NCBI GenBank assembly: GCA_029834535.1
Contig: JAQMWT010000012.1
Span: 62,001-126,000 of the forward strand
Reading direction: 5' to 3'
DNA: 64,000 bases
Source of the DNA: Chrysophaeum taylorii
Taxonomy: Eukaryota; Sar; Pelagophyceae; Pelagomonadales; Pelagomonadaceae
Below the pieces are notes generated by a model. It was not told the origin of the DNA. It ran no database searches and worked only from the letters and a program-made list of their open reading frames with translations. Positions 1 to 64,000 of the stretch are shown here, in pieces (the stretch's first letter is position 1; each line of letters opens with the position of its first letter). The position numbers were made by a program, and so were the translations under genes.

Positions 1-1193
1 ACATCAAACTTGTCGTATTTTAGACTCGTACTGATGGGTTAGAATTACAGGGGTGGTGTCGGCGATCTTCCGGAACGAGGCTGTCGACGTCTTGACATCC
101 CTTCGCGCCGCAGCTTGTATTTGCCGACTTTCTCGTACAGTGCTCGACGGTGCGGCAGCAGCTCCCGGGGAGATCTTGCGGCAGGGCGGGGTTGTCGAGA
201 TGCGCGAGGAGGAGGAGGATAAGGAGGTGTTCTCTTACGGTCGTGCGAGTTGTTTATGCTGGCGTAACGGCACGTGCTCGCGTTGCCGTCCCATGATCAA
301 GCTGGACAGCTAACTCCGGATCGGGTACGCGACGGTGAGGAACTCCTGAACGTGGTCCTGTACGGTCCCGCACAAGTGTGGGACTACAATCTTTGGGTTC
401 TCGAGGGGCGTTGCTCGCGCAGTTTCTCGAGGTCGTCGAGTTTCGCGTTCTCGACCCCGAGTCGATTATCAAAGACGCTCCCTCTCGGATTTTGGGGTGC
501 AGAATGCGATGATCCGTCTCACGCAGTAAGTCTGGTGTCCGATGTCCGCTTGTTGCTGAAGAATGACGCACGACCACGGCAACACCACCATGGAGAGTCG
601 CGGTTTGGGTGGCTTCTACGAACGATGGAAGGTACGAGAATGGGCCCAGCTTAAATACGCCAAGCCGTGGGAATCTGCTCTCGAGGCCGCGCTTCGCTAC
701 CCGCTCTCCTTGCGTATCGCCGCGCTGTCTTAGGATGGACCTCCTTCTAAGGCGGTCATGGGAGGGTGCCCATGCCGCGCGTGTAACGCGACGGTAGATT
801 CTGCGTGGCTGCAGCACCTAGCTCTCGTTTTTAAAGCATTTTCGCACCAAAAGCGCTCACGCGCCCCCTTGAAAAGCCTTCTTAAGTTTTATTTAAAAAG
901 CCGAAGTTTGGTCAATACTGTGGATGTTTGAGGAGTAGTGATCAAACTTGTTGACCAAACTTACAAGGAAATTAATCAAACTTGAAGAGTTGATTGATCA
1001 AACTTAATGCAACTTTGGAGTGACCAAACTTAACTGACAAAACTTCTATGGAAAGTGACCACACTTGTGAGTTTTTCCTTAATCATACATCAAAATCGAG
1101 CAAACATGAAAGAAATTCACCAAACTTTTTGACCAAACTTGACCGATCCCTAATAATAATAAAAGCCCCGCCAATACACACTATAGTATAGTG
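1..1193. other. No confident gene; scattered coding-like debris
   Basis: No reading frame here looks like a complete gene. Between about 410 and 733 there are short protein-like stretches in different plus frames. One example is an ATG-initiated 56-codon frame at 563-733, rich in Trp, Tyr and Arg and containing FYERWKVREWAQ. They are separated by stops and shifts, which suggests a decayed gene, perhaps from a mobile element, that I cannot name. From about 900 onward the sequence becomes AT-richer and is filled with a short degenerate repeat, listed separately. Confidence 0.4.
900..1140. repeat. Degenerate CAAACTT-rich tract upstream of a gene
   Basis: The heptamer CAAACTT, or close variants such as ACAAAACTT and CACACTT, recurs about ten times at irregular 10-35 bp spacing, often as TGACCAAACTT or GATCAAACTT. 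The tract ends about 50 bp before the start codon at 1194, so it could be a promoter-proximal binding-site cluster or just a decayed minisatellite. The repeat is seen directly; any role is inference. Confidence 0.5.
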
Positions 1194-2690
1194 ATGAAAA
1201 TGCGCGGCTTGACTGTTGTTGTTGTTGTTTTCGTTTTGGTCGTCGTTGGCCAAGAAGAAGTTCTTTTTCCCGAGGAGGTATCGGTGGAACTACTGATGCC
1301 GGCGGAAAACACGACGTATCCGTGCGGGGTGCTGCACCCAACCGTGATGCTCGGGCTCGGACCGGACGATGTTGCAGCCAAAGTCCTGAGGGACAGGCGG
1401 TGGTTATTGTGCTTCGAGGTCCTCGAAAGCCGCGAACAGCACTGCGCTCCCTTGGGGTCGCGCAGCCTCCACACCATCTTCGCAAACGAGGCGCGCACCT
1501 GGACATTTGCGGTGTGGTTGACCTATCTCGCGTCCGATTCGGCGACGAGAAGAAGTACGAGTCGTTTCGAAAGAAAGTTTACTACAATTTGTGAAAAAAA
1601 ACGCCAAAAAATCAACACCGCTGCAGCAGCCGAGTCGCTCGATCTCGAATGTACCTGGGGGACGCGCGTCACGATGGGCCAACTCTCGAGGTTTTCCGAG
1701 GACGACGGCAGACTCGGCTTCGCGACGATCGACGGCGACGCGCCGCCGCGAAACGCTACTATACTCTACCGCCTCGCGCCGCGGTCCCTCAAACGGCTTC
1801 GTGCGAAGAACCAACTTTACGCCCTCGATTCGAGAGCGGGGTGCGGACGACGACGCGAACCACAGTTGGCTTCCATACTGGCCCTCTCGAAGTCTCTCGA
1901 AGGTCTCGGAGCGACGCAGAAGCTCGCCACCGACGTCGTCGTCCTCCTCAACGGCTTCCAAGAGGACCTGGGTCCCTGGGTCCGCCGTCTTCTTGCGCAC
2001 GATCGTGTCGCGACCACGACAGCGCCCTCGGGCAATCAGGCTTCTTTCGAATTCCAATCGAAGGTCGTCGCGTCCATACCCGACGATACGATCGTCGTTG
2101 CTCTGGAAGACGACATGCTTCTCCAGCCCTCGGCGCTCCGCGAGATGGTCGATTTTTTTCAGTCCCACGACCCCTGTGTCGTGTCTCCGGTGGACACCCC
2201 GCTCCTCTACTCTGGGGACGCGCACTTCGTAGGCGTCGGAAACGCCAAAGCCAGAATAATCGCCGGCAGGCACAGACATTGGCGCACCACCGAGAGCACC
2301 ACGAGCTCCTTCGCGATGACGGCCCGCACCTACAAGATCCTCGACGCCAATCACCTTCTCCCCGATCCCGACCACGACTTTCTCCACTCGAACGCCCTCG
2401 CCTCCGCCAAGCCCGGCTCCATCCTCTCCCCGCTCCCCAGCCTCGCCACCCCGATCGAACGCATCGACCTCTTCGCCGAAACCCACGTCGCACTCTACTT
2501 TGACTACATCCACTTCGCCCACTCCCTCATCAACGACTTCGAAATAACGGCTGCTGCTGCTGCTGCTGCGAACTCGTCGTCCGAGAACGACGACGATGAT
2601 GATGGCGTTGCTGCCGCCGCCGCGACGTTGTTCTTATTGACCGACGACGACGACGAGGAGGAGGAGGAGGAGTTCTGCGGCCGTCGATGA
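1194..2690 (+). CDS. Secreted glycosyltransferase-like protein
   Basis: A 498-residue protein from ATG 1194 (an in-frame GTG lies just upstream). It begins with a hydrophobic signal peptide or anchor rich in Val. The middle reads like a GT-A nucleotide-sugar transferase: a Rossmann-like strand (TDVVVLLNGF), then VVALEDDMLLQPSALREM, where the acidic EDD could act as a DXD-type metal/nucleotide-sugar site. A conserved-looking stretch with SFAMTARTYK follows. The C-terminus is low complexity: Ala runs and two long Asp/Glu runs. It probably acts in the ER/Golgi lumen or at the cell surface. Its stop is 23 bp from the stop of the convergent LisH gene. I cannot assign a CAZy family; the signal peptide and acidic motif are the evidence. 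Confidence 0.6.
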   Translation: MKMRGLTVVVVVFVLVVVGQEEVLFPEEVSVELLMPAENTTYPCGVLHPTVMLGLGPDDVAAKVLRDRRWLLCFEVLESREQHCAPLGSRSLHTIFANEARTWTFAVWLTYLASDSATRRSTSRFERKFTTICEKKRQKINTAAAAESLDLECTWGTRVTMGQLSRFSEDDGRLGFATIDGDAPPRNATILYRLAPRSLKRLRAKNQLYALDSRAGCGRRREPQLASILALSKSLEGLGATQKLATDVVVLLNGFQEDLGPWVRRLLAHDRVATTTAPSGNQASFEFQSKVVASIPDDTIVVALEDDMLLQPSALREMVDFFQSHDPCVVSPVDTPLLYSGDAHFVGVGNAKARIIAGRHRHWRTTESTTSSFAMTARTYKILDANHLLPDPDHDFLHSNALASAKPGSILSPLPSLATPIERIDLFAETHVALYFDYIHFAHSLINDFEITAAAAAAANSSSENDDDDDGVAAAAATLFLLTDDDDEEEEEEFCGRR

Positions 2691-2713
2691 GTGACGCCGG
2701 TCTCCTAGGCTAC

Positions 2714-3973
2714 TTAGCCCATCGGGATCATGGCCCCCATGGGCTTTGGGTTGAAGGGTGGCACCGAGGGCACGGGCGGCTCGAGTTCAGCGCGCTCGTC
2801 TTCGAGGCGCTTGAGCCTGCGCGGAGGTTGTCAGACAAACACAAAAATAAAAACGCACGGATCCCAGTAGGCGTGGGCCGCGGCCTGCTGCTCCTTGCGG
2901 AGGCGCCGCTTCTTCTCGGCGAGCTTCTCCTCGTCGGATTGGCGGACGCGGGACCGGAAGAACTGCGCGCAAAAGACGCAAACCCCGATCTGGTCGTAGG
3001 TGAAGGCCTTGTGGACCTTGGCGGTGCTCTTCAGGTGCGCGGGGTGAGGCTCGACATCCTCGGCCCAGCGCGCCCGCAAATCGTGGACGGCCTTGAACGG
3101 CACGGCGAGGACGAGGTTCACCTGGGAGAACTCGAGTTCGCAGAGACCGCAGGCTTTTTTTTTCTTGAGGCCGTAGCGCTCGGCCGTCAAATTTTGTTCG
3201 AGCTCGGAGAGCTGGTGGTGCCTCCTTTCGTTTTCGATGAAATTTTGCCGCGACTCGAGGAGGTCCACGTTCCGCTTTATGACCGCGAGGTCCCGCCGGA
3301 CCATCCGCTCGCGAAAGTCCATCGGGATCCAGTTTTCGCGAGAAAAGCTGGGAGCAGACTCGCGGCGGACGTGAAAATTCAAACCCTCTGGATGAGGAGG
3401 AGGAGGAGGAGGTCGCGTCGTCACCTTCCCGCTATTATTGCTGCTGCTCGCGGGTCGCGTCGGCGTCGTCGTCGGGAACTCCTTCTTTTTCTTCTTCTTC
3501 TTCTTCTTGTTCTTTGGAACCGCGACGACGGCTTGTTGTTGTTGGTGTGCTGGCTGCTCTGGTTGTTTCTTCTTGGGGGGCGACTTGGCCGGGGTAGCAA
3601 GCCGGGGTTGGTGCGCGCACGACGGCACGCTCTTCGACGCGGCGAGTTCGACGGAGCGGCGCATCTTGAGGTTGGTCTCGCGCAGCAGTTCCTGCGTGAT
3701 AACCTCGAGGATTGTGTCGAAAAAGGTAGTGGCGTTGAGGAGGTCGGGGAGCGACAACAGCTTGCCCATGGTGCACCAGCTGTCGAGGCTCGGTCTCGGG
3801 TGGCCGCGCTTGGAAAGTTCGACGTTCATGCACTCGAGCGTCGCATCGAGCCCTTTTTTCCGCAAGAAGTCCCGGACCACGAGCTCGCTGAACATCGAAA
3901 TCTGCTCGCGCACCTCGTCCCCGAGCATCGCGTCGGCCCCAATCAAGTCGGGTTTCGACAACATCGTCATCAT
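2714..3973 (-). CDS. LisH-domain protein with Cys-pair motifs, one 42-nt intron
   Basis: CDS is complement(join(2714..2816,2859..3973)), 405 residues. The first exon alone runs into a stop after an odd FIFVFV tail. Removing 2817-2858 (GTGCG...GCGCAG on the minus strand) continues the frame as DPLKRLEDERAELEPP and ends in a Pro/Met-rich tail, which supports splicing. The N-terminus has a LisH-like helix pair (SELVVRDFLRKKGLDATLEC), usual for dimerising proteins of microtubule or E3-ligase complexes. A basic, Gln/Lys/Pro-rich linker follows, then a charged helical region (FRERMVRRDL) and two CxxC pairs (CGLC and CVFC) about 60 residues apart that could bind zinc. The family is not recognised. 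It shares a 60-bp divergent spacer with the gene at 4034. Confidence 0.7.
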
Positions 3974-4033
3974 AATGTATCCTATCGTCGTAGTAATATA
4001 TCCGTTGTTTGTTTGTTGTTGGTTGTTGTTGTG
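3974..4033. promoter_or_regulatory. 60-bp bidirectional promoter
   Basis: This is the whole interval between the start codons of the LisH gene (minus) and the glycosyltransferase (plus). It holds an AT-rich TAATATAT core and a GTT-rich run toward the plus gene. Both 5' UTRs and both core promoters must fit in or overlap it. Confidence 0.55.
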
Positions 4034-5431
4034 ATGTGGCGGCTGGTCGTCGGCGTCGTCGCTGCGCGAGCCCGAGGAGAAGAAAGTGAAGCGCCGTCGC
4101 TCGTGTTGGCGCTGATGGTGCGGAACGAGGAGGCGAACCTCCGCGCCAACCTGCCGCTCTGGGGTGACGTGGCCGATGCCGTCGTGTGCGGCGTCGACGA
4201 AAGGACCACCGACGAGTCGGCGCGGTCTGTGGCCGAGGCTCTACCCCGCGTGCCACGGTGGGTCTTCTCGTTTCGGTTCGACAATTTTGGCCAGGGCCGG
4301 ACGGTCGTGCTCGGGGAAGCCTGGCGCAAGTTCCCGAACGCGAGCCACGTCCTCTCGGTCGACCCGGATTGGCGGCCGGCGGACGAGCTCGTCAAACAGG
4401 AGCTCGACATGATCCATCGAACGTTTGTCTTTTTGGTCTGGGACCGCAACGGCCTCACGACGCGGAACCTCAACTGGCTCGTGCGCCACGAGCCAGGACT
4501 CAGATTCGAGCACCGCCTCCACGAGCAGCTCGCGCGGCCGTCCGTCGACGACGGCGGCGTCAAGCGGCTATCGTGGGAGGTGGTGGAGCGCGAGGGGCGC
4601 ACCTCGTGGCACACGGCGGAGGGCCACGGGCACTCCCAGAGTTACCGGCGTTACCTGAACGACCTGAGGCTGTTGGAGCTCGACCTAGACGAATGGGGAC
4701 CCGAGGACCCCCACACGCTGTACTATCTCGGCGCGACGCACCTGAGCGCGCTCGAGGCGATGGTGGGTATAGGCGAGCACGAACGGACGGCCGAAACCGA
4801 CGCGCACGTTTTCGCCGGCATCGATTACCTCGAGCGGCGGGTCGCGCCGCGCGTCGCGTCGCGCTCCCCTGGCGAGCAGACGTGGGCGTCTCTTCGATGG
4901 CTCGCGCACGCGAACCACTACTACGCGAGAAATCTGAGCGCGGCCGAGGCGTGGTACAAAAAGTGTGTCGCGTACGATCCCGCGCGCGTGGACTGCCTCG
5001 TGTTTTCTTCGGCGCTTTTCCGCGAGACCGGGAGACCCCAGGACGCGTGGCGCGCGAGCTTGGCTGGACTCGCGACGCCCTTCGAGACTGGCGACCGCGT
5101 TTTCGCCCACAACTTCTACGTCCACCGGTGCTCTCTCCCGATTGAGGCCGCGCTCTCGCTCCTCGGCCTCCTGCAGCGCGCCCGGCGCGACGAGGCCTGG
5201 GACGTCCTCGCGGTCTTTGGGGATGGCCTCCTCGGCCGGGCGGCCTGCGACGACCCGACGCGCGGCTTCATCACGGCACGGCCCGAGGAGGTGAGGGCTG
5301 CGGCCCGCGCCTACGCGGATCTCCGGCCGACCGCGACCTGCGCGTCGCGCAAAGCGGCGCGAGCCGCCGCGAACCACGACGAAAGCCACCTGGCCATGAT
5401 GAAGCGCTGGGGCCTCGAGGTCTGTAAGTAA
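4034..5431 (+). CDS. GT2-like glycosyltransferase with tetratricopeptide-like region
   Basis: A 465-residue protein from ATG 4034. An open frame extends upstream to 2687, but it is only the antisense of the LisH gene. A short hydrophobic N-terminus (WRLVVGVVAARA) suggests a signal peptide. LVLALMVRNEEANLRANL is the usual opening strand-helix of family 2 glycosyltransferases, followed by the acidic VCGVDERTTDES and a DXD-like LSVDPDW near residue 113. The C-terminal half contains repeated helix pairs (HYYARNLSAAEAWYKKC) like TPRs, a layout known for GT2-TPR proteins. It probably transfers sugar in the secretory pathway; donor and acceptor are unknown. Confidence 0.7.
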   Translation: MWRLVVGVVAARARGEESEAPSLVLALMVRNEEANLRANLPLWGDVADAVVCGVDERTTDESARSVAEALPRVPRWVFSFRFDNFGQGRTVVLGEAWRKFPNASHVLSVDPDWRPADELVKQELDMIHRTFVFLVWDRNGLTTRNLNWLVRHEPGLRFEHRLHEQLARPSVDDGGVKRLSWEVVEREGRTSWHTAEGHGHSQSYRRYLNDLRLLELDLDEWGPEDPHTLYYLGATHLSALEAMVGIGEHERTAETDAHVFAGIDYLERRVAPRVASRSPGEQTWASLRWLAHANHYYARNLSAAEAWYKKCVAYDPARVDCLVFSSALFRETGRPQDAWRASLAGLATPFETGDRVFAHNFYVHRCSLPIEAALSLLGLLQRARRDEAWDVLAVFGDGLLGRAACDDPTRGFITARPEEVRAAARAYADLRPTATCASRKAARAAANHDESHLAMMKRWGLEVCK

Positions 5432-5608
5432 CGGAGTTGAGAAACTCGAAAAGACTTGCCGTCGTCTTCCGAGCCGCGACCCAAGGCATCATCATCAAAA
5501 CCAAACCCTGTAGCATGCATGCATTGACGACAACTAATCAATCGTAAGGGGGGCAACGGAACGGATCGCATTGTCTGTCTGACATTATGGGTGTGGAGGT
5601 GTGAGGTA

Positions 5609-7375
5609 ATGTTTGAATCGTACGAGGCGCGCGGCGAGGGCGCCGCGTCCACGACGCACCTGTTTGCGCCCTTCATCGACGACTCTGAGTTCGTGTCTTT
5701 GATGGAGGAGGAAAAGGAAGAAAGGAGACCACCCGCCGAGGTCCCGCGGACGGAATGGCGGTCTGAGCTGGGGTCCCTCGCCTCCCCCGCCTCTTCGCCC
5801 GTCGACGACATGATCCCGCCGTGTCGCAGCTTCGACTCGCGCGACGGAAGCCTCTCGGGCGACCCCCTGGGGATGATCCCCAAGTGCGGGTCGCACGAGT
5901 GGAGCGGTCCCGCCGCTCAGCAAGGACTCATTCTAAAGGCCGACTCTAAAGATTGGGGCGCGATTCCATCGGCCGAGCCCCCCCTCATCACCAGAACAAA
6001 CGAGAGCCAATTAGAGGACCTGCTGTCAATCCTTGCTTCCCAGGTCGCCTCGCCGGCGGCGGCATCGTCGGCGCGACGCGAGGGCGTACCGCCCGTCGTC
6101 GGGAGGTCTCGGTCGGAAGAGTCGTCGCTCGAGAGCGGATCTGACGTGGACGATTCGTCGTCCTCGAGCGGCGACGACAACAACAACATTTCCAACAAAA
6201 TGCGTAGTAGTAAACGGCGGAAGAAACGACGGCAGGAGCGCATGTCGCCGGAGGCGAAGGCGGAGCTCACGCGACAGCGGAACCGCGAGCACGCGAGGTC
6301 GACGCGTCGGCGGAAGAAGCAGTACGTCGAGCAGCTCAAGAAGCAGGTTGCCGACCTTTTGGCCAAACAGCACCTCCTCAACTCCCTCGAAGCGCCCCCC
6401 CTCGAAGCAGAACAGGCCGACCTCCGCGGCGCGGTCGTCCAGACCTTTCTCATCTACCGCGTGACGAGGGTAGTCGATCGCGACCGCTGGCGCGATATCG
6501 TCGACGACCACGTCCGAGCGACCTTGCCGCGGACCCCCTACCGCTGCGAGCCGCGCACGCAGCACCAGTCCCCGCCTGGCACGAGACGCCTCAAGGGCAT
6601 CGACGGTCTCGTCCGCGACGCCATCTCCGTCGGCTCGATGGTCGACATGGTCAGGCAACGCGCCAAGGTGCTGAGACGACGGCCCGAGCCCCCCGACGTC
6701 GAGCTCCGCTGCACGGTCGAACCCCGGGACCTTATTCTCGTCGCCGACCGCGTTCTCTGTCGTTGGACGGCCGCGACCAACGGCCTGAGGGCTGCCGGAC
6801 TGCCCGCCGAACTCTGCGTCGACGGCTTCTGCAAGGCCGCCTTCCACAACCACAAGCTCCGCGATATCGAGATTACCTTCGATGCTCTTTCCGTCTCCGC
6901 CCAGCTCATCGAGGCCGATTTGATGGACCTCAGCATCCTCGCCGCCGACGCCGTCGTCGACGACGACCGTTTTCTTCCGCCGCCCCCGCCGCCGCCGCAA
7001 CAAACGACGACGACGACGACTGCTGCCAACGGCCCCGCGACCGGTTCCCCCGCGCCCGCGAGACCACCACCCCCCCCGCTTCTCCCGCCGATCCTCCCGC
7101 CCTACCCCGCCGCGCCCCCTTACTTCGGTATGCAGAACCACCTCTACCTCCCGCGACCATACCTCCCCCAGGGCTGCACCCCGCCCTTCTTTCCGCCCCC
7201 CCTCCATCTCCCCCCCCTCCACGCAGCTAATCTCCTCCACCACGCGGGCCCCTTCCACCACAACTACCCGCCCGCCCCCGCACCACCACTCGACCAAACA
7301 ACACCCCCGCCGCCGCCGCCGTCGCCGAGTATCCTTCTCCACGTCGCCTCGTCCGCTCCATCCTCGTCGCCTTGA
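5609..7375 (+). CDS. bZIP transcription factor with Pro-rich tail
   Basis: A 588-residue protein from ATG 5609; the frame is open upstream but without another ATG. The acidic, Ser-rich N-terminus may be an activation region. Around residues 212-265 lies a bZIP: the basic region has the invariant N-x7-R (NREHARSTRRRKKQ), followed by a short leucine zipper. A globular domain follows (about 360-450, with LCRWTAATNGLRAAG and DIEITFDALS), resembling a domain I remember next to bZIPs in stramenopiles. The flavin-binding LOV motif of aureochromes is not present. The last 130 residues are Pro-rich with His and Tyr. It is expected to act in the nucleus. AATAAA-like sequence follows the stop. Domain call is firm; the stramenopile comparison is from memory. 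Confidence 0.85.
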   Translation: MFESYEARGEGAASTTHLFAPFIDDSEFVSLMEEEKEERRPPAEVPRTEWRSELGSLASPASSPVDDMIPPCRSFDSRDGSLSGDPLGMIPKCGSHEWSGPAAQQGLILKADSKDWGAIPSAEPPLITRTNESQLEDLLSILASQVASPAAASSARREGVPPVVGRSRSEESSLESGSDVDDSSSSSGDDNNNISNKMRSSKRRKKRRQERMSPEAKAELTRQRNREHARSTRRRKKQYVEQLKKQVADLLAKQHLLNSLEAPPLEAEQADLRGAVVQTFLIYRVTRVVDRDRWRDIVDDHVRATLPRTPYRCEPRTQHQSPPGTRRLKGIDGLVRDAISVGSMVDMVRQRAKVLRRRPEPPDVELRCTVEPRDLILVADRVLCRWTAATNGLRAAGLPAELCVDGFCKAAFHNHKLRDIEITFDALSVSAQLIEADLMDLSILAADAVVDDDRFLPPPPPPPQQTTTTTTAANGPATGSPAPARPPPPPLLPPILPPYPAAPPYFGMQNHLYLPRPYLPQGCTPPFFPPPLHLPPLHAANLLHHAGPFHHNYPPAPAPPLDQTTPPPPPPSPSILLHVASSAPSSSP

Positions 7376-7591
7376 AGAAACCAAGAAGAAGAAGTTTATT
7401 ATATTTTTTAAAAATAAATCCGTCCGACTTATTTATTACTCGAGGAGCGTCGACAAGAGGAGGCAAAGCGCGACAAACGTAGCTCGTGGCGACGCGGAGG
7501 AGGAGGAGTCGCATTCGAGTCGAAAACGAGCGAGCTTTCTGGCCACGGGCTGTGCGCGTGGCGGCGACGGGGAGGTTTGTTATGAAATTGA

Positions 7592-7966
7592 TCAAAACTC
7601 GGCAGGGAATAGAGAAGGTTGGTTGAAGCGGCGATATATTAGGTCGCTTCTTGTTGTGCTTGGTCGTCGGAAGCGGAGTGGTGGTGGGGACGGAGGCAGC
7701 GGTCGCAGGACTGGCGTCGGGACCGAGGCAGGCGCGTGGTTCGTGGGTTTGGGCGGCGCGTGGTCCGGGGGGGCGGCGTCGCGCGCGCTGTCCGAGTGGG
7801 GGCGGTTCAAGAGCGGAAGCTGCGGGAGGGCCAGCGCGGCCAGTTTGATTGGTCGGAGGTGCAGCCAGATGCTCCCGCCGGCGCACTTGGGGATGTGCCC
7901 GAACACCACGACGCCATCATCCGCCTGCGCGGCTTCTGCAAAGAGCGGCACCAACGCGAAACCCAT
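7592..7966 (-). pseudogene. Possible sulfotransferase-like fragment
   Basis: The minus-strand frame carries VVVFGHIPKCAGGSIW, which resembles the first (PAPS-binding) motif of membrane sulfotransferases, HIPKTAGxS. After it the frame degenerates into Pro/Ala-rich sequence with no further family motif, and upstream a likely shift is needed to join the frame to DESQVEG. The plus strand of the same stretch also looks partly protein-like, so strand and reality are uncertain. It could be a decayed gene or an unresolved multi-exon gene. Confidence 0.25.
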
Positions 7967-8493
7967 CCACGCGTCGAGCCCCAGCCCTCGACCTGCGATT
8001 CGTCGCCGACGTTGGCAAGGGCGACCCTCAGAGTGAGGGCGGCCAGGCGGCGTTGGACGACGGGGTTTACGCAGACAACTCTTTTGTCAGCACTACTACC
8101 TCTGTCGTCATCGCTGACCGTCAGAAGAATGGTATATTTGTCTTGCGGCATTATTAATTGGTTGTCCGAAATTCTCGGCAAAGTGATGAGGTTCACAAGA
8201 TTTGAATTTCGAAAAGCAAGACTTATTTGTTGAGGTAGGATGCGAGGCATAATGGACTGAGTCAGGGGCAAGATAAGGTCAGACAGTGTCTCGTCGTCCT
8301 TCGCGTGTTGGCCGAATGGAAGATGGCGCGTCAGACTCCGAGATGTTCTAGTCGGCGCACCTCATCATCACATACGGCGGGTTCGCGGCGACAGGGATGT
8401 ATCCTGCAACTGGTTGGTGGGGAATTGGGCGGTGGGGCTTTCCCGACTTCCGGTGCAGCGCGTGGAGGGGGCGCGCGTCGTCTCAGTTACCGT

Positions 8494-8579
8494 CCATTCC
8501 ATTCCATTCCATTCCATTCCATTCCATTCCATTCCATTCCATTCCATTCCATTCCATTCCATTCCATTCCATTCCATTC
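8494..8579. repeat. ATTCC pentanucleotide satellite
   Basis: About 17 uninterrupted copies of ATTCC (GGAAT on the other strand) with no visible variants. It lies between decayed coding segments and is not inside a recognised gene. The uniformity suggests recent expansion. Confidence 0.95.
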
Positions 8580-8671
8580 ATTCGCGTGTTGATGTTGTGT
8601 GGCAGTAGCCTCCCCGTTCAGGTTGGCGGTACCGCGCCGTACGGTTTGCGGCGTGGGTGGTTAACTTGCCC

Positions 8672-9517
8672 ATGATGACGACGCTCGTCCGAACCAACGG
8701 CGTCGCGCCAGGACGCGACGTCGTGATCTTAATCGCGTGCTCGGCAGCAAGCACGGCGCCTCGCGAGCTTACACCGGCTGCCTATCGCGGCTACGCTCGT
8801 CGTCTCGAGCGCATTGTATCTGAATCTTCTTCGCGCTGGCCGACGCGCGTCGTCGCCGCGCTCGGAAGCTCCGTTGAGATTCAGGTCTCCTCCTCGTCGT
8901 CGTCCTCCTTCAAGGACAAGGCGAGGTTCGACGAGTACGCCGCCTTTTATGAGCAGCGGCAGCACGCGCTTTGGTGTTGGTTGCGACGTGCGCCTTCGCG
9001 TGGTCTTTGATTGTAGCGACGTTCACTTTTTTGGTCGCCTGCGCGGTCTTAGACGTGTCGAGCACCGTTTTTTACAAGCGGTTCTTTATCGGGGACGCCT
9101 CGAGCCGCATCTGAGCGCGCGAGTTTGCGCTCTCGACGCTTTCGGACCAAGAGCGCCTCGCGACCGTCCAACGAACGCCGCGTGTTCGACGCCGCGCTCG
9201 AGGTGACCCCCTCAATGGTCGAGACAACACTGAGTGAACGGAAGAAGCACGAAGAAAAAACGTCGGACACCACATCTTATCTCGTCTCGACGAGAGTCTC
9301 GGTACATCATCTTCTGACAACCAACTTTTTTTTGGACAAACCGCCACGCTTACTTGTAAGCCCGGCGTACTCAACGCGACGATTTCGCTCCATGGCGCTT
9401 GCATGTGCCTGGTGTCCCCCTATGTCGCTGCCTCGCAGGAACACTCGCTACATGCCGCTGTTGCAGCATCGCGGAAAGAAGCAGCCGAATGATATATATA
9501 TTCTACCCCCCACCTGA
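8672..9517 (+). pseudogene. Frame-broken membrane protein gene
   Basis: Protein-like sequence continues for about 850 bp but in changing frames. It opens at ATG 8672 (TTLVRTNGVAPGRDVVIL, later FDEYAAFYEQ), then moves to another frame near 8955. That frame gives two hydrophobic segments (CAFAWSLIVATFTFLVACAV) and FYKRFFIGDASS, then an in-frame TGA near 9110. It continues as FALSTLSDQERLATVQRT, meets another TGA near 9224, and ends with a Cys-containing extracellular-looking segment (GQTATLTCKPGVLNATISL) before a stop at about 9517. No single set of canonical short introns that I tried restores it. A decayed integral-membrane gene is the simplest reading; base-calling errors are the alternative. 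Family unknown. Confidence 0.4.
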
Positions 9518-10109
9518 TCCGCAAGTCCCTTCCTCCCTCAGTTTTGGCCAAGAAAGAAGAACGCAGCAGCAATCGGAGGCGGGGCAGGTCATTCATTCAT
9601 TATATCGCCGATAGGTGGCGCCGACTGCATCACCGCCGTAGCGTTTCTATTCTATCTTCCTCTCTATATTTCGCGCACCGACCAAAATCACCACGATCAC
9701 GACTGAATGAACAAACGGACGGACGGACCCCTCGAGCCAAAGCCCCTAAGTACCAAGCTTGAAGAAGAAGAGGTGCGTCGAGCGTGTTGTTGCCCTCCCT
9801 GCCCGCCCACGTGGCCCCGATCTATCTATCCCGAGTTGGCTGGCCCAAGCGAGCGCGGTATAGCTGACCTTGAGAGAGAAAAGGGCCCTCAGAACTCGGA
9901 GAGGAGTGGAGTTGAGCGAGATCGCCGGGGGGGCGCGAACGCGTCGTTATATATTTTTTTCGTGGCGTAGTAGTAGTAGTAGTAGTAATAGTAGTAAAGG
10001 GGGAGCACACAAGCGCAAACATAGAGGGAAGGTGCAATGGGGCATGGCGGCACTTCTGTGCAGGTGCCTGCACACAACGTGTTGTTGAGTGCCGAGGGGA
10101 AGGCGGCGG
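9518..10109. other. Intergenic, 3' region of the next minus-strand gene
   Basis: No gene seen. The interval contains a TA-rich tract near 9490-9510, a TAG trinucleotide microsatellite at about 9966-9999, and the 3' UTR side of the gene that ends at 10110. Confidence 0.5.
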
Positions 10110-11994
10110 CTATGAGCGGGGCGTTGGGTTGTAGGCGCGTTGCTTTGGCGGCCTCGGATCGCGCGCGGCGAAGGTCTCGTTGGCCTAGGAATAAGATGAG
10201 GGGCGTTGATGGCACAGTACACTCACCGCCGCGCGCTTGTGGCGCTGGGCGCCCTCCGAAGTGATGTGTTGGAGGATGGGCTCGGTGAGCAGTCCTTCGT
10301 CGGGCGCGGGAATGTCGCCTTTTCGAGCGTAAAACGAGAGAAACGAAGAGAAAGCGAAACCGACCGGACTGGACGAGGGAGAAGAAGTTTTCGACGGAAC
10401 TGTTTCTGTGCGAGCGTCGGATGGAGTCGGTGAGGGCGCGCTTGCGGCCGGCGTCGTCGCGGGGATGTTCCGAGGGCTTTTTGGGCGGCAACATGCCGAC
10501 GTCCGAGCTTCTCTGGTGGCTCTGGTCCCCGAAGGCGTCGCTCGGCGCGTCCTCCTGGAAGATGGTGCCGCGGTGCTTGGGGGGGTCGTCTTCGCGCCTC
10601 TCCTCGGGGTGTCGTCGTTCGCCCTCTTGTTGGTGGTGCGACGGCGGGTAGCGCGGCGAATTGTCCTCGTAGTTGACGAGGGCCGAGAAGGACGGCCAGC
10701 TCGAGAGACCGGGGCCGCGCGGTTTTTCGTCGATCGCGGCGAGATTACCCTCGCTAGGGTGCCTCGCGGCCTCGAGGGCACCACCACCGCCGGCGCCAAA
10801 CTCGGTGGCGAGCTTTGCCGACGAAGACCAAGGAGACTGCGTGCCGAGGCCGGGCGCGTCGAGGCTCGCGAGGTTGTCCATCGAGTTGAGCGAAGGCAAG
10901 TCGAACGAGGCGAGGGAGGCCTGCGAGGCTCGGGCCGGGAGTCCTTCGAGGTTGGATCGTCCCAGCTCGAGGCGCGTCTTGGGGGGCACCGGCTGTTCCT
11001 CGGGGTGTTCCCGCTCCTCGATTCTCAAGTCGTCCTCGGGCGGCGGCTCTCCGCGCCGCTGAGGTTCGGGCGCGGCCGCGGGCGGACGCGCCGCCGGAGC
11101 CGGAGCCGCCGCCGCCGCCGCCGCCGCCGTCGTCGTCGTCGTCGTTTCGGGGAGGAGCGGCGGCGTGTTGGTTGGCTGCTGCCAGGAGGAAGAAGCGGAG
11201 GAACCCCTGCCTTGTTGTCGCGCCTGGCCCCCGAGGCCGTAGGGCGTCGCGATCGCGACGGCGCCCGCGCCCGGCGTCGCCCGCACCGGCTGCATCGCCT
11301 GAGAACTCGGGTGCGGCGGGAGGAGCCAGGGCGCCGAGATGGGCTGCTGCCGCGTAAAGTCGGGCACCCTCTCCCCCTTTGGGAGTTTTGGCCCCGCGGC
11401 AGTCGTCGACGCGACCGTCGTCTTGGAGGTGCGATTCGTCTGCGCGACGCGCGACAAAAAGCGTCGCTCGAGCTCGGCGAGCTCGTACCGGGACCGCTTT
11501 ATGTCCTCGGGCGACAGCCGATCCATGTCGGCCTGTCGCCGCCGGAAGACCTGCTTCCCGATGCAATTCGAACCCACGAACTTCTTCGAAATCCGCATCG
11601 GGTCGCAGTGCAAGAGTTTGGACAAAAACGTCCGCAGCGTCGTCCCGTCCGTGAGAGGCAACAACCCCAACTTGAACTCGTGGATGAGCCGATTCGCGTA
11701 GGCTTCCTCCTCGACGGTCCACTTCCCCCGCCGCAGCCCGTTCTCGCGCCGCGCCTTCGCCCCCTCCTTGTTGGCGGGCGCCGCGGCCGCTTCCTCCTCG
11801 CCGTCGCGCGCCGCCTCGCCCTCGCTCTCGCTCGCGCGAGCTGCCTCTTCGTCCTTCATCGTCTTCTGCTCGATCAACGAGTTCAGCGACGCGATCGAAG
11901 TCCTCGGAGGACCACCCGTCGTCGCCGCGGCGGGCGGCGGCTGCGGCTGCGGCGGCGGCTGCGGGGGGGGGCCCTCGTGTACCGCCGCTGTCAT
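10110..11994 (-). CDS. Stramenopile-type conserved-domain protein, two short introns
   Basis: CDS is complement(join(10110..10184,10227..10318,10365..11994)), 598 residues. Introns of 46 nt (10319-10364) and 42 nt (10185-10226, donor GTGAGT, acceptor TTCCTAG) restore one frame through VQSGDIPAPDEGLL and HKRAA-ANETFAARD to a TAG stop. Residues about 89-183 form a compact block (RGKWTVEEEAYANRLI, LLPLTDGTTLRTFLSKLL, DPMRISKKFVGSNCIGKQ, ELAELERRFL) that I know from multigene families in diatoms and brown algae without known function. Its start resembles a Myb/SANT helix, hinting at chromatin or DNA binding. The rest is low-complexity Pro/Gln/Ala/Thr. The start is the first in-frame ATG; the frame is open further upstream without ATG. 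Confidence 0.8.
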
Positions 11995-12283
11995 TCGTCG
12001 GGCGTCCGTGGCTCCGCGTCCCGGCTGCTGCTGCTGCTGCTGCTGCTGCACAACCGGCGCCTTCTCCTCTGCGAACGAAAAAGACGAACACTCAAACGCC
12101 GACTCCAACTCGGTGGTGGTGGTGGTGCTGCTGCGACAACAACAACAATATAGTGGTCGGTCGGGTGAACCTTGGTTGAGCTCCGCGTGTACCAGAACCA
12201 GTATAACGTCTCTCGGGACAACGGCTCGGTCGATTGACGTATCACCCAAGCTCAACCCAACAACAACTCCCAAAGATGAATTT

Positions 12284-12871
12284 TTACGACGACGACGTCA
12301 TCATCATCATCCTCCTCACGTAGGGTTCGAGGACCGGGACCATGGGGGATTTCATGGGGAGGTCCAGGGCCGTGAACCTCCGGACCTTTGGCCAATCTTC
12401 CAGCGTGTTCCTCGGCAGCTTTCGGTGCTGCCCCGTCTGGCTCCGGAGGGCCTGAAACGCCCCCAGGTCGGCGAAGGGCAAAAGGGTCTGGGGATCCTTG
12501 TACTTGGCGGGGCCGTTCGTCACCACGCACTGCCACTGGGGGGGCGAACGCGAACGCGAACTCTCTTGCTGATGATTGCTAGCCGGCAACAGGATCGCGG
12601 GAACGAGCTCCGTCTCGGGAAAGGTGACCGTCACGTAGCACCCGCGCCGGGACACGCGCCGCGACGCGCACCGCCGCGCCCTCCCCTCGCCCTTGAGGCT
12701 CCCCGCGTGCGCTGCGAGCGCCGCGCGTCGCTGGACCTCGAGCCACCGTTGGTTCTCGCGCTCCGTCTCGACCGCCTCCGACAGGAGCTTTTCCTGGGAA
12801 ACGGCGCGCCGTTGCTTTGCGGGACGCTGCTGCTGCTGCTGTTCGGGGCTCCCGCCGCGCTTTCGGCCCAT
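12284..12871 (-). CDS. VPS72: VPS72/YL1-like chromatin remodelling subunit (short)
   Basis: A 195-residue protein. QEKLLSEAVETERENQRWLE matches the Gln/Glu-rich helix that precedes the core in YL1/VPS72 (Swc2). The C-terminal CVVTNGPAKYKDPQTLLPF followed by FQALRS matches the YL1_C domain, as in VPS72 and also Ies6. In VPS72 this subunit of SWR1/SRCAP (and TIP60) helps load histone H2A.Z. The protein is much shorter than animal VPS72 and lacks the long acidic N-terminal H2A.Z-binding region: it starts only 64 bp from the divergent gene at 12936. An upstream ATG at 12930 opens a different frame and does not splice into it by my check. Ies6 is the alternative, but the N-terminal helix favours VPS72. 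Confidence 0.75.
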   Translation of the reverse strand: MGRKRGGSPEQQQQQRPAKQRRAVSQEKLLSEAVETERENQRWLEVQRRAALAAHAGSLKGEGRARRCASRRVSRRGCYVTVTFPETELVPAILLPASNHQQESSRSRSPPQWQCVVTNGPAKYKDPQTLLPFADLGAFQALRSQTGQHRKLPRNTLEDWPKVRRFTALDLPMKSPMVPVLEPYVRRMMMMTSSS

Positions 12872-12935
12872 GTTTTATTATTGACTTCGGCCGGCGGCTT
12901 ACCCTCAAAAGTTATTATCTTCGCAGGCATCCCTA
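12872..12935. promoter_or_regulatory. 64-bp bidirectional promoter
   Basis: This is the complete interval between the VPS72-like start (minus) and the NYN-KH gene start (plus). It is AT-richer than the flanking genes (TTTTATTATTG, AAAAGTTATTATC) and contains CTTCGCAG just before the plus start, which could also serve as a splice acceptor for an unseen leader. Confidence 0.5.
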
Positions 12936-13769
12936 ATGATTGTCATCGACGGCATGAACGTGGCGCTAGCCAACGTGCCGCGAACGTGCAGCAGCCCCGA
13001 GGAGCGACGAGCGCGCGCCGTCCAGGGGCTGTGGCTCGCCGTCGAGTACTTCTCGGTGCGCGACGTCGGGGGGTTCAAGGTGTTCCTGCCTCGAGGCTTC
13101 TTCGAGGACCACGCGCAAGACCTCGAAGACCTCGAACGCGCGGGCGTCTTGTTCGTGACGCCCGGCGGCCTCGACGACAACTTTATGATCAGCCATGCCG
13201 ACCAGCACGGGGCCTTCATCGTGAGCAACGACCGCTTCGTCGATCACTCGCGCGACAGAGGTTACGACCAAGCGTGGCTCGATTACCATCGCATCCCCTT
13301 CATGTTCGACCCCACCTTCGCCCCGGACCCGGACGCCCTCCTGCGGATCGACGAGGTCGCGAGGGGCAAGGCACCGGACGCTGTCGCGCCGCGCCGCGCG
13401 CGCATCCGGAACGACCTCCCCCCCCCCTCCGCGCGAGTAAACGTCACGCGCGTTCCCCTTGACGCCGTGGGCCGCGTCATCGGAAAGGCCGGGGCCACGG
13501 TTCGGGCCCTCGAAGAAGACCTCAACGTCAAAATCGACGTCGACAAGAAGCCCGCTACCCCCGACGACAGCACCGTCGAGGTCAGGGTGAGGTCTGCCAA
13601 CGCCGACGACCGCGCCGCGGCTATCGCGTGCATCCACCAAATTGTCGCGACCAAGCACTTGAAGGCAGCTCAGACGACGACGACGACGTCGACGGCGACT
13701 CTGAACCGCAGCGGCCACGACCGAAGAGGGGACTTCTCCGTTGCGATGGACCTCTCCGAGGACGCGTAG
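12936..13769 (+). CDS. Regnase/N4BP1-like NYN ribonuclease with KH domain
   Basis: A 277-residue protein. MIVIDGMNVALA is the first acidic motif of the Zc3h12a-like NYN (PIN-fold) ribonuclease domain. Later pieces fit the same fold: an acidic DDNFMISHA, then GAFIVSNDRFVDHSRD, which parallels the IVSND-Y motif of Regnase enzymes. Together these give the clustered Asp residues that bind Mg2+. Residues about 170-212 are a KH RNA-binding domain with the GxxG loop (VIGKAGATVRAL). It probably binds and cleaves RNA in the cytosol or nucleus. No CCCH finger is visible. NYN plus KH occurs in animal N4BP1/KHNYN, but there KH precedes NYN; the reverse order here is unusual. Confidence 0.8.
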   Translation: MIVIDGMNVALANVPRTCSSPEERRARAVQGLWLAVEYFSVRDVGGFKVFLPRGFFEDHAQDLEDLERAGVLFVTPGGLDDNFMISHADQHGAFIVSNDRFVDHSRDRGYDQAWLDYHRIPFMFDPTFAPDPDALLRIDEVARGKAPDAVAPRRARIRNDLPPPSARVNVTRVPLDAVGRVIGKAGATVRALEEDLNVKIDVDKKPATPDDSTVEVRVRSANADDRAAAIACIHQIVATKHLKAAQTTTTTSTATLNRSGHDRRGDFSVAMDLSEDA

Positions 13770-13857
13770 CAGCTAGAGCTACAACCTATAATAATAATAA
13801 TAATAGGGGCTATCTTAATTTGTTTTCAAAGAAAAAGCTGAGATGGTTGTGGCCTGG

Positions 13858-15384
13858 TCAGCAGCGGTCGAAGAAGGACGGCTGGTCCGAGCCGACGCCG
13901 TGGCGGACCCAGAACATGTTACAGGGGTCGATCTCGGTTTTGACTCGGAGGAGGGCGTCGTAGTTTTCTTTGCCGCCGTAGAAGCGGGAGAACCAGTCGT
14001 CCACTCGGAGGTGGCGGGGGTGCGAGGTCCACTCGTTGAGGTACGAGGCGGGGGCGATGTCGACGAGGGGCTTGTTGGCCTCGTAGGATGCCTGGACGTT
14101 CGCGGCGTCGTCTCGTGGGTTCGTCCAGAAGACGTTGGCGCCGACCTCGAAGAGCGCGTCGCGGAAGCCCGTCGCGACGGCCGATGGATAAGGCGGATTC
14201 TTGATGACGTCCCCGCCCAGGACGTCGTTGTAGAAAATGGTGAGGTCCTCGGTCGCGTCGCAGGCCGCCTTTAAGACGAGGTCGGTGAGGTTCGGGTGGA
14301 TGGTCTCGACGAAGACGTTGGCAATCGACTGTCGCGCGTGGCTGCCGAGGGGCGACGAGCCCAGGTGCTTCGCGAAGTGGAGAAGCGACGGGAACGCGTC
14401 GACTCGAGCGTAGTCCTTCAACGCGGGATACAAGTCCCTCATCGACTCGAGGTCGAGAGGATTAGGGTCGTCCCCCGTGTAGAGATAGACGCCCGTCGCG
14501 CGCGGCACGCCATCCTTGCACCACAAATTCTTCCAGCCGGCCCACGCCGGCGGAAGAAGTTTCCACCAGGTCGCGTTGTGAAAAAATCGGTCCATAAAGG
14601 CCTCGTCGACCGGCGCATTTTTGAACCCCAGTTGCGTGACCTGCTTGGGGGCGGGGACGACGCGGATCACGAGCTCCGTGACGATCCCAAAAGTGCCGCC
14701 GCCGCCACCCCGAAGAGCTCGCAGCAGTCGGTCGTCGGCCGCTCGCGCGATTCCGTCCGCGCCAACTACCGTCGCCGCGACGAGGTGGTCGGCCCCCAAC
14801 CCGTGCTGGCGCGAGAGCGGCCCGTGGCCACCCCCCAGCGTAAACCCCGAAACCCCAACCGAGGCGTCGTAGCCCGCGACGGGCGCCATGCCCGCCTCGA
14901 GGGCCGCCTCGATCACATCCATCCAGGGAGTGCCGGGTCCGACGGACATGAGATCCGGCCCCACGAACCGCGCCCACCGCATCTGATGCGTGTTGATGTT
15001 GAGGGTGTCGGCACCGCACGACCGGCCGTCGTAGTCGTGTCCGGTCGCGAGGACCGTTACCCTCAACCTTTCGCGCCGCGCGTAGCGCACCGCCTCCTCG
15101 ACGTCCGAGGAACTCCTGGCAACCACCACGAACCGCGGGGTCGTCTGCTTCGCCGCATTTCGAAGCAACACGAGGGACCCCGCCGCGGCGCCGGCGACGA
15201 CGGTCACGCCAGACTTGGCGTCGTCGCTGCTTATGGCTCCAAGCGCAACACCGCCCTGGGGGATGGTTTTGCTGCGTGCGCGCAGGCACAGGAACGACGA
15301 CGCGACCAGCAAACCCAAGGCCGCGAGGACGCCCTGCGATCGAGCACGAGGAGAACTACTACTCAACAGCCTCCTGTCGTCCAT
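13858..15384 (-). CDS. FAD-linked oxidase, berberine-bridge-enzyme-like, membrane anchored
   Basis: A 508-residue protein. One hydrophobic segment near the N-terminus (GVLAALGLLVASSFLCL, about 19-35) is a signal anchor. The FAD-binding type 4 (p-cresol methylhydroxylase) fold follows: RFVVVARSSSDVEEAVRYAR, then ATGHDYDGRSCG, whose His sits where this family can attach FAD covalently, then GGGHGPLSRQHGLGADHL. The C-terminal YGGKENYDALLRVKTEIDP is the BBE domain signature. The enzyme likely oxidises a carbohydrate or small alcohol/amine with O2 in the secretory path; the substrate cannot be told. The usual N-x-F near the end reads CNMF. Its 3' end lies 88 bp from that of the NYN-KH gene. Confidence 0.85.
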   Translation of the reverse strand: MDDRRLLSSSSPRARSQGVLAALGLLVASSFLCLRARSKTIPQGGVALGAISSDDAKSGVTVVAGAAAGSLVLLRNAAKQTTPRFVVVARSSSDVEEAVRYARRERLRVTVLATGHDYDGRSCGADTLNINTHQMRWARFVGPDLMSVGPGTPWMDVIEAALEAGMAPVAGYDASVGVSGFTLGGGHGPLSRQHGLGADHLVAATVVGADGIARAADDRLLRALRGGGGGTFGIVTELVIRVVPAPKQVTQLGFKNAPVDEAFMDRFFHNATWWKLLPPAWAGWKNLWCKDGVPRATGVYLYTGDDPNPLDLESMRDLYPALKDYARVDAFPSLLHFAKHLGSSPLGSHARQSIANVFVETIHPNLTDLVLKAACDATEDLTIFYNDVLGGDVIKNPPYPSAVATGFRDALFEVGANVFWTNPRDDAANVQASYEANKPLVDIAPASYLNEWTSHPRHLRVDDWFSRFYGGKENYDALLRVKTEIDPCNMFWVRHGVGSDQPSFFDRC

Positions 15385-15496
15385 TCCTTATTTCTGCAAC
15401 CAGCAGCACTTACTTCTGTGGCGACCGTCGCGTCACTCTGACAGCTCATTTCGTAACTGTACGATTGACAAACGTTGCAGTCCTTACTACTACAAC

Positions 15497-15625
15497 TCTC
15501 TAGTTGGCAGATGATGTTTGTGTTTATCTGCTTGTTTGCTTGTTTGTCTGTCTTTAAATGTCGACTGCTTGTTTGTCTGTCTCTAATCAAGGTCGACTGC
15601 TAAGAGGGGGGGGGTTTGGTGCACG
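15497..15625. repeat. TGTCTGTCTTTAAATGTCGAC repeat, copy at 15.5 kb
   Basis: Contains GTTTGTCTGTC, TTTAAATGTCGACTGCT and CTAAGAGGGGGGGG. The same word order recurs in tandem at 24003-24250 and once at 25246-25290, next to the Helitron remnants, so this is probably a fragment of the same element. Confidence 0.8.
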
Positions 15626-15734
15626 AAGGATGTGTGTGGTCTCGTGGCGTAGGAGGGATGTGCCTGACGGGCGTAGATAGATAGGTATGCGGGACCTAGT
15701 CGGGGTCATCGCCGAGTCGTGGGGCAGGCGAAGA

Positions 15735-15905
15735 GAGGACGGGCCTCGCCCAAAGGTCGTACGCATGCTGTCGCCGGACGTATGTGCGACGAAGGGTGAC
15801 GTCCTGCTGGGAGCGGGCGGCCTGGGTAGGGGCTCCCCGAGGCGGCGACATGGGTGAGGGCGGTGAGGGCACAGCGCGCCCGGGTTTCAAGGCGTTGGCG
15901 ATCCA
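15735..15905 (-). repeat. Dispersed repeat R3, inverted copy
   Basis: Read on the minus strand this matches 30715-30850 closely: CAACGCCTTG, then CCCGGGCGCGCTGTGCCCTC, then GTCGCCGCCTCGG, then CCCAGCAGGACGTCAC. The minus frame gives ALKPGRAVPSPPSP and the other copy TNALPGRAVPSATSP, so both may derive from a short coding stretch of a mobile element. Confidence 0.7.
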
Positions 15906-16258
15906 CCACTCACGGTAGATGCGGCGAGTTTGGGCCGCCTTTGCCTCTGTGAAGTAGGCGCGCGCTGATCAAAGCAGCCCCCCCTTCCCGGCGTAGGTTG
16001 GCACCTATTCGCCTCCCGGGCGGGCCGGTTGGCAGCCGGAACGTCCGCAGTGGGACGGGGTATGGCCGGGGGGCACAGACGGAAGGTTATCGACGAGTTG
16101 GTTGTCAGTCACATCGCGGTCTCCTCGTCGCATGGCGACAAGCTTGATGATCACTCTCCGCCGACCCACCTTTCGGCGCCCCTCGTCTACAGGCCCGTGA
16201 TTCCGGACTGGCTCCTGTCGGTCCGGCCTGGCTCCCATGCTCGGAAGAGGTCTGAAGT

Positions 16259-16360
16259 TAGTTAGTTAGTTAGTTAGATCAAAGCAGCTTAGATTGGCGG
16301 TGTTTCTGAGGTTAGAGATTGGGACTAGGTGAACTTACTGGCCTCCTGCACTTGTCGTCA
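16259..16360. repeat. TTAG microsatellite plus GTGAACTTACTGG repeat fragment
   Basis: A TTAG run is followed by GATCAAAGCAGCTTAGATTGG and by GATTGGGACTAGGTGAACTT with ACTGGCCTCCTGCACTTGTC. The last two blocks recur at 25038-25250 and 26086-26290 beside the Helitron remnants. Confidence 0.8.
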
Positions 16361-16387
16361 GAAAACCAAATTAAAACTAGTACAATA

Positions 16388-16409
16388 CCCCCGCTTCTTG
16401 AAGCGGGGG
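16388..16409 (+). promoter_or_regulatory. Perfect 10-bp hairpin 6 nt before a start codon
   Basis: CCCCCGCTTC and GAAGCGGGGG are perfect inverted arms around a TT loop. The structure ends six bases before ATG 16416, so if transcribed it would sit in the 5' leader where a scanning ribosome must melt it. Whether transcription starts upstream of it is unknown. Confidence 0.75.
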
Positions 16410-16415
16410 AAATAA

Positions 16416-17582
16416 ATGGAAGCGTGCTTGACCTTCGGCGACGTGACCCTCAAAATCTCGGTCCCCGCGGCCAAGATTTCCCAGGGCTTCGCATACCGAC
16501 GGCTCTTGGCCGCCTTCCACAAGCACTACCGCTCTAAGCATCCGGAGTGCCCCGGCGTCGAGGACCTGTGGCTCGAGGATGGCGACGGTCACCGCGTGCG
16601 AGACGATGCCCTCGCCCCGGCCGGCGCGGTGTCGCTCGCGGTGCGGAACTCGGTCTGGCACCAAAAGGCGCGCGCGGCCTGCGCGTCCTTCGGGACCCTC
16701 GAACTCGTGGAGGGGAAGCCCGGCTCGTGCGCGGGGCAGCGCGGCGCGCGGCTCTGGTTCTTGCGCCGCGGCGTCCTCAGCGCGCGCGCGGCCTCCTGGG
16801 CCCTTCGCGAGGCCTCGTGCGAGGACGACCGGTGGCGCCGCGACGCGGTCCTCGCCTACAAGCTTGGATTCGCGTGTCGTCGCGAATCCAAGCTTGACGA
16901 CGCGGTGACCGCGCTCGCGAAAGCTGCGACGACGATGGATGACCTTCTCGAGCCCGCCTGGCTGCGCAAGGCCTACCACGAGTGGGCCGCCGCCGTCGCC
17001 GACCGCGACACATCCGACCGATGGACAGAGGTCGCGGTTCACAAGCTTGGCGTCGAACGGGGCGTCTGGCACCGCTGGGACCAGAGACCCCTCGACCGTC
17101 TTCTCCCAAATCTCCGGGCACGCCCCGTCTGGGGAGACCACCCGATCCTGCACTTGCTGGAGCCCTTTGATGACGACCTTCCCCAACACCCGACCCCTGG
17201 GACCATCGCGTTACCGGAGAATAGTAATCGAGCGTTCCCCCGAGCGTCCGCCCGAGCGTCCGAATTGCTCGCGTCGCCCCACAGAGTGAGACGTTGCTTC
17301 ATCCGGGTTACCCCGCCCCGCACCCACCTCCCGACCACCTGCGCCTCCACCAACGTCCTTCTGAGAGCCGAGCTCGACCTCAGAGGCCGACCTTCCTATC
17401 TACGAGTAGCCGACGAACTCGTCGACGACGCGCGACGCCGCGTCTACGACCCCTCCTTCGAGCACGAACTCTGGTACGAGGGCGACACACCCAGACTCAC
17501 CTTCGTCTGCGATTTCGCACACCCCGATCTCCCGGACGACGACAACCCCGCCATCGCGCGCCTTTTGTGCTCCTGCAGATGA
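16416..17582 (+). CDS. Aspartyl/asparaginyl beta-hydroxylase-like protein, metal ligand altered
   Basis: A 388-residue protein. The first 75 residues look ubiquitin-like (LTFGDVTLKISVPA...VEDLWLEDGDG). A helical, TPR-like middle follows (YKLGFACRRESKLDDAVTAL). From about residue 210 it matches the AspH-type 2-oxoglutarate/iron oxygenase domain: WHRWDQRPLDRLLPNLRARP, later NVLLRAELDL, and VYDPSFEHELWYEGDTPR near the end. AspH enzymes use two His ligands. The second (FEHELW) is present, but the first, in PHxGPTN, aligns with THLPTTCASTN, so His seems replaced by Thr. The protein may be catalytically divergent. No signal peptide is evident. Alignment is by eye. Confidence 0.75.
   Translation: MEACLTFGDVTLKISVPAAKISQGFAYRRLLAAFHKHYRSKHPECPGVEDLWLEDGDGHRVRDDALAPAGAVSLAVRNSVWHQKARAACASFGTLELVEGKPGSCAGQRGARLWFLRRGVLSARAASWALREASCEDDRWRRDAVLAYKLGFACRRESKLDDAVTALAKAATTMDDLLEPAWLRKAYHEWAAAVADRDTSDRWTEVAVHKLGVERGVWHRWDQRPLDRLLPNLRARPVWGDHPILHLLEPFDDDLPQHPTPGTIALPENSNRAFPRASARASELLASPHRVRRCFIRVTPPRTHLPTTCASTNVLLRAELDLRGRPSYLRVADELVDDARRRVYDPSFEHELWYEGDTPRLTFVCDFAHPDLPDDDNPAIARLLCSCR
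16859..16896. repeat. Perfect 16-bp inverted repeat inside the coding sequence
   Basis: Arms CAAGCTTGGATTCGCG (16859-16874) and CGCGAATCCAAGCTTG (16881-16896) are exact reverse complements around TGTCGT. It encodes YKLGFACRRESKLDD in the AspH-like gene, at the junction of its helical region. Confidence 0.95.
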
Positions 17583-19613
17583 CGATCTTTGGTTTCGACG
17601 TGGATGTGGATGCTGCTGCTTCCTCTCGTCATTAAAGGTCGGTCGGGCGCGAGGGCGTCCTTCCAGGAGGCGGCACCTCCTGCTAGCGCTATTAACCATA
17701 GCAGTACGCGGCGGCAGCGGCAAACACTGCCGCTTATTTTGGCGCGGCAACGTCCACCAGCTCCGTAGGTCGCGCCGTGCGAGGTCCGGGGCACCGAGCC
17801 GTCCTTCTTAAGTCGCCGACGCACTCTTCTGAACAGAAGTCACCCAATGACATCGACGACGATTACATCCCGAAAAGAACGAACGACCGACCGACTGTCG
17901 TCGTCGCAGACTTGGTTGATCACGACCACACACTAAATTCGCCACTTCGCGAGTTTGATTATTCCAACGCCGCGGCATTAAGGACACGGCGACGTGGCGC
18001 GCCAGACGCCTGCTAATAATGGCATCCCTCCGTATCCAACATCGACGCGAGTCACATGATGTCGCGCGATCGCTACTCGAGTTGCCACCAGGATGCGACC
18101 ACGAGTCACGAGGGGCGTGTCGACGTTTCGTGCCCGTAACTCGCAAGAGGCACAGACCAGCCGGCACGTCACCACTCTGTTATGTTGGCCCAAGAATAAT
18201 GCGCCCGTTGCCAGACCACGACGCCAACCAGACCGATATGGCGTCTCTTCGGGGTGCGTACCAGCGCCGACACTCGGTGTGCTCCTCCGTCGTCTCGCGA
18301 TGTAGAAGTTGCCGATATCAAATCTCGATGTCGTTCGTGCGGTACAATGTTGCCCGGCGCGTTGCCGGTCGGAGTAGTAGTGGACCTTGCTCACGAGAGC
18401 AAGTGCCTGCAGACGTTGGTCTTTATGGCGCACACCTCCTTCAGGGGTCGTGGAGTTCGTGCGGAAGCACCTTGATACTCTTGCATGGTCATTTCGTGGC
18501 GGCCCAAAACAATCAGCAATCACGTCGGCCGCCAGTCCACATACAACAACGAAATCGGCCGCGCTGGCCCTCCCGCGCACCCACCCGGAGACCCGACATC
18601 TTCGCGCGGCTGCAGCTCGTCCACCCACACGTTCTCACCGCGCCATGAGACCTTAGGAGGAGGAGGAGGAGGAGTAAGTCCGATGAGATGCATCGTTGCG
18701 AGCGCGATTGTCGACACAGTCGTACGCGAAGTAGACTACGTGGAGCCGCGTCATAGCGCTATGCTCAAACCCACATGAATTCGCAAACACCCTTCATGAA
18801 TCGTGCGCCGAGACGGCGGCTTTAGGATGGCGGATGAGATCTTTTGACACGTCCAGCGCGACATCACAAGCAAATTTCGGCAGCTACCAGCCGCGTTGGC
18901 TCGGTGTTGTCGTGAAATCCGCGATCGCGCACGGTGAATATTTCTGCGTTGCCTACAGCACTTGAGTGATGATGACCTTGCGCGAGCTGGGCCCTTGGTC
19001 TTGGCAGGGCTGATTCGGCGACCACAGCTTCACGCACGGTAGGAGAAGGTTTGTGACGAAAGGCAACGATATGGTGAACGCGGCGATGATGGTGTCGATA
19101 ACGCGATTTCGTTTTCGCGGCAGCAGTCGTGGTCTCGGTGTATCGAGTCCTGCATATTCTGGAGTATGATAACGTGTTGCTTTGCTGGTGGGAGGTGCAA
19201 GGGGGCCTTCGTGCGAAACCATTATTTGAGCGAGCACGCTGTCGGTGCTGCGTAGGTACGCAAAAGTACGAACGCCCGTGCGAATATCTCCTGGGCCAAT
19301 GATGAAAGACATCATCGGAGTCTGTGGCGAACAGCTGGAATCTCGAGACCAGGGTTGGTTAACTACGCCCTCGGCGTGCGACAAGGTGTCAAGCGCCCTG
19401 GTAGCCTCCCTCGGCTATGGCGGATTTAGTGAGTCGCAAGGGACCACCAGCCAACGTCGTTGTGTAGGCGCTCCGACAGTCCCAGTCGCTCGCCCAAAGG
19501 TGCGCGAGACACCGATTCTCCGTGCGTCCGCGCTTCCAGAATACTGACTTGCATTTTGATTCCACCGGTAAGGGCGCCGTCCGCATAGTCTTCCAGCCAC
19601 GCAGTGGCACTAG
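17583..19613. other. About 2 kb without a supported gene
   Basis: Several 70-215 codon frames are open on both strands but none shows a domain. The least unlikely are a minus frame at 18953-19384 (143 codons, one hydrophobic stretch IIAAFTISLPFVTNLLLPC, no recognisable family) and a plus frame at 18254-18475 with CRSCG. Codon use and composition are weaker than in the flanking genes. I read the stretch as decayed or noncoding. Confidence 0.5.
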
Positions 19614-19853
19614 ACCGTCCATCTGCCGACCGAAAAATCGGCGGCCGTCGCCGAAGCCTCGTTCAGAAAAACGTATGAAATCGTCTTCCTCTTCTTCTTC
19701 ATGCTTGTTATCAGACTCGTCGAGAGCTGGGCGATTGCCGCGCTGAGTGACTTCATTTTCTGTTCTTCTGAAAATACACTCTTTTTGCTGTGCCTAAAGT
19801 ACTGTCAAGTGTATCTATCCTACTACGAAAATCTTAGAGAAGTCTGGTTCTGA
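19614..19853 (+). pseudogene. Transmembrane-like coding fragment
   Basis: A 79-codon stop-to-stop stretch reads like real membrane protein: SFRKTYEIVFLFFFMLVIRL, then ESWAIAALSDFIFC and YCQVYLSYYENLREVWF before TGA. It has no good start (the only ATG is inside the hydrophobic part) and a TAG just upstream. It may be the last exon of an unresolved gene or a remnant. No family recognised. Confidence 0.35.
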
Positions 19854-20045
19854 AACTGCCGCTTGAACGTCCCTCTATCCCAAGGCAGCCATCGATGAAG
19901 CACTACGAGTGAATGAATTTGTTTTGAAGAAGTCTTGTTTTGGCGCTGGGTGAGTCCTTGTGGACCCAGGCTTTGCTGCGCGCAGAGAGCCATGCGCGCG
20001 ACGACTCGACGTGGCGCGCTGCAAAGGGCATTTAAACGTGGACTG

Positions 20046-22093
20046 CTAGGGATGTGGTTTCGGGGCGAGGACCTCCTCGCCCTCCTCGGCCATCGCGATG
20101 CCCGCGAGAGCCGCGAGGCCGAGACAAAGACCCCCACCAAGTCCACATTGCCAGGGCGCCGGCGACGCAGGGCGCCGCGAAAATTGCCCAGCCGCGAGCT
20201 CGACGTGGTTGGTCGAGAATAAATCGTCGTCGCTTCACCGCCAAGAGGCCCAAAGAAAGGCCTTGGAGGCCGCGCGCGACGAGGAGGACCCGCGGCACCG
20301 GAGGCGGAGATAGCGCACGACGCGACGTAGGGCGCGAGGCCCTGCCGCGTCGTCTTTACGTTGAAAAGGTCCGCCGCGGACGCGGCTATCCACGCAACGT
20401 CGAGTCCGGCCGCGATCGTGGAGGCCGAGGCGCTCCCGACAAACAAACGGGAGCGCGACGGCGACGGCTGCGGTGGTCTCCAGGGCTGTCGCGAGGGCGA
20501 AGGATTCGGCGGCCGCGGAAAAGACGGCGGCGGCGACGTATTTGGTGGTGGTGGTGATGGTCGTCTCCGCGTCGGCGGCCGGGATTATTTTCGTAGTAGC
20601 ACGAAGGAGAAGCGCGGAACTGCCTGCCAGGACGAGTTTCGTCAAGAAAGGCCCGACAAAGTAGAGGAGCGGCCACGCCAGCAGCGCGAGGACGCGGAGG
20701 GCGGGCTTCCGATTTGCGCGAGGAACAACCGGGAGGTTGGGTAGATCGACGCGAAGAAGGAGACCCCGAGGACGCCGGAACGAGAGAGGCGCGCCGCCGC
20801 CGCGCACGCTGCGAAAATCAAGGCCGCTGCGGTCCATTCGAGGGTTGTAAAATGGCCGCGCCCGCGAGAGACCGAGCCCCGGCAATGGCGCGACGGCGGA
20901 CCCTCGTTGTCGCGCAGGCGAGTGCCAACGCGGCGACCGGCGCCGGAACCATGGTTGCCTCTGAAGTATCCGAGGAGCCACGGCGCCTACGACGCGAGGA
21001 TTCGAGGACTACCGCGCGCCCGGGAAGACGGGAAAGCAACGACGGAGTTTGAAACGCGAGGAGGGCGCAGAGGACCGACCACGCCGAGGCACGCGGGCGG
21101 TGCGCGTACCTGGTTTGCCGCGGCGGTCGATACCACAACAACGCGTACGGATACCAGACGATAACAACCCAGGCGCACGCAGGAAACGCGACGAGCTTGT
21201 AGAAAATAATGAGGACGACCAAGGTAGCGTCTATCCTCCCAAAAAAAAAATGCTTGTCGTCGGTCCATCCGAGCGCGAAGAAGAAAAGTGCCGCCGTCGG
21301 ACGCGCGGCGTTTGGGAACCAGCCCAGCGCGAAGGAGGAACACGCGGTCGCAACGTACTGCTGCGCGGCCCGCGGGATTTTGTTGTCGCCGCCGCCGACG
21401 GGACCGTCCCCCGGAAAGAGCGCCGCGAGGAGCGAAGAAACGGCCCACGCTTCGACGTTGTCGGCGACGCGCGCTGCTTGGTCGTCGTCGACGATATTCA
21501 GGAGCGCCCCATCCTCCTCCTCTAGCACCACGATGTTTTCGAACGGAATTCTCGCGTATTCGACTCGGGTCTCGTTCGCCGCCGCGACGGCAGGCCCGAG
21601 GAATATCCAAAGGGTTTTGTTAACCTTTTTTCCGGACAGTTCGACGACCACCAGAAAGGGTGCCGGTTTTGGCCAAGAACCACGAGCTTCGCGACTTTGA
21701 GGGAGGTGTGCAGCCCGACGAACTCGCGGATCCGCGCCTCGACCGGCGCCAGATCGAAGCGCCCGCCCGTCGACGGCGTCACCTCATCGCCCGTTCGCCT
21801 CACAAAAAAGGAGGCCCCGCGCTCACGTCTTGTCGGAACACGTCCCCCGTGCGGTGCCACCCTCGCGAATCACACGCGCAACCAGAGCGCCCCCCGCGAG
21901 GTAACCCGGACCACAGCAGCGACTCGTGCGAGCGCGCGACGGCCCGAGGACGAGTCGACGTGCCCGAAGTAAACAGCACGAGCACTATCTCGGAGGAGGC
22001 CTCCTCGGCATCCACGGGCGTCCATACGTCGGGTGCGAGCGACACGACCCGCGACGAGAGCTTGCGGCCGACGGATCGGCCGAAAATAAGCAT
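20046..22093 (-). pseudogene. Decayed ANL adenylating enzyme fused to membrane domain
   Basis: Starting at minus ATG 22093, the sequence has the P-loop-like motif of acyl-CoA synthetase/adenylation enzymes (VLFTSGTSTRPRAVARSH). After only about 25 residues comes GWHRTGDVFRQD, normally some 200 residues later, then (one shift on) RGASFFVRRTGDEV and FDLAPVEARI, then (another shift) LVVVELSGKKVNKTLW. A long run of hydrophobic segments follows (LVVLIIFYKLVAFPACAWVV, LALLAWPLLYFVGPFLTKLV, GLCLGLAALAGIAMAEEGEE), needing at least four more frame changes before a TAG at 20046. The frame changes occur within a few bases, so introns cannot explain all. Either a truncated, internally deleted pseudogene or an error-rich region. 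An ANL domain joined to a polytopic membrane domain is itself unusual. Confidence 0.5.
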
Positions 22094-22237
22094 ATTCGGT
22101 GTAATCTACATTGCAAACTGTAATAACCCGCGCTTCCTTCTTGTGCCTGCCTTCTAAACACGTTCGTTCGTTCGTTCGTTACCCTTGAAAGAAAAGCTAG
22201 CTCACGATCGCTGTTTTGTTGTTGTTGTTGTTTCGCG

Positions 22238-22807
22238 ATGGGGAAGTACAACTTCATCCCTGACGACGCCGACGAGTCGAGCAAGGCGTCCGGATCATCG
22301 CTCCGCGCGCACTTCAAGCACTGCCGCGAGGTGTGCCACGCCATCAAGGGAATGAAGCTTGGGCGTGCCAAGTCGTATCTTGAGGACGTGCTACAGTATA
22401 AGCAGGCGATTCCCTTCACGAAATTCACGGGAGGCGTCGGGCGGCACGCGCAGGCCAAGCAACTGAAGAGCGCGGGCGACAAGGTCCGATGGCCCCAAAA
22501 GGCGACGCGCATCATTCTCGACCTCCTCAAGAATGCCGAAGCCAACGCCGAGATGAAGGGCCTGGACGTCGACGAGCTCTTCGTCAAGCACTCCCAGGCG
22601 AATCGCGCCCAGAAGCAGCGCCGTCGCACCTACCGTGCCCACGGCCGCATCAACCCCTATATGTCCTCGCCCGCCCATATCGAGCTCGTCCTCTGCAAGT
22701 ACCAGGAGCCCGTCAAGAAGGCCGAAGATTCCGGTGATCTGCCGAAGCTCACTCGCAAGCGCCAGCAGCAGGCCCGCCTCAAAGCTGGGGGCGGCATCGA
22801 CGACTAG
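22238..22807 (+). CDS. RPL17: Cytosolic ribosomal protein uL22 (RPL17)
   Basis: A 189-residue protein of normal length for eukaryotic RPL17/uL22. Diagnostic stretches: [77 protein letters not shown]. It lines the peptide exit tunnel of the 60S subunit. A TTCG-type tetranucleotide run (CGTTCGTTCGTTCGTT) and a GTT run lie in the 145-bp upstream interval. No intron is needed. Confidence 0.97.
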
Positions 22808-22928
22808 CAACCTTTATGGTGGTGGTGGTGGTTTTGCTGGTGTCGATCATTATTCTCGAGGGCCTTGAGTTTAAGAGTAGGGTTAGTGAAAAGTTGCGTC
22901 TGAGAGTGGGGTTAGTGGTGTCGTCGTA

Positions 22929-23903
22929 ATGAAACCCAAGGTGTTCGAGGTGGACGGGTCGAGCGTGACGTTGTGGTGGGAGGGCGTCGCTGGCGCGGAG
23001 AGCTACGGAGTGCAGATGCGACTGGTCGGGGAGGAGTTTCGGACTCTGAGCACGACGCTCGGGGCGCCGCGGGTTCGGAAGAAGGGTTTGGAGGCGGGGC
23101 AGAGGTACGAGTGGCGCGTCGCGTGTGTGGCTAATGGCGGCGAGGTTGGCGAGTGGTCGGAGATCGTGTCGGCGGGCCCGACCGAGGCGCACCAGATGGA
23201 GCCGCCACGCGTGTCGGACTACGACGGCGAGTCGGCGACTGTCCACTGGTTGCCGCGACAGACGATCGGCGGCGTTCCGGCGCCGCCGCCGTACGCTCTC
23301 CAGATTTTTGAAGGGGGCTGGACCCTCGCATCGGAGGCCCTCCAGGGCGACAAAGTCCTCAAGCACCACCTCGAGCCCGGCGTGACGTACCACTTTCGAG
23401 TGAAACCGGTAAACGCGCCGAATTTCGAGTGGTCGAGGGCGTCCGAGGGCGTTACGATTCCCCGGCCCGAGCCCCGCATGGCCCAGGCCTTCGGCCCGAC
23501 GCTCCTCAAGGGCTCAAAGCGCCTCGACACCGTCAACGCCCTCGCGGGAAAGCTGGTCGCCGTCTACGCGTCGGCCTCGTGGTGACCCGCGTGCGGGCAA
23601 CACGCCCCCAAGCTCGCGACCGACGCCAACGTCCTCAAGGCTGCGCGTCGCCGCTTCGAGGTCGTGCTGCTATCGTGCGAGCGTGATCAGGCCAGCTTCG
23701 ACGCGTCCCTCGGCCGCTACCCCTTCCTCGCCGTGCCCTTCGATGCCCCCCAGCGCGAAACCGCGCTCGCCCACTTCAAGGTCACCGCCATCCCTCGCCT
23801 CATCGTCCTCTCGCCGCGGGGCGACATTATCGTCGACAACGCCGCCGGCATGCAGGGCCTCACCATCCAGGCCGTCGACGCCTGGCTCCGCAACTACCGC
23901 TAG
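22929..23903 (+). CDS. Probable selenoprotein: FN3-FN3-nucleoredoxin-like, TGA as Sec
   Basis: 324 codons from ATG 22929 to TAG 23901, with one in-frame TGA at 23583-23585 (codon 219). Two fibronectin type III domains come first (about 3-82 with SVTLWWEGVAGAESYGVQMR and YEWRVACVANGG; about 88-180 with TYHFRVKPVN). From about 190 a nucleoredoxin/tryparedoxin-like thioredoxin fold follows: LLKGSKRLDTVNALAGKLVA, VYASASW-TGA-PACGQHAPKL, then VTAIPRLIVLSPRG with the cis-Pro. TGA sits exactly at the first active-site Cys of WCxxC, and coding sequence continues cleanly after it, as expected for selenocysteine. I could not find a convincing SECIS by eye in the roughly 90 nt before Helitron repeats begin. 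The alternative is a mutated Cys codon and a broken gene. Confidence 0.75.
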
Positions 23904-24002
23904 ACAACAACGTCCTTTCTTTGGAGACGACCCGGTTGATGATGATGATGACCCATCACCCCCGTGATGGCGACGAAACACACCTTATCAACGGTCCTTA
24001 CT

Positions 24003-24211
24003 ACTAATCGACAGATGTTTGTCTGTCTGTTTGTCTGTCTTTAAATGTCGACTGCTAAGAGGGGGGGGTGTGTGTGGGGAGCATGAAGGATGTCTGTTTG
24101 TCTTTAAATGTCGACTCCTAAGAGGGGGGGGTGTGTGTGTGTCTGTCTGTCTGTCTGTAAATGTCGACTGCTAAGAGGGGGGGGTGTCCTAACTACTAAT
24201 CGACAGATGTT

Positions 24212-24242
<31 letters not shown>

Positions 24243-24250
24243 TTGTCCCT
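24003..24250. repeat. Tandem TTTAAATGTCGACTGCTAAGAG repeats
   Basis: Three copies of a roughly 50-60 bp unit made of TGTCTGTCTGTT runs, TTTAAATGTCGACT(G/C)CTAAG and a G run with TGTGTG. A fourth copy lies at 25246-25290 and a related one at 15497-15625. Confidence 0.85.
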
Positions 24251-25245
24251 CGATTTAGGGTAAGGATCAGATAGGCGCGAGAGTAAGCATCAGGTAGGCG
24301 CGAGAGCCAGAAAGTGATCCTCCAAGCCGTCTACGGCGACCTCGCACACTATTTCCACGACCCGCGGCGGCTCTTTCAGCGCGCCATTCTCACGCCCCGT
24401 CGAAACGATGTTGTCGATGCGGACAACGCGCGCATGACCGCGGCCTTTTTTTCCCGGAGACGAGGCGTCGGAGTTCTTTTCGGCTGACTAGGCTGGGTCG
24501 GAAGACGACGCCTCGCTCTTTACAGTAGAGTTTTCAACTCCCTGACAACCAACGGCATGCTGACTTTGATCGCGAGCTTAATGTCTTCTCAACCTCGACC
24601 CGTCGCACGGCCACTGCAACGGTACCAGATACATGATCGATCGTGTCGTTGTCACCGAGGCTCCTCCAACCTGTATCCCGTAAGGCCCGCCGACGCCAAA
24701 CGATCACCAAGAGCCAGGGCCAGACGCCCCGCGAGGTCGGCGTCCTCTTGCCCAAGCCCGTCTTCTGCCACGTCCAGCTCTACGTGGCTCTCTGTCGATC
24801 GGCAACCCCGAGGAGATATCTCTTCTGGGTCGACGACTCCACCCTACACGTGCTGCGCAATACCGATAAGCCCCCTCCCGGCGTCTACACGCGCACTATA
24901 GGTAAACTTACTGGGACCAGGTGAACTTACTGAGGTTTGAGATTGGGACTAGGTGAACTAAGTGACCAGGTGAACTTACTGGGACCAAGTGAACTTACTG
25001 GGGTTTTTAGAGTGAACGCAAGGGCTAGCGGCGTGTACGGATCAAAGCAGCTTAGATTGGCGGAGGTGAGAGCGACGAGCTCGAAGGAGAGTGGGGTGAG
25101 TGGATGTGAGCACGAGTGGGCTTACGCCGAACTTACTGGGGTTAGAGATTGGGACTAGGTGAACTTACTGGGACCAGGTGAACTTACTGGGGTTAGAGAT
25201 TGGGACCAGGTGAACTTACTGGCGAACTTACTGGCCTGCACTTGT
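24241..25245 (+). mobile_element. Decayed Helitron helicase end, copy 1
   Basis: Translations in shifting plus frames match the C-terminal part of Helitron Pif1-type helicases: DPRRLFQRAILTPRRNDVVD, then VEFLNSLTTNGM-like sequence, then ITKSQGQTPREVGVLLPKPV and HVQLYVALCRSATPR. The frames are broken by stops (for example after GVLFG near 24485), so no active protein is encoded. Downstream of the helicase lies a cluster of GTGAACTTACTGGGACCAG units (about 24905-25235) and a GATCAAAGCAGCTTAGATTGG block. The unit is repeated in the next 1 kb. Confidence 0.75.
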
Positions 25246-25296
25246 GTCTTTAAATGTCGACTGCTAAGACTAGTAAGAGGGGGGTGTGTGTGGGGA

Positions 25297-26290
25297 GCAT
25301 GTCTGTCCCACGATTTAGGGTAAGGATCATGCAGGCCCGCGAGCCAGTCATTGATCCTCCAAGCCGTCTGTGGCGACCTCGCAGACTGTTTCCACGACCC
25401 GCGGCGGCTCTTTCAGCGCGCCATTCTCATGCCCCGTCGAAACGATGTTGTCGATGCTGACAACGCGCGCATGACCGCGGCCTTTTTTTCCCGGAGACGA
25501 GGCGTCGGAGTTCTTTTCGGCCGACTAGGTTGGGTCGGAAGACGACGCCTCGCTCTTTACAGTCGAGTTTTCAACTCCCTGACAACCAACGGCATGCTGA
25601 CTTTGATCGCGAGCTTAAAGTCTTCGCAACCTCGACCCGTCGCACGGCCACTGCAACGGTACCAGATACATGATCGATCGTGTTGTGTCACCGAGGCTCC
25701 TCCAACCTGTATCCCTTAAGGCCCGCCTACGCCAAACGATCAACAAGAGCCTGGGCGCAGACGCCCCGCGAGGTCGGCGTCCTCTTGCCCACAAGCCCGT
25801 CTTCTGTCACGTCCAGCTCTACGTGGCTCTCTGTCGATCGGCAACCCCGAGAATATGCTCTTCTGAGTCGACGACTCCACCCTACCCCACACGTGCTGCG
25901 CAATACCGATAAGCCCCCTCCCGGCGTCTACACGCGCACTGTAGGTGAACTTACTGGGACCAGGTGAACTTACTTACTGGGGTTTGAGATTGGGACTAGG
26001 TGAATATAGTGACCAGGTGAACTTACTGGGACCAGGTGAACTTACTGAGGGTTTGAGAGTAAACTCTAAGGTTGGCGGCGCGTGCGGATCAAAGCAGCTT
26101 GGATTAGCGGAGGTGAGAGCGACGAGCTCGAAGGAGAATGGGTGTGAGCACGAGTGGGTTTACGCCAGGATAGAGATTGGGACTAAGTGAACTAACTTAC
26201 CACTAACTGACCAGGTGAACTTACTGGGACCAGACCTGAACTTACTAGGGTTAGAGATTGGGAGTAGGTGAACTTACTCGCCTGCACTTG
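25297..26290 (+). mobile_element. Decayed Helitron helicase end, copy 2
   Basis: Near-copy of 24241-25245: CGATTTAGGGTAAGGATCA, LQAVCGDLADCFHDPRRLFQ, RAILMPRRNDVVDADNARMT, FSRRRGVGVLFG, VTSSSTWLSVDRQP (the other frame of the LYVAL region), then GTGAACTTACTGGGACCAGG units and GGATCAAAGCAGCTTGGATT. Copy 2 keeps a longer first frame but has its own indels (for example around 25686 and 25855). It ends about 30 bp before the start of the formaldehyde fusion gene, so element sequence forms that gene's upstream region. Confidence 0.75.
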
Positions 26291-26320
26291 TCTCAACTTG
26301 TGATTGATTGGGTAGCAATC

Positions 26321-28420
26321 ATGGAAGAAGTGTCGAGGACCAAGGTCGCGGGCGGGACGCTCGTGCGTGCGAAGCACGCCTCGACGGCGACGAAGACGTC
26401 GATGACCTTCGCCGTGTTCGTGCCCGGCGCGGTGATCACCCCCGAGGGCGGGTGGCCTGTCCTCTACTGGCTGTCTGGACTGACGTGCGACGACACGAAC
26501 TTCTCGACCAAGGCCGGGGCGTTCGCGTGGGCGGCCAAGGAGGGCCTCGCGGTGGTGATGCCCGACACCTCGCCGCGGGGGGCGGGTGTTCCCGGCGAAG
26601 ACGAGTCGTGGGACTTTGGGACGGGGGCGGGCTTCTACGTAGACGCGACCGCCGAGCCGTGGTCGAAGAACTACAAAATGGCTACATACGTGACGATCGA
26701 ACTTCCGGCGCTTGTGGAGAAAGAGTTTGGCGTGTCCCCGACGCTCAAGAGCGTCTCGGGCCACTCGATGGGGGGCCACGGCGCTCTAACCCTCGCGCTC
26801 TCGACGCGAAAGTTTGTCAGCGTGAGCGCGTTCGCGCCTATTTGCAACCCAACGGCCTGCCCGTGGGGCGAGAAGGCCTTCAAGGGCTACCTCGGCTCGG
26901 TCGAGGCGGGCGAGGCCCACGACGCAACCCTCCTGATGACCTCCCCGGCGTTCGAGGAGATTCTGGTGGACCAGGGTTTAGACGACTCGTTCCTCGAGAC
27001 GCAGCTCCTGCCCGACAATTTTGTCGCTGCCTGCCAAAAGGTGGGGCAGAAGCTTAGGCTCCGCAAGCATGCTGGGTACGACCACTCCTACTACTTTGTC
27101 AGCTCCTTTATCAAAGACCACGTCGAGTTCCACGCCAAGGCGCTGCGCTCGAGCAAGGTAGCGGCGGCGACGGCGGCGGCGGCGGCGGCGGAGACGGCGG
27201 CGGAGACGGCTCCGCCTCCGAAGGAGGAAGAGAGGGTGGTGGAGGTGGCCGCCCCAATCACGTGCAAGGCGATGGTCGCGTTCGAGCCCAAGGCCCCGCT
27301 CGAATGCCGCACCGTCGTCGTCGCCGCGCCCAAGACGGGCGAGGTGAGGGTGCGCGTCGCGGCCAACGCGCTGTGCCACACGGACGTCTACACGTGGTCG
27401 GGACAAGATCCGGAGGGCCTTTTTCCGTCGATCCTGGGCCACGAGGCGGGCGCGATCGTCGAGAGCGTCGGCCCGGGTGTCACGACCTTGAGCGTGGGCG
27501 ATCACATCGTCCCCGGCTACACCCCCCAGTGCTCCGCGCCGTCGTGCGTCTTCTGTTCCAGCCCCAAGACGAACTTATGCCCGCGCATCCGCGCGTCGCA
27601 AGGCAAAGGCGTAAGTTTGATGATGTAGGACGGAGACGGACATTCCACCCAGGTCATGCCGGACGGCACCTCCCGCTTCAGCCTCGAGGACGGCACGACC
27701 GTTTTTCACTTCATGGGCTGCTCGACCTTCTCGGAGTACACGGTCCTCGCCGAAATATCGTGCGCGAAGATTTCGCCCGCGATGCCCCTCTACAAGGCGT
27801 GCCTCTTCGGCTGCGGCGTCTCGACGGGCCTCGGCGCCGTCTTCAACACCACCAAGGTCGAGCCGGGCTCCTCGGTCGCAGTCTTTGGCCTCGGCGCCGT
27901 CGGTCTCGCCGTCGTCCAAGCGGCTAAGATGGCCGGCGCGACGCGGATCGTCGGCATCGATCTCAATCCCGCCAAAGAGAGCGTCGGCCGCGACTTTGGC
28001 ATCACCGACTTCCTTAACCCCGCCGACTCCGAAGAGCCCATCCAGAAACGCGTCGTCTCGATGACGCAGTGGGGCGTCGACTACACCTACGATTGCACGG
28101 GCAACGTCGACGTCATGCGCGCGGCCCTCGAGTGCGCTCACCGCGGTTGGGGCACCTCGTGCGTCATCGGCGTCGCGGCCTCGGGCAAGGAAATTTCGAC
28201 GAGGCCATTCCAGCTCGTCACGGGCCGCCGCTGGTGTGGCACCGCCTTTGGCGGCTGGAAGACGCGGACCGACGTCCCGAAGCTCGTCGACGAGCATCTC
28301 GCGGGCCAGCTCCCCATCGATGCTTACATCACTCACGTCCTCCGCGGGGTCGACAAGACCAACGAAGCGATCCACATCCTCGAGGGCGGCGAGTGCCTCC
28401 GCTGCGTCGTCGTGTACTAG
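26321..28420 (+). CDS. Fusion of S-formylglutathione hydrolase and class III alcohol dehydrogenase
   Basis: CDS is join(26321..27610,27653..28420), 685 residues. The 42-nt intron (GTAAGTTTG...CACCCAG) joins SQGKG to VMPDGTSRF, exactly as in class III ADH. Residues 1-283 are S-formylglutathione hydrolase (esterase D): VLYWLSGLTCDDTNF and the nucleophile GHSMGGHGAL at about 146. An Ala/Glu linker follows, then glutathione-dependent formaldehyde dehydrogenase/GSNO reductase: NALCHTDVYTWSG and GHEAGAIVE (catalytic zinc), GLGAVGLAVVQAAK (NAD). Together the two halves convert S-hydroxymethylglutathione to formate and glutathione. In the structural zinc loop the first two Cys are spaced CX4C (CSAPSC) instead of the usual CX2C. 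Cytosolic by appearance. Confidence 0.92.
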
Positions 28421-28857
28421 GTAGGACCCGAATTCTGCGCGGTGATTTGTTCCCCCTTCCCCACAACGACTCCAGCGTCAACAACAACAAACACGCGTCC
28501 TTGTTTGTTCCTCTTCATTTCTTCTTCTGCTCTCTTTGTTGTCCGCGTCTCGACGACGCGTGTGCACGAACAAAAAAACAAAGTTCCGCGCATCGCCACG
28601 TACTACTACTACCTACCTACCTTCCTTCCTTGAGATCACACCTCCTCCACCAGAAGCGCACCATGTCAGGCAGTCAGTCAGTCAGTCAGTCAGTCAGTCA
28701 GTCAGTCAGTCAGTCAGTCAGGCAGTCAGTCAGTCAGTCTTGTAATAAAAAGTGGCAGAAAGAAGGGGCAAGGTTGAGGAGCGGTGGGTCCAACTTCAAA
28801 CAACGTCAGTACTCGCTAGTAATGGTCTACTCGCGGTGACGAGTCTCCAAGAATAGA
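28421..28857. other. Intergenic with CAGT microsatellite
   Basis: No gene seen. A run of about 17 CAGT/TCAG units occupies 28672-28740; pyrimidine-rich tracts precede it. Confidence 0.7.
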
Positions 28858-30147
28858 ATGCGCAAGATACTCCTCGTCCTCGTACCCTGCGGCGGTCTCG
28901 CGCTCGTGCCATCGCCGCTCGCGAGAGTATGCACGAAGCGCTCCGCGACGATGGAAGAGTCATCGTCGTCGTCGTCGTCGACAGACCTCGATGCGTGGGC
29001 GGCCAAGTACCTGGTGAAACCGCCGAACAGAGGGCTCAAGGGCGAGAACGTGACGCGGTTCGACAAATACAAGGCCCGGTACATGGGTCAGTACAACGAG
29101 GTGGACACCTCGTACAGCGACATGACGTACGATCAGTTCGCGAGCTACGTATCGACCAGAACTTTCTCGTTCAAGGTGGGCGACAGGGTGAAGGGAACCG
29201 TGTCGAGCTACGACGGTCAAAGCCGCGCGATGATCGACATCGGCGCCAAGCAGTACGCTGTGCTACCGTTGAAGGAGGCGACCATCTCGCCCGACGCGGA
29301 CCGTATCGACGACGTCGTCGACTTAGGGCAGTCGGTCGAGACGGAAATCATCTCCGATTACAGGGACGACGGAATGTACGTGGTGTCGATCAAGAGAATT
29401 TTGTACGAAAAGGCCTGGGACAAGATCACCGAGTGGTCCCGAGAGGATCCCTTGTTCGAGGCACCAGTCGTCCACACGAACAGGGGGGGCGCGATTTTGC
29501 TCGTAGAAGGCCTGCGAGCCTTCCTCCCGGGTTCGCACATGATGGGGCAGTACGCCACCGAAGAGACGGTGGGCAAGTCGATCCTGGTCAAGTTTTTGGA
29601 GGTGAACAAGGAAGCCCAAAAACTCGTCGTGTCTCACAAGAGAGCCATCATCGAACACTCGTTCGACAACGTCAAGAGGGGCGACGTCGTCGAAGGCACC
29701 GTAGCTTCGGTTAAACCGTACGGCGCCTTCGTCCAGCTCGAAGGCCTCTCCGGGCTCCTCCACATCTCGCAAATCTCCTACGACCGTGTCGTCTCGATTG
29801 CCGACACCTTGCGGGAGGGCATGCCCGTCAAGTGCATGATTATCGACCACGACAAGTCCAACGGCAGGATCGCCCTCTCGACTAAAACCCTCGAACCCGA
29901 ACCCGGGGACATGCTCCGCGATCCTCAGCGCGTCTTCGATCTCGCCCACGAAACGGCAGCCAAGTACCATGCCCGGATCGAGGCCGAGCGCTCGGCGCGC
30001 GAAAAGGCTGCGAAAGAAATGGTCTTGGGCCTTGGCGATTCAATCATTGACGGTTTGGACGACGACGACCTTGACGACCTCGACGACGAACGGCTTATCG
30101 GCGACGTCATCGAACAACAACAACAACCCGAGCCCACCAATGCCTAG
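28858..30147 (+). CDS. rps1: Plastid-type 30S ribosomal protein S1
   Basis: A 429-residue protein. The N-terminal 25 residues (RKILLVLVPCGGLALVPSPL) form a signal-peptide-like segment, as needed for import into a secondary plastid, followed by a Ser-rich stretch. Three S1 RNA-binding domains follow: FKVGDRVKGTVSSYDGQSRA (about 104), a middle one with RGGAILLVEGLRAFLPGSHM (about 215), and VVEGTVASVKPYGAFVQLEG (about 280). The sequence after domain 3 (EPEPGDMLRDPQRVFDLAHE) is typical of cyanobacterial and chloroplast S1. An acidic Asp-rich tail ends in Gln/Pro. It helps bind mRNA to the plastid small subunit. Confidence 0.88.
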   Translation: MRKILLVLVPCGGLALVPSPLARVCTKRSATMEESSSSSSSTDLDAWAAKYLVKPPNRGLKGENVTRFDKYKARYMGQYNEVDTSYSDMTYDQFASYVSTRTFSFKVGDRVKGTVSSYDGQSRAMIDIGAKQYAVLPLKEATISPDADRIDDVVDLGQSVETEIISDYRDDGMYVVSIKRILYEKAWDKITEWSREDPLFEAPVVHTNRGGAILLVEGLRAFLPGSHMMGQYATEETVGKSILVKFLEVNKEAQKLVVSHKRAIIEHSFDNVKRGDVVEGTVASVKPYGAFVQLEGLSGLLHISQISYDRVVSIADTLREGMPVKCMIIDHDKSNGRIALSTKTLEPEPGDMLRDPQRVFDLAHETAAKYHARIEAERSAREKAAKEMVLGLGDSIIDGLDDDDLDDLDDERLIGDVIEQQQQPEPTNA

Positions 30148-31057
30148 ACCACCCTCGTTATACTTGTCGCGCGCGCCCCGGGGTAAGGCGGCGGCGGCGG
30201 CGGCGGCGGCGTGATCCACCTTCGCGCGCCGACCCAGCCTCTCTCTCTCTCTTTCCACCTTCCTATCTCCAGTGAGTGAAGGGCATTCATGTAGCATCTC
30301 TCGATCTCTTATGTAAGGTACGATCTATTGGTACTGCCTTTTTTGGCTGCCAGCCACACTTTTCCTATCGACACGATACGGTCTTGATTTTTGTAGTAGG
30401 CAGAACCACGCGTGGAGGAGTGGGCCGGCCGCGATGAACGTCGTGTCTCGTAGTCGTCGGTTGCCGAGTACTTGCTTGAAGAGGCATATTATTAAAAACG
30501 GAGGAGGACTGGAGGGGGGGGAACACCAGTTACCAAGGCGTCCGCGCCACCCGGTATTGTCAAACATTTTGATAAAAAAACGCCGTGAAAGCCGCCGGCA
30601 ATGCTGCTCGAGACAATAATTGCGCCCTGACTGTCTTTTGAGGAGGGGGATGCGCGATTTCCTTTGTAGCAGGCCACCTTTGGCGGCGGTGCGGTGGGGT
30701 TTCCCTTCAAGAATGAAACCAACGCCTTGCCCGGGCGCGCTGTGCCCTCAGCTACGTCGCCGCCTCGGCCAGCCCCGCCCGCGCCCAGCAGGACGTCACA
30801 CTTCGTCCCACCCACGTCCGGCGGCAGCATCCTCTCTTCGGCTGCTGGCTCCACGATGACCAAGACTAGGCCCGGCCCTGTAGGCATCCCTCACGTCTTC
30901 ACCACCAGTCCCTGAACGGGAGGATACCTACCTCCTCTATAGAGACATGACGAGGCAGATCTTGTTGCTAGATATTGTTGTTTGCTAACCTAAAAAAACA
31001 ACAACCCAATCTAATAATAATGAAAGAACTCGTGCAAAAAGAAAAAGAAGACTAAAA
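30148..31057. other. Intergenic with microsatellite and repeat R3
   Basis: No gene seen. It includes a GGC run just after the S1 stop, a CT run near 30240, and repeat R3 (listed separately). Confidence 0.6.
30715..30850 (+). repeat. Dispersed repeat R3, direct copy
   Basis: Matches the reverse complement of 15735-15905 over about 130 bp with scattered differences (CAACGCCTTGCCCGGGCGCG, GTCGCCGCCTCGGCCAGCCC, CAGCAGGACGTCACACTTCG). Confidence 0.7.
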
Positions 31058-31777
31058 ATGGTGAATGCACCTGTAGCGGACGAGAAGAAAATGCAGGTTG
31101 AGGGTGGTCGCGAGGAAAAAGCCGAGGAACCTCTGGTGAAGATGGCGGTCCCGTCGGCGGCGACCAAGCCTCAGTCCACGGGGGTCAGTATCGAGAGCTT
31201 GGAGAAGCGTTGACCTGGGTAGTAGGTTCGACCTGCTGGCTGGACGTACGGTGGTCAGTGTCAGTGTTGTCCGGGTGTCGACACGTGCGACGTCGTCGAG
31301 GGCTCGCTGTGCTTGACGCTCATCGTCTTTCTCGTCGCGTTGACATACCCAATCTACGTCATGGTCGACCGAACGACTCCAATCCTAAAGAGCGACGAAG
31401 GCTTGATCTCGACGGCGACCTACGGCATCATCTTTGCCACCTTTTACAGTATGCTCACCCTCGTGTCGCTCTTCAGGGACTTTATACTCTTTCCGAAAGT
31501 GCCTGCTGCCGCTGCGATGGTAGCACTGCTCTTCTACGCGACGTGCGACGTCTGGAACGCGATACGCTTCCAGAAGCGCCAGTCCGACAACGAGGATAAG
31601 TTCGGCGACGAGGATGAACCCAACTCGCGAGCCGAATGGGTCGCCGCTGTCATCTTCTTCGACTTCCTCATTGCGCTCGCGCTCTTTGTCGTCGCCGTGC
31701 TCAAGTCACCTTGGAAGAAGAAGAACAAGAAGAGTACCGCAGCCGCGTCTCCTATCATCATGACGCCCCCCGTTTGA
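31058..31777 (+). CDS. Four-transmembrane protein with probable 75-nt intron
   Basis: Proposed CDS join(31058..31183,31259..31777), 214 residues. The first exon (MVNAPVADEKKMQVEGG...) is hydrophilic and runs into TGA near 31212 if unspliced. The second frame begins with a Cys-rich CQCCPGVDTC and has four hydrophobic segments: LTLIVFLVALTYPIYVMV, TYGIIFATFYSMLTLVSLF, AAAAMVALLFYATCDVW, AAVIFFDFLIALALFVVAVL. A donor at GG|GTCAGT (31184) and acceptor GGTCAG (31258) keep phase 0. The intron is longer than the others in the window, so this junction is the weak point. The layout resembles small tetraspan proteins, but no family is recognised. The C-terminus is Lys-rich. Confidence 0.55.
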
Positions 31778-34301
31778 CGGGATACCTTCAGTTTTTTCAA
31801 GGCACTACATTGAACACCTCCCGGTTCGATGAAGACTACCACTCCTTCGCCCCTCCTACTTTGCCTATACGGAGACCTCCGTCTCGCGCCCCTGGGTGAC
31901 ACCGTGGGCTCCGCAGCTGTCCAGAAGGGGATACAATGTTGTCTGTGCCCCTCAAGTACTGTCTGACGTCGCGTCTCACCGCCGTCGCATAGCGCGCACT
32001 GAGATAGAAAGACTCCAACATAGCATTCACACCTTTCCAAACAAAAAGAAAACCTTCGCCCGCCGTATCATCACAAAACCAAGGGGATTTGGATCAAGTT
32101 GGCGAAAGCTGAGGCTGCGCCTGGGTTGGACTTGGCGGTCCCACAGTTCTTCTATGGTCCCGCCGACGCTCTATGTGAAATGCCGTCACAGTGAAGATTA
32201 TCACACTATGCTCTATACATACAATGTCATAGAATACACAAAACATTGTAGTATCAAAGAGATGACGTCGTCGTCTCGGGTAATCTTTATTAGAGCACAC
32301 AACAATGCGTGCATCTAGAGGGGTAAAGGTCATCTTGACGTACGACCTGAAGATACTAAAGAGGAATTCCAAACGCGTAATAGGCCGCCGCCGCCGCCGC
32401 CGCCGCCAACATTGTAAGCCTCTGAGGTGTCCAAGCAGGAGGCAATTAGTAGAGAGCGCCGCGAGCTGGCGACCAATTAGGCGATGCAGACTCGAGGATA
32501 TCCACTCGGCGTCTAGTCGCGACAGATTGCTGCGATCAAGAAGAGTGGTAAAGAAGATGATAGACTCTACTACTGGCGTGAGATTCTCGCAGCACGTCGA
32601 ATCACTATCGTGGGCGCGTGGCTGTTTTTTTCGTGTGTCGCCTGTCAGCCAACTGCTCGGCAGTCCCTTGTGTGATAGAGTGGCGCACGTTATAAGCAAT
32701 ATCGAACTTCCACTGCTGGATGGAACCTCGCGATCGGCCAGTTTGGCACCGACGCACAGGGCGACCTGGTTCATTTTTTTAGCAATAAAGAAGAACGACC
32801 GCTTACGCGCACTAGGATCGGGTTTCGCCCCCCGACCTTGTATACTAGATCACAATAAGAACACGGGCGAGTTTGAGCGGGCTTATTGGGTTGTACATAT
32901 AAGATGCGTCTCGCCCACTCGCTGTTTGATGAAGGATGGTGAGGCCGCGGCCCGTGAAATTGATGATGCCTCGTCGCATCTGGAAAACGATGGCATTTGA
33001 CGATTGTTTCCAGCGTAGCAGTGAGTTCCGAAATTGAATGCCAGATCGCACGAGCACGCCGTCGGTGGCCTGATGCAAGAGCGCTGTCCCCGCAGATGAG
33101 TGCACAGGAGCGCTACAGTTCCGCACTGTTCGCGGCACGCTCCTCTGTTATTGCAACGCGCGTGGCCTGTCTTTGAATGGCACCCTCCGTAGCTCGCGTA
33201 TCACAAGTGCTGTTCACGCAGCTGCTCGCGGCTGGATATACTTAAACGCTGGATTATCGCGGATAGAAGCTGATCTGGAGTAGTATCAAAGAAGATGAAT
33301 ATCCGTCACAGGCAACAGAAATTTGACAAACGGGATTAGGTCCTCGATGGAAATGTTTTGCATGCAATAAGTACGTCTCTCGTAGGGGAAAACGCCTAGC
33401 GCTGGTGAGACGCTATTTTGAACCCGCCGTTCAAACAGGGACTTGTTGGAGGCTATGTAAGGACGCTACCAAAAGCTCCGACTCCTATCCAAGCTCCTTC
33501 TTCCATCGATTGGGCTGTTCAAAATGCACCTCAACCTTGCAACAACAGCAAGGATTCTCCGCGTGTCCGATGCATGCGCCTATAGATTTCTCGCGCCGAC
33601 AACCTCCACCCCGAAGACCCGATGCGCGAAAATTGGAAGTTTCCGATCGATCTGTGTTCCAACAAAGACGCGCGCTCGGTGGATGTGAGGTGTCGAAGCT
33701 ATGTCTTTACTTTAGGTGCGACGCTCATCCTCGTCTTCGAGGTGGGGCGGCGGGATAACAACACATAAAGAACGATATCACAGCACACAACAGGAACGTG
33801 AGAGTGGATGATGCTGCACAACGCGGGTGGAGTGGAAGCGATGGCGTCGTCGTCGTCGTCGTCGTCGCAGCAGCGGCAGCAGCAGCAGACGACGAGAGCC
33901 AGAAGAACGACGATTCGAGGATCGTGCATAGTCACCAAGTCGCTCAATATAAATGTCGTCTGCGGTGGGCTGTCGTCGTGATTAAAGGGCGGTTCCTTGG
34001 GGGTATCGTCGGCGGCGGCGCTCGGGATCTTTCGTTCGAAAAACGGCGGTCGAAAAAGTCTAGTTAATTCGAAAAAAAAAACACTGAGAAGAAGAAGAAG
34101 AAATAGAAGAAGAAGGGGCGCCGTGTGGTTGGTTGCAGCAGCAATCGTCAGAGCGAAGAAGAGTCGAATGGTGCACGGGCGTCGTCCCCCCCCCCCAAAA
34201 AAAAAACTATCTGATCATTTCATTTCCCAAAGCGAGCGAGCGAGCGAGCGATCGATCGATCGGCGCCGAGCGGAAATGAAAAAAAAAGAAAACGATGAGG
34301 A
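31778..34301. other. 2.5 kb without a supported gene
   Basis: Open frames up to about 230 codons exist (for example minus 32094-32774 and plus 32305-33000) but show no domain, low-quality composition and no neighbouring-gene codon bias. The GC content is lower than in genes. Simple repeats include CCG units near 32390, a CGT/CAG-type run near 33845-33890, and a GCGA run near 34230-34260. Confidence 0.6.
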
Positions 34302-35690
34302 TCAATGGGGGGCGACGACGTGGTTTCGGTCGCTACTTCGCCTACTCGAAGGTCTCTGGCATTTAGTCTCGGCGAAGAGCATCGGGTCGGTGAAGCCAAG
34401 GAGATCGGCCACGGGGATCTCGATCCAGAGGGACTCGCAGTCGTTGATGCCGTAGCCGACGAGGACAACGTCGGCTTCGAGTCTGGTGAAGGTTGTGACG
34501 AACTGGATGATGTCACAACACTTGTTTGGCGTCGTCGTCGAGTTCGGGATCGGCTGGATCGAGGGAAAGCAGAAGGGGGGGCTAGTCGCGACGGCGGCGT
34601 ACGGTTCGGTCAGATTGAAGACCACGAGGTTGTGGACGTAAGTGTTTCCAAACCTCGTCTCTCCCGTCTTTGCCTCGCTCCGTCGCTTTCCGGGTGTCGC
34701 CGCGTCGAGATGCGAATGTCCGAGGGCCAACCCGAGGCCGGGGCACCAGTCGTCGACGTTGATGGGGCTGCCCGTGTTGTGGAGGCTGTGGCGATAGGTC
34801 TGCCGGAGGCCGTTGTACAAGAGCGATATGTTGCGGTCTTCGGGGCTCGCCGGCGGCAGGACATCGGGGGGCACGCCCGCGCGAATGTCGAAATTCTTGG
34901 CGAGCCAGTACGTGAGCCTGAAGGGGTCGTCGTCTTCTCCGCTCCACAAGACGCCGAGGTTTTGAGCCTGAAAGACGAGCCACGGAGGCGAGTCGACGTC
35001 GTAATGGTAGAACGGTTCGACGATGGCCGTCGGGACGTCGGCGTGGAGGTCGAGCTCGATCCACCAAAAGGCGTACCTGAACTCGTGGAGGGCGACGATC
35101 GCGTGCGCGTGCGCGAACACCTTGGTCGGGTGCATACCCGTCTCGAAGCGAATGTCGCCGCATTTCGCGATGAAATCAATCACCCACTGGTCGCCCTTGA
35201 CGACGAGCGCCGGACGGATTGCGCGTTTCTTGTCGTCAAACAGCATCATCTGCTGGGGCATGTGCGTCGACGTCAAGTCGTCGCCCCACGGTCCAGTCGT
35301 GCCTACGGGAAACCGCTCGGCGATCATTCGGTTGTCGACCAAGTTCAAACAGTTTCCCTTTTCCAAATTACGCTTGAACGCCATCACGTAGGTAACGTTG
35401 CGATTTAACCGCACGCTCAGCACGTCGCGCACCGACGGCGCGAGCTTGGCGATCGCCGGGTTGTACCAGTCGCCGCCCAGGTTTTCCATTTCAAAAGCGC
35501 GGTGATTCACCGGCCACGGCCGCACCCCGTACTCGTGTGGATCGAACAACGTTGCGGGAACGTACGGCAACAACCCAAACGTCCTCCAAGGCAGCACGAC
35601 GAGGCACCACAACATCGTCACCACGACTTTCAAGGGCGCTGGAGCCACGACCGCCAACATCACCGCGTGCCAAAACGGGACTCCCCGCAT
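34302..35690 (-). CDS. Type II membrane protein, possible beta-propeller glycan enzyme
   Basis: A 462-residue protein. Residues about 10-35 are hydrophobic (MLAVVAPAPLKVVVTMLWCL), giving a signal anchor with a lumenal catalytic part. The body has GGDWYNPAIAKLAPS, VRLNRNVTYVMAFKRN, GDDLTSTHMPQQMMLFDD, later FWWIELDLHADVPTAIVEPF and NTGSPINVDDWCPGLGLALG-HSH. Repeated short hydrophobic strands with Asp/Asn/His-rich turns, the YNP opening and the GLALGHSH piece recall beta-propeller glycosidase/phosphorylase-like proteins, but I cannot assign a family. The reading frame is intact and antisense frames look like shadows. It probably works in the Golgi or at the cell surface. Confidence 0.6.
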   Translation of the reverse strand: MRGVPFWHAVMLAVVAPAPLKVVVTMLWCLVVLPWRTFGLLPYVPATLFDPHEYGVRPWPVNHRAFEMENLGGDWYNPAIAKLAPSVRDVLSVRLNRNVTYVMAFKRNLEKGNCLNLVDNRMIAERFPVGTTGPWGDDLTSTHMPQQMMLFDDKKRAIRPALVVKGDQWVIDFIAKCGDIRFETGMHPTKVFAHAHAIVALHEFRYAFWWIELDLHADVPTAIVEPFYHYDVDSPPWLVFQAQNLGVLWSGEDDDPFRLTYWLAKNFDIRAGVPPDVLPPASPEDRNISLLYNGLRQTYRHSLHNTGSPINVDDWCPGLGLALGHSHLDAATPGKRRSEAKTGETRFGNTYVHNLVVFNLTEPYAAVATSPPFCFPSIQPIPNSTTTPNKCCDIIQFVTTFTRLEADVVLVGYGINDCESLWIEIPVADLLGFTDPMLFAETKCQRPSSRRSSDRNHVVAPH

Positions 35691-35700
35691 GATGCCCCTC

Positions 35701-35739
35701 GTCTTCTTCTTCTTCTTCTTCTTCTTCTTCTTCTTCTTC
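35701..35739. repeat. TTC/GAA trinucleotide run
   Basis: About 12 TTC units just upstream of the membrane-protein start (35690, minus strand), in its promoter or 5' UTR. Confidence 0.9.
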
Positions 35740-36178
35740 CAGAGCCAGCCTCGGCCTCGGGGCGCGCCGCCCTAAGACCAAACGACGTTTAGGAAGCGCC
35801 GCGCCGCCGCGCTCGAAGCTTTAGGATGACAGACAGCAACACCCGCTACGCCCGCTTCGCGACCCCCCGGTCCTACTCGTATCCCCCTATGGGCCCAACT
35901 TGAATCCGCCCACCTAAAGGAACCACCATGGTCTGACGCAGTTCACAACAACCACCACGTAATAATAATCCCGTCCGTCTCTACATATCTTTGCGGCTTC
36001 CTAGCCGTTGACGATAGCAAAACACTAGAAAGTGTACGCGAACCGTAGCTGTCTTTTTTGGAACTCCAGCAGATATTATGGTCCTGATGACCGTTCGTTA
36101 AATGCCATCTTAACTTCTTCTCGTTTAAGGTTCAAAAAACCCTTCAACGTTCCAAATGTTCCGAAATGGAAAGATTTG

Positions 36179-36601
36179 ATGGCGACGCCTCAGGAACTCG
36201 CGGACCAGCGACGGCGTCTCGTGCGCAAAGAGCGGCGCAATCGCGAGAGAAGCACACCAAAGATACCGAAACCTCAGAAACTCGCGCACCAACGATGGCG
36301 TCTCCTCGAAAAAGAGCGACGCGATCGCGAGAGTCACGCGCTGCCTGCGCGGCAGCGCCCAAACGAAGCTGAGAAGCAGCAGAAGCATCGCGACCTCGAC
36401 GCGGACCAAAAACGTCGTGCTCGCGCACAAGGAACAGAGAAGCGCGAGCGGGCTCGAGACCGTGGTCGCGAGGTGCAGCGCCAAAATTTGGGCGATGAAA
36501 CCAGAAAAAGAACCACCGTGCGAGCTCTTTTAGATCACGCCGGCCTCTTTCTTTCTCGAAGAAGAGACCGAGACTTTCAGACGTCACCAAAGGCTAAATA
36601 A
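36179..36601 (+). other. Possible small ORF with duplicated 84-bp unit
   Basis: An ATG at 36179 opens a frame of about 140 codons to TAA at 36599, very rich in Arg, Lys, Glu and Gln. An 84-bp unit is present twice (36188-36271 and from 36272): PQELADQRRRLVRKERRNRE and PQKLAHQRWRLLEKERRDRE. All three frames on both strands stay mostly open because of this. The minus strand gives ETPSLVREFLRFRY and ETPSLVREFLRRRH in a frame that starts with a hydrophobic segment, so the coding strand, if any, cannot be decided. Confidence 0.3.
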
Positions 36602-37645
36602 ACGCCTGCCCGCGCCTCCTTCAGCCCCCCTATGTTGTTGAACCGCACCCCCCGAGAAAAAAGCCCCAAAAAACAACAACCACCACAATTACCTAAAAAA
36701 ATATATCTTTATGATACATCTCTGACATTAACATGCAGACGTGTCATATTTTGGGACCCATCTCGAAACTATCGCTTTTCGAATGTATCCTACCTAGGGT
36801 TCGACAAGAATCAAAAATCATTGCGACACCTCCTTTTCTACCGAATCCTATGCAAAAAAGTAAAAGATTAATTTTTTGGTTCCGATTAAGAACCGAATCC
36901 ATTGTGGGAGTCTTCTTGTAGTTAGGAAACTATTATACATTCAGAAGAAAGAAACAGTTGCATATCTTCCACAGCGATAGATGATGCTGTAGCAAAAACT
37001 AACTCTCGCTGCTGGGCTCGGCATATGGCATCGCGCGCGACAAAGCATCACGACATGGCGGCATCCTCCCCTCGAGCTTTTTTTCCTCGAAGAAGTGCGG
37101 CCGAACGACGACCATGACGCGTAGTCTGCTTGCCCGTCCCCCTCCCTGCGGCCAGCTTTGAATCATTAGGGTAAAAAAACAAATTTTCAACTCTTGTACT
37201 GTATTATTATTAGGGGACAATAAAAAATGTATTGAAGGGAAAATGATACTCAAAGTATCGTATTTCTTGCATACACTGACGTCATTATGTTTACAGAACA
37301 ACAACGACATCATGATTGTTTTTCCTGGTGAAGCCAGTAAGTTCCACCTTCTTCTGAGGGGGGGGTGTTTTGCGAGAAAAGGATGGGTCCGGGTCCGTCT
37401 GTCTGTGTGTCAATCCGTCCGCGGGGGAAAAAAGCGCGAGCTCGCACGGAAGCCAGTGCATTGCATACCACGGGAGAGTCGTAATGGCAAAGGAACTATC
37501 AGCAAGTGCGGAGCAGAAGCGAGGGCAACAACAAAAAGTCGAATAAACACCACGGTACTTCTCTGCCAAAACAAAAGACGTTCTTTTTAAACAACGACGA
37601 CGACGACGGGTAGACTCGCACAAGCAGACTCGCACAAGTATACTC
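36602..37645. other. Intergenic, AT-rich
   Basis: No gene seen. The sequence is clearly AT-richer than gene regions, with a TATTATTATTAGG tract near 37200; the last part is the 3' side of the RBBP6-like gene. Confidence 0.6.
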
Positions 37646-39853
37646 CTAGTCATCATCATCGTCGTCGTCGTCGTCGTCAGCCCGAGGTCTGCTGCGGCGG
37701 TCGTCGTCTCGAGGCGGGGACGGTGGCGGAGACGGTTTATGGCACCCTATGCGTATTTCGAGCGGAATTTCGAGGGCGGTGTCTTGCTTGCGATCGTCTT
37801 CGCGGCGCCTGCGCGAGCGCGGAGGGTCGGGTTTGTCGTCGGCGCGCTTGTTCCTGAGGGGCCCGTCGACGTTGGGTCCGTCCTTGTCGCGGCGGCGTTT
37901 TTTTGGTGCATCACTCCTTTTTCGACTCTCTTCCGAGTCGTCTCGGCGGCGGCGTCGCTTGGGATGGACGTCGTCGTCCTTCGCGCGGCGCGCCGCGCGG
38001 CTCTCGCGCTTGTGGAGCTCAACAAATTCCCGGTAAGTCATGACCGCGCCGCGGTCGCGCTTCTCGGCCGCGGCGTTGGCGAGGTCCTCGGCTTCGTCGT
38101 CGCGGCGGCGGCGGCTCGCGGGGTAGTCGTCCGAGGGCGGACCGCGGCGAGTGCTCGGGGGCGAGTAGGTGCGGCGGTAGTAGTCGTCGCGGTAGTCGTC
38201 CATCGGGGGGCCGCGCGGGTAGTCGTCGCGCGGGCGGTCCCCCCAGGGCGGCGGCGGCTGGACGGGCTGGACGGCGAGGGGGTGGGGCGCCGAGGGGGGG
38301 CGCGGGGGGTAGGGCATCATGCGAGGCGCGAACCGGGGGTCGCCCCAGGGGGGCGGCGGGTAGCGCGGTCCTCGGTAGTCGTACGGGAACGGCGGCGGGT
38401 AGCCAAAGTTGGGGGCCAGGGGGATCGGCTGCTGCTGCTGCTGGTGTTGCTGCGAGGGGTCGACGGGGCGCGGGGGGTATCCGAGGTTGTTGTTGTTGTT
38501 GTTGTTGTTGTTGTTCTTGAGATGGAGCGGGTCGGCCGTCGTCGCGTCGTCGGCGGCGGCCGCCGCCGCCAGCACGGTCGCCGCGGCGTAGTCGTCCGAC
38601 TCGTTGTTGTTGTCGTTGTTATTATTATTGTTGGTCGCGCGTTGCTGTTGCTGCAGCTGGGCGGTCGGCGAGAAGACGTCGCCGCCAAAGTCGTCTTCCC
38701 CCGTGGCCTGGCGCGGCGGCGCCGGGACGGCGAGGTCGAGGACAGCGTCGGGGGCTTCGGCACCGCCGCCGAGGGCCGACGAGGGTCGCGGCGCGGCGGC
38801 GTCCCCCGAGGCCACCTCGAGCGCGGCCGCCTCGGCCCGGCGCTTCCGGTCCATGTCGAGCCACTCGATCAGATGCTGCTCGACTGCCGACCGCAGGCGC
38901 TTGTTGGGCAGGAGCTGGTCGGGCGTGCAGGGGCTGCGGCAGAGCGGACACTCGCAATAGGTTCGCGCGAGCGCCGCTCGAATGCAAGCGTCGCACGCGC
39001 TCTCCGTGCAACACGGGACGATGACCGCGTCCTGGAACAGTTTACGGCAGAGCGGGCACACCAAAGGGTGGGGTGGGTTGTCCTTGCTCGCTGCCTCGCG
39101 TACCCTGACGGGATCATCGGGGGCCGCGCCGACGCCGCGCTTGACGAGGGCGTCGAAGCGGTTCTTGCTTACCTGGATCCCCTCGACTTTGGGTTCCTCG
39201 CCCTCCTTCGTCTCGGCCGACTGCTTCCAAAAGGCCCGCGGCACGCCGGCAACGCCGTGCCGGAACCGGTCTCCGTTGGACGCCGCCTCGGGGCAGTCGC
39301 GGATGAAGTGGCCGGGCTTGCCGCAGCGGTGGCAAACGTACGCGCCGCCCGTCTTGGCTCCCTGCTGCGCGCCTCTCGGCTGCCACTTGGCGTTCCCCCG
39401 GCCCTTGGGCCGGAACTCGTCCACCGTCCCCATCACGTTCGCGAGGACGGCAGCCGTCTCGTCTTCCTTGGGGGGGGGCTCCGGGGCCGCGCCGGGCCGC
39501 CGCCGCGGGTCGCTCGGCGCCTCGCGCGCCGGAACCTCGATTGGTTTCGCTTCGCGCGACGACCCCCTCGCCTTGCCCTCGAGCTTCGCGATAAGTCCCG
39601 GCGCCCCCCCCGTCGTCGGCACCCGCCGCACCACCACGGCCGTGTTCTTCGGGATCATCATGTCGTCGTCAGCATACACCTCGCTCGTCTGCGCGTTCGC
39701 GACGCTCAGGTCGAAGTCCATGCCCCTCATTAGGTTCCGCTTCTCCACGATCGCGCGCTTCAGCTCGAGCAGTTTTATCATAAGCCCCGAAAACTCGATC
39801 GCGTCGAAGCTCTTCGAACTGCTGAACCGGAACTGGATCACCGACGACGACAT
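37646..39853 (-). CDS. RBBP6: RBBP6/Mpe1-like protein: DWNN, zinc knuckle, RING
   Basis: A 735-residue protein from minus ATG 39853 (the upstream in-frame start is not ATG). Residues 1-77 are the ubiquitin-like DWNN domain (VIQFRFSSSKSFDAIEFSGL, DLSVANAQTSEVYADDDMMI). A CCHC zinc knuckle is at 174-187 (CHRCGKPGHFIRDC) and a RING/U-box at 266-305 (CPLCRKLFQDAVIVPCC, CECPLCRSPC). The order matches RBBP6 in animals and Mpe1 in yeast, an E3-like component of the cleavage and polyadenylation factor. The second half is low complexity: Asn/Gln/Pro/Tyr runs, then Arg/Asp/Ser-rich sequence, ending in about ten Asp. Nuclear role in mRNA 3'-end processing is expected from the family. Confidence 0.93.
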   Translation of the reverse strand: MSSSVIQFRFSSSKSFDAIEFSGLMIKLLELKRAIVEKRNLMRGMDFDLSVANAQTSEVYADDDMMIPKNTAVVVRRVPTTGGAPGLIAKLEGKARGSSREAKPIEVPAREAPSDPRRRPGAAPEPPPKEDETAAVLANVMGTVDEFRPKGRGNAKWQPRGAQQGAKTGGAYVCHRCGKPGHFIRDCPEAASNGDRFRHGVAGVPRAFWKQSAETKEGEEPKVEGIQVSKNRFDALVKRGVGAAPDDPVRVREAASKDNPPHPLVCPLCRKLFQDAVIVPCCTESACDACIRAALARTYCECPLCRSPCTPDQLLPNKRLRSAVEQHLIEWLDMDRKRRAEAAALEVASGDAAAPRPSSALGGGAEAPDAVLDLAVPAPPRQATGEDDFGGDVFSPTAQLQQQQRATNNNNNNDNNNESDDYAAATVLAAAAAADDATTADPLHLKNNNNNNNNNNLGYPPRPVDPSQQHQQQQQPIPLAPNFGYPPPFPYDYRGPRYPPPPWGDPRFAPRMMPYPPRPPSAPHPLAVQPVQPPPPWGDRPRDDYPRGPPMDDYRDDYYRRTYSPPSTRRGPPSDDYPASRRRRDDEAEDLANAAAEKRDRGAVMTYREFVELHKRESRAARRAKDDDVHPKRRRRRDDSEESRKRSDAPKKRRRDKDGPNVDGPLRNKRADDKPDPPRSRRRREDDRKQDTALEIPLEIRIGCHKPSPPPSPPRDDDRRSRPRADDDDDDDDDD

Positions 39854-40249
39854 CGCGTCGTCGTCCTTCCTGGGCGATCGCGCGATTCGTCTCTGAACGC
39901 CACACACAAGGGTTTACTAATAAAAACATGGGCGTTTATGTAGAGGGTATAATAATAAGCAACTAGCACAAAAAAAAACCAAACCACACGATTTTGGCAG
40001 TCCTGCTTGCTGCTCTGGGGTGTTGCGCCGCCGACAAGGTTTTAACGACTTGGCTGCTGCAAAGGCACTTGTGGGGCCAAAATTGAAGAAGAAGCGCTAC
40101 GCCACAGCCGCATGCATGCATCATCGGTACCTCCGCGAGAGGCGATCGCCACTCTCGACCTGCAGCGCCGCAACTCGAGTAGTAGTCAGTCAAAGTCAAG
40201 GCAGTCAGTCAGTCAAAGTCAAGTCAGTCAGCCGCCGGCTCAGGCGCTC

Positions 40250-40283
<34 letters not shown>

Positions 40284-40555
40284 ATCGCCGAGTCGAAGAA
40301 GAAGAAGCCAGTTGGAGGACATCATTTGGCACCACTGATGGCACTGTGCGCTGAGCACGGGCGGCCGCCCCATGGCTGAGGGCGAGCCCCTGTACTATAC
40401 GACGACGACATAATAATAAAAGGAGAGGCTAGTACCAGGGTACATTTAATTAGTACTTGATTGTGGCGAATTTTAATTTTCCGCGAAGCGAGGCGAGACT
40501 TGCCACAGCAAAAAAAGACATCAGCACCAAAAAAGTTTTAAGGAGGTGGAGGAGG
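39854..40555. other. Divergent intergenic region
   Basis: About 700 bp between the RBBP6-like and FG-GAP genes. It contains CAGT/GTCA repeats near 40185-40235 and a GAT run at about 40250-40280, partly open in other frames but without gene signals. Confidence 0.6.
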
Positions 40556-43500
40556 ATGCGGTGGTTGTTTGGCGTCGTCGTTGGCGTCGCCGGCGCCGTG
40601 AAGTTCGGGGACTACGATGCGCTCGCGTCGTCGTCGAGTCGTATGAGGAGCAAGGGCGGGCGGCAGCTCGACGAAGGTTTCGTTTTCGAGGACTTGCTGT
40701 CGTACTCGTACGACCTCGGCGAGGCGGGGGTCGAGGACGCGTCGAGCGGTGCCGGCGGGTTCCCCGCGACGTTCCGGATCGGGGACATGAACTTCGGTCC
40801 GGGGTCTACCGCGACCAACACGGGTCGTGGGGACGGGTTTTACGTCGAGGGAGCCCAGGTGAAAGGATACGTATCGAACGGGTATCTCGGATTGGCGACG
40901 GCTTCGGCGGGAGACGTTAACGGGGACGGAATCGACGACGTCATCGTGTCCGCCCTCGGTGCCGAGACGGTGTACGTGCTGTTCGGGTCCTACACGGACT
41001 TTTCCCGCAAGCTCGAGGAAACTGGAAGCTTCGATCAAGCCGTAAACGGCATCGACTCGAGGCTGGTGACGCCGATTACTGCTGCGTCGGAGACGTCGTT
41101 TGGCGAGGAGATCGCAGGGGTCGGGGACGTGAATGGCGACGGGTACGACGATATTGCGATAGCGGCGCCGCGCTACGACTCGAGCACGGGGCGCGTGTAC
41201 GTTATTTATGGTTTCGAAGACTTCGGGTCGACGACGGTCGTCGACGTTAAAAACGATTTTTCCAGAGGCGTGGGCTTCTACATAGACGGGCAGCGCGAAG
41301 GGGATCGGTTCGGGACGCACGTGGCGGGCGGTTTCGACCTGAACGACGACGGGTACGACGAAATGGTGATTGGTATCGACGAGTACCGAGGAACCGGCGC
41401 GGGACTCGTCGTTTTCGGGTCTTCGGACAAATTAGACACCGCGCAAACTTTTTACGGATTTACGAAAGGCGGAAAAGCCTCGGAGGGTCTCCTCCTGACG
41501 GTCCCTAAATCTTCTTACCCCATGCGCCTCGGAAGCGCCGTGGCCGCGCTCGACGACGTGAACGGCGACGGTTACGACGACTTCGGCATCGGCGCCGATC
41601 AGATGACGACGGCGGCCGACGACGTGGAGCGCGGCGCCATATTCGTAATTTTCGGGGGGCCTTCTGTTACCGGGGGCGGCGAAATCGACTTGACTTCCCT
41701 CGACGGCGACGACGGGTTCCGGGTTGACGGGCGAAACACGGCCGACAAGTTTGGGGAGTCGATGTCGACGGCCGGCGACGTGAACGGCGACGGCTACGCC
41801 GATATCCTCGTCGGTGCTCCGGGCTGGGAATTGTCGCGGGGTGCGGCGTATGTGATATTGGGGCGGAAGAGATTCACCGCCACAGCGATCCCCGAGCTCG
41901 CGATGTACGGCGAAGACGACTACGAATTGGCTGGATTTTCCGTCGCGTCGGCGGGCGACCTCGACGGCGACGGCTTCGACGACGTCGCTATTGGCGCCAT
42001 GTACAAAACTTCGCCTCTCGACATAACGGGGGCTGGTGCAGTCTACGTCGTGTTTGGCGGTCCGAAGAAAAAGGGCGAGTACGACTTGTCGCCGAGTTTT
42101 CTCAACGGATACGACGGGTTCGCGGCCTTCGGGAACTCGGCCGGCGACTTCGTCGGATCGAGGGTCGCTTTTGGCGGCGACTTTAACAACGACGGCGACG
42201 ACGATTTGCTCGTGTCGGCGGTCTTCGCGGATCCGATTATCGACGGAGACGCGAAGATCGTATCAGGCGGGACTACGTACGTGATGTTCGGCAAGAACAT
42301 CGCTTCAAAAATCCCGACGACCGCGCCGACGGGTCCCACTCGCGTTCCAACGTCTGTGCCTACGAAAACCCGGACCGATCTCTGCGACGAAGGCGTGTCG
42401 TCGTTTCCGAACTTTATCAATCTAGACAACTGCGGGGCCTGCGACCGGTCGGCCAAGCTGACTTTGTCGTCATCGTCTCTCGCCGACGCGTCGTTCGCGG
42501 GCGACGTAGACAACGACGGCGTCGACGATCTTCTGTTGGTTGATGATGATGGAGCGGTCTTTGTGGTCTACGGGGCGTCGGATTTTCCCTCCTCCTCCTC
42601 TGTCGAAGCCCTCGCAGCGGCCTCTGACGAAGCGGTATCGAAATCCGCGGTCAAGGTGACTCTTCCCTGCGTCGCGACCGTCGCGTCGGCCGCGGGCGAC
42701 GTCAACGACGACGGATACGACGACTTTTTGGTCGGATGTCCCGACTACAACAACCGCGGAGTTGCGTTTGCGGTTCTCGGGGGCGGCGAGTTATCTTTGA
42801 GAGGGAACATCGACCTCGAGGAAGATTTGGTACGGGGGGTGGATTACGTGAAGTTCGAAGGCCGAGGCAACGTCGAGTTTAGGAAAGACGCGAGGTTCGG
42901 GGCTGCTCTGGGGTATGCCGACTTCAACGCCGACGGTTACTCGGACGTTTTGGTCGGGTCTCCGGGTGCGAACGAAGCGTATCTGTGGTACGGCGCGTCC
43001 ACCGACGCCCTCCCGTCCTCCAGCGTCAAGCTCCACAAAGTCTCGGCGTCCGAGGGCGTCGTGGTGAAGTTCGGGCGCGCGTCGTTTCAGAACGCGGAAT
43101 TGGGGGCGGCTGTTGCGGGGGTCGGCGACCTCGACGACGACGGCTACGAGGACATCTTAATCGGTGCCCCAAACGTAGGCTGGATCTGCGTCGCCCTCGG
43201 CAACGCCAAGGAAATCGAGAGCAAGTACGACTGCGCGAGCACCTCCGCGTTCCGCCCTGGCACCGACACGCCCGGTTTCGCGTCAAAGTATTTCATCGAC
43301 AGCGCGGACAACTCGCAGTTCGGTGCTGCCGTAGCGGCGGCGGGCGACGTCGACGGCGACGGCGTGGCCGACTTTGTGGTGGGAGCCCCGTCTGCTGATC
43401 ACGACGGCGGCAGGGCTTACGTATATTACGGCCGAGGCAAGGAGGGCTACCCGGATGACGGATTCGAGAACATCAAGCACGCGATCGAATTCTCGAGCTC

Positions 43501-45598
43501 TCTCCGCAAGGGTGGCCTCGGGATCGCGGTATCTGGGGCGGGCGACCTCAACAACGACGGCTACGACGACGTGTTGATGGGAGCCGATCACTCGATCAAC
43601 CCGAGGTTCGAGGCCAGCGGCCCGGGTACGGCCTACCTCGCGTGGGGAGGCAAGAGCCTCACCGCCGTCGACGTCCGCAGCTCCTCGTTTATGGGCATCA
43701 CATTTACGGGGACATCGCTAGGCGGTCGCACCGGCGGCGCCGTTGCGCTCGGTCCTTTCGACCTCGACTCCGACAAGGTCGACGATCTCGCGGTGGCTCA
43801 GCTCGCCTCGGGTACGACCTGCGTCGTGTTTGGGAACGACGGTGGCACCGATAGGCCGACGGCAACGCCGACGACGGCCGCGCCCTCCTATTCCCCGACG
43901 TTCCCGTCGGCCCCGCCAACAATGTTGGTCGGCGGCGTGCCTACCACTTCTTCTGGACTTGCGCCGTCGGCGGCTCCGGACGGCGTCGTTGCCCCGCCTA
44001 CGGTCGTGGCGACGCCCAATCCAGCGACGACACTTTCTCCCGCAACGACGAGGTCCCCGACGAGGAAACCGACTGGAGAGCCGGGTGTTCCAACTTTGTA
44101 CGTGCCGACGAAAATAGCCGACGACGAGTCCCTCGAGCCGACAAAATCTCCTCAGCCGACGAGATCCCCCGAGCCGACGAGATCCCCCGAGCCGACGACG
44201 AGACCTCTCGACCCGACAATGTCGTCCAAGCCCACAATGTCGCCCAAACCCACAATGTCGCCCAAACCAACGATGTCTCCGAAACCAACCTCGGTCGACG
44301 TCGTCGTCACCGAAGCGCCGTCTCCGATGCCGACCCCGATGCCGTCCCCGATGCCGACCCCGATGCCGTCCCCGATGCCGTCCCCGATGCCGACCGCACT
44401 CTCGTCGCCGCCAACTTCATCACCGGCGCCGACCTCGACTCCCGCGCCTTCGACGGCAGCGTCGCGCTTCGCGAACGCGAACGTCGGTTTTGTTCTGACT
44501 ACGATCCGCGTGGAGAACTTCACCGAAGCCGAGTTTGGCGACGCCGAAGAACTGACGGTCCAGTACTCTATTTTCGACGTCCTCGGCGACCAGGGCGGCG
44601 CTGGATTCATCAACAGCACCAGCGACGTCACCAACGTCGAGGCCGAGGATATTGCCTCGATCGACGTTTCTATGTACATACGCGTCCAGCCGCCCTCGGG
44701 TTATGCCGAATCGGGCCAGGAACTCGTGGAAGCAGTCTACGACGCCGTCAACGCCTCCGTTACCTCGGGCTACTTGGTTGAGCGATTTCGGTACTGGGCA
44801 TCTTACTTCAATGCCGACTCCGACATATCTTCCGTCAACGCGGAAGTCACGAGCGGCGACCTCCTCGCCGACCCGAGCGAGGAGGACCATTTCGTTTACA
44901 GCGTCCCAACCGCCTCGCCCACGCCATTCACGCCCTTCCCAACACCCGCGCCCACGACGCCGCGGCCGACGATGTCCTTTCCCACCGCGTCGCCCGCCCG
45001 ATCTGATCCGACGACGTCTCCCGTCGTTCCTCCGACGATTTCGCCGACCTCGACGCCAAAGCCGAGCATGTTCTTCCCCACCGCCGCCCCCGTCGCGCCG
45101 ACGGCCGCACCCGTCGTACCCACGACCAGCCCCGTTCTCTCGCCGACGCCGATCGTCGTCGACGACGAAGTAGTTATCACCACGGACGCTCCGACGACGG
45201 TTCCCTCCGAAAGCGGCGACGGCGGCTCCAAAAAAAAGTCATCTTCTGGCACCAATATCGTCATCATTATCGTCCCCATCATCGTTGGACTCGTTCTCTG
45301 CTGCTGCATCTGCCTTTGCATCTACTTTTATTGCAACCGCGACAGAGAAGAGGAAGAAGAAGACCAAGACCAGCAACAACCGGACGCGTCGAAGTCCCTC
45401 GAGGACGAGGACGAAGAGAAGGCTATTTACGACGAAGGTCCCATCGAGTCTCAGGAGGTTTCTGTCGACGAGACGGCCCTCGAAAACCCCGGTGTCGCCA
45501 ACGACAGCGTCCCGAGCTCGAACGAGATCGTCCTCGCCGACTCTCAAGATCAAGAAGACAAGGAACTCCAGGAGAAGATCATGGAGGCCGACCTCTAA
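40556..45598 (+). CDS. Giant FG-GAP (integrin-alpha-like) type I membrane protein
   Basis: A 1680-residue protein from ATG 40556. A signal peptide (WLFGVVVGVAGAVKFG) is followed by 14 FG-GAP-type calcium-binding loops, for example VNGDGYDDIAIAAP, VNGDGYADILVGAPG, LDGDGFDDVAIGA, FNADGYSDVLVGSPG, LNNDGYDDVLMGA. Seven lie before and seven after a Pro/Thr and Cys-containing linker (about 585-620), which suggests two seven-bladed propellers. Then come a mucin-like Pro/Thr/Ser stalk (about 1100-1300), a globular segment (about 1301-1450), a second stalk, one transmembrane helix with a Cys cluster (about 1565-1593) and an acidic cytoplasmic tail of about 87 residues. It is probably a surface adhesion or receptor protein. 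Repeats are near-identical in the stalk. Confidence 0.9.
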   Translation: MRWLFGVVVGVAGAVKFGDYDALASSSSRMRSKGGRQLDEGFVFEDLLSYSYDLGEAGVEDASSGAGGFPATFRIGDMNFGPGSTATNTGRGDGFYVEGAQVKGYVSNGYLGLATASAGDVNGDGIDDVIVSALGAETVYVLFGSYTDFSRKLEETGSFDQAVNGIDSRLVTPITAASETSFGEEIAGVGDVNGDGYDDIAIAAPRYDSSTGRVYVIYGFEDFGSTTVVDVKNDFSRGVGFYIDGQREGDRFGTHVAGGFDLNDDGYDEMVIGIDEYRGTGAGLVVFGSSDKLDTAQTFYGFTKGGKASEGLLLTVPKSSYPMRLGSAVAALDDVNGDGYDDFGIGADQMTTAADDVERGAIFVIFGGPSVTGGGEIDLTSLDGDDGFRVDGRNTADKFGESMSTAGDVNGDGYADILVGAPGWELSRGAAYVILGRKRFTATAIPELAMYGEDDYELAGFSVASAGDLDGDGFDDVAIGAMYKTSPLDITGAGAVYVVFGGPKKKGEYDLSPSFLNGYDGFAAFGNSAGDFVGSRVAFGGDFNNDGDDDLLVSAVFADPIIDGDAKIVSGGTTYVMFGKNIASKIPTTAPTGPTRVPTSVPTKTRTDLCDEGVSSFPNFINLDNCGACDRSAKLTLSSSSLADASFAGDVDNDGVDDLLLVDDDGAVFVVYGASDFPSSSSVEALAAASDEAVSKSAVKVTLPCVATVASAAGDVNDDGYDDFLVGCPDYNNRGVAFAVLGGGELSLRGNIDLEEDLVRGVDYVKFEGRGNVEFRKDARFGAALGYADFNADGYSDVLVGSPGANEAYLWYGASTDALPSSSVKLHKVSASEGVVVKFGRASFQNAELGAAVAGVGDLDDDGYEDILIGAPNVGWICVALGNAKEIESKYDCASTSAFRPGTDTPGFASKYFIDSADNSQFGAAVAAAGDVDGDGVADFVVGAPSADHDGGRAYVYYGRGKEGYPDDGFENIKHAIEFSSSLRKGGLGIAVSGAGDLNNDGYDDVLMGADHSINPRFEASGPGTAYLAWGGKSLTAVDVRSSSFMGITFTGTSLGGRTGGAVALGPFDLDSDKVDDLAVAQLASGTTCVVFGNDGGTDRPTATPTTAAPSYSPTFPSAPPTMLVGGVPTTSSGLAPSAAPDGVVAPPTVVATPNPATTLSPATTRSPTRKPTGEPGVPTLYVPTKIADDESLEPTKSPQPTRSPEPTRSPEPTTRPLDPTMSSKPTMSPKPTMSPKPTMSPKPTSVDVVVTEAPSPMPTPMPSPMPTPMPSPMPSPMPTALSSPPTSSPAPTSTPAPSTAASRFANANVGFVLTTIRVENFTEAEFGDAEELTVQYSIFDVLGDQGGAGFINSTSDVTNVEAEDIASIDVSMYIRVQPPSGYAESGQELVEAVYDAVNASVTSGYLVERFRYWASYFNADSDISSVNAEVTSGDLLADPSEEDHFVYSVPTASPTPFTPFPTPAPTTPRPTMSFPTASPARSDPTTSPVVPPTISPTSTPKPSMFFPTAAPVAPTAAPVVPTTSPVLSPTPIVVDDEVVITTDAPTTVPSESGDGGSKKKSSSGTNIVIIIVPIIVGLVLCCCICLCIYFYCNRDREEEEEDQDQQQPDASKSLEDEDEEKAIYDEGPIESQEVSVDETALENPGVANDSVPSSNEIVLADSQDQEDKELQEKIMEADL

Positions 45599-46202
45599 TA
45601 GATAGTACTTGCTTTTCTCTTCCGACCTCGCAATAAATCTGTCTCCAAGCCGCCGCGGCGCGTAGTAGTCCGCAACTTTCACGAACTAACTGCCTCCCTC
45701 CCTCCTTATTGTTCTTCGCCACCACGTTCCTCCACTCTCTGCTTTCACCGCACGCATCATGAAAAAAAAATTGGTGCCCGACAGACACCATAATTACTCA
45801 CCGATTTGCGCTTCGTTTCGTTCGTCCATTTGTCGGGATCAAAAGAATTGACTTGCTTCATTTCGTGTGTGCGCCTCCTCTATCTCCCTTGAGCGCGAGC
45901 GACACAGGCACGTGCCCCCCCCAAAAGTCCAGGCACGGTCCGGCCGTTGGCAGTGGTTAACCGGTACACAGTCCGAAGACTCTAACTCAACATAAAATAA
46001 TGGGGAGTTTCTCAAGACATACTGACTCAGGAAGTGAGTAATTGCCGAGTAGAATGTGTGTCGCGACCCTTTTTGTACATCATCATTTGTTGTTCTTTAT
46101 ACTGGACGCAACAACCAACCGCGCAGTTGGTTGGTAGAGTCGGCCGCGCACTGCACCGGTGCAAAAACAGCAGAAGAAAGTCACCACGAGTACACCACGA
46201 TC
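45599..46202. other. Intergenic
   Basis: No gene seen. AATAAATCTG about 30 bp after the FG-GAP stop may act in polyadenylation. The rest is the upstream region of the acyltransferase; its frame is open upstream of ATG 46203 but has no earlier ATG. Confidence 0.6.
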
Positions 46203-47642
46203 ATGTCGTCGTCGTCGTCATGCGGATCATCGATGCGTGGTGCGCCAAAGCAGCAGACCCTAGAGACGCGCGACTGGCTGGGCCGCGGCGGTCTCATGGG
46301 ACTGCCCTGGATCGCGTTTCCATCACACCTCGCGGGCATGATGATGCGAGTGCGGGTGTACGCAATGTCTGCGCTTTGGCTGTTGATCGCAGTCCAGTAC
46401 TTTGCCTGGCAGCTCCCCCTGACGGTGCTGCTCTTGGTGCCCGATTGCGGCGCGGCATACAAGCGGGCTTCGACGTGGTTCGATCGCTTGGCGCAGCCAG
46501 CCATTTTGGCGGTGCCGTACTCGTGGTGCGGGCTGCGCGTTCACACGAGCCAGTACGCGCTCATGACGTCGATGGCGGCGCGCGGCAACGCGCTCGTCAT
46601 GACGAACCACTGCTCGCGAATCGATTGGATCGTCGGGATGTTATTGGGCCACGTCCTGACACCCAAGATTCGGATCGGGTTTGTGGCCGAAATCACGACG
46701 ATGCTTATGCCGGTCTTCGGCTGGTCGAGGTTGCTCTTCGGGGACGTTTTCCTACGCCGCGCGTTCCACCGAGACGGCGCCCGCATCCGGGCAAACGTAT
46801 CGAGTTTTCACGAGGCTGGCGTCGACCGCATGATGTTCGTCGCTCCCGAGGGGGCCATCGTCGACCCGGGCGTGCCAAAGGACGAGGACTACGTCAAGCA
46901 ATGTCGGGCGTTCGCGCGCGCCCTCGGCCGAGAGGGCCTCAAGTTTCTTTTGACGCCGCGGTACAAGGGTATCCAACTCCTCGCCCTCCACGCGCCCGAC
47001 GCCGTCTTTTCCGTCACCATGACCTTCCGCTGCCGGTCGACCGTCGGACCCAAGCGCGACGTCGAGATCGACGCGTCCGGCAAGGCAACCGGCGGCGAGC
47101 TCTGCACGCGCGCCTTGGACGATCCGCGACGCGTCGTCCCGGACCTCCACACTATATTCCGCGGTGGTCTTCACGTCTTTTGCCACATCCACCGCCTCCA
47201 CCTCTCCCCCGAAGCATCGAGCGCCAAGGTGCGCGATTCGCTCATCGCCGACTACGAACGAAAGGACCGCCTGCTCGCGACTTTTGAGCGCCACGGTAAG
47301 TTCGACCATACCGACGCCGCCTACGTCATGTCCGCGCTCCCTATCGCCCACGCGCGCATGAACTTCGCGTTGCTCGTGCACTCCGCGCTATCCGCGTACG
47401 TCGTCTCGTGCTTTGGCGTCGATGCGTCGAGCCTCGCGAGCGGTCTTTTCATGGCGTGGGTCGTCGTCTCGCTCTTGCACGCCGTCACCCACCTCTACGC
47501 CGAGCGCATCAGCGGAGCCAGCCGCGAGTCCCTCATTTTCGAAACCCTCCTCAAGACGCTCATCGAGTTCACCGCCGGCAAACTCGACCACGGATCCTCT
47601 TCTTCTTCTTCTTCTTCTTCTTCTTTCGCAAAGCTCATGTAG
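46203..47642 (+). CDS. PlsC-type lysophospholipid acyltransferase
   Basis: A 479-residue protein. Hydrophobic segments near residues 40-85 (SALWLLIAVQYFAWQLPLTV) anchor it in a membrane. Block I, VMTNHCSRIDWIVG (about 132), carries the catalytic HxxxxD dyad written H-CSRI-D. Block II-like FGDVFLRRAFHRDGARIRAN and block III FVAPEGAIVDPG (about 215) follow, then TPRYKGIQLLALHAPDAVF, as in the AGPAT8/LCLAT1/LPIAT-like branch. A second hydrophobic region near the C-terminus (FMAWVVVSLLHAVTHLY) is present. The enzyme transfers acyl groups from acyl-CoA to a lysophospholipid, probably in the ER. The C-terminus is a Ser run. Confidence 0.9.
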   Translation: MSSSSSCGSSMRGAPKQQTLETRDWLGRGGLMGLPWIAFPSHLAGMMMRVRVYAMSALWLLIAVQYFAWQLPLTVLLLVPDCGAAYKRASTWFDRLAQPAILAVPYSWCGLRVHTSQYALMTSMAARGNALVMTNHCSRIDWIVGMLLGHVLTPKIRIGFVAEITTMLMPVFGWSRLLFGDVFLRRAFHRDGARIRANVSSFHEAGVDRMMFVAPEGAIVDPGVPKDEDYVKQCRAFARALGREGLKFLLTPRYKGIQLLALHAPDAVFSVTMTFRCRSTVGPKRDVEIDASGKATGGELCTRALDDPRRVVPDLHTIFRGGLHVFCHIHRLHLSPEASSAKVRDSLIADYERKDRLLATFERHGKFDHTDAAYVMSALPIAHARMNFALLVHSALSAYVVSCFGVDASSLASGLFMAWVVVSLLHAVTHLYAERISGASRESLIFETLLKTLIEFTAGKLDHGSSSSSSSSSSFAKLM

Positions 47643-47852
47643 GTCGGTCACGTAGTCTTTGAGCGAGAGTCCTTTTTTAACCCCTCGTCGCTCCACTTCT
47701 TCTTCCCGCTGCCGCTTGCTTTTGACACGATCGATCGAAATTCTGGAGGCGTCATCATCTTATTATCCGCCCTCCTCCTCCTCCTCGTCGGCCATACTAC
47801 TTTTAGTGAGACGACCTCCTCCTTCTGGGTGATGATGTTGTAGCTCCGACGA

Positions 47853-48367
47853 CTACTTGTGGTAGGCAGAACCACGTCTGATTTCGCTCGCACGGTAGAG
47901 TTGTTCGAGGAGCAGCACGCGGACGAGTTGGTGGGGAAAGGTGAGGTCGGAGAGCGAGAGGAGGTCGGCCTCGGCACGGAGCGCGTCGGTGAATCCCGAG
48001 GCGGGTCCGATGCCGACGTGCAACCTCGAGCCTCCCCTGTCCAACCGGTCGAAGACCTCTGTAGCGAAGCGCTCCGAGTCGCAGGCTGGGCCGCGCGGGT
48101 CGAGGCACAAAAGAGGCGTCAGACCCATGAGTTTTTTCTCGAGGCTCGCGCCCGTCTTGTACCACTTGGTTTCGACAGCAATCGACCCTCCTCCGAGACG
48201 CGTAGCGTACTCCTCGCATGCGAGCCTGCGCGATAGGCCTCACAGCGACAACGATCTTCTTCTCACGTCTGCCAATCCTTGGCGCCGGGTGCTCGTCCGG
48301 CGACGTGGATCTCGACGCGGTACAGACCAGAGGCGAGAGAGAGAAGGATGAGCATACCCTCGTTCAT
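47853..48367 (-). CDS. rlmH: RlmH-type rRNA pseudouridine methyltransferase, one 41-nt intron
   Basis: CDS is complement(join(47853..48225,48267..48367)), 157 residues, close to bacterial RlmH (155). The intron 48226-48266 (GTGAGA...GCGCAG) joins AKDWQT to LACEEYATRL. The C-terminal half matches the SPOUT methyltransferase RlmH: VGIGPASGFTDALRAEADLL (SAM-binding knot glycine region), then LSLSDLTFPHQLVRVLLLEQ-LYRA and a terminal AYHK. In bacteria RlmH methylates N3 of pseudouridine 1915 in helix 69 of 23S rRNA. A nuclear copy in an alga is expected to serve plastid or mitochondrial ribosomes; the N-terminal MNEGMLILLSLASGLYRVEI may be part of targeting. It shares a 38-bp spacer with the gene at 48406. 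Confidence 0.9.
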
Positions 48368-48405
48368 TGTTAACGAACGAACGAACGAACGAACGAACGA
48401 ACGAC
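48368..48405. promoter_or_regulatory. 38-bp bidirectional spacer made of ACGA repeats
   Basis: The whole interval between the RlmH start (minus) and the ASH-domain gene start (plus) is TGTTAACGAACG followed by further ACGA/CGAA units. A similar CGTT run sits upstream of RPL17 at about 22160-22180, so this tetranucleotide may be a core promoter feature in this genome. Confidence 0.6.
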
Positions 48406-49200
48406 ATGCTGGTTTCAGTTTCGACGCGCGAGGTGGACTTCGGAGTGGTGAAGCTAGGCTACGCGTACCAGTCGCACGTCACCCTGAGCAACGCGTGCCG
48501 GAACTGCCTCAGGTGGCGTCTCTCAACGAGCGGGAAGACGATCGAGATGGTGCGATGCGTGACGCCGCCCGGTCGGCTTCCGCCAGGCATAAGCGTACGG
48601 CTCATCTTCGAGCTCCAGGCCGTTCGGTCGGGCCGCTTTTCGTTTTCATTTCACATCACGGCCTGCGAAGACGAGTCGGCGCGACAATGCGCGGTCGACA
48701 TCCAATCAACCGTCGTCGTCGTTGGCGCCAAAGAGTTTCGAGGTCACGACTGCCGGACGCGTTTCGAGCGGAAACCCCTCTTGGCCAGAGGGGTCCAGTG
48801 CGTCGGAAAGATCCCGTCGTCCAGAGTTCGAACTCCGCAGCGGGAGGCACCGCCGCCCGCAACTCCTAATCCAGACGAAGACGACGCGCCTCAAAAAACA
48901 GCCCTCCCGCCCGAAGCCCTCGACGTTCTCAACGCCCAGTCCGACGAAGAGGCAGACGAACTCGCGTCGCTGCCCTCCTTTCCAGGATCCGTTTACGACC
49001 CGAGGACGCGCCGCGTCTTCCTCGATTCTCCGCAGCTCGTCGTCGCCGTCGACCCCGCCCAGGACCTCCAGGTTCTCGTCGAGTCCCAACGGCACGTCCG
49101 CGAAGCCCGCATGACTTTCCTCGAGCAGGGCGGCCTTCTCACCTCGAGGGCCTTGGCCGACATCAGAAACGCCCGCCTCAAGCCACCAGCTTCCTTTTGA
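48406..49200 (+). CDS. MSP/ASH-domain protein
   Basis: A 264-residue protein from ATG 48406; the upstream in-frame part is translated repeat without ATG. Residues about 1-100 form an Ig-like MSP/ASH (ASPM-SPD2-Hydin) domain: TREVDFGVVKLGYAYQSHVT, LSNACRNCLRWRLSTSGKTI, PPGISVRLIFELQAVRSGRF. ASH domains are common in cilia and centrosome proteins. The remainder is charged, with VYDPRTRRVFLD and a helix ending LLTSRALADIRNARL. The short length is less than Hydin or CFAP47; a ciliary or flagellar role is inferred from the family only. Confidence 0.75.
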   Translation: MLVSVSTREVDFGVVKLGYAYQSHVTLSNACRNCLRWRLSTSGKTIEMVRCVTPPGRLPPGISVRLIFELQAVRSGRFSFSFHITACEDESARQCAVDIQSTVVVVGAKEFRGHDCRTRFERKPLLARGVQCVGKIPSSRVRTPQREAPPPATPNPDEDDAPQKTALPPEALDVLNAQSDEEADELASLPSFPGSVYDPRTRRVFLDSPQLVVAVDPAQDLQVLVESQRHVREARMTFLEQGGLLTSRALADIRNARLKPPASF

Positions 49201-49981
49201 GACTCGCGCTACGTCACGTATCGAACGAACGGCGGGAGGCTCGTATATTAAGAGTAGCGTCGCGACGACGACGACGTCGGCAGGGTGGTGACGATCATGT
49301 CGACATGCTAAAGAGTCGCGATTCGAATAATCTAAACGAAATACGTACATAAGGCGACCGTGGAGTACGTGAACAGAACGCCGCGTCTATGCGCGCCGGG
49401 CCGGGGAGGCTGGCTACCGTCCGTGGCAAAGCCCGTTGCGGGGAAGTACCTCAAAGATGAATGAATGTGTTGAAGACTCGATCCCAATATAACGGGCGCG
49501 GAGCGACGCGGCGGAATACGCGCGCGTTGGAGGGGACATGCCTCGTTGGTAGCTCGTCGTCGCGTCAGTCGAGCGGAAGGAAGGACAGGACTCGACGTGA
49601 AAGGAGTCTCCAGCAGGCACGGGTGACGCGAGTCGTACGTAGACGACGTGGCAGTCCGTGGCATTAACAAACTGGGATGCTGGCAGCAGCAACAAACAAG
49701 AGTGGCTTGAAGGTTTTTGTTCAAGGTGGTGGTGGTGCTCAGCGAAGGAGACGCACCAATCGAAACGAAACGTGGTGGGTCGCCAAGCAGTGATGATGAT
49801 CACAGCGAGAGAGTCGGTCGAAGGGGCAATATCCCATCGTCGTCGGGTCGGGTCGGGTCGTAGACCGCCGCCGTCTCGGTTGTGCTTGCTTGAAGATGAT
49901 GAATGGCCATCATTTATTTATTTATTTATTTATTTATTATTATTTAGTGGGCGGAAGTAAATAAAATATGTTTAGTAGTAG
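49201..49981. other. Intergenic with simple repeats
   Basis: No gene seen in about 780 bp. It includes CGGGT units near 49845 and a TTTA run at about 49912-49940, followed by an AT-rich stretch that may hold the promoter of the next gene. Confidence 0.6.
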
Positions 49982-49999
49982 GGGGAATTCGAATTCCCC
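49982..49999. promoter_or_regulatory. Perfect 18-bp palindrome 15 bp before a start codon
   Basis: GGGGAATTCGAATTCCCC equals its own reverse complement and lies between a TAAATAAAATATG stretch and ATG 50015. It could bind a dimeric regulator or form a leader hairpin. Confidence 0.8.
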
Positions 50000-50014
50000 G
50001 ATTCGAAAGATATT

Positions 50015-51406
50015 ATGGGGGTGGCGAATTTCGTGGTGTACCTGTCGGAGAGCGAGGGTAGTATCAAGGAGCGTGCCTTGCCTCTGATTAGCGTGTGCGC
50101 CGAGCTCGTGCGACGGAACCACCGGTGCCGGTTCATCGCTCGGCGGAGCGAGGTGGTCGTGGCGGGGTTTTCGAACCTGGCGCCGCGACGCGTGGTCGAG
50201 AAGATTCAAGCGGAGGTCCTCGTCGATATCGAGACGACTCCGGAAGAGGTGATTACGAGGGTCGTGACGGAGCTCGAGGAGGCGGGGGGTCGCGTGGTAG
50301 GAATAGTTGACGTCATGGCGAGACGCGGGGCATCGATATTTCTGGAACAAGGCGTTCCGTACTACGCGACCTTTTCCGGTACGGTCGCGAGTCTCGCGTC
50401 CGCGGGAGCCATCCGGAGCTTGTGGTACCGGACCCACGCCCTCGCCGCGAGGCGCGTCTTCGACGGGTGTGTCGCATGCTTTTCCTCGAGTTTGGAGGAA
50501 GAGCAGACCGGGTGTCTTCCCGCGACTCCCGACAAAGTACACCTAGTTCGGTCGTTCGGCCCCCCCCGCGACGTTTTGCCCGACACCGAGCTCGATTCGC
50601 TCTTCGATGAGGACGACAGACCGGTCGTTCTCGTCGCGATCGGCCACGACGACCTCCACTCGCTCACGGCCCCAGGCATCCGCGCTCTCTACCAAGGCTT
50701 GGCCCTCAACAAACACCGATGGCGCGTCGTCTGGCACGTCGCCAACGTCGCCGTCTACGAGGATGCCCGCCTCGCGGACGAAGCCGATCCCCCCTCCGAC
50801 GACTGGTTCAGGGCCACGCACACGCTCTGGCTCCCGCAACTCTCCCTCCTCGCCAAGCGCGACGTCCGTTGCCTCGTGACCGACTGCGCTTGGACCGACG
50901 TCACCGACGCGCTCAGCTGTGCGGTCCCAATTCTTGCCGCGCCCATCACCCTCGAGCAGCGCGACAACGCGTTGTTCTGCAAGACCCTCGGCGTCGCCCG
51001 CGTCCTCGACACCGTCGACCCCACCGTCCGCCGCTTCCAGCCGCCCAACGACCCGGAAATCCGTATGGCCGAGCGCATCACGCCGGCTCTCGTTTCGAGA
51101 CATCTCCTCGACCTCCTCAAGCCCCAAGCCCCCGCCCAACTCCGCGCCCTCTCCCTCCAACTCAACGCCTACTCCCAGCCCGACGACGTCGGCTCCGCTT
51201 TTGTTGCTACCGTCCTCGAAGCCGACCACCACGACGGCACTCTCGACGATCATCTTAGAGCAACTACTACCCTCGAGACCACCACCATATCCAAGCGATC
51301 CGCCGATTATTATGTCTGCGTCGCGCCCGACCCCAACTTCTTCTGCCACGTCCCCTCCTTCCTTCGATCCGTCGAACAAGAAGAAGAACCGAGTCCCCGC
51401 CAATGA
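50015..51406 (+). CDS. GT1-like UDP-glycosyltransferase
   Basis: A 463-residue protein. It has the GT-B two-domain look. The N-terminal FVVYLSESEGSIKERALPLI and LVRRNHRCRFIAR form a first Rossmann unit. The C-terminal half holds TLWLPQLSLLAKRDVRCLVT followed by DALSCAVPILAAPITLEQRDNA, which is the nucleotide-sugar binding region of GT1 and GT28 enzymes (WxPQ...H-GG...P...DQ). The usual His-Gly-Gly after LVT is replaced by DCAW, so donor binding may differ or be lost. No transmembrane segment is evident. The C-terminal 70 residues are Thr/Asp-rich. Substrate unknown. Confidence 0.7.
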   Translation: MGVANFVVYLSESEGSIKERALPLISVCAELVRRNHRCRFIARRSEVVVAGFSNLAPRRVVEKIQAEVLVDIETTPEEVITRVVTELEEAGGRVVGIVDVMARRGASIFLEQGVPYYATFSGTVASLASAGAIRSLWYRTHALAARRVFDGCVACFSSSLEEEQTGCLPATPDKVHLVRSFGPPRDVLPDTELDSLFDEDDRPVVLVAIGHDDLHSLTAPGIRALYQGLALNKHRWRVVWHVANVAVYEDARLADEADPPSDDWFRATHTLWLPQLSLLAKRDVRCLVTDCAWTDVTDALSCAVPILAAPITLEQRDNALFCKTLGVARVLDTVDPTVRRFQPPNDPEIRMAERITPALVSRHLLDLLKPQAPAQLRALSLQLNAYSQPDDVGSAFVATVLEADHHDGTLDDHLRATTTLETTTISKRSADYYVCVAPDPNFFCHVPSFLRSVEQEEEPSPRQ

Positions 51407-52079
51407 GTTTTTTTCGCCACCAACCGACCCCCTTTTTTTTCGATCAGATCTGATCTGATCACCACCACCACCGGGAAGAGGAGATGCGAGATATCATGAA
51501 ACATCCATGTTTCGTGCCACTTTCTCCCCCGTGCTGGCATATGCCGTTTGGGACCGCATATGTAACGTTGGCCATCATGCCGTACTATATATGATATGTC
51601 CCGCGTTGGTCATGTCATCATCCCGATCCGAGATATATCATAAACCTCATTCACTAAAAGAAGAAAAGAACTCCTTCCTGCGTTCGCGCGACCAACTCAA
51701 GTATAATGGCTATGGCGACTTACTCCGACGCAACGATGATGAGGTCCCGGCCCCCAGAGCTCGCCAGAGCTCGCGATGAATGAATGAATTAATTAATTCA
51801 CGCCTGCCCGAGTTTGCACCTTCCTCCCCGCTGCTAGCTGCCTTATCACACGGGCAGGCACAACACTCCTGCGTCTTATCGCAAAAGGAGACCACTTGTT
51901 ATTATTATTAATATTAGGACGCAATGTGTCTCTTTATCGACAACAAGAACAACCAACACGAGGATGATGATGATCGTTTAAGCGAGCGCGTAGAAGAAAA
52001 AAAAAACTCCAGGACGATAGAGAGCTTCCTTCAGATCCTTCCTTTCTGTATTATTATTATTATTATTCTGGACGAAAAT
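51407..52079. other. Intergenic before the Copia remnant
   Basis: No gene seen. A GATCAGATCTGATC palindrome lies near 51442. AT-rich repeats (ATTATT runs near 51900 and 52050) mark the change to the lower-GC Copia region. Confidence 0.5.
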
Positions 52080-52386
52080 TTCGCTCTGCGTAAGTCACTG
52101 TCCACCCAACCCCTTCCTCCGTCTCTCGTGGATTCTCGTTTTCCTGACTTGTTTTATTACGACCCTCGTCTATCTTCGGCCGTAGCCCCCATATCTTCTG
52201 TTTTTGATGCTCCGGAGCCGGCCTTATCGGGACTGATCACCCCAGAGTCACTGCCTATGTTGTTACCGGCCAATACGAAACGTGCACCATTACGTCGTGC
52301 CAAACAGGGCCGACCGCGCAAAGTCGACCAACGCGCGTTACAACAACCAACAAACTTTTTTTACGGGCCATGTTTCATCCTGTCAC

Positions 52387-52470
52387 AATGTTGATACGGG
52401 CCATTCCAATGTTGATACGGGCCATTCTGATGTTGATACGGGCCATTCTGATGTCGATACGGGCCATTCT
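52387..52470 (+). repeat. Four tandem 21-bp units
   Basis: Four copies of (A/G)ATGT(T/C)GATACGGGCCATTC(C/T), in frame, encoding NVDTGHS/DVDTGHS in the Copia region before the reverse transcriptase. Confidence 0.95.
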
Positions 52471-53733
52471 GTTTCCTCTGTCGCTTCTGTTTCCCCCTGT
52501 AACTCTGTGTATGTCTCTTATTCTAGCTTTCGTTTGTTAGTTCATTATGTCTTCCTTCCCCTTTGTTTAGCTAACACCCTTGTTGATCCTCATGCACACG
52601 TTTATTACTCTGCTTCCGAAGAAATGTCCCAGTATTCAGACCTTGACGAAACTACTATCACTTCCACCCATTTACGTGAAGCTTTAGCTCCGACCAATCC
52701 TGAGCGTCCTGGCTGGTTGCAAGTCATCGCTAAAGAATACAGCTCTCTTGGTCAACTTGGTTGTTGGGATGTGATTCGCCTCCCTCAAACTATTTCTGGC
52801 AACATTTGTACCCTCAAGTGGATCCTCCGCAAGAAGTATGACTCTGGCCGCTTCAAATCGTACAAGGCTCGCCTTGTCGTCCGCGGTTACACCCAGGTTC
52901 ACGGCATTGATTATCATGACACCTACTCACCGGTTGCCAACATCGTCACCATCCGTTTCTTTCTGACCTTTGTCGCTGTTCATGACTGGGATTTGCACAA
53001 GTTGGATGTTAGCTCCGCTTTTATTCAAGCTCCCATTGACGAAGACATCTATGTCTGGCCACCCGAAGGCTATGCTCCTCGCCAACCCACCGATGGTTCC
53101 AAAATCGTTTACAAGCTCCGTCGCTCTTGGTATGGTTGCAAACAAGCTTGTCGCAATTGGTGGCTTTATTTGGAACGCTTCCTTCTCAATGATTGTGGCT
53201 TCGTCCGCGGATCTGGTGACACTTGCCATTACAAGCTCGTGCTCAATTCTACCGTGGTCCTCCGTCTCGTTTTGGTCGTTGATGATCTTCTTGTGGCGCA
53301 CCCTCCTCATTGCATTGGCCATTACCAAGCCTTTTTCCTCCGTTTCCGCGCTTTCACTGACGTCAATGAACTCGATCTCACCTCTTACGTTGGTCTTCGC
53401 ATTACGCGTGATCGCCCTCGGAGAACCCTCACTCTTGACCAATCCCATGCTATCCGTGAAATCCTTACCGAACATCGCTTCATCAACAGTAAACCCGAAC
53501 TCACTCCCGCTCCCAAAGGTCTTCATCTTTCTGCGGCTGATTGTCCGGCTCCTGGTTCTCCAGATCACATTTTCATGGCACGCATCCCTTTTTGCCGTAT
53601 TGTTGGCTGTGTCCTCTTCATCTCCATCATCATGACTCGCCCTGATATCACTTGGTCCGTTAATCAGTGTGCGCGTTTTTCCCACAATCCTGGTAAACCC
53701 CACTGCCACGCTTTATCCCTCCCACACTCTGCG

Positions 53734-53807
53734 TTATCTCAACGGTACTCAGCCTGAGTACCGTTGAGATAAGGGCAAGATCCTGAGTCTCAGGATCTTG
53801 CCCTTAT
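53734..53807. repeat. Two back-to-back perfect inverted repeats
   Basis: First: 18-nt arms 53734-53751 and 53755-53772, spacer GCC. Second: 19-nt arms 53769-53787 and 53789-53807, spacer T. They overlap by ATAA. Removing the middle restores the coding text LRYLNGT-QDLALILG, so each half of the original site has been copied as its reverse complement at the break. Confidence 0.95.
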
Positions 53808-54387
53808 TCTTGGTCGCGATTCTAAAACCCTTCATCTCTGTGGTTATTCCGACTCCAGCTGGGCCGACGACCCTGATGACCGCCACTCTACAACTGGGTT
53901 TTGCTTCCTTCTCGGCGGCTCTATGATAGCCTACTGCTCCCGCTCGCAATACTTACTTGCTCGTTCTTCTTTCGAAGCTGAGTTGCTTGCTCTTTTCGCT
54001 GCTACTGCTGAGCTCTCTTGGCTTCTCAAACTTGTTGATGACTTTGATCTCCCTCGTCACACGGTCCCAATGTATGTTGATAATGGCACCACCGTCACCC
54101 AAGTTCGTCTCCAATGTCTCACACGGCGCACCCGCCATATTGACATTCGCTTTTACAGTACCGCCAAATATCATCGCAACCACATCATCGATCTCAAGCA
54201 CATACCCCGCCTTCACAATCTTAGCGACATTTTCACCCGCAGTACGGAAGCTCCTTCCTTCCTCCGGCTTCGTGCTCGTTACCTCACTTCGTGATCTTCG
54301 CCCTGATCTCTGTTGTCTCTTTATTTCTTGCCACAATGCGTCTAATGACGTCTTTAACCTCAAAGCTTCTTCTCCTCTGTGAGCGTC

Positions 54388-54496
54388 TCACTTACCCCTT
54401 TTTTTTTCCTTTTCCTTCTTTTCCAGCACCTGTGTGTGAGGTGAGGACCTCACTTCCCCCTTTTTTTCCTTTTCCTTCTTTTCCAGCACCTGTGTG
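54388..54496. repeat. 60-bp-period direct repeat after the Copia coding region
   Basis: A block of about 48 bp (CTCACTT, a CCCCTTTTTTT run, CCTTTTCCTTCTTTTCCAGC and ACCTGTGTG) occurs at 54388-54436 and again at 54448-54496. It is pyrimidine-rich and may be part of the element's 3' end. Confidence 0.85.
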
Positions 54497-54696
54497 AAGA
54501 AGCTATGACATTTACCCCTGCACCACGTATCCAGTATCCTTACGTCTTTCTCTTATCGCTAGTCGTCCAACGCCTCATACCATTCGTAACAGTCCACCTT
54601 TATATTAGGAGCGCCCATGAGGTACGTGCGTGCGCCTTTAAGTTTTTAGGGTCCGAAAAGGATGGATGACGTCATCGACAGAACTAACCAACCCCA

Positions 54697-55633
54697 ATGT
54701 CGCGGCTCGAGCGGCGGACGTGGAAGATGCTCGAGCACCTCCGCGTGAACCGCGGCGGCGCCGAGGACACGTTTTGGGCCGAGTCGGCGGACCTCGGGTG
54801 GAGGTAGGGCGTCGCGTTGAATTTCGTCACTCTGAGAACGTAGTCGCGTCTATGGGGGTCAAACGATGGCGCAGGCTCTGGCGGCAGCCCACGCGACCGC
54901 GCCCGACCGCTGCGTCCAGTCGTTTTCGGCCTATTTCGCGCGGCCGGGGCGCGTGGATGTTCCGGTGGAGTATCGCGTTGAACGGCTCGGCGACGGCAAG
55001 TCGGTATCTACGAGGAGCGTGAAGGGTTATCAGAAGTCGAAACAAATCTTCGCGTTCGACGCGAGCCTCGCCGCGCCGAGCGATGAGCAGCTCGAGCACG
55101 TGCGACCCCTCTTCCGACCGGAGCCCTTTGCGCCGGGCCCGACGATGCAGGAGATCCTCGCGCCCTACGCCGACCGGTTTCCGGCGCGAAACGAGGCGCT
55201 CCGGAAAACATACCTCGACCGCGATACTCCCATCGATTATCGCCCCGTCGACTACGTGATGCCCTGGGACGATGCGGTCAAGTCCCCGGATTTTGCTTAT
55301 TATTTTCGGACGAAGCTCCCTGTTGGCGACGACCCGAGGACGCACCTCGGCGTTCTCGCGTACGTTTCTGATTGGAGTTTTCTGGCGACCGCCCTTCGGC
55401 CGCACCCTATCTCGGCGCTCAACGCCCAGATCGTTACGATCTCCCACACCCTTTATGTCCACGACCCCCGCAATCTCCGCGTCGACAAGGACTATCTCTA
55501 CTTTAGGTGCTGTTCTCCGCGGTCCCGCGCCGGCCGCGCCCTGGTTGTCGGCGAGTACTTCGACCGGAAAGGGACGCTCCTCGCCACGGCGACGCAAGAA
55601 GGCGTCATCCGGAAGTCCTCCTCCTCCCGCTAA
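54697..55633 (+). CDS. Acyl-CoA thioesterase II (TesB/ACOT8-like), 40-nt intron
   Basis: CDS is join(54697..54803,54844..55633), 298 residues. Removing 54804-54843 (GTAGGGCG...GAACGTAG) joins ESADLGW to SRVYGGQTMAQALAAA, the family's FGGQ-like motif. The double hot-dog fold continues with FSAYFARPGRVDVPVEYRVE and SVSTRSVKGYQ, and ends with GRALVVGEYFDRKGTLLATA-TQEGVIR. TesB uses Asp, Thr and Gln; by my alignment the SLDH Asp is TISH here and the Thr is Ser, while the Gln (TQEGVIR) remains. The enzyme would hydrolyse acyl-CoA; the C-terminus SSSR is not a clear peroxisomal signal. It is 25 bp from the convergent gene's stop. Confidence 0.88.
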
Positions 55634-55658
55634 TCGATGGAAAGAATGAAAGAAGTTT

Positions 55659-57773
55659 CTAATCTATCCAGTCGTAGTGGAGCCGCTTTGGGAGGGGTCC
55701 CGGGACGAGGCCGAAGACGAGGGGGTTTGGCGGGATGTGGAAGGGGGGCTCCTCGCCGAGGCGGCCGAGGAGAGCTCGGCGGAACCTCGCGCTGGCGTTT
55801 TCCCGGCCCCGGCGCGTCATCAAAGTTCCGTCGTCCATCGCCTCGTCTTCGTTCGAGACGACATCATCCCGACGACGATGATGATGATGATGATGACGAT
55901 TTTGCCGCAGCAGCGCCTTGGCGGCGTCGAGCTGGGTGCCGCAGTCCATGTGCGCGGCGATCTGGGTGGCCTTGCGCTTTTCGCGGTGGAGGTAGTCGCA
56001 CCACCGGAGCGCGTCCTCCCGATATCGTCGGAGCCACGGTTCCTCCTCCTCCTCCTCCGCAAAGGTAAAAGCTTCTTCTTCTTCTTCTTCGAGGTGGAGG
56101 AGTTGACCGCGGGGCCACAAGGCGACGAGCAGGACGTCGGCGGCGCGGGCGACGGGATCCTCGAGCGCGGCGCCGACGAGAGACCGGAACGCGGACGGTC
56201 CGGCGGCGCGGTACCAGCGCGTCGAGGTATGCAAACCGGCGACGGGCGCGACGCCGATCGCCCCTTTTGAGTGCGCGAGCCTCGCGACCGTCGCCCCCGG
56301 CGCCACCGCGAGCTTTGGGTTGCTGAAGAAAGTCCCCTCTCGCCACGTTTGGAGCGACGAGGTGTCCAAGAGCTCCCAGCTCGGGAAGCGTCGGCCGTGG
56401 TGGTAGACCGGGGGCAGCACGAGAATGCGGCCCGCGAGCGTCGCGAGCGCAACTAGCTGCGCGAGGGACCTTCGGATAAAGTCGAGGTCGTCCGTGCCGT
56501 CGGGCGTCGCGAGCGGGCCGTCGAGCGCGAGAAACTTGCGGCCGGCGCGTCCGACGCAGTAGTAGCAGTCCCTTTGCCCCTCCCACAACATGAGCTCCTT
56601 GGCGACCACTTTCTTGCCTGCCGCGGACGTCAGCGGCTTGGAGGTCAGGATGTGGACGGCGAGGGTGTCGGCGGCCACGAAGGGCGTCGAATAGCTCGCC
56701 GCCGCGTTGGCCGTCACGAGACGCCACTCCTCCGGCGGGAGGTCGCGCAGCGCAAAGTCCTCGAGATCGATGCTCGTGCACGCGTCCCGCTCCAGGATGA
56801 AAGTCAGGTCGGGGTGCTTCTGCGTGGTGCCGCGTTTCAGCATGCAGTTCAACAGGCCCTGGTCGAAGACGGTCGGATGGCGACGCGAGTACGAAAGTAA
56901 CGCGCCGAACAAAGCCTCGGCTTCGGGCCGAACGTAATACAAACCCGCGTTGATTTGGTAGGGGTTGTCGGTGTGCAGGGCCCAGGCCGCCATGGTACGA
57001 TTCGACCCGAAGGCCGCCGCGCGGAACACGTCCAGGGCTGATCCGCCGCGGTCCGGGAACCAGACGTCCATCTCGAAAAAAAAGAACCGGACCCGAGCCG
57101 CGCACAGGAGATACGCCGTGTAGTACTTACCCAAGTACACGAGCTCCTTCTTGCTCGCGCCCTCGTGCTCGAGGAGCGCGACGCGGCACGACAGGCTGGC
57201 CGCCTCGACGGCCGTGCCGCGGTGGAGGGCCACGAAAAATACGGCTCCGCTCATACGCTCGGCCGCCGCCTTCGCGTCGACCAGCACGTCCGCGTACGCC
57301 GCGTCCAGCACCGTGAACAGAACCTCGCGTCCGTGCTCGCTGCTCCGGACGGCCTCCTCGACCACGTCGAGGAGCTGTTCCTCGAACGGCGCGCGGAACG
57401 ACGACGACGACGACGACGACGACGCGGAATCCTCGACCGGATCGCGTCGGCGGACCGCGAAGAGTCTTTCTTCCAGGGTTTGCGCCGAGTACTCACTCCA
57501 CGGTGCCTCCAAAACCGCGTCCGGCGCGACGAGCAGCGCGTCCTCGCGCTCCAGCACCTGCTCGCACCGCTGCGCCTGCGTGCACTGCGCGACCTCGGGG
57601 AGAACCGTCGCGGCCTCGCGGAACGCGTACGGCCGCTTTCTAGTGAGCGCGGCTCTGACCGCGGCACTGTCCTCCTCCTCCGCCACCTCCTCGATGCCTT
57701 GCCACGGCCGCCATCGCGTCGCACAGCAAGACAACACAGCCGCGACAACGAAACGCCAAAACCGAACCATCAT
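55659..57773 (-). CDS. GT77-like nucleotide-diphospho-sugar transferase
   Basis: A 704-residue protein. The N-terminal WRFVVAAVLSCCATRW is a signal peptide or anchor. Residues about 145-370 match the Nucleotid_trans fold of GT77 enzymes (plant arabinosyl/xylosyl transferases): GREVLFTVLDAAYADVLVDA, KKELVYLGKYYTAYLLC, the DXD-type FFFFEMDVWF at about 232, YQINAGLYYVRPEAEALF, and VFDQGLLNCML. The remaining 330 residues form a second region with ILVLPPVYHHGRRFPSWELL, also typical of GT77 relatives. Low-complexity Glu and His runs are inserted near the end. It probably elongates a cell-wall or secreted glycan in the Golgi. Confidence 0.82.
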   Translation of the reverse strand: MMVRFWRFVVAAVLSCCATRWRPWQGIEEVAEEEDSAAVRAALTRKRPYAFREAATVLPEVAQCTQAQRCEQVLEREDALLVAPDAVLEAPWSEYSAQTLEERLFAVRRRDPVEDSASSSSSSSSFRAPFEEQLLDVVEEAVRSSEHGREVLFTVLDAAYADVLVDAKAAAERMSGAVFFVALHRGTAVEAASLSCRVALLEHEGASKKELVYLGKYYTAYLLCAARVRFFFFEMDVWFPDRGGSALDVFRAAAFGSNRTMAAWALHTDNPYQINAGLYYVRPEAEALFGALLSYSRRHPTVFDQGLLNCMLKRGTTQKHPDLTFILERDACTSIDLEDFALRDLPPEEWRLVTANAAASYSTPFVAADTLAVHILTSKPLTSAAGKKVVAKELMLWEGQRDCYYCVGRAGRKFLALDGPLATPDGTDDLDFIRRSLAQLVALATLAGRILVLPPVYHHGRRFPSWELLDTSSLQTWREGTFFSNPKLAVAPGATVARLAHSKGAIGVAPVAGLHTSTRWYRAAGPSAFRSLVGAALEDPVARAADVLLVALWPRGQLLHLEEEEEEAFTFAEEEEEEPWLRRYREDALRWCDYLHREKRKATQIAAHMDCGTQLDAAKALLRQNRHHHHHHRRRDDVVSNEDEAMDDGTLMTRRGRENASARFRRALLGRLGEEPPFHIPPNPLVFGLVPGPLPKRLHYDWID

Positions 57774-58088
57774 CGTCGACCCTATACGTATCTATCTATC
57801 TACCTACCTAGGAGGGTTTGTTGTTGTTCTTGTTGTATATAATGCATGTAAAGAAAAGGTTTGTAGGGTTTTTTTTTTCTTTCTTTGGGTTGTAAGGAGG
57901 GCGGGCGTCGAGGGGTTTGTTTGTTAGTTTGTATGTTTGTTTTGTTTTAATGGGCTGGCGGTCTCCCTCCACACAGCCACGTAGGAAGGAAGGAAGGAAG
58001 GAAGGCGGGGGTATCTCGACATTAAAAATGAGGGTTTCCTACGCACCGACGACATCATGGTGATGAATGATGATCAACTTGATTAAAA
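57774..58088. other. Intergenic with GGAA run
   Basis: No gene seen in 315 bp. It contains TATC/TACC repeats just upstream of the GT77-like start and an AAGG run at about 57985-58003. Confidence 0.7.
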
Positions 58089-59908
58089 TTACGGTCGTTG
58101 AAGAAGACCTTCGAGGAGTTCGGAGTTCCCCCTAAAGTGTAGGGCTCGTCGCACGGCAACGTAGGGCGCTACGAGAGGCGACCCGCAGTAGGCGCACAAG
58201 GCGCGCGCGGCCAAGATTTGTGCCGGCGCGTCGGGGCCCTCGGCGAGTCGGACGAGTCCGGCGAAGACGTCGTCGCGGTTTAGGAGGTCCGGCGCCAGGG
58301 TTAGGGCGCGCGCCGCGGCGCGTCGGAGCACCGGGAGAGAGTCCTCCAGGGCTGATTTGACGCGCGGCGCCAAGGGCGCGGCAGCTACGGGGTCCCACGC
58401 GGCCGCGAGCTCGAGCGCCAGGGCTCGGTGGTCGGGGCTCCAGCCGGGACAGCGCTCGAGGAGCAAACGAGCCGGTCGCCGTTCCCTTCGGAGACTCGCG
58501 GAGCGCGCGGCGAGCCGCAGCACGGCTCCCCGACGCGCCGGCGAAGACGTCGAGCTCAGGCAGTACTCGACGACGGCCGCGGCGGACGCTCGCTCCAAAA
58601 CCTCCGGTATTTCCGCCGACGCTTTTGGGAAAACGAGCGGGCGCCCAAACGACGCGTCGTCCTCCTCCTCCACAAAGTCTTCGGTCTCGAGGAAGGCGGT
58701 CGCCGCGCGGGCGACGGCGACTGCCGCGTCGTCGTCGGGCGACGCGAGGGGAGAGAGGGCTTTTCTCCGGCGCTCGTCGTCCCGGCAGGGAAGTCGTCGC
58801 GCGATGGCGGCGGCGCAGAGGCGCGCGCGGACGAGAGAAGCGCCGGGCGCGGCGTCGGGCTGTTGGCGGAGGGCGGTGTTCTCCAAGGCGGCGGACTCGA
58901 GGTCGTCGATCGCCGCGAACAAGCACGGCGCGAGGGATTTATCATCAACCGCCGCCGAAGCGGCCGCGTGGGCCTCTAGGCGCACGAGGGGCGGCGCCGC
59001 GTCCTCGCGGCGGAGGACGCGCAGCGCGAACGAGCCAATCGTTCGCGCGGTCGCGGGCACGACGAGTCGCTTGGCCGCGAGGAGAACGCCGTGGAGCGCG
59101 TTGTTTCCGCCGCCGCACTCCAGGACAAACCTCGTCGCGCGGACCTCGTCGCCTCGAGCGAGAGACGCGACGGCCTTCGCGGCCGCGTCGCGGATCGGGA
59201 GAGAAGGGTGGCCGAGGAGGGCGCGAGCGATGGCCTCGGCGAGGCGCGACGAGTTGGAGGCGTCGGAACCGAGACGCGCGAGTGCCGAGAGAGACGAAAA
59301 GAGGGCCATCGGGCCCGCGCCCGGCCGGAGGACCGCGCTCGAAAATATCTCGCGGACGGCCGCGTCGGACGACGGGCGTCGCGAGACAGCGGAAATCGCG
59401 AGGGCCGCCGCGGAGCGAACCCCCCAGTCTTCCGCGTCGGCCCAGGACAGGGCCGTCGCGAGGACGCGGGCGTAGAGCGGCGGCGGGACGCGGTCGGCGC
59501 GCTGCCAGAGGATGGCCGCGACGCAGTGCAGCGCGCGGGTCGCCGAGACCCGCCGCGAGGACGACTCTTCGAGGAGTCGGAGAGCGAGCGACGAGGGGTC
59601 TCGATCGACGAGCGCGACGATCGCGGACGCGAGGCCGTTGGACCGCCGGAGCGAGCACCGCGTCGAGGTGTGGTCGAGGCAGCACGCGACGCACGCGTCG
59701 AGCCACCGCGCTCGAGCTCCTTCGACGAGGACCTCGAGCGCGGACGCGGCGACGGCTATAGCGCCGCTGTGACGCGTCGTCAGCAGAACGTCCTCGAGCA
59801 GAGCGTCGCCGCAGGCGACGGCAGCAGCCTCCGCGTGCGCCGCGTGGACCCGGACGCACGCGCAGGCCGCCCGGCACAGGTGGAGCCCGCGGCGCTCGCT
59901 CGTAAACG

Positions 59909-59940
<32 letters not shown>

Positions 59941-61382
59941 CGGGGGAGGAGGCGGGCGGTCGCCTTCAGAGCGCGCCGCGCCATCTCGAGGACGAGGTCC
60001 CTATCCTCGACGAGCTCGCCGAGCTCGGCGAGGGCCAGGAGGGCCCCCGGCGCGGCCGGAGAGCACCGCACATCCAAGCAGAAGACGTCTGGCACCAAGC
60101 GCGACGACGACCGACCCTCCGCCGCCCTCCGCTCGAGAATTCTCGCGAGTTTAGCGCCGGCGTCGCGCGAGTGAAAGCTCGGGCCGCAGAACAGGTCCTC
60201 GAGCCGGCGGCCCGCAGCAAGGGCGAGGGGGGCGCCGCGGCCGACGATCGTCTCCTCGAGCGCCTTCGCGACCACGCTGCGGACGCGGTCCCAGGTCGAC
60301 GAGACGAGAACTCGGACCAGATCGTCGACGACCAAACAACGTGGCGGCGGAAACGACGAGATTCCTGCCAACAACTCGGCCGCCGCGAGCTGCTGGGCGT
60401 CTCCGCCGCGCAGGCCCTCGAGGGCGATCGCGCAGAGTTCGTTCAAGGAGGAAGTTGTAGTTGTTTTGCGCGCTCTGGTCGCGATCGCGTCTCGAGGCAT
60501 CAAGACCGCGTCGCGGACGACCGCCGCGCGCGCGGCCGCCGGAAACCGGGCGTCGTCGACGGCCAGGAGGGCGGCGGCGCGCACGCCGACGTCGCCGTCC
60601 ACGAGCGCGGCCTCGAGCTCGGCATCGGAGAGGCCTCCGGCGGCGAGCTTGGCGCGAGCGCGCGCGGCGGCGTTCGGGATCAGATCCGCCGCGTCTCGGA
60701 ACCTCTGCTTTCCGAGGAGCGGGGCGAGCCGCGCGGCGGCGGCGTCGCGCGTCTTCCCGTTCGCCAAAACAGTCGCGATGATGCCGTCGTCGGGCTGCGC
60801 GGCGCCCAGGGCGGCGGCGGCTCGCTGCGCGCCCGCGTCAGAGCTCGCGAGGCCCTCGAGAACGGCCGCCGCGACCACCTCGGGCGTCTCCAACAACCCG
60901 CGACGCAAAAAGGCCTGGAGCGCGGCGCAGCGGCCGCGGCAGGGCGCGGGCAGCTCGAAGTCGGAGATGTCGTCGATAAAGCCCACGGCATTCTCGAGAG
61001 AATCGCGCGCGGCAGCGAAGAGCTCCTTCGGACACGATTCCTGACCGAGCTGCCAGAGCGCCACCCGGGCGACCTCGCGTGCGCCGTAATTACACGACGC
61101 GAGGGCCGCGTGCGCCTTGGCGCGCACCTTGAGGTCCGGGTCTTTCGCGCACGCGACGAGGCGCCGCGCGGCCTCGGCACCGTCGACTCTCAGGAGCGCG
61201 CGAAGCACAGCGACCTTCTCGCGCCCGCCGCACCGCGCGAGCGTGCTCGCGACGAGGCACGACCCGCCCCCCCATGCCTCTCCCTTCTCGAGCCCCGCGC
61301 ACAACCCGCGCGCCGCGACGGCCGCGCTGCGGTCGTCGCAGCCCCCCGCCGCCAGAACTTGCGCGCACGCGGCACCATTCAT
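58089..61382 (-). CDS. THADA: THADA/Trm732-like HEAT-repeat protein (DUF2428)
   Basis: A 1097-residue, Ala/Leu/Arg-rich alpha-solenoid. Around residues 571-680 it carries the DUF2428 signature: STRCSLRRSNGLASAIVALV parallels TTRRSAGLP, followed by VSATRALHCVAAILW and DWGVRSAAALAISAVSRR, as in THADA and yeast Trm732. An earlier WDRVRSVVAKALEETIVG fits the conserved VRSVVSEAL-like helix. Trm732 partners the methyltransferase Trm7 (FTSJ1) for 2'-O-methylation of tRNA position 32. The protein is shorter than human THADA. Antisense frames up to 863 codons are open only because of its composition. It starts 89 bp from the divergent GT fusion. Confidence 0.8.
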
Positions 61383-61471
61383 TCATCCGGTTTTTTACGG
61401 GCTCACTCACGCACTCACCACCCAGCGGTTCGGCAATATGCTCAAACCCCTCTTAACGCCGGCCGGCCCAT
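61383..61471. promoter_or_regulatory. 89-bp bidirectional promoter
   Basis: Entire interval between the THADA-like start (minus) and the GT4-GT10 start (plus). It contains CACTCACGCACTCACCACCC repeats and GGCCGGCCCATATG at the plus start. Confidence 0.5.
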
Positions 61472-63880
61472 ATGCTTTTTTTCTTCTTTTTTATATGGTG
61501 CTGGTGGTGTGCGAGATGTGTCGAGGTGTGGGGGCCGCACGAGCGGCGCGACGGGATCGTCTACGGCACAGAGGCCGTGGTGCGGGGGGGAAGAATGTGC
61601 CTCAGCGTCGACGGCGGCCCCGAGGCGTGCGTCGAGGGGCCGATCGTCGCCATCTCGGGGATCACCCCCGGCACCCACGTAATCGACGCGCGCATCGGGG
61701 AAACGAGAACCGAGATGGTGTTCGACGCAGTACCCTCGACCCCCCCCCCGGACCGTTACGTCCCTATTTTCGATGGCCCGGCCGTTCCGCAGACGCGACG
61801 GTCGGTGTGCGTCATCTCGAATTCGCTCGAAGACCATTCGCAGAACTTTGCGTTCGCCGCGTGGACGACCGCCCTCGACCCCGCGCGCTGGAGCCCCCAG
61901 TGGTTCGTGCCGGAGGCTTCCGCCTTGGATGTCGGCGTCGCGCCGTTGCTTCGCGTCAAGTTTGTTCCGATTCGCGCGGCCGAGCCCTTGGTCGAGTGGC
62001 GGTCCGCGCGAGGAAACCCTCGCCACCCCGCCGTCTCGATGTGGAAGGCCCGCCACGCGGCCACGGCAGCTTCTCTCGCCGCGTGCGACGCCCACGTCTA
62101 CGCCAACACCTACGACGACGACTTTGTGGCGGGAATGGTCGAGTTGGCCGCCGCGCTCGCGCCCGAAGCGACGCGCGTCATGGAACTCCCCAACCTCTAC
62201 CCTCCGCCGGATGCCCCGGTCGACGCCTACGTCGCGCCCTCGCGCTTCGCCGCGCGCCACGCCTCGCTCCGGGAGGACACCCCCCGCGCCGTCGTCTATC
62301 CCGCGGCCCTCGACCCTCGGGCGTTTGATACGACCGACCGCCGCGCCGAGCGCCGCGACAGATTCGTCGTAGCCTACCTCGGCCGCCTCGCGCCCGAGCG
62401 AAGCCCGGGCCTCTTCGTGCGCGCGGTCGCCGAGCTCCGGCGCCGCGGCGACTTTCGACCGGAACCCCCAATCCCCGGCGAAGTATCGTCGTCCTCCTCA
62501 AACTCCTCCTCCTCCGGGCGCGCGCTCGTCGCCGTCGCCAAGGGCGACGGACCACTCCGCGCGCCGCTCGAGCGCCTGTCGGTCGCGCAGGGCGCCCACG
62601 TGCGGTTCGAGGGCGGAATTCCTCGGAACGACGTCCCGCGCTGGCTCCGAGGCGTCGACGTCCTGCTGCAGCCGCGCGCGGCCGGCGAAACTTTTGGCGT
62701 CGCCAACGCCGAGGCTGCCGCGGCCGGCGTCGTCGTCGTCGCGTACCGTTTTTCCGGCGCCGCCGAGGCCGCACCCTCGGGACTCCTGCTAGATTCCCTC
62801 GAGCCCGCCGACTACGCCGACGCCGTCCTCCAAATCGACGACGCGGCCCGTGCCCGCGCGATCGAAGGACGCCGCGACGTCCTCGGCGCCTTCGCCCGAC
62901 GCCGCCTCGTCAGCGCCTACGACGCTTTTTTGTCCTCGCTCCTCCAAAACAAGAGCGGCACCCCGGCAACAACCCTCGACGTCTTCGTGTCGCCCGCCGC
63001 CGAGTACGCGGCGCCCCTCGTTCTCGGTGCTCTGGCGGAGGCGGCGGCGTCTAGAATTATCGTTCGTCGACGACGCGACGAAGCGCGAATTTCCGTCGTC
63101 GGCTGCCTCGAGGGCGGCTGCGTGGACGCCTGGGAGCCGCGCTGCGTCGAGGCGGCCCGCCGTTTTGCCGCGCCCCTCACCATCCTGGTCTGCGGCGAGC
63201 CCTGGGCCCTCCGCGAGAACGGCGGCGGCTTCGCAACTCTAACGGTCGGAACCACCGCGTTTGCCGACGCCTACCTCCCCGTCGCCGCGACGGCCTTGGC
63301 GGAAATAGACCCGGAAAACCCAAAACAGGTTCTCCAGCGCCTCCTCCTTTCACGAACGGAGAACAACACCGCAACCAAACGCGGCGGCGTCGCGTACCTC
63401 GCCTTCCGCTGCCGAGACCGCCGCGAGCGTTTCGTCGCCGCGCTGAAGAGACGCGGCCTCGACGTCGCCGCTCTCGGGGCTTGCGGCGGCGGCGATCCCC
63501 ACCGCGACTTTCGACACCACCGCTTCGGGCCCCGTTGGCACCAAGACGCCGTCGACCTCTACGGACCGTACAAGTTTGTCGTCGCGTTTGAAAACTCGCG
63601 GGTTCCGGGCTACGTCACCGAGAAACTTCTTCTCGCCCTCCTCGCCGGCGCCGTCCCGGTCTACTGGGGCGACGACCCCACGCACATATTCAACCCCGAT
63701 GCCTTTATTTCCTGCTCGTCGACCCTCGATGACTGCGCCGCCGAAGTACTCCGCCTCGACAACGACCACGAGGCCTTCGAAAAGCTTCGGTCCGCGCCCG
63801 CGCTCGCGCCGGGCGGTTTCGACATCCTCGCCGCATCGAAGCTTCCTAGGGACCTGGCGACCGCTCTCTCTTCTACATAA
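61472..63880 (+). CDS. GT4-GT10 fusion: glycosyltransferase plus fucosyltransferase
   Basis: An 802-residue protein. The N-terminus (LFFFFFIWCWWCARC) is a signal peptide or anchor. Residues about 110-480 are GT-B family 4: DAYVAPSRFAARHASL, FVVAYLGRLAPERSPGLFVR, VRFEGGIPRNDVPRWLRG-VDVLLQP, and ETFGVANAEAAAAGVVVVAY (the E-x7-E-type site). Residues about 520-800 are GT10, alpha-1,3/1,4-fucosyltransferase: a divergent first part, then DLYGPYKFVVAFENSRVPGY-VTEKLLLALLAGAVPVYWGD, the hallmark of the family. Two activities in one chain suggest sequential addition of a sugar and fucose to the same glycan in the Golgi. The frame is uninterrupted, so the fusion is not an ORF artefact. Confidence 0.88.
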   Translation: MLFFFFFIWCWWCARCVEVWGPHERRDGIVYGTEAVVRGGRMCLSVDGGPEACVEGPIVAISGITPGTHVIDARIGETRTEMVFDAVPSTPPPDRYVPIFDGPAVPQTRRSVCVISNSLEDHSQNFAFAAWTTALDPARWSPQWFVPEASALDVGVAPLLRVKFVPIRAAEPLVEWRSARGNPRHPAVSMWKARHAATAASLAACDAHVYANTYDDDFVAGMVELAAALAPEATRVMELPNLYPPPDAPVDAYVAPSRFAARHASLREDTPRAVVYPAALDPRAFDTTDRRAERRDRFVVAYLGRLAPERSPGLFVRAVAELRRRGDFRPEPPIPGEVSSSSSNSSSSGRALVAVAKGDGPLRAPLERLSVAQGAHVRFEGGIPRNDVPRWLRGVDVLLQPRAAGETFGVANAEAAAAGVVVVAYRFSGAAEAAPSGLLLDSLEPADYADAVLQIDDAARARAIEGRRDVLGAFARRRLVSAYDAFLSSLLQNKSGTPATTLDVFVSPAAEYAAPLVLGALAEAAASRIIVRRRRDEARISVVGCLEGGCVDAWEPRCVEAARRFAAPLTILVCGEPWALRENGGGFATLTVGTTAFADAYLPVAATALAEIDPENPKQVLQRLLLSRTENNTATKRGGVAYLAFRCRDRRERFVAALKRRGLDVAALGACGGGDPHRDFRHHRFGPRWHQDAVDLYGPYKFVVAFENSRVPGYVTEKLLLALLAGAVPVYWGDDPTHIFNPDAFISCSSTLDDCAAEVLRLDNDHEAFEKLRSAPALAPGGFDILAASKLPRDLATALSST

Positions 63881-63942
63881 AAAATAATAAAACGGGTGGT
63901 GGTGGTGCCACTGGTGGTGGTGTTAACAGGAGAGAAATTCTA

Positions 63943-64000
63943 CTAAGACGACGAGGTGAACATGCTTGGTGACAGCCTTGTTGGTGCCCTCGGAGACGGC
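63943..64000 (-). CDS. Histone H2B, C-terminal end (partial)
   Basis: Reading inward from the right edge on the minus strand gives AVSEGTNKAVTK, the conserved alphaC end of histone H2B (normally AVSEGTKAVTKFTSS). After it the frame reads HVHLVV and ends at 63923; shifting past four bases (CATG) gives FTSSS and a TAG at 63943-63945, the usual tail. An extra Asn is also present. So either a variant tail or a small indel. The rest of the gene lies outside the window. Confidence 0.7.
   Translation of the reverse strand, partial: PSPRAPTRLSPSMFTSSS

Follow-up and report, generated by a model that had tools for sequence, protein, structure and literature searches.

A probable selenoprotein gene joining two fibronectin type III domains to a tryparedoxin/nucleoredoxin-like domain in Chrysophaeum taylorii

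Does the single TGA inside a long reading frame of the alga Chrysophaeum taylorii end a protein, or is it read as selenocysteine (Sec)? The frame lies in a 64,000-nt stretch of contig JAQMWT010000012.1 (the window). A preliminary description had placed an in-frame TGA exactly at the first Cys of a thioredoxin WCxxC motif, and we found the same: this TGA is the only internal stop in the frame (Table 1). We propose that the locus is very probably a nuclear gene for an intracellular selenoprotein, in which two fibronectin type III (fn3) domains are followed by a tryparedoxin/nucleoredoxin-like domain with the active site W-Sec-P-A-C. The frame and its domains can be seen in the sequence, and so can the catalytic placement of the TGA, the Sec machinery of the genome, and a 3' element that matches those of the genome's other Sec genes.

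Table 1. Features of the candidate gene and its 3' flank (positions in the window)
Feature	Position	Strand	Basis or detail
Read-through frame, complete	22929..23903	+	218 codons, one TGA, 105 codons, TAG = 324 residues + stop
Fibronectin type III domain 1 (residues 6-81)	22944..23171	+	PF00041, 27.6 bits scanned alone; cut-off 25 bits
Fibronectin type III domain 2, divergent (residues 94-173)	23208..23447	+	PF00041, 21.5 bits, E 2.7e-4 scanned alone; cut-off 25 bits
Tryparedoxin/nucleoredoxin-like thioredoxin domain (residues 207-300)	23547..23828	+	PF13905 (Thioredoxin_8), 67 bits, cut-off 27, model 1-94/94
TGA read as selenocysteine 219, first-Cys position of WCxxC (W-U-P-A-C); resolving Cys 222	23583..23585	+	Translation, sequence comparison
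TAG terminator	23901..23903	+	End of read-through frame
Predicted SECIS-like stem: long lower stem, internal loop, quartet, upper stem	23929..23996	+	RNA fold of 23929-23999, −21.5 kcal/mol
SECIS core of the genome's own type: ATGA-C-CCATCAC-CCCC-GTGATGG-C-GA-C	23948..23974	+	Hairpin rule match 44 nt after stop

The frame is 337 codons long from stop to stop, so there is little sequence upstream of its ATG, and the upstream neighbour (22238-22807) encodes ribosomal protein L22p/L17e according to Pfam. The proposal that two fn3 domains precede the redox domain holds for the first domain, which exceeds the Pfam cut-off; the second is divergent and scores below it. When the full protein is scanned, fn3 scores 41.7 bits over two stretches. 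The redox domain does continue for 105 codons beyond the TGA to a normal stop, as had been claimed: the piece after the TGA, scanned alone, scores 49.9 bits against PF13905. The GC contents of the three codon positions also point to coding sequence both upstream and downstream of the TGA: they are 0.66/0.50/0.86 ahead of it and 0.71/0.48/0.90 past it, as compared to 0.41/0.61/0.45 in the 300 nt that are 3' of the TAG. No signal peptide was apparent by eye, and an intracellular location is our guess. A single-sequence AlphaFold model of the protein was poor (mean pLDDT of 51.7) and was set aside. Elsewhere in the assembly, a 14,490-codon open frame with many fn3 matches (L060; G000:C5, about 229,000-265,000) might encode a giant protein.

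A profile search of the whole genome with PF13905 gave seven matches. The candidate has exactly one internal TGA, and the other six have no stop. Among solved proteins, the closest by sequence are tryparedoxins (3e-14, PDB search), which have WCPPC where the candidate has W-TGA-PAC; the search program put C in place of U, so the Sec column is itself no evidence in this comparison. Contig C679 of the same genome encodes the best-scoring paralogue, a Cys protein with two domains that shares 40% identity with the candidate across 98 residues and by our reading is nucleoredoxin-like; a weaker paralogue on C392 reads WCPAC. Overall, the position of codon 219 is occupied by Cys both in paralogues of this genome (WCPPC, WCGPC, or WCPAC) and in the solved tryparedoxins. 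As is expected of a eukaryotic selenoprotein, then, the TGA stands at a redox-active Cys and conserved coding sequence lies beyond it. We found no relatives in viral contigs or prokaryotic genomes, using searches that are sensitive to close relatives only.

A selenoprotein also requires an organism that can make it. The assembly that contains the window (70.8 Mb) includes a 104-kb contig that we take to be the plastid from its translations; its PsaA gives almost equal scores against several solved photosystems, and the source is probably a photosynthetic alga with a plastid of the red type. The assembly encodes tRNA-Sec, eEFSec, and SepSecS. The tRNA-Sec gene scores 60 bits, relative to a gathering score of 47, and has the anticodon TCA in the anticodon loop CUUCAAA. 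eEFSec is a frame of 644 codons that scores 446 bits against a solved eEFSec and contains the eEFSec_4th and euk_SelB_III domains; it falls under the cut-off for the bacterial SelB model alone (204 vs. 242 bits). SepSecS is a frame of 540 codons (397 bits).

The genome also has other genes that appear to use Sec. Five family searches of the genome identified 12 genes from known families whose in-frame TGA is located where these families carry Sec: SelW, a SelW fusion, SelT, SelH, two GPx, two SelU, MsrA, and three Sep15/SelM (L023, L024, L025, L027, L036, L037, L039, L040, L047, and L061-L063). We left two loci out of the count: L041, which is SelU-like but whose Sec codon was not located and which failed the hairpin rule described below, and L048, which is an MsrA match with an internal TGA and an internal TAG. 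(L041 has ATGAC 47 nt after its stop, and its Sec codon is perhaps in another exon.) In the SelW fusion (L025:1500-2811, G000:C404), a single open frame encodes a spermidine synthase domain (PF01564, 150.8 bits) and then a SelW-type Sec domain with an in-frame TGA, so that this genome would have two unusual selenoprotein fusions, this one and the candidate. In another SelW gene (L023:1740-2030), the 3' end and the start of the 3' element are partly duplicated, giving two stops, each of which is followed by ATGAC after 24 nt.

The preliminary description had asked for a SECIS downstream of the gene, and by the genome's own standard there is one: the assumed 3' UTR contains a SECIS-like element, 44 nt from the stop, that has the form seen at the known Sec genes. 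We recognized this form by eye, as an ATGAC shared by the candidate and the known Sec genes when viewed together, and based a hairpin rule on it (ATGAC followed by a hairpin that is closed by [C/T]GA). The candidate was in view when the rule was written, as were the first nine Sec genes; only the three Sep15/SelM genes (L061-L063) were held out. ATGAC is present 24-69 nt after the stop in 12/12 Sec genes and within 100 nt of it in 2/20 non-Sec genes (for the first nine Sec genes vs. the 20 non-Sec genes, P = 5.5e-6, Fisher test). Within 200 nt of the stop, the full rule is matched by 10 of the 12 Sec genes, none of the 20 non-Sec genes, and the candidate, whose hairpin at +44 has a folding energy of −8.7 kcal/mol. 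Among the first nine Sec genes, seven match, with L036 and L037 counted as failures. All three of the held-out genes have ATGAC (at +46, +26, and +40) and match the rule, and all three of their elements close in CGAC, as the candidate's does. The non-Sec genes were picked by hand from sampled loci. For each, the first in-frame stop beyond the Pfam match was taken as its end, and some of these stops could be misplaced if an intron was overlooked. As a background, we counted 18 matches to the rule in 299,742 nt on both strands, or about 0.6% per 100 nt. (This sequence comprised the window and sampled nuclear loci, from which Sec loci, plastid-like loci, and overlapping loci had been removed.) In the 12 Sec genes, the C that follows ATGA is in most cases opposite a C or a T next to the GA, and many of the apices are C-rich by eye.

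Folding stability is less informative. The candidate's 71-nt segment (23929-23999) folds better than most of its shuffles (z = −3.18, 1/200 as good), and the stem on a differently cut segment gives z = −2.09 (10/300 as good). But the first nine known elements fold no better than their shuffles (z from −0.90 to +1.45), so we dropped stability as an argument and the candidate's z adds little. There is also a GATG repeat ahead of the candidate's core, which could yield ATGA by chance. Further downstream (24010-26050), the window contains TGTC repeats and 19-base GTGAACTTACTGGGACC-type repeats, and by eye the region of about 24250-24500 recurs in diverged form near 25300-25500.

How does the candidate element compare to a canonical SECIS? 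Like the eukaryotic SECIS described in PMC2375036, it has an ATGA...GA quartet, a lower and an upper stem, and CC in the apical loop, which is an allowed form. In contrast, its upper stem and apical loop are shorter, the C after ATGA faces C or T, and in this genome's 12 Sec genes the element begins only 24-69 nt after the stop. The rule given there (NTGA..CC..GA, with a distance of 10-13 nt between the quartet and AA/CC and a further 15-39 nt before GA; PMC2375036) does not fit the candidate's spacing, which is 8 nt from the quartet to CC and 10 nt from CC to GA. The quartet-CC spacing is also 8 nt in a SelU gene (L039) and in the MsrA gene (L047). The energy limits that the same paper lists (at most −12.6 kcal/mol for the whole element and at most −3.7 for the upper stem; PMC2375036) are satisfied, at −21.5 and −8.7 kcal/mol, as computed with ViennaRNA rather than with that study's own program. 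The candidate's apical loop is 4 nt, and a SECIS model for Asgard archaea has a type I apical loop of 8-20 nt (PMC11227280). Our initial canonical-style scan required the inner length to be at least 24, and for this reason its matches at the candidate were all unconvincing. An Rfam search of the window found no SECIS, and SECIS_1 did not match anywhere in the genome, known Sec genes included (133 of 648 first-look candidates were scored). As the known Sec genes fail SECIS_1 too, that model is uninformative for this lineage.

One alternative to a Sec codon is an ordinary Cys gene in which TGC or TGT became TGA through an error of sequencing or assembly. Either Cys codon is a single base away from TGA and Cys paralogues do exist, but an error would leave the Sec-type 3' element at +44 as a coincidence, at the background rate given above, and the genome uses Sec at such positions in at least 12 other genes. 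We consider an error to be very unlikely. It seems a shade less probable still that the TGA is a real stop, whether in a recently broken gene or in a 218-residue fn3-fn3 protein. A Cys codon can mutate to TGA, and the fn3 part is complete before it. However, this would be the sole stop within 324 codons and it falls on the catalytic residue; coding GC and PF13905 homology last for the 105 codons to the normal stop; and the Sec-type element comes after the distal TAG, not after the TGA.

Another type of explanation is that TGA has been reassigned throughout the genome (to Cys, for example), or is generally read through, so that Sec is not involved. In-frame TGA is present in several genes, and the excluded MsrA match with both TGA and TAG might be taken in the same way. 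Yet TGA terminates 4 of the 20 non-Sec frames that we examined, so the code is not simply reassigned. Also, the TGAs of the 12 counted genes are at the known Sec positions of their families, and tRNA-Sec, eEFSec, and SepSecS are all present. Reassignment or general read-through therefore has a negligible chance of being correct.

If the TGA encodes Sec, then eEFSec would insert it, using tRNA-Sec, and the predicted stem would guide the insertion through a SECIS-binding protein. Sec219 would then attack a disulfide or another oxidized substrate by thiol-selenol exchange, and Cys222 would resolve the resulting selenenyl-sulfide. The fn3 pair may have no part in catalysis and instead serve as an arm by which the redox domain docks to a partner.

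The fn3-fn3-redox layout had been described as unfamiliar. The layout is real, but Sec proteins with a thioredoxin fold are already known from algae, so we view the candidate as a variant and not as a new kind of protein. Tryparedoxins (1o73, 6gxg) and two-domain nucleoredoxin-like proteins have the same PF13905 domain, which is full length in the candidate; the candidate differs in that Sec replaces the first Cys, that two fn3 domains precede the redox domain, and that there is only one redox domain. Ostreococcus and Thalassiosira are known to have Sec-containing thioredoxin-fold or thioredoxin-like proteins (PMC2375036), and PDI, TlpA, and other selenoprotein families have been described from algae (PMC7539508). 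The Ostreococcus and Thalassiosira proteins and the algal TlpA and PDI proteins share the candidate's thioredoxin fold, and no fn3 fusion is described for them in the available parts of these papers (PMC2375036; PMC7539508). We set them apart from the candidate by these partial descriptions, and one of them could be a relative that lacks fn3. In the main text of PMC7539508, the words "fibronectin" and "tryparedoxin" do not occur. Algal fusions such as SELENOM-pVHL and SELENOM-ShKT, which it describes, join a known selenodomain to an unrelated module, as in the candidate, but in the candidate both the selenodomain and the module are different (PMC7539508). In the open-access literature, covered mostly at the level of titles and the starts of abstracts, we found no mention of a selenoprotein that contains fn3.

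What looks new is thus the twin-fn3 fusion together with the lineage's compact, C-rich SECIS. With some reserve, we favor the view that the fn3 pair carrying a Sec tryparedoxin/nucleoredoxin-like domain is a new selenoprotein family, in an alga with a compact SECIS of a lineage type. That type would be defined by ATGAC whose final C is opposite C or T, C-rich apices, an upper stem that can be as short as 5-7 pairs, and a location 24-69 nt after the stop, and it would be missed by the Rfam SECIS model. If so, the selenoproteome gains a domain layout and the nucleoredoxin/tryparedoxin group gains a selenium form. More broadly, the Sec genes of this genome escape Rfam SECIS_1 and yet have a common and simple signature just after the stop. 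The ATGAC signature could serve to list the alga's whole selenoproteome, and elements of this type could test how far the upper stem of a SECIS can shrink.
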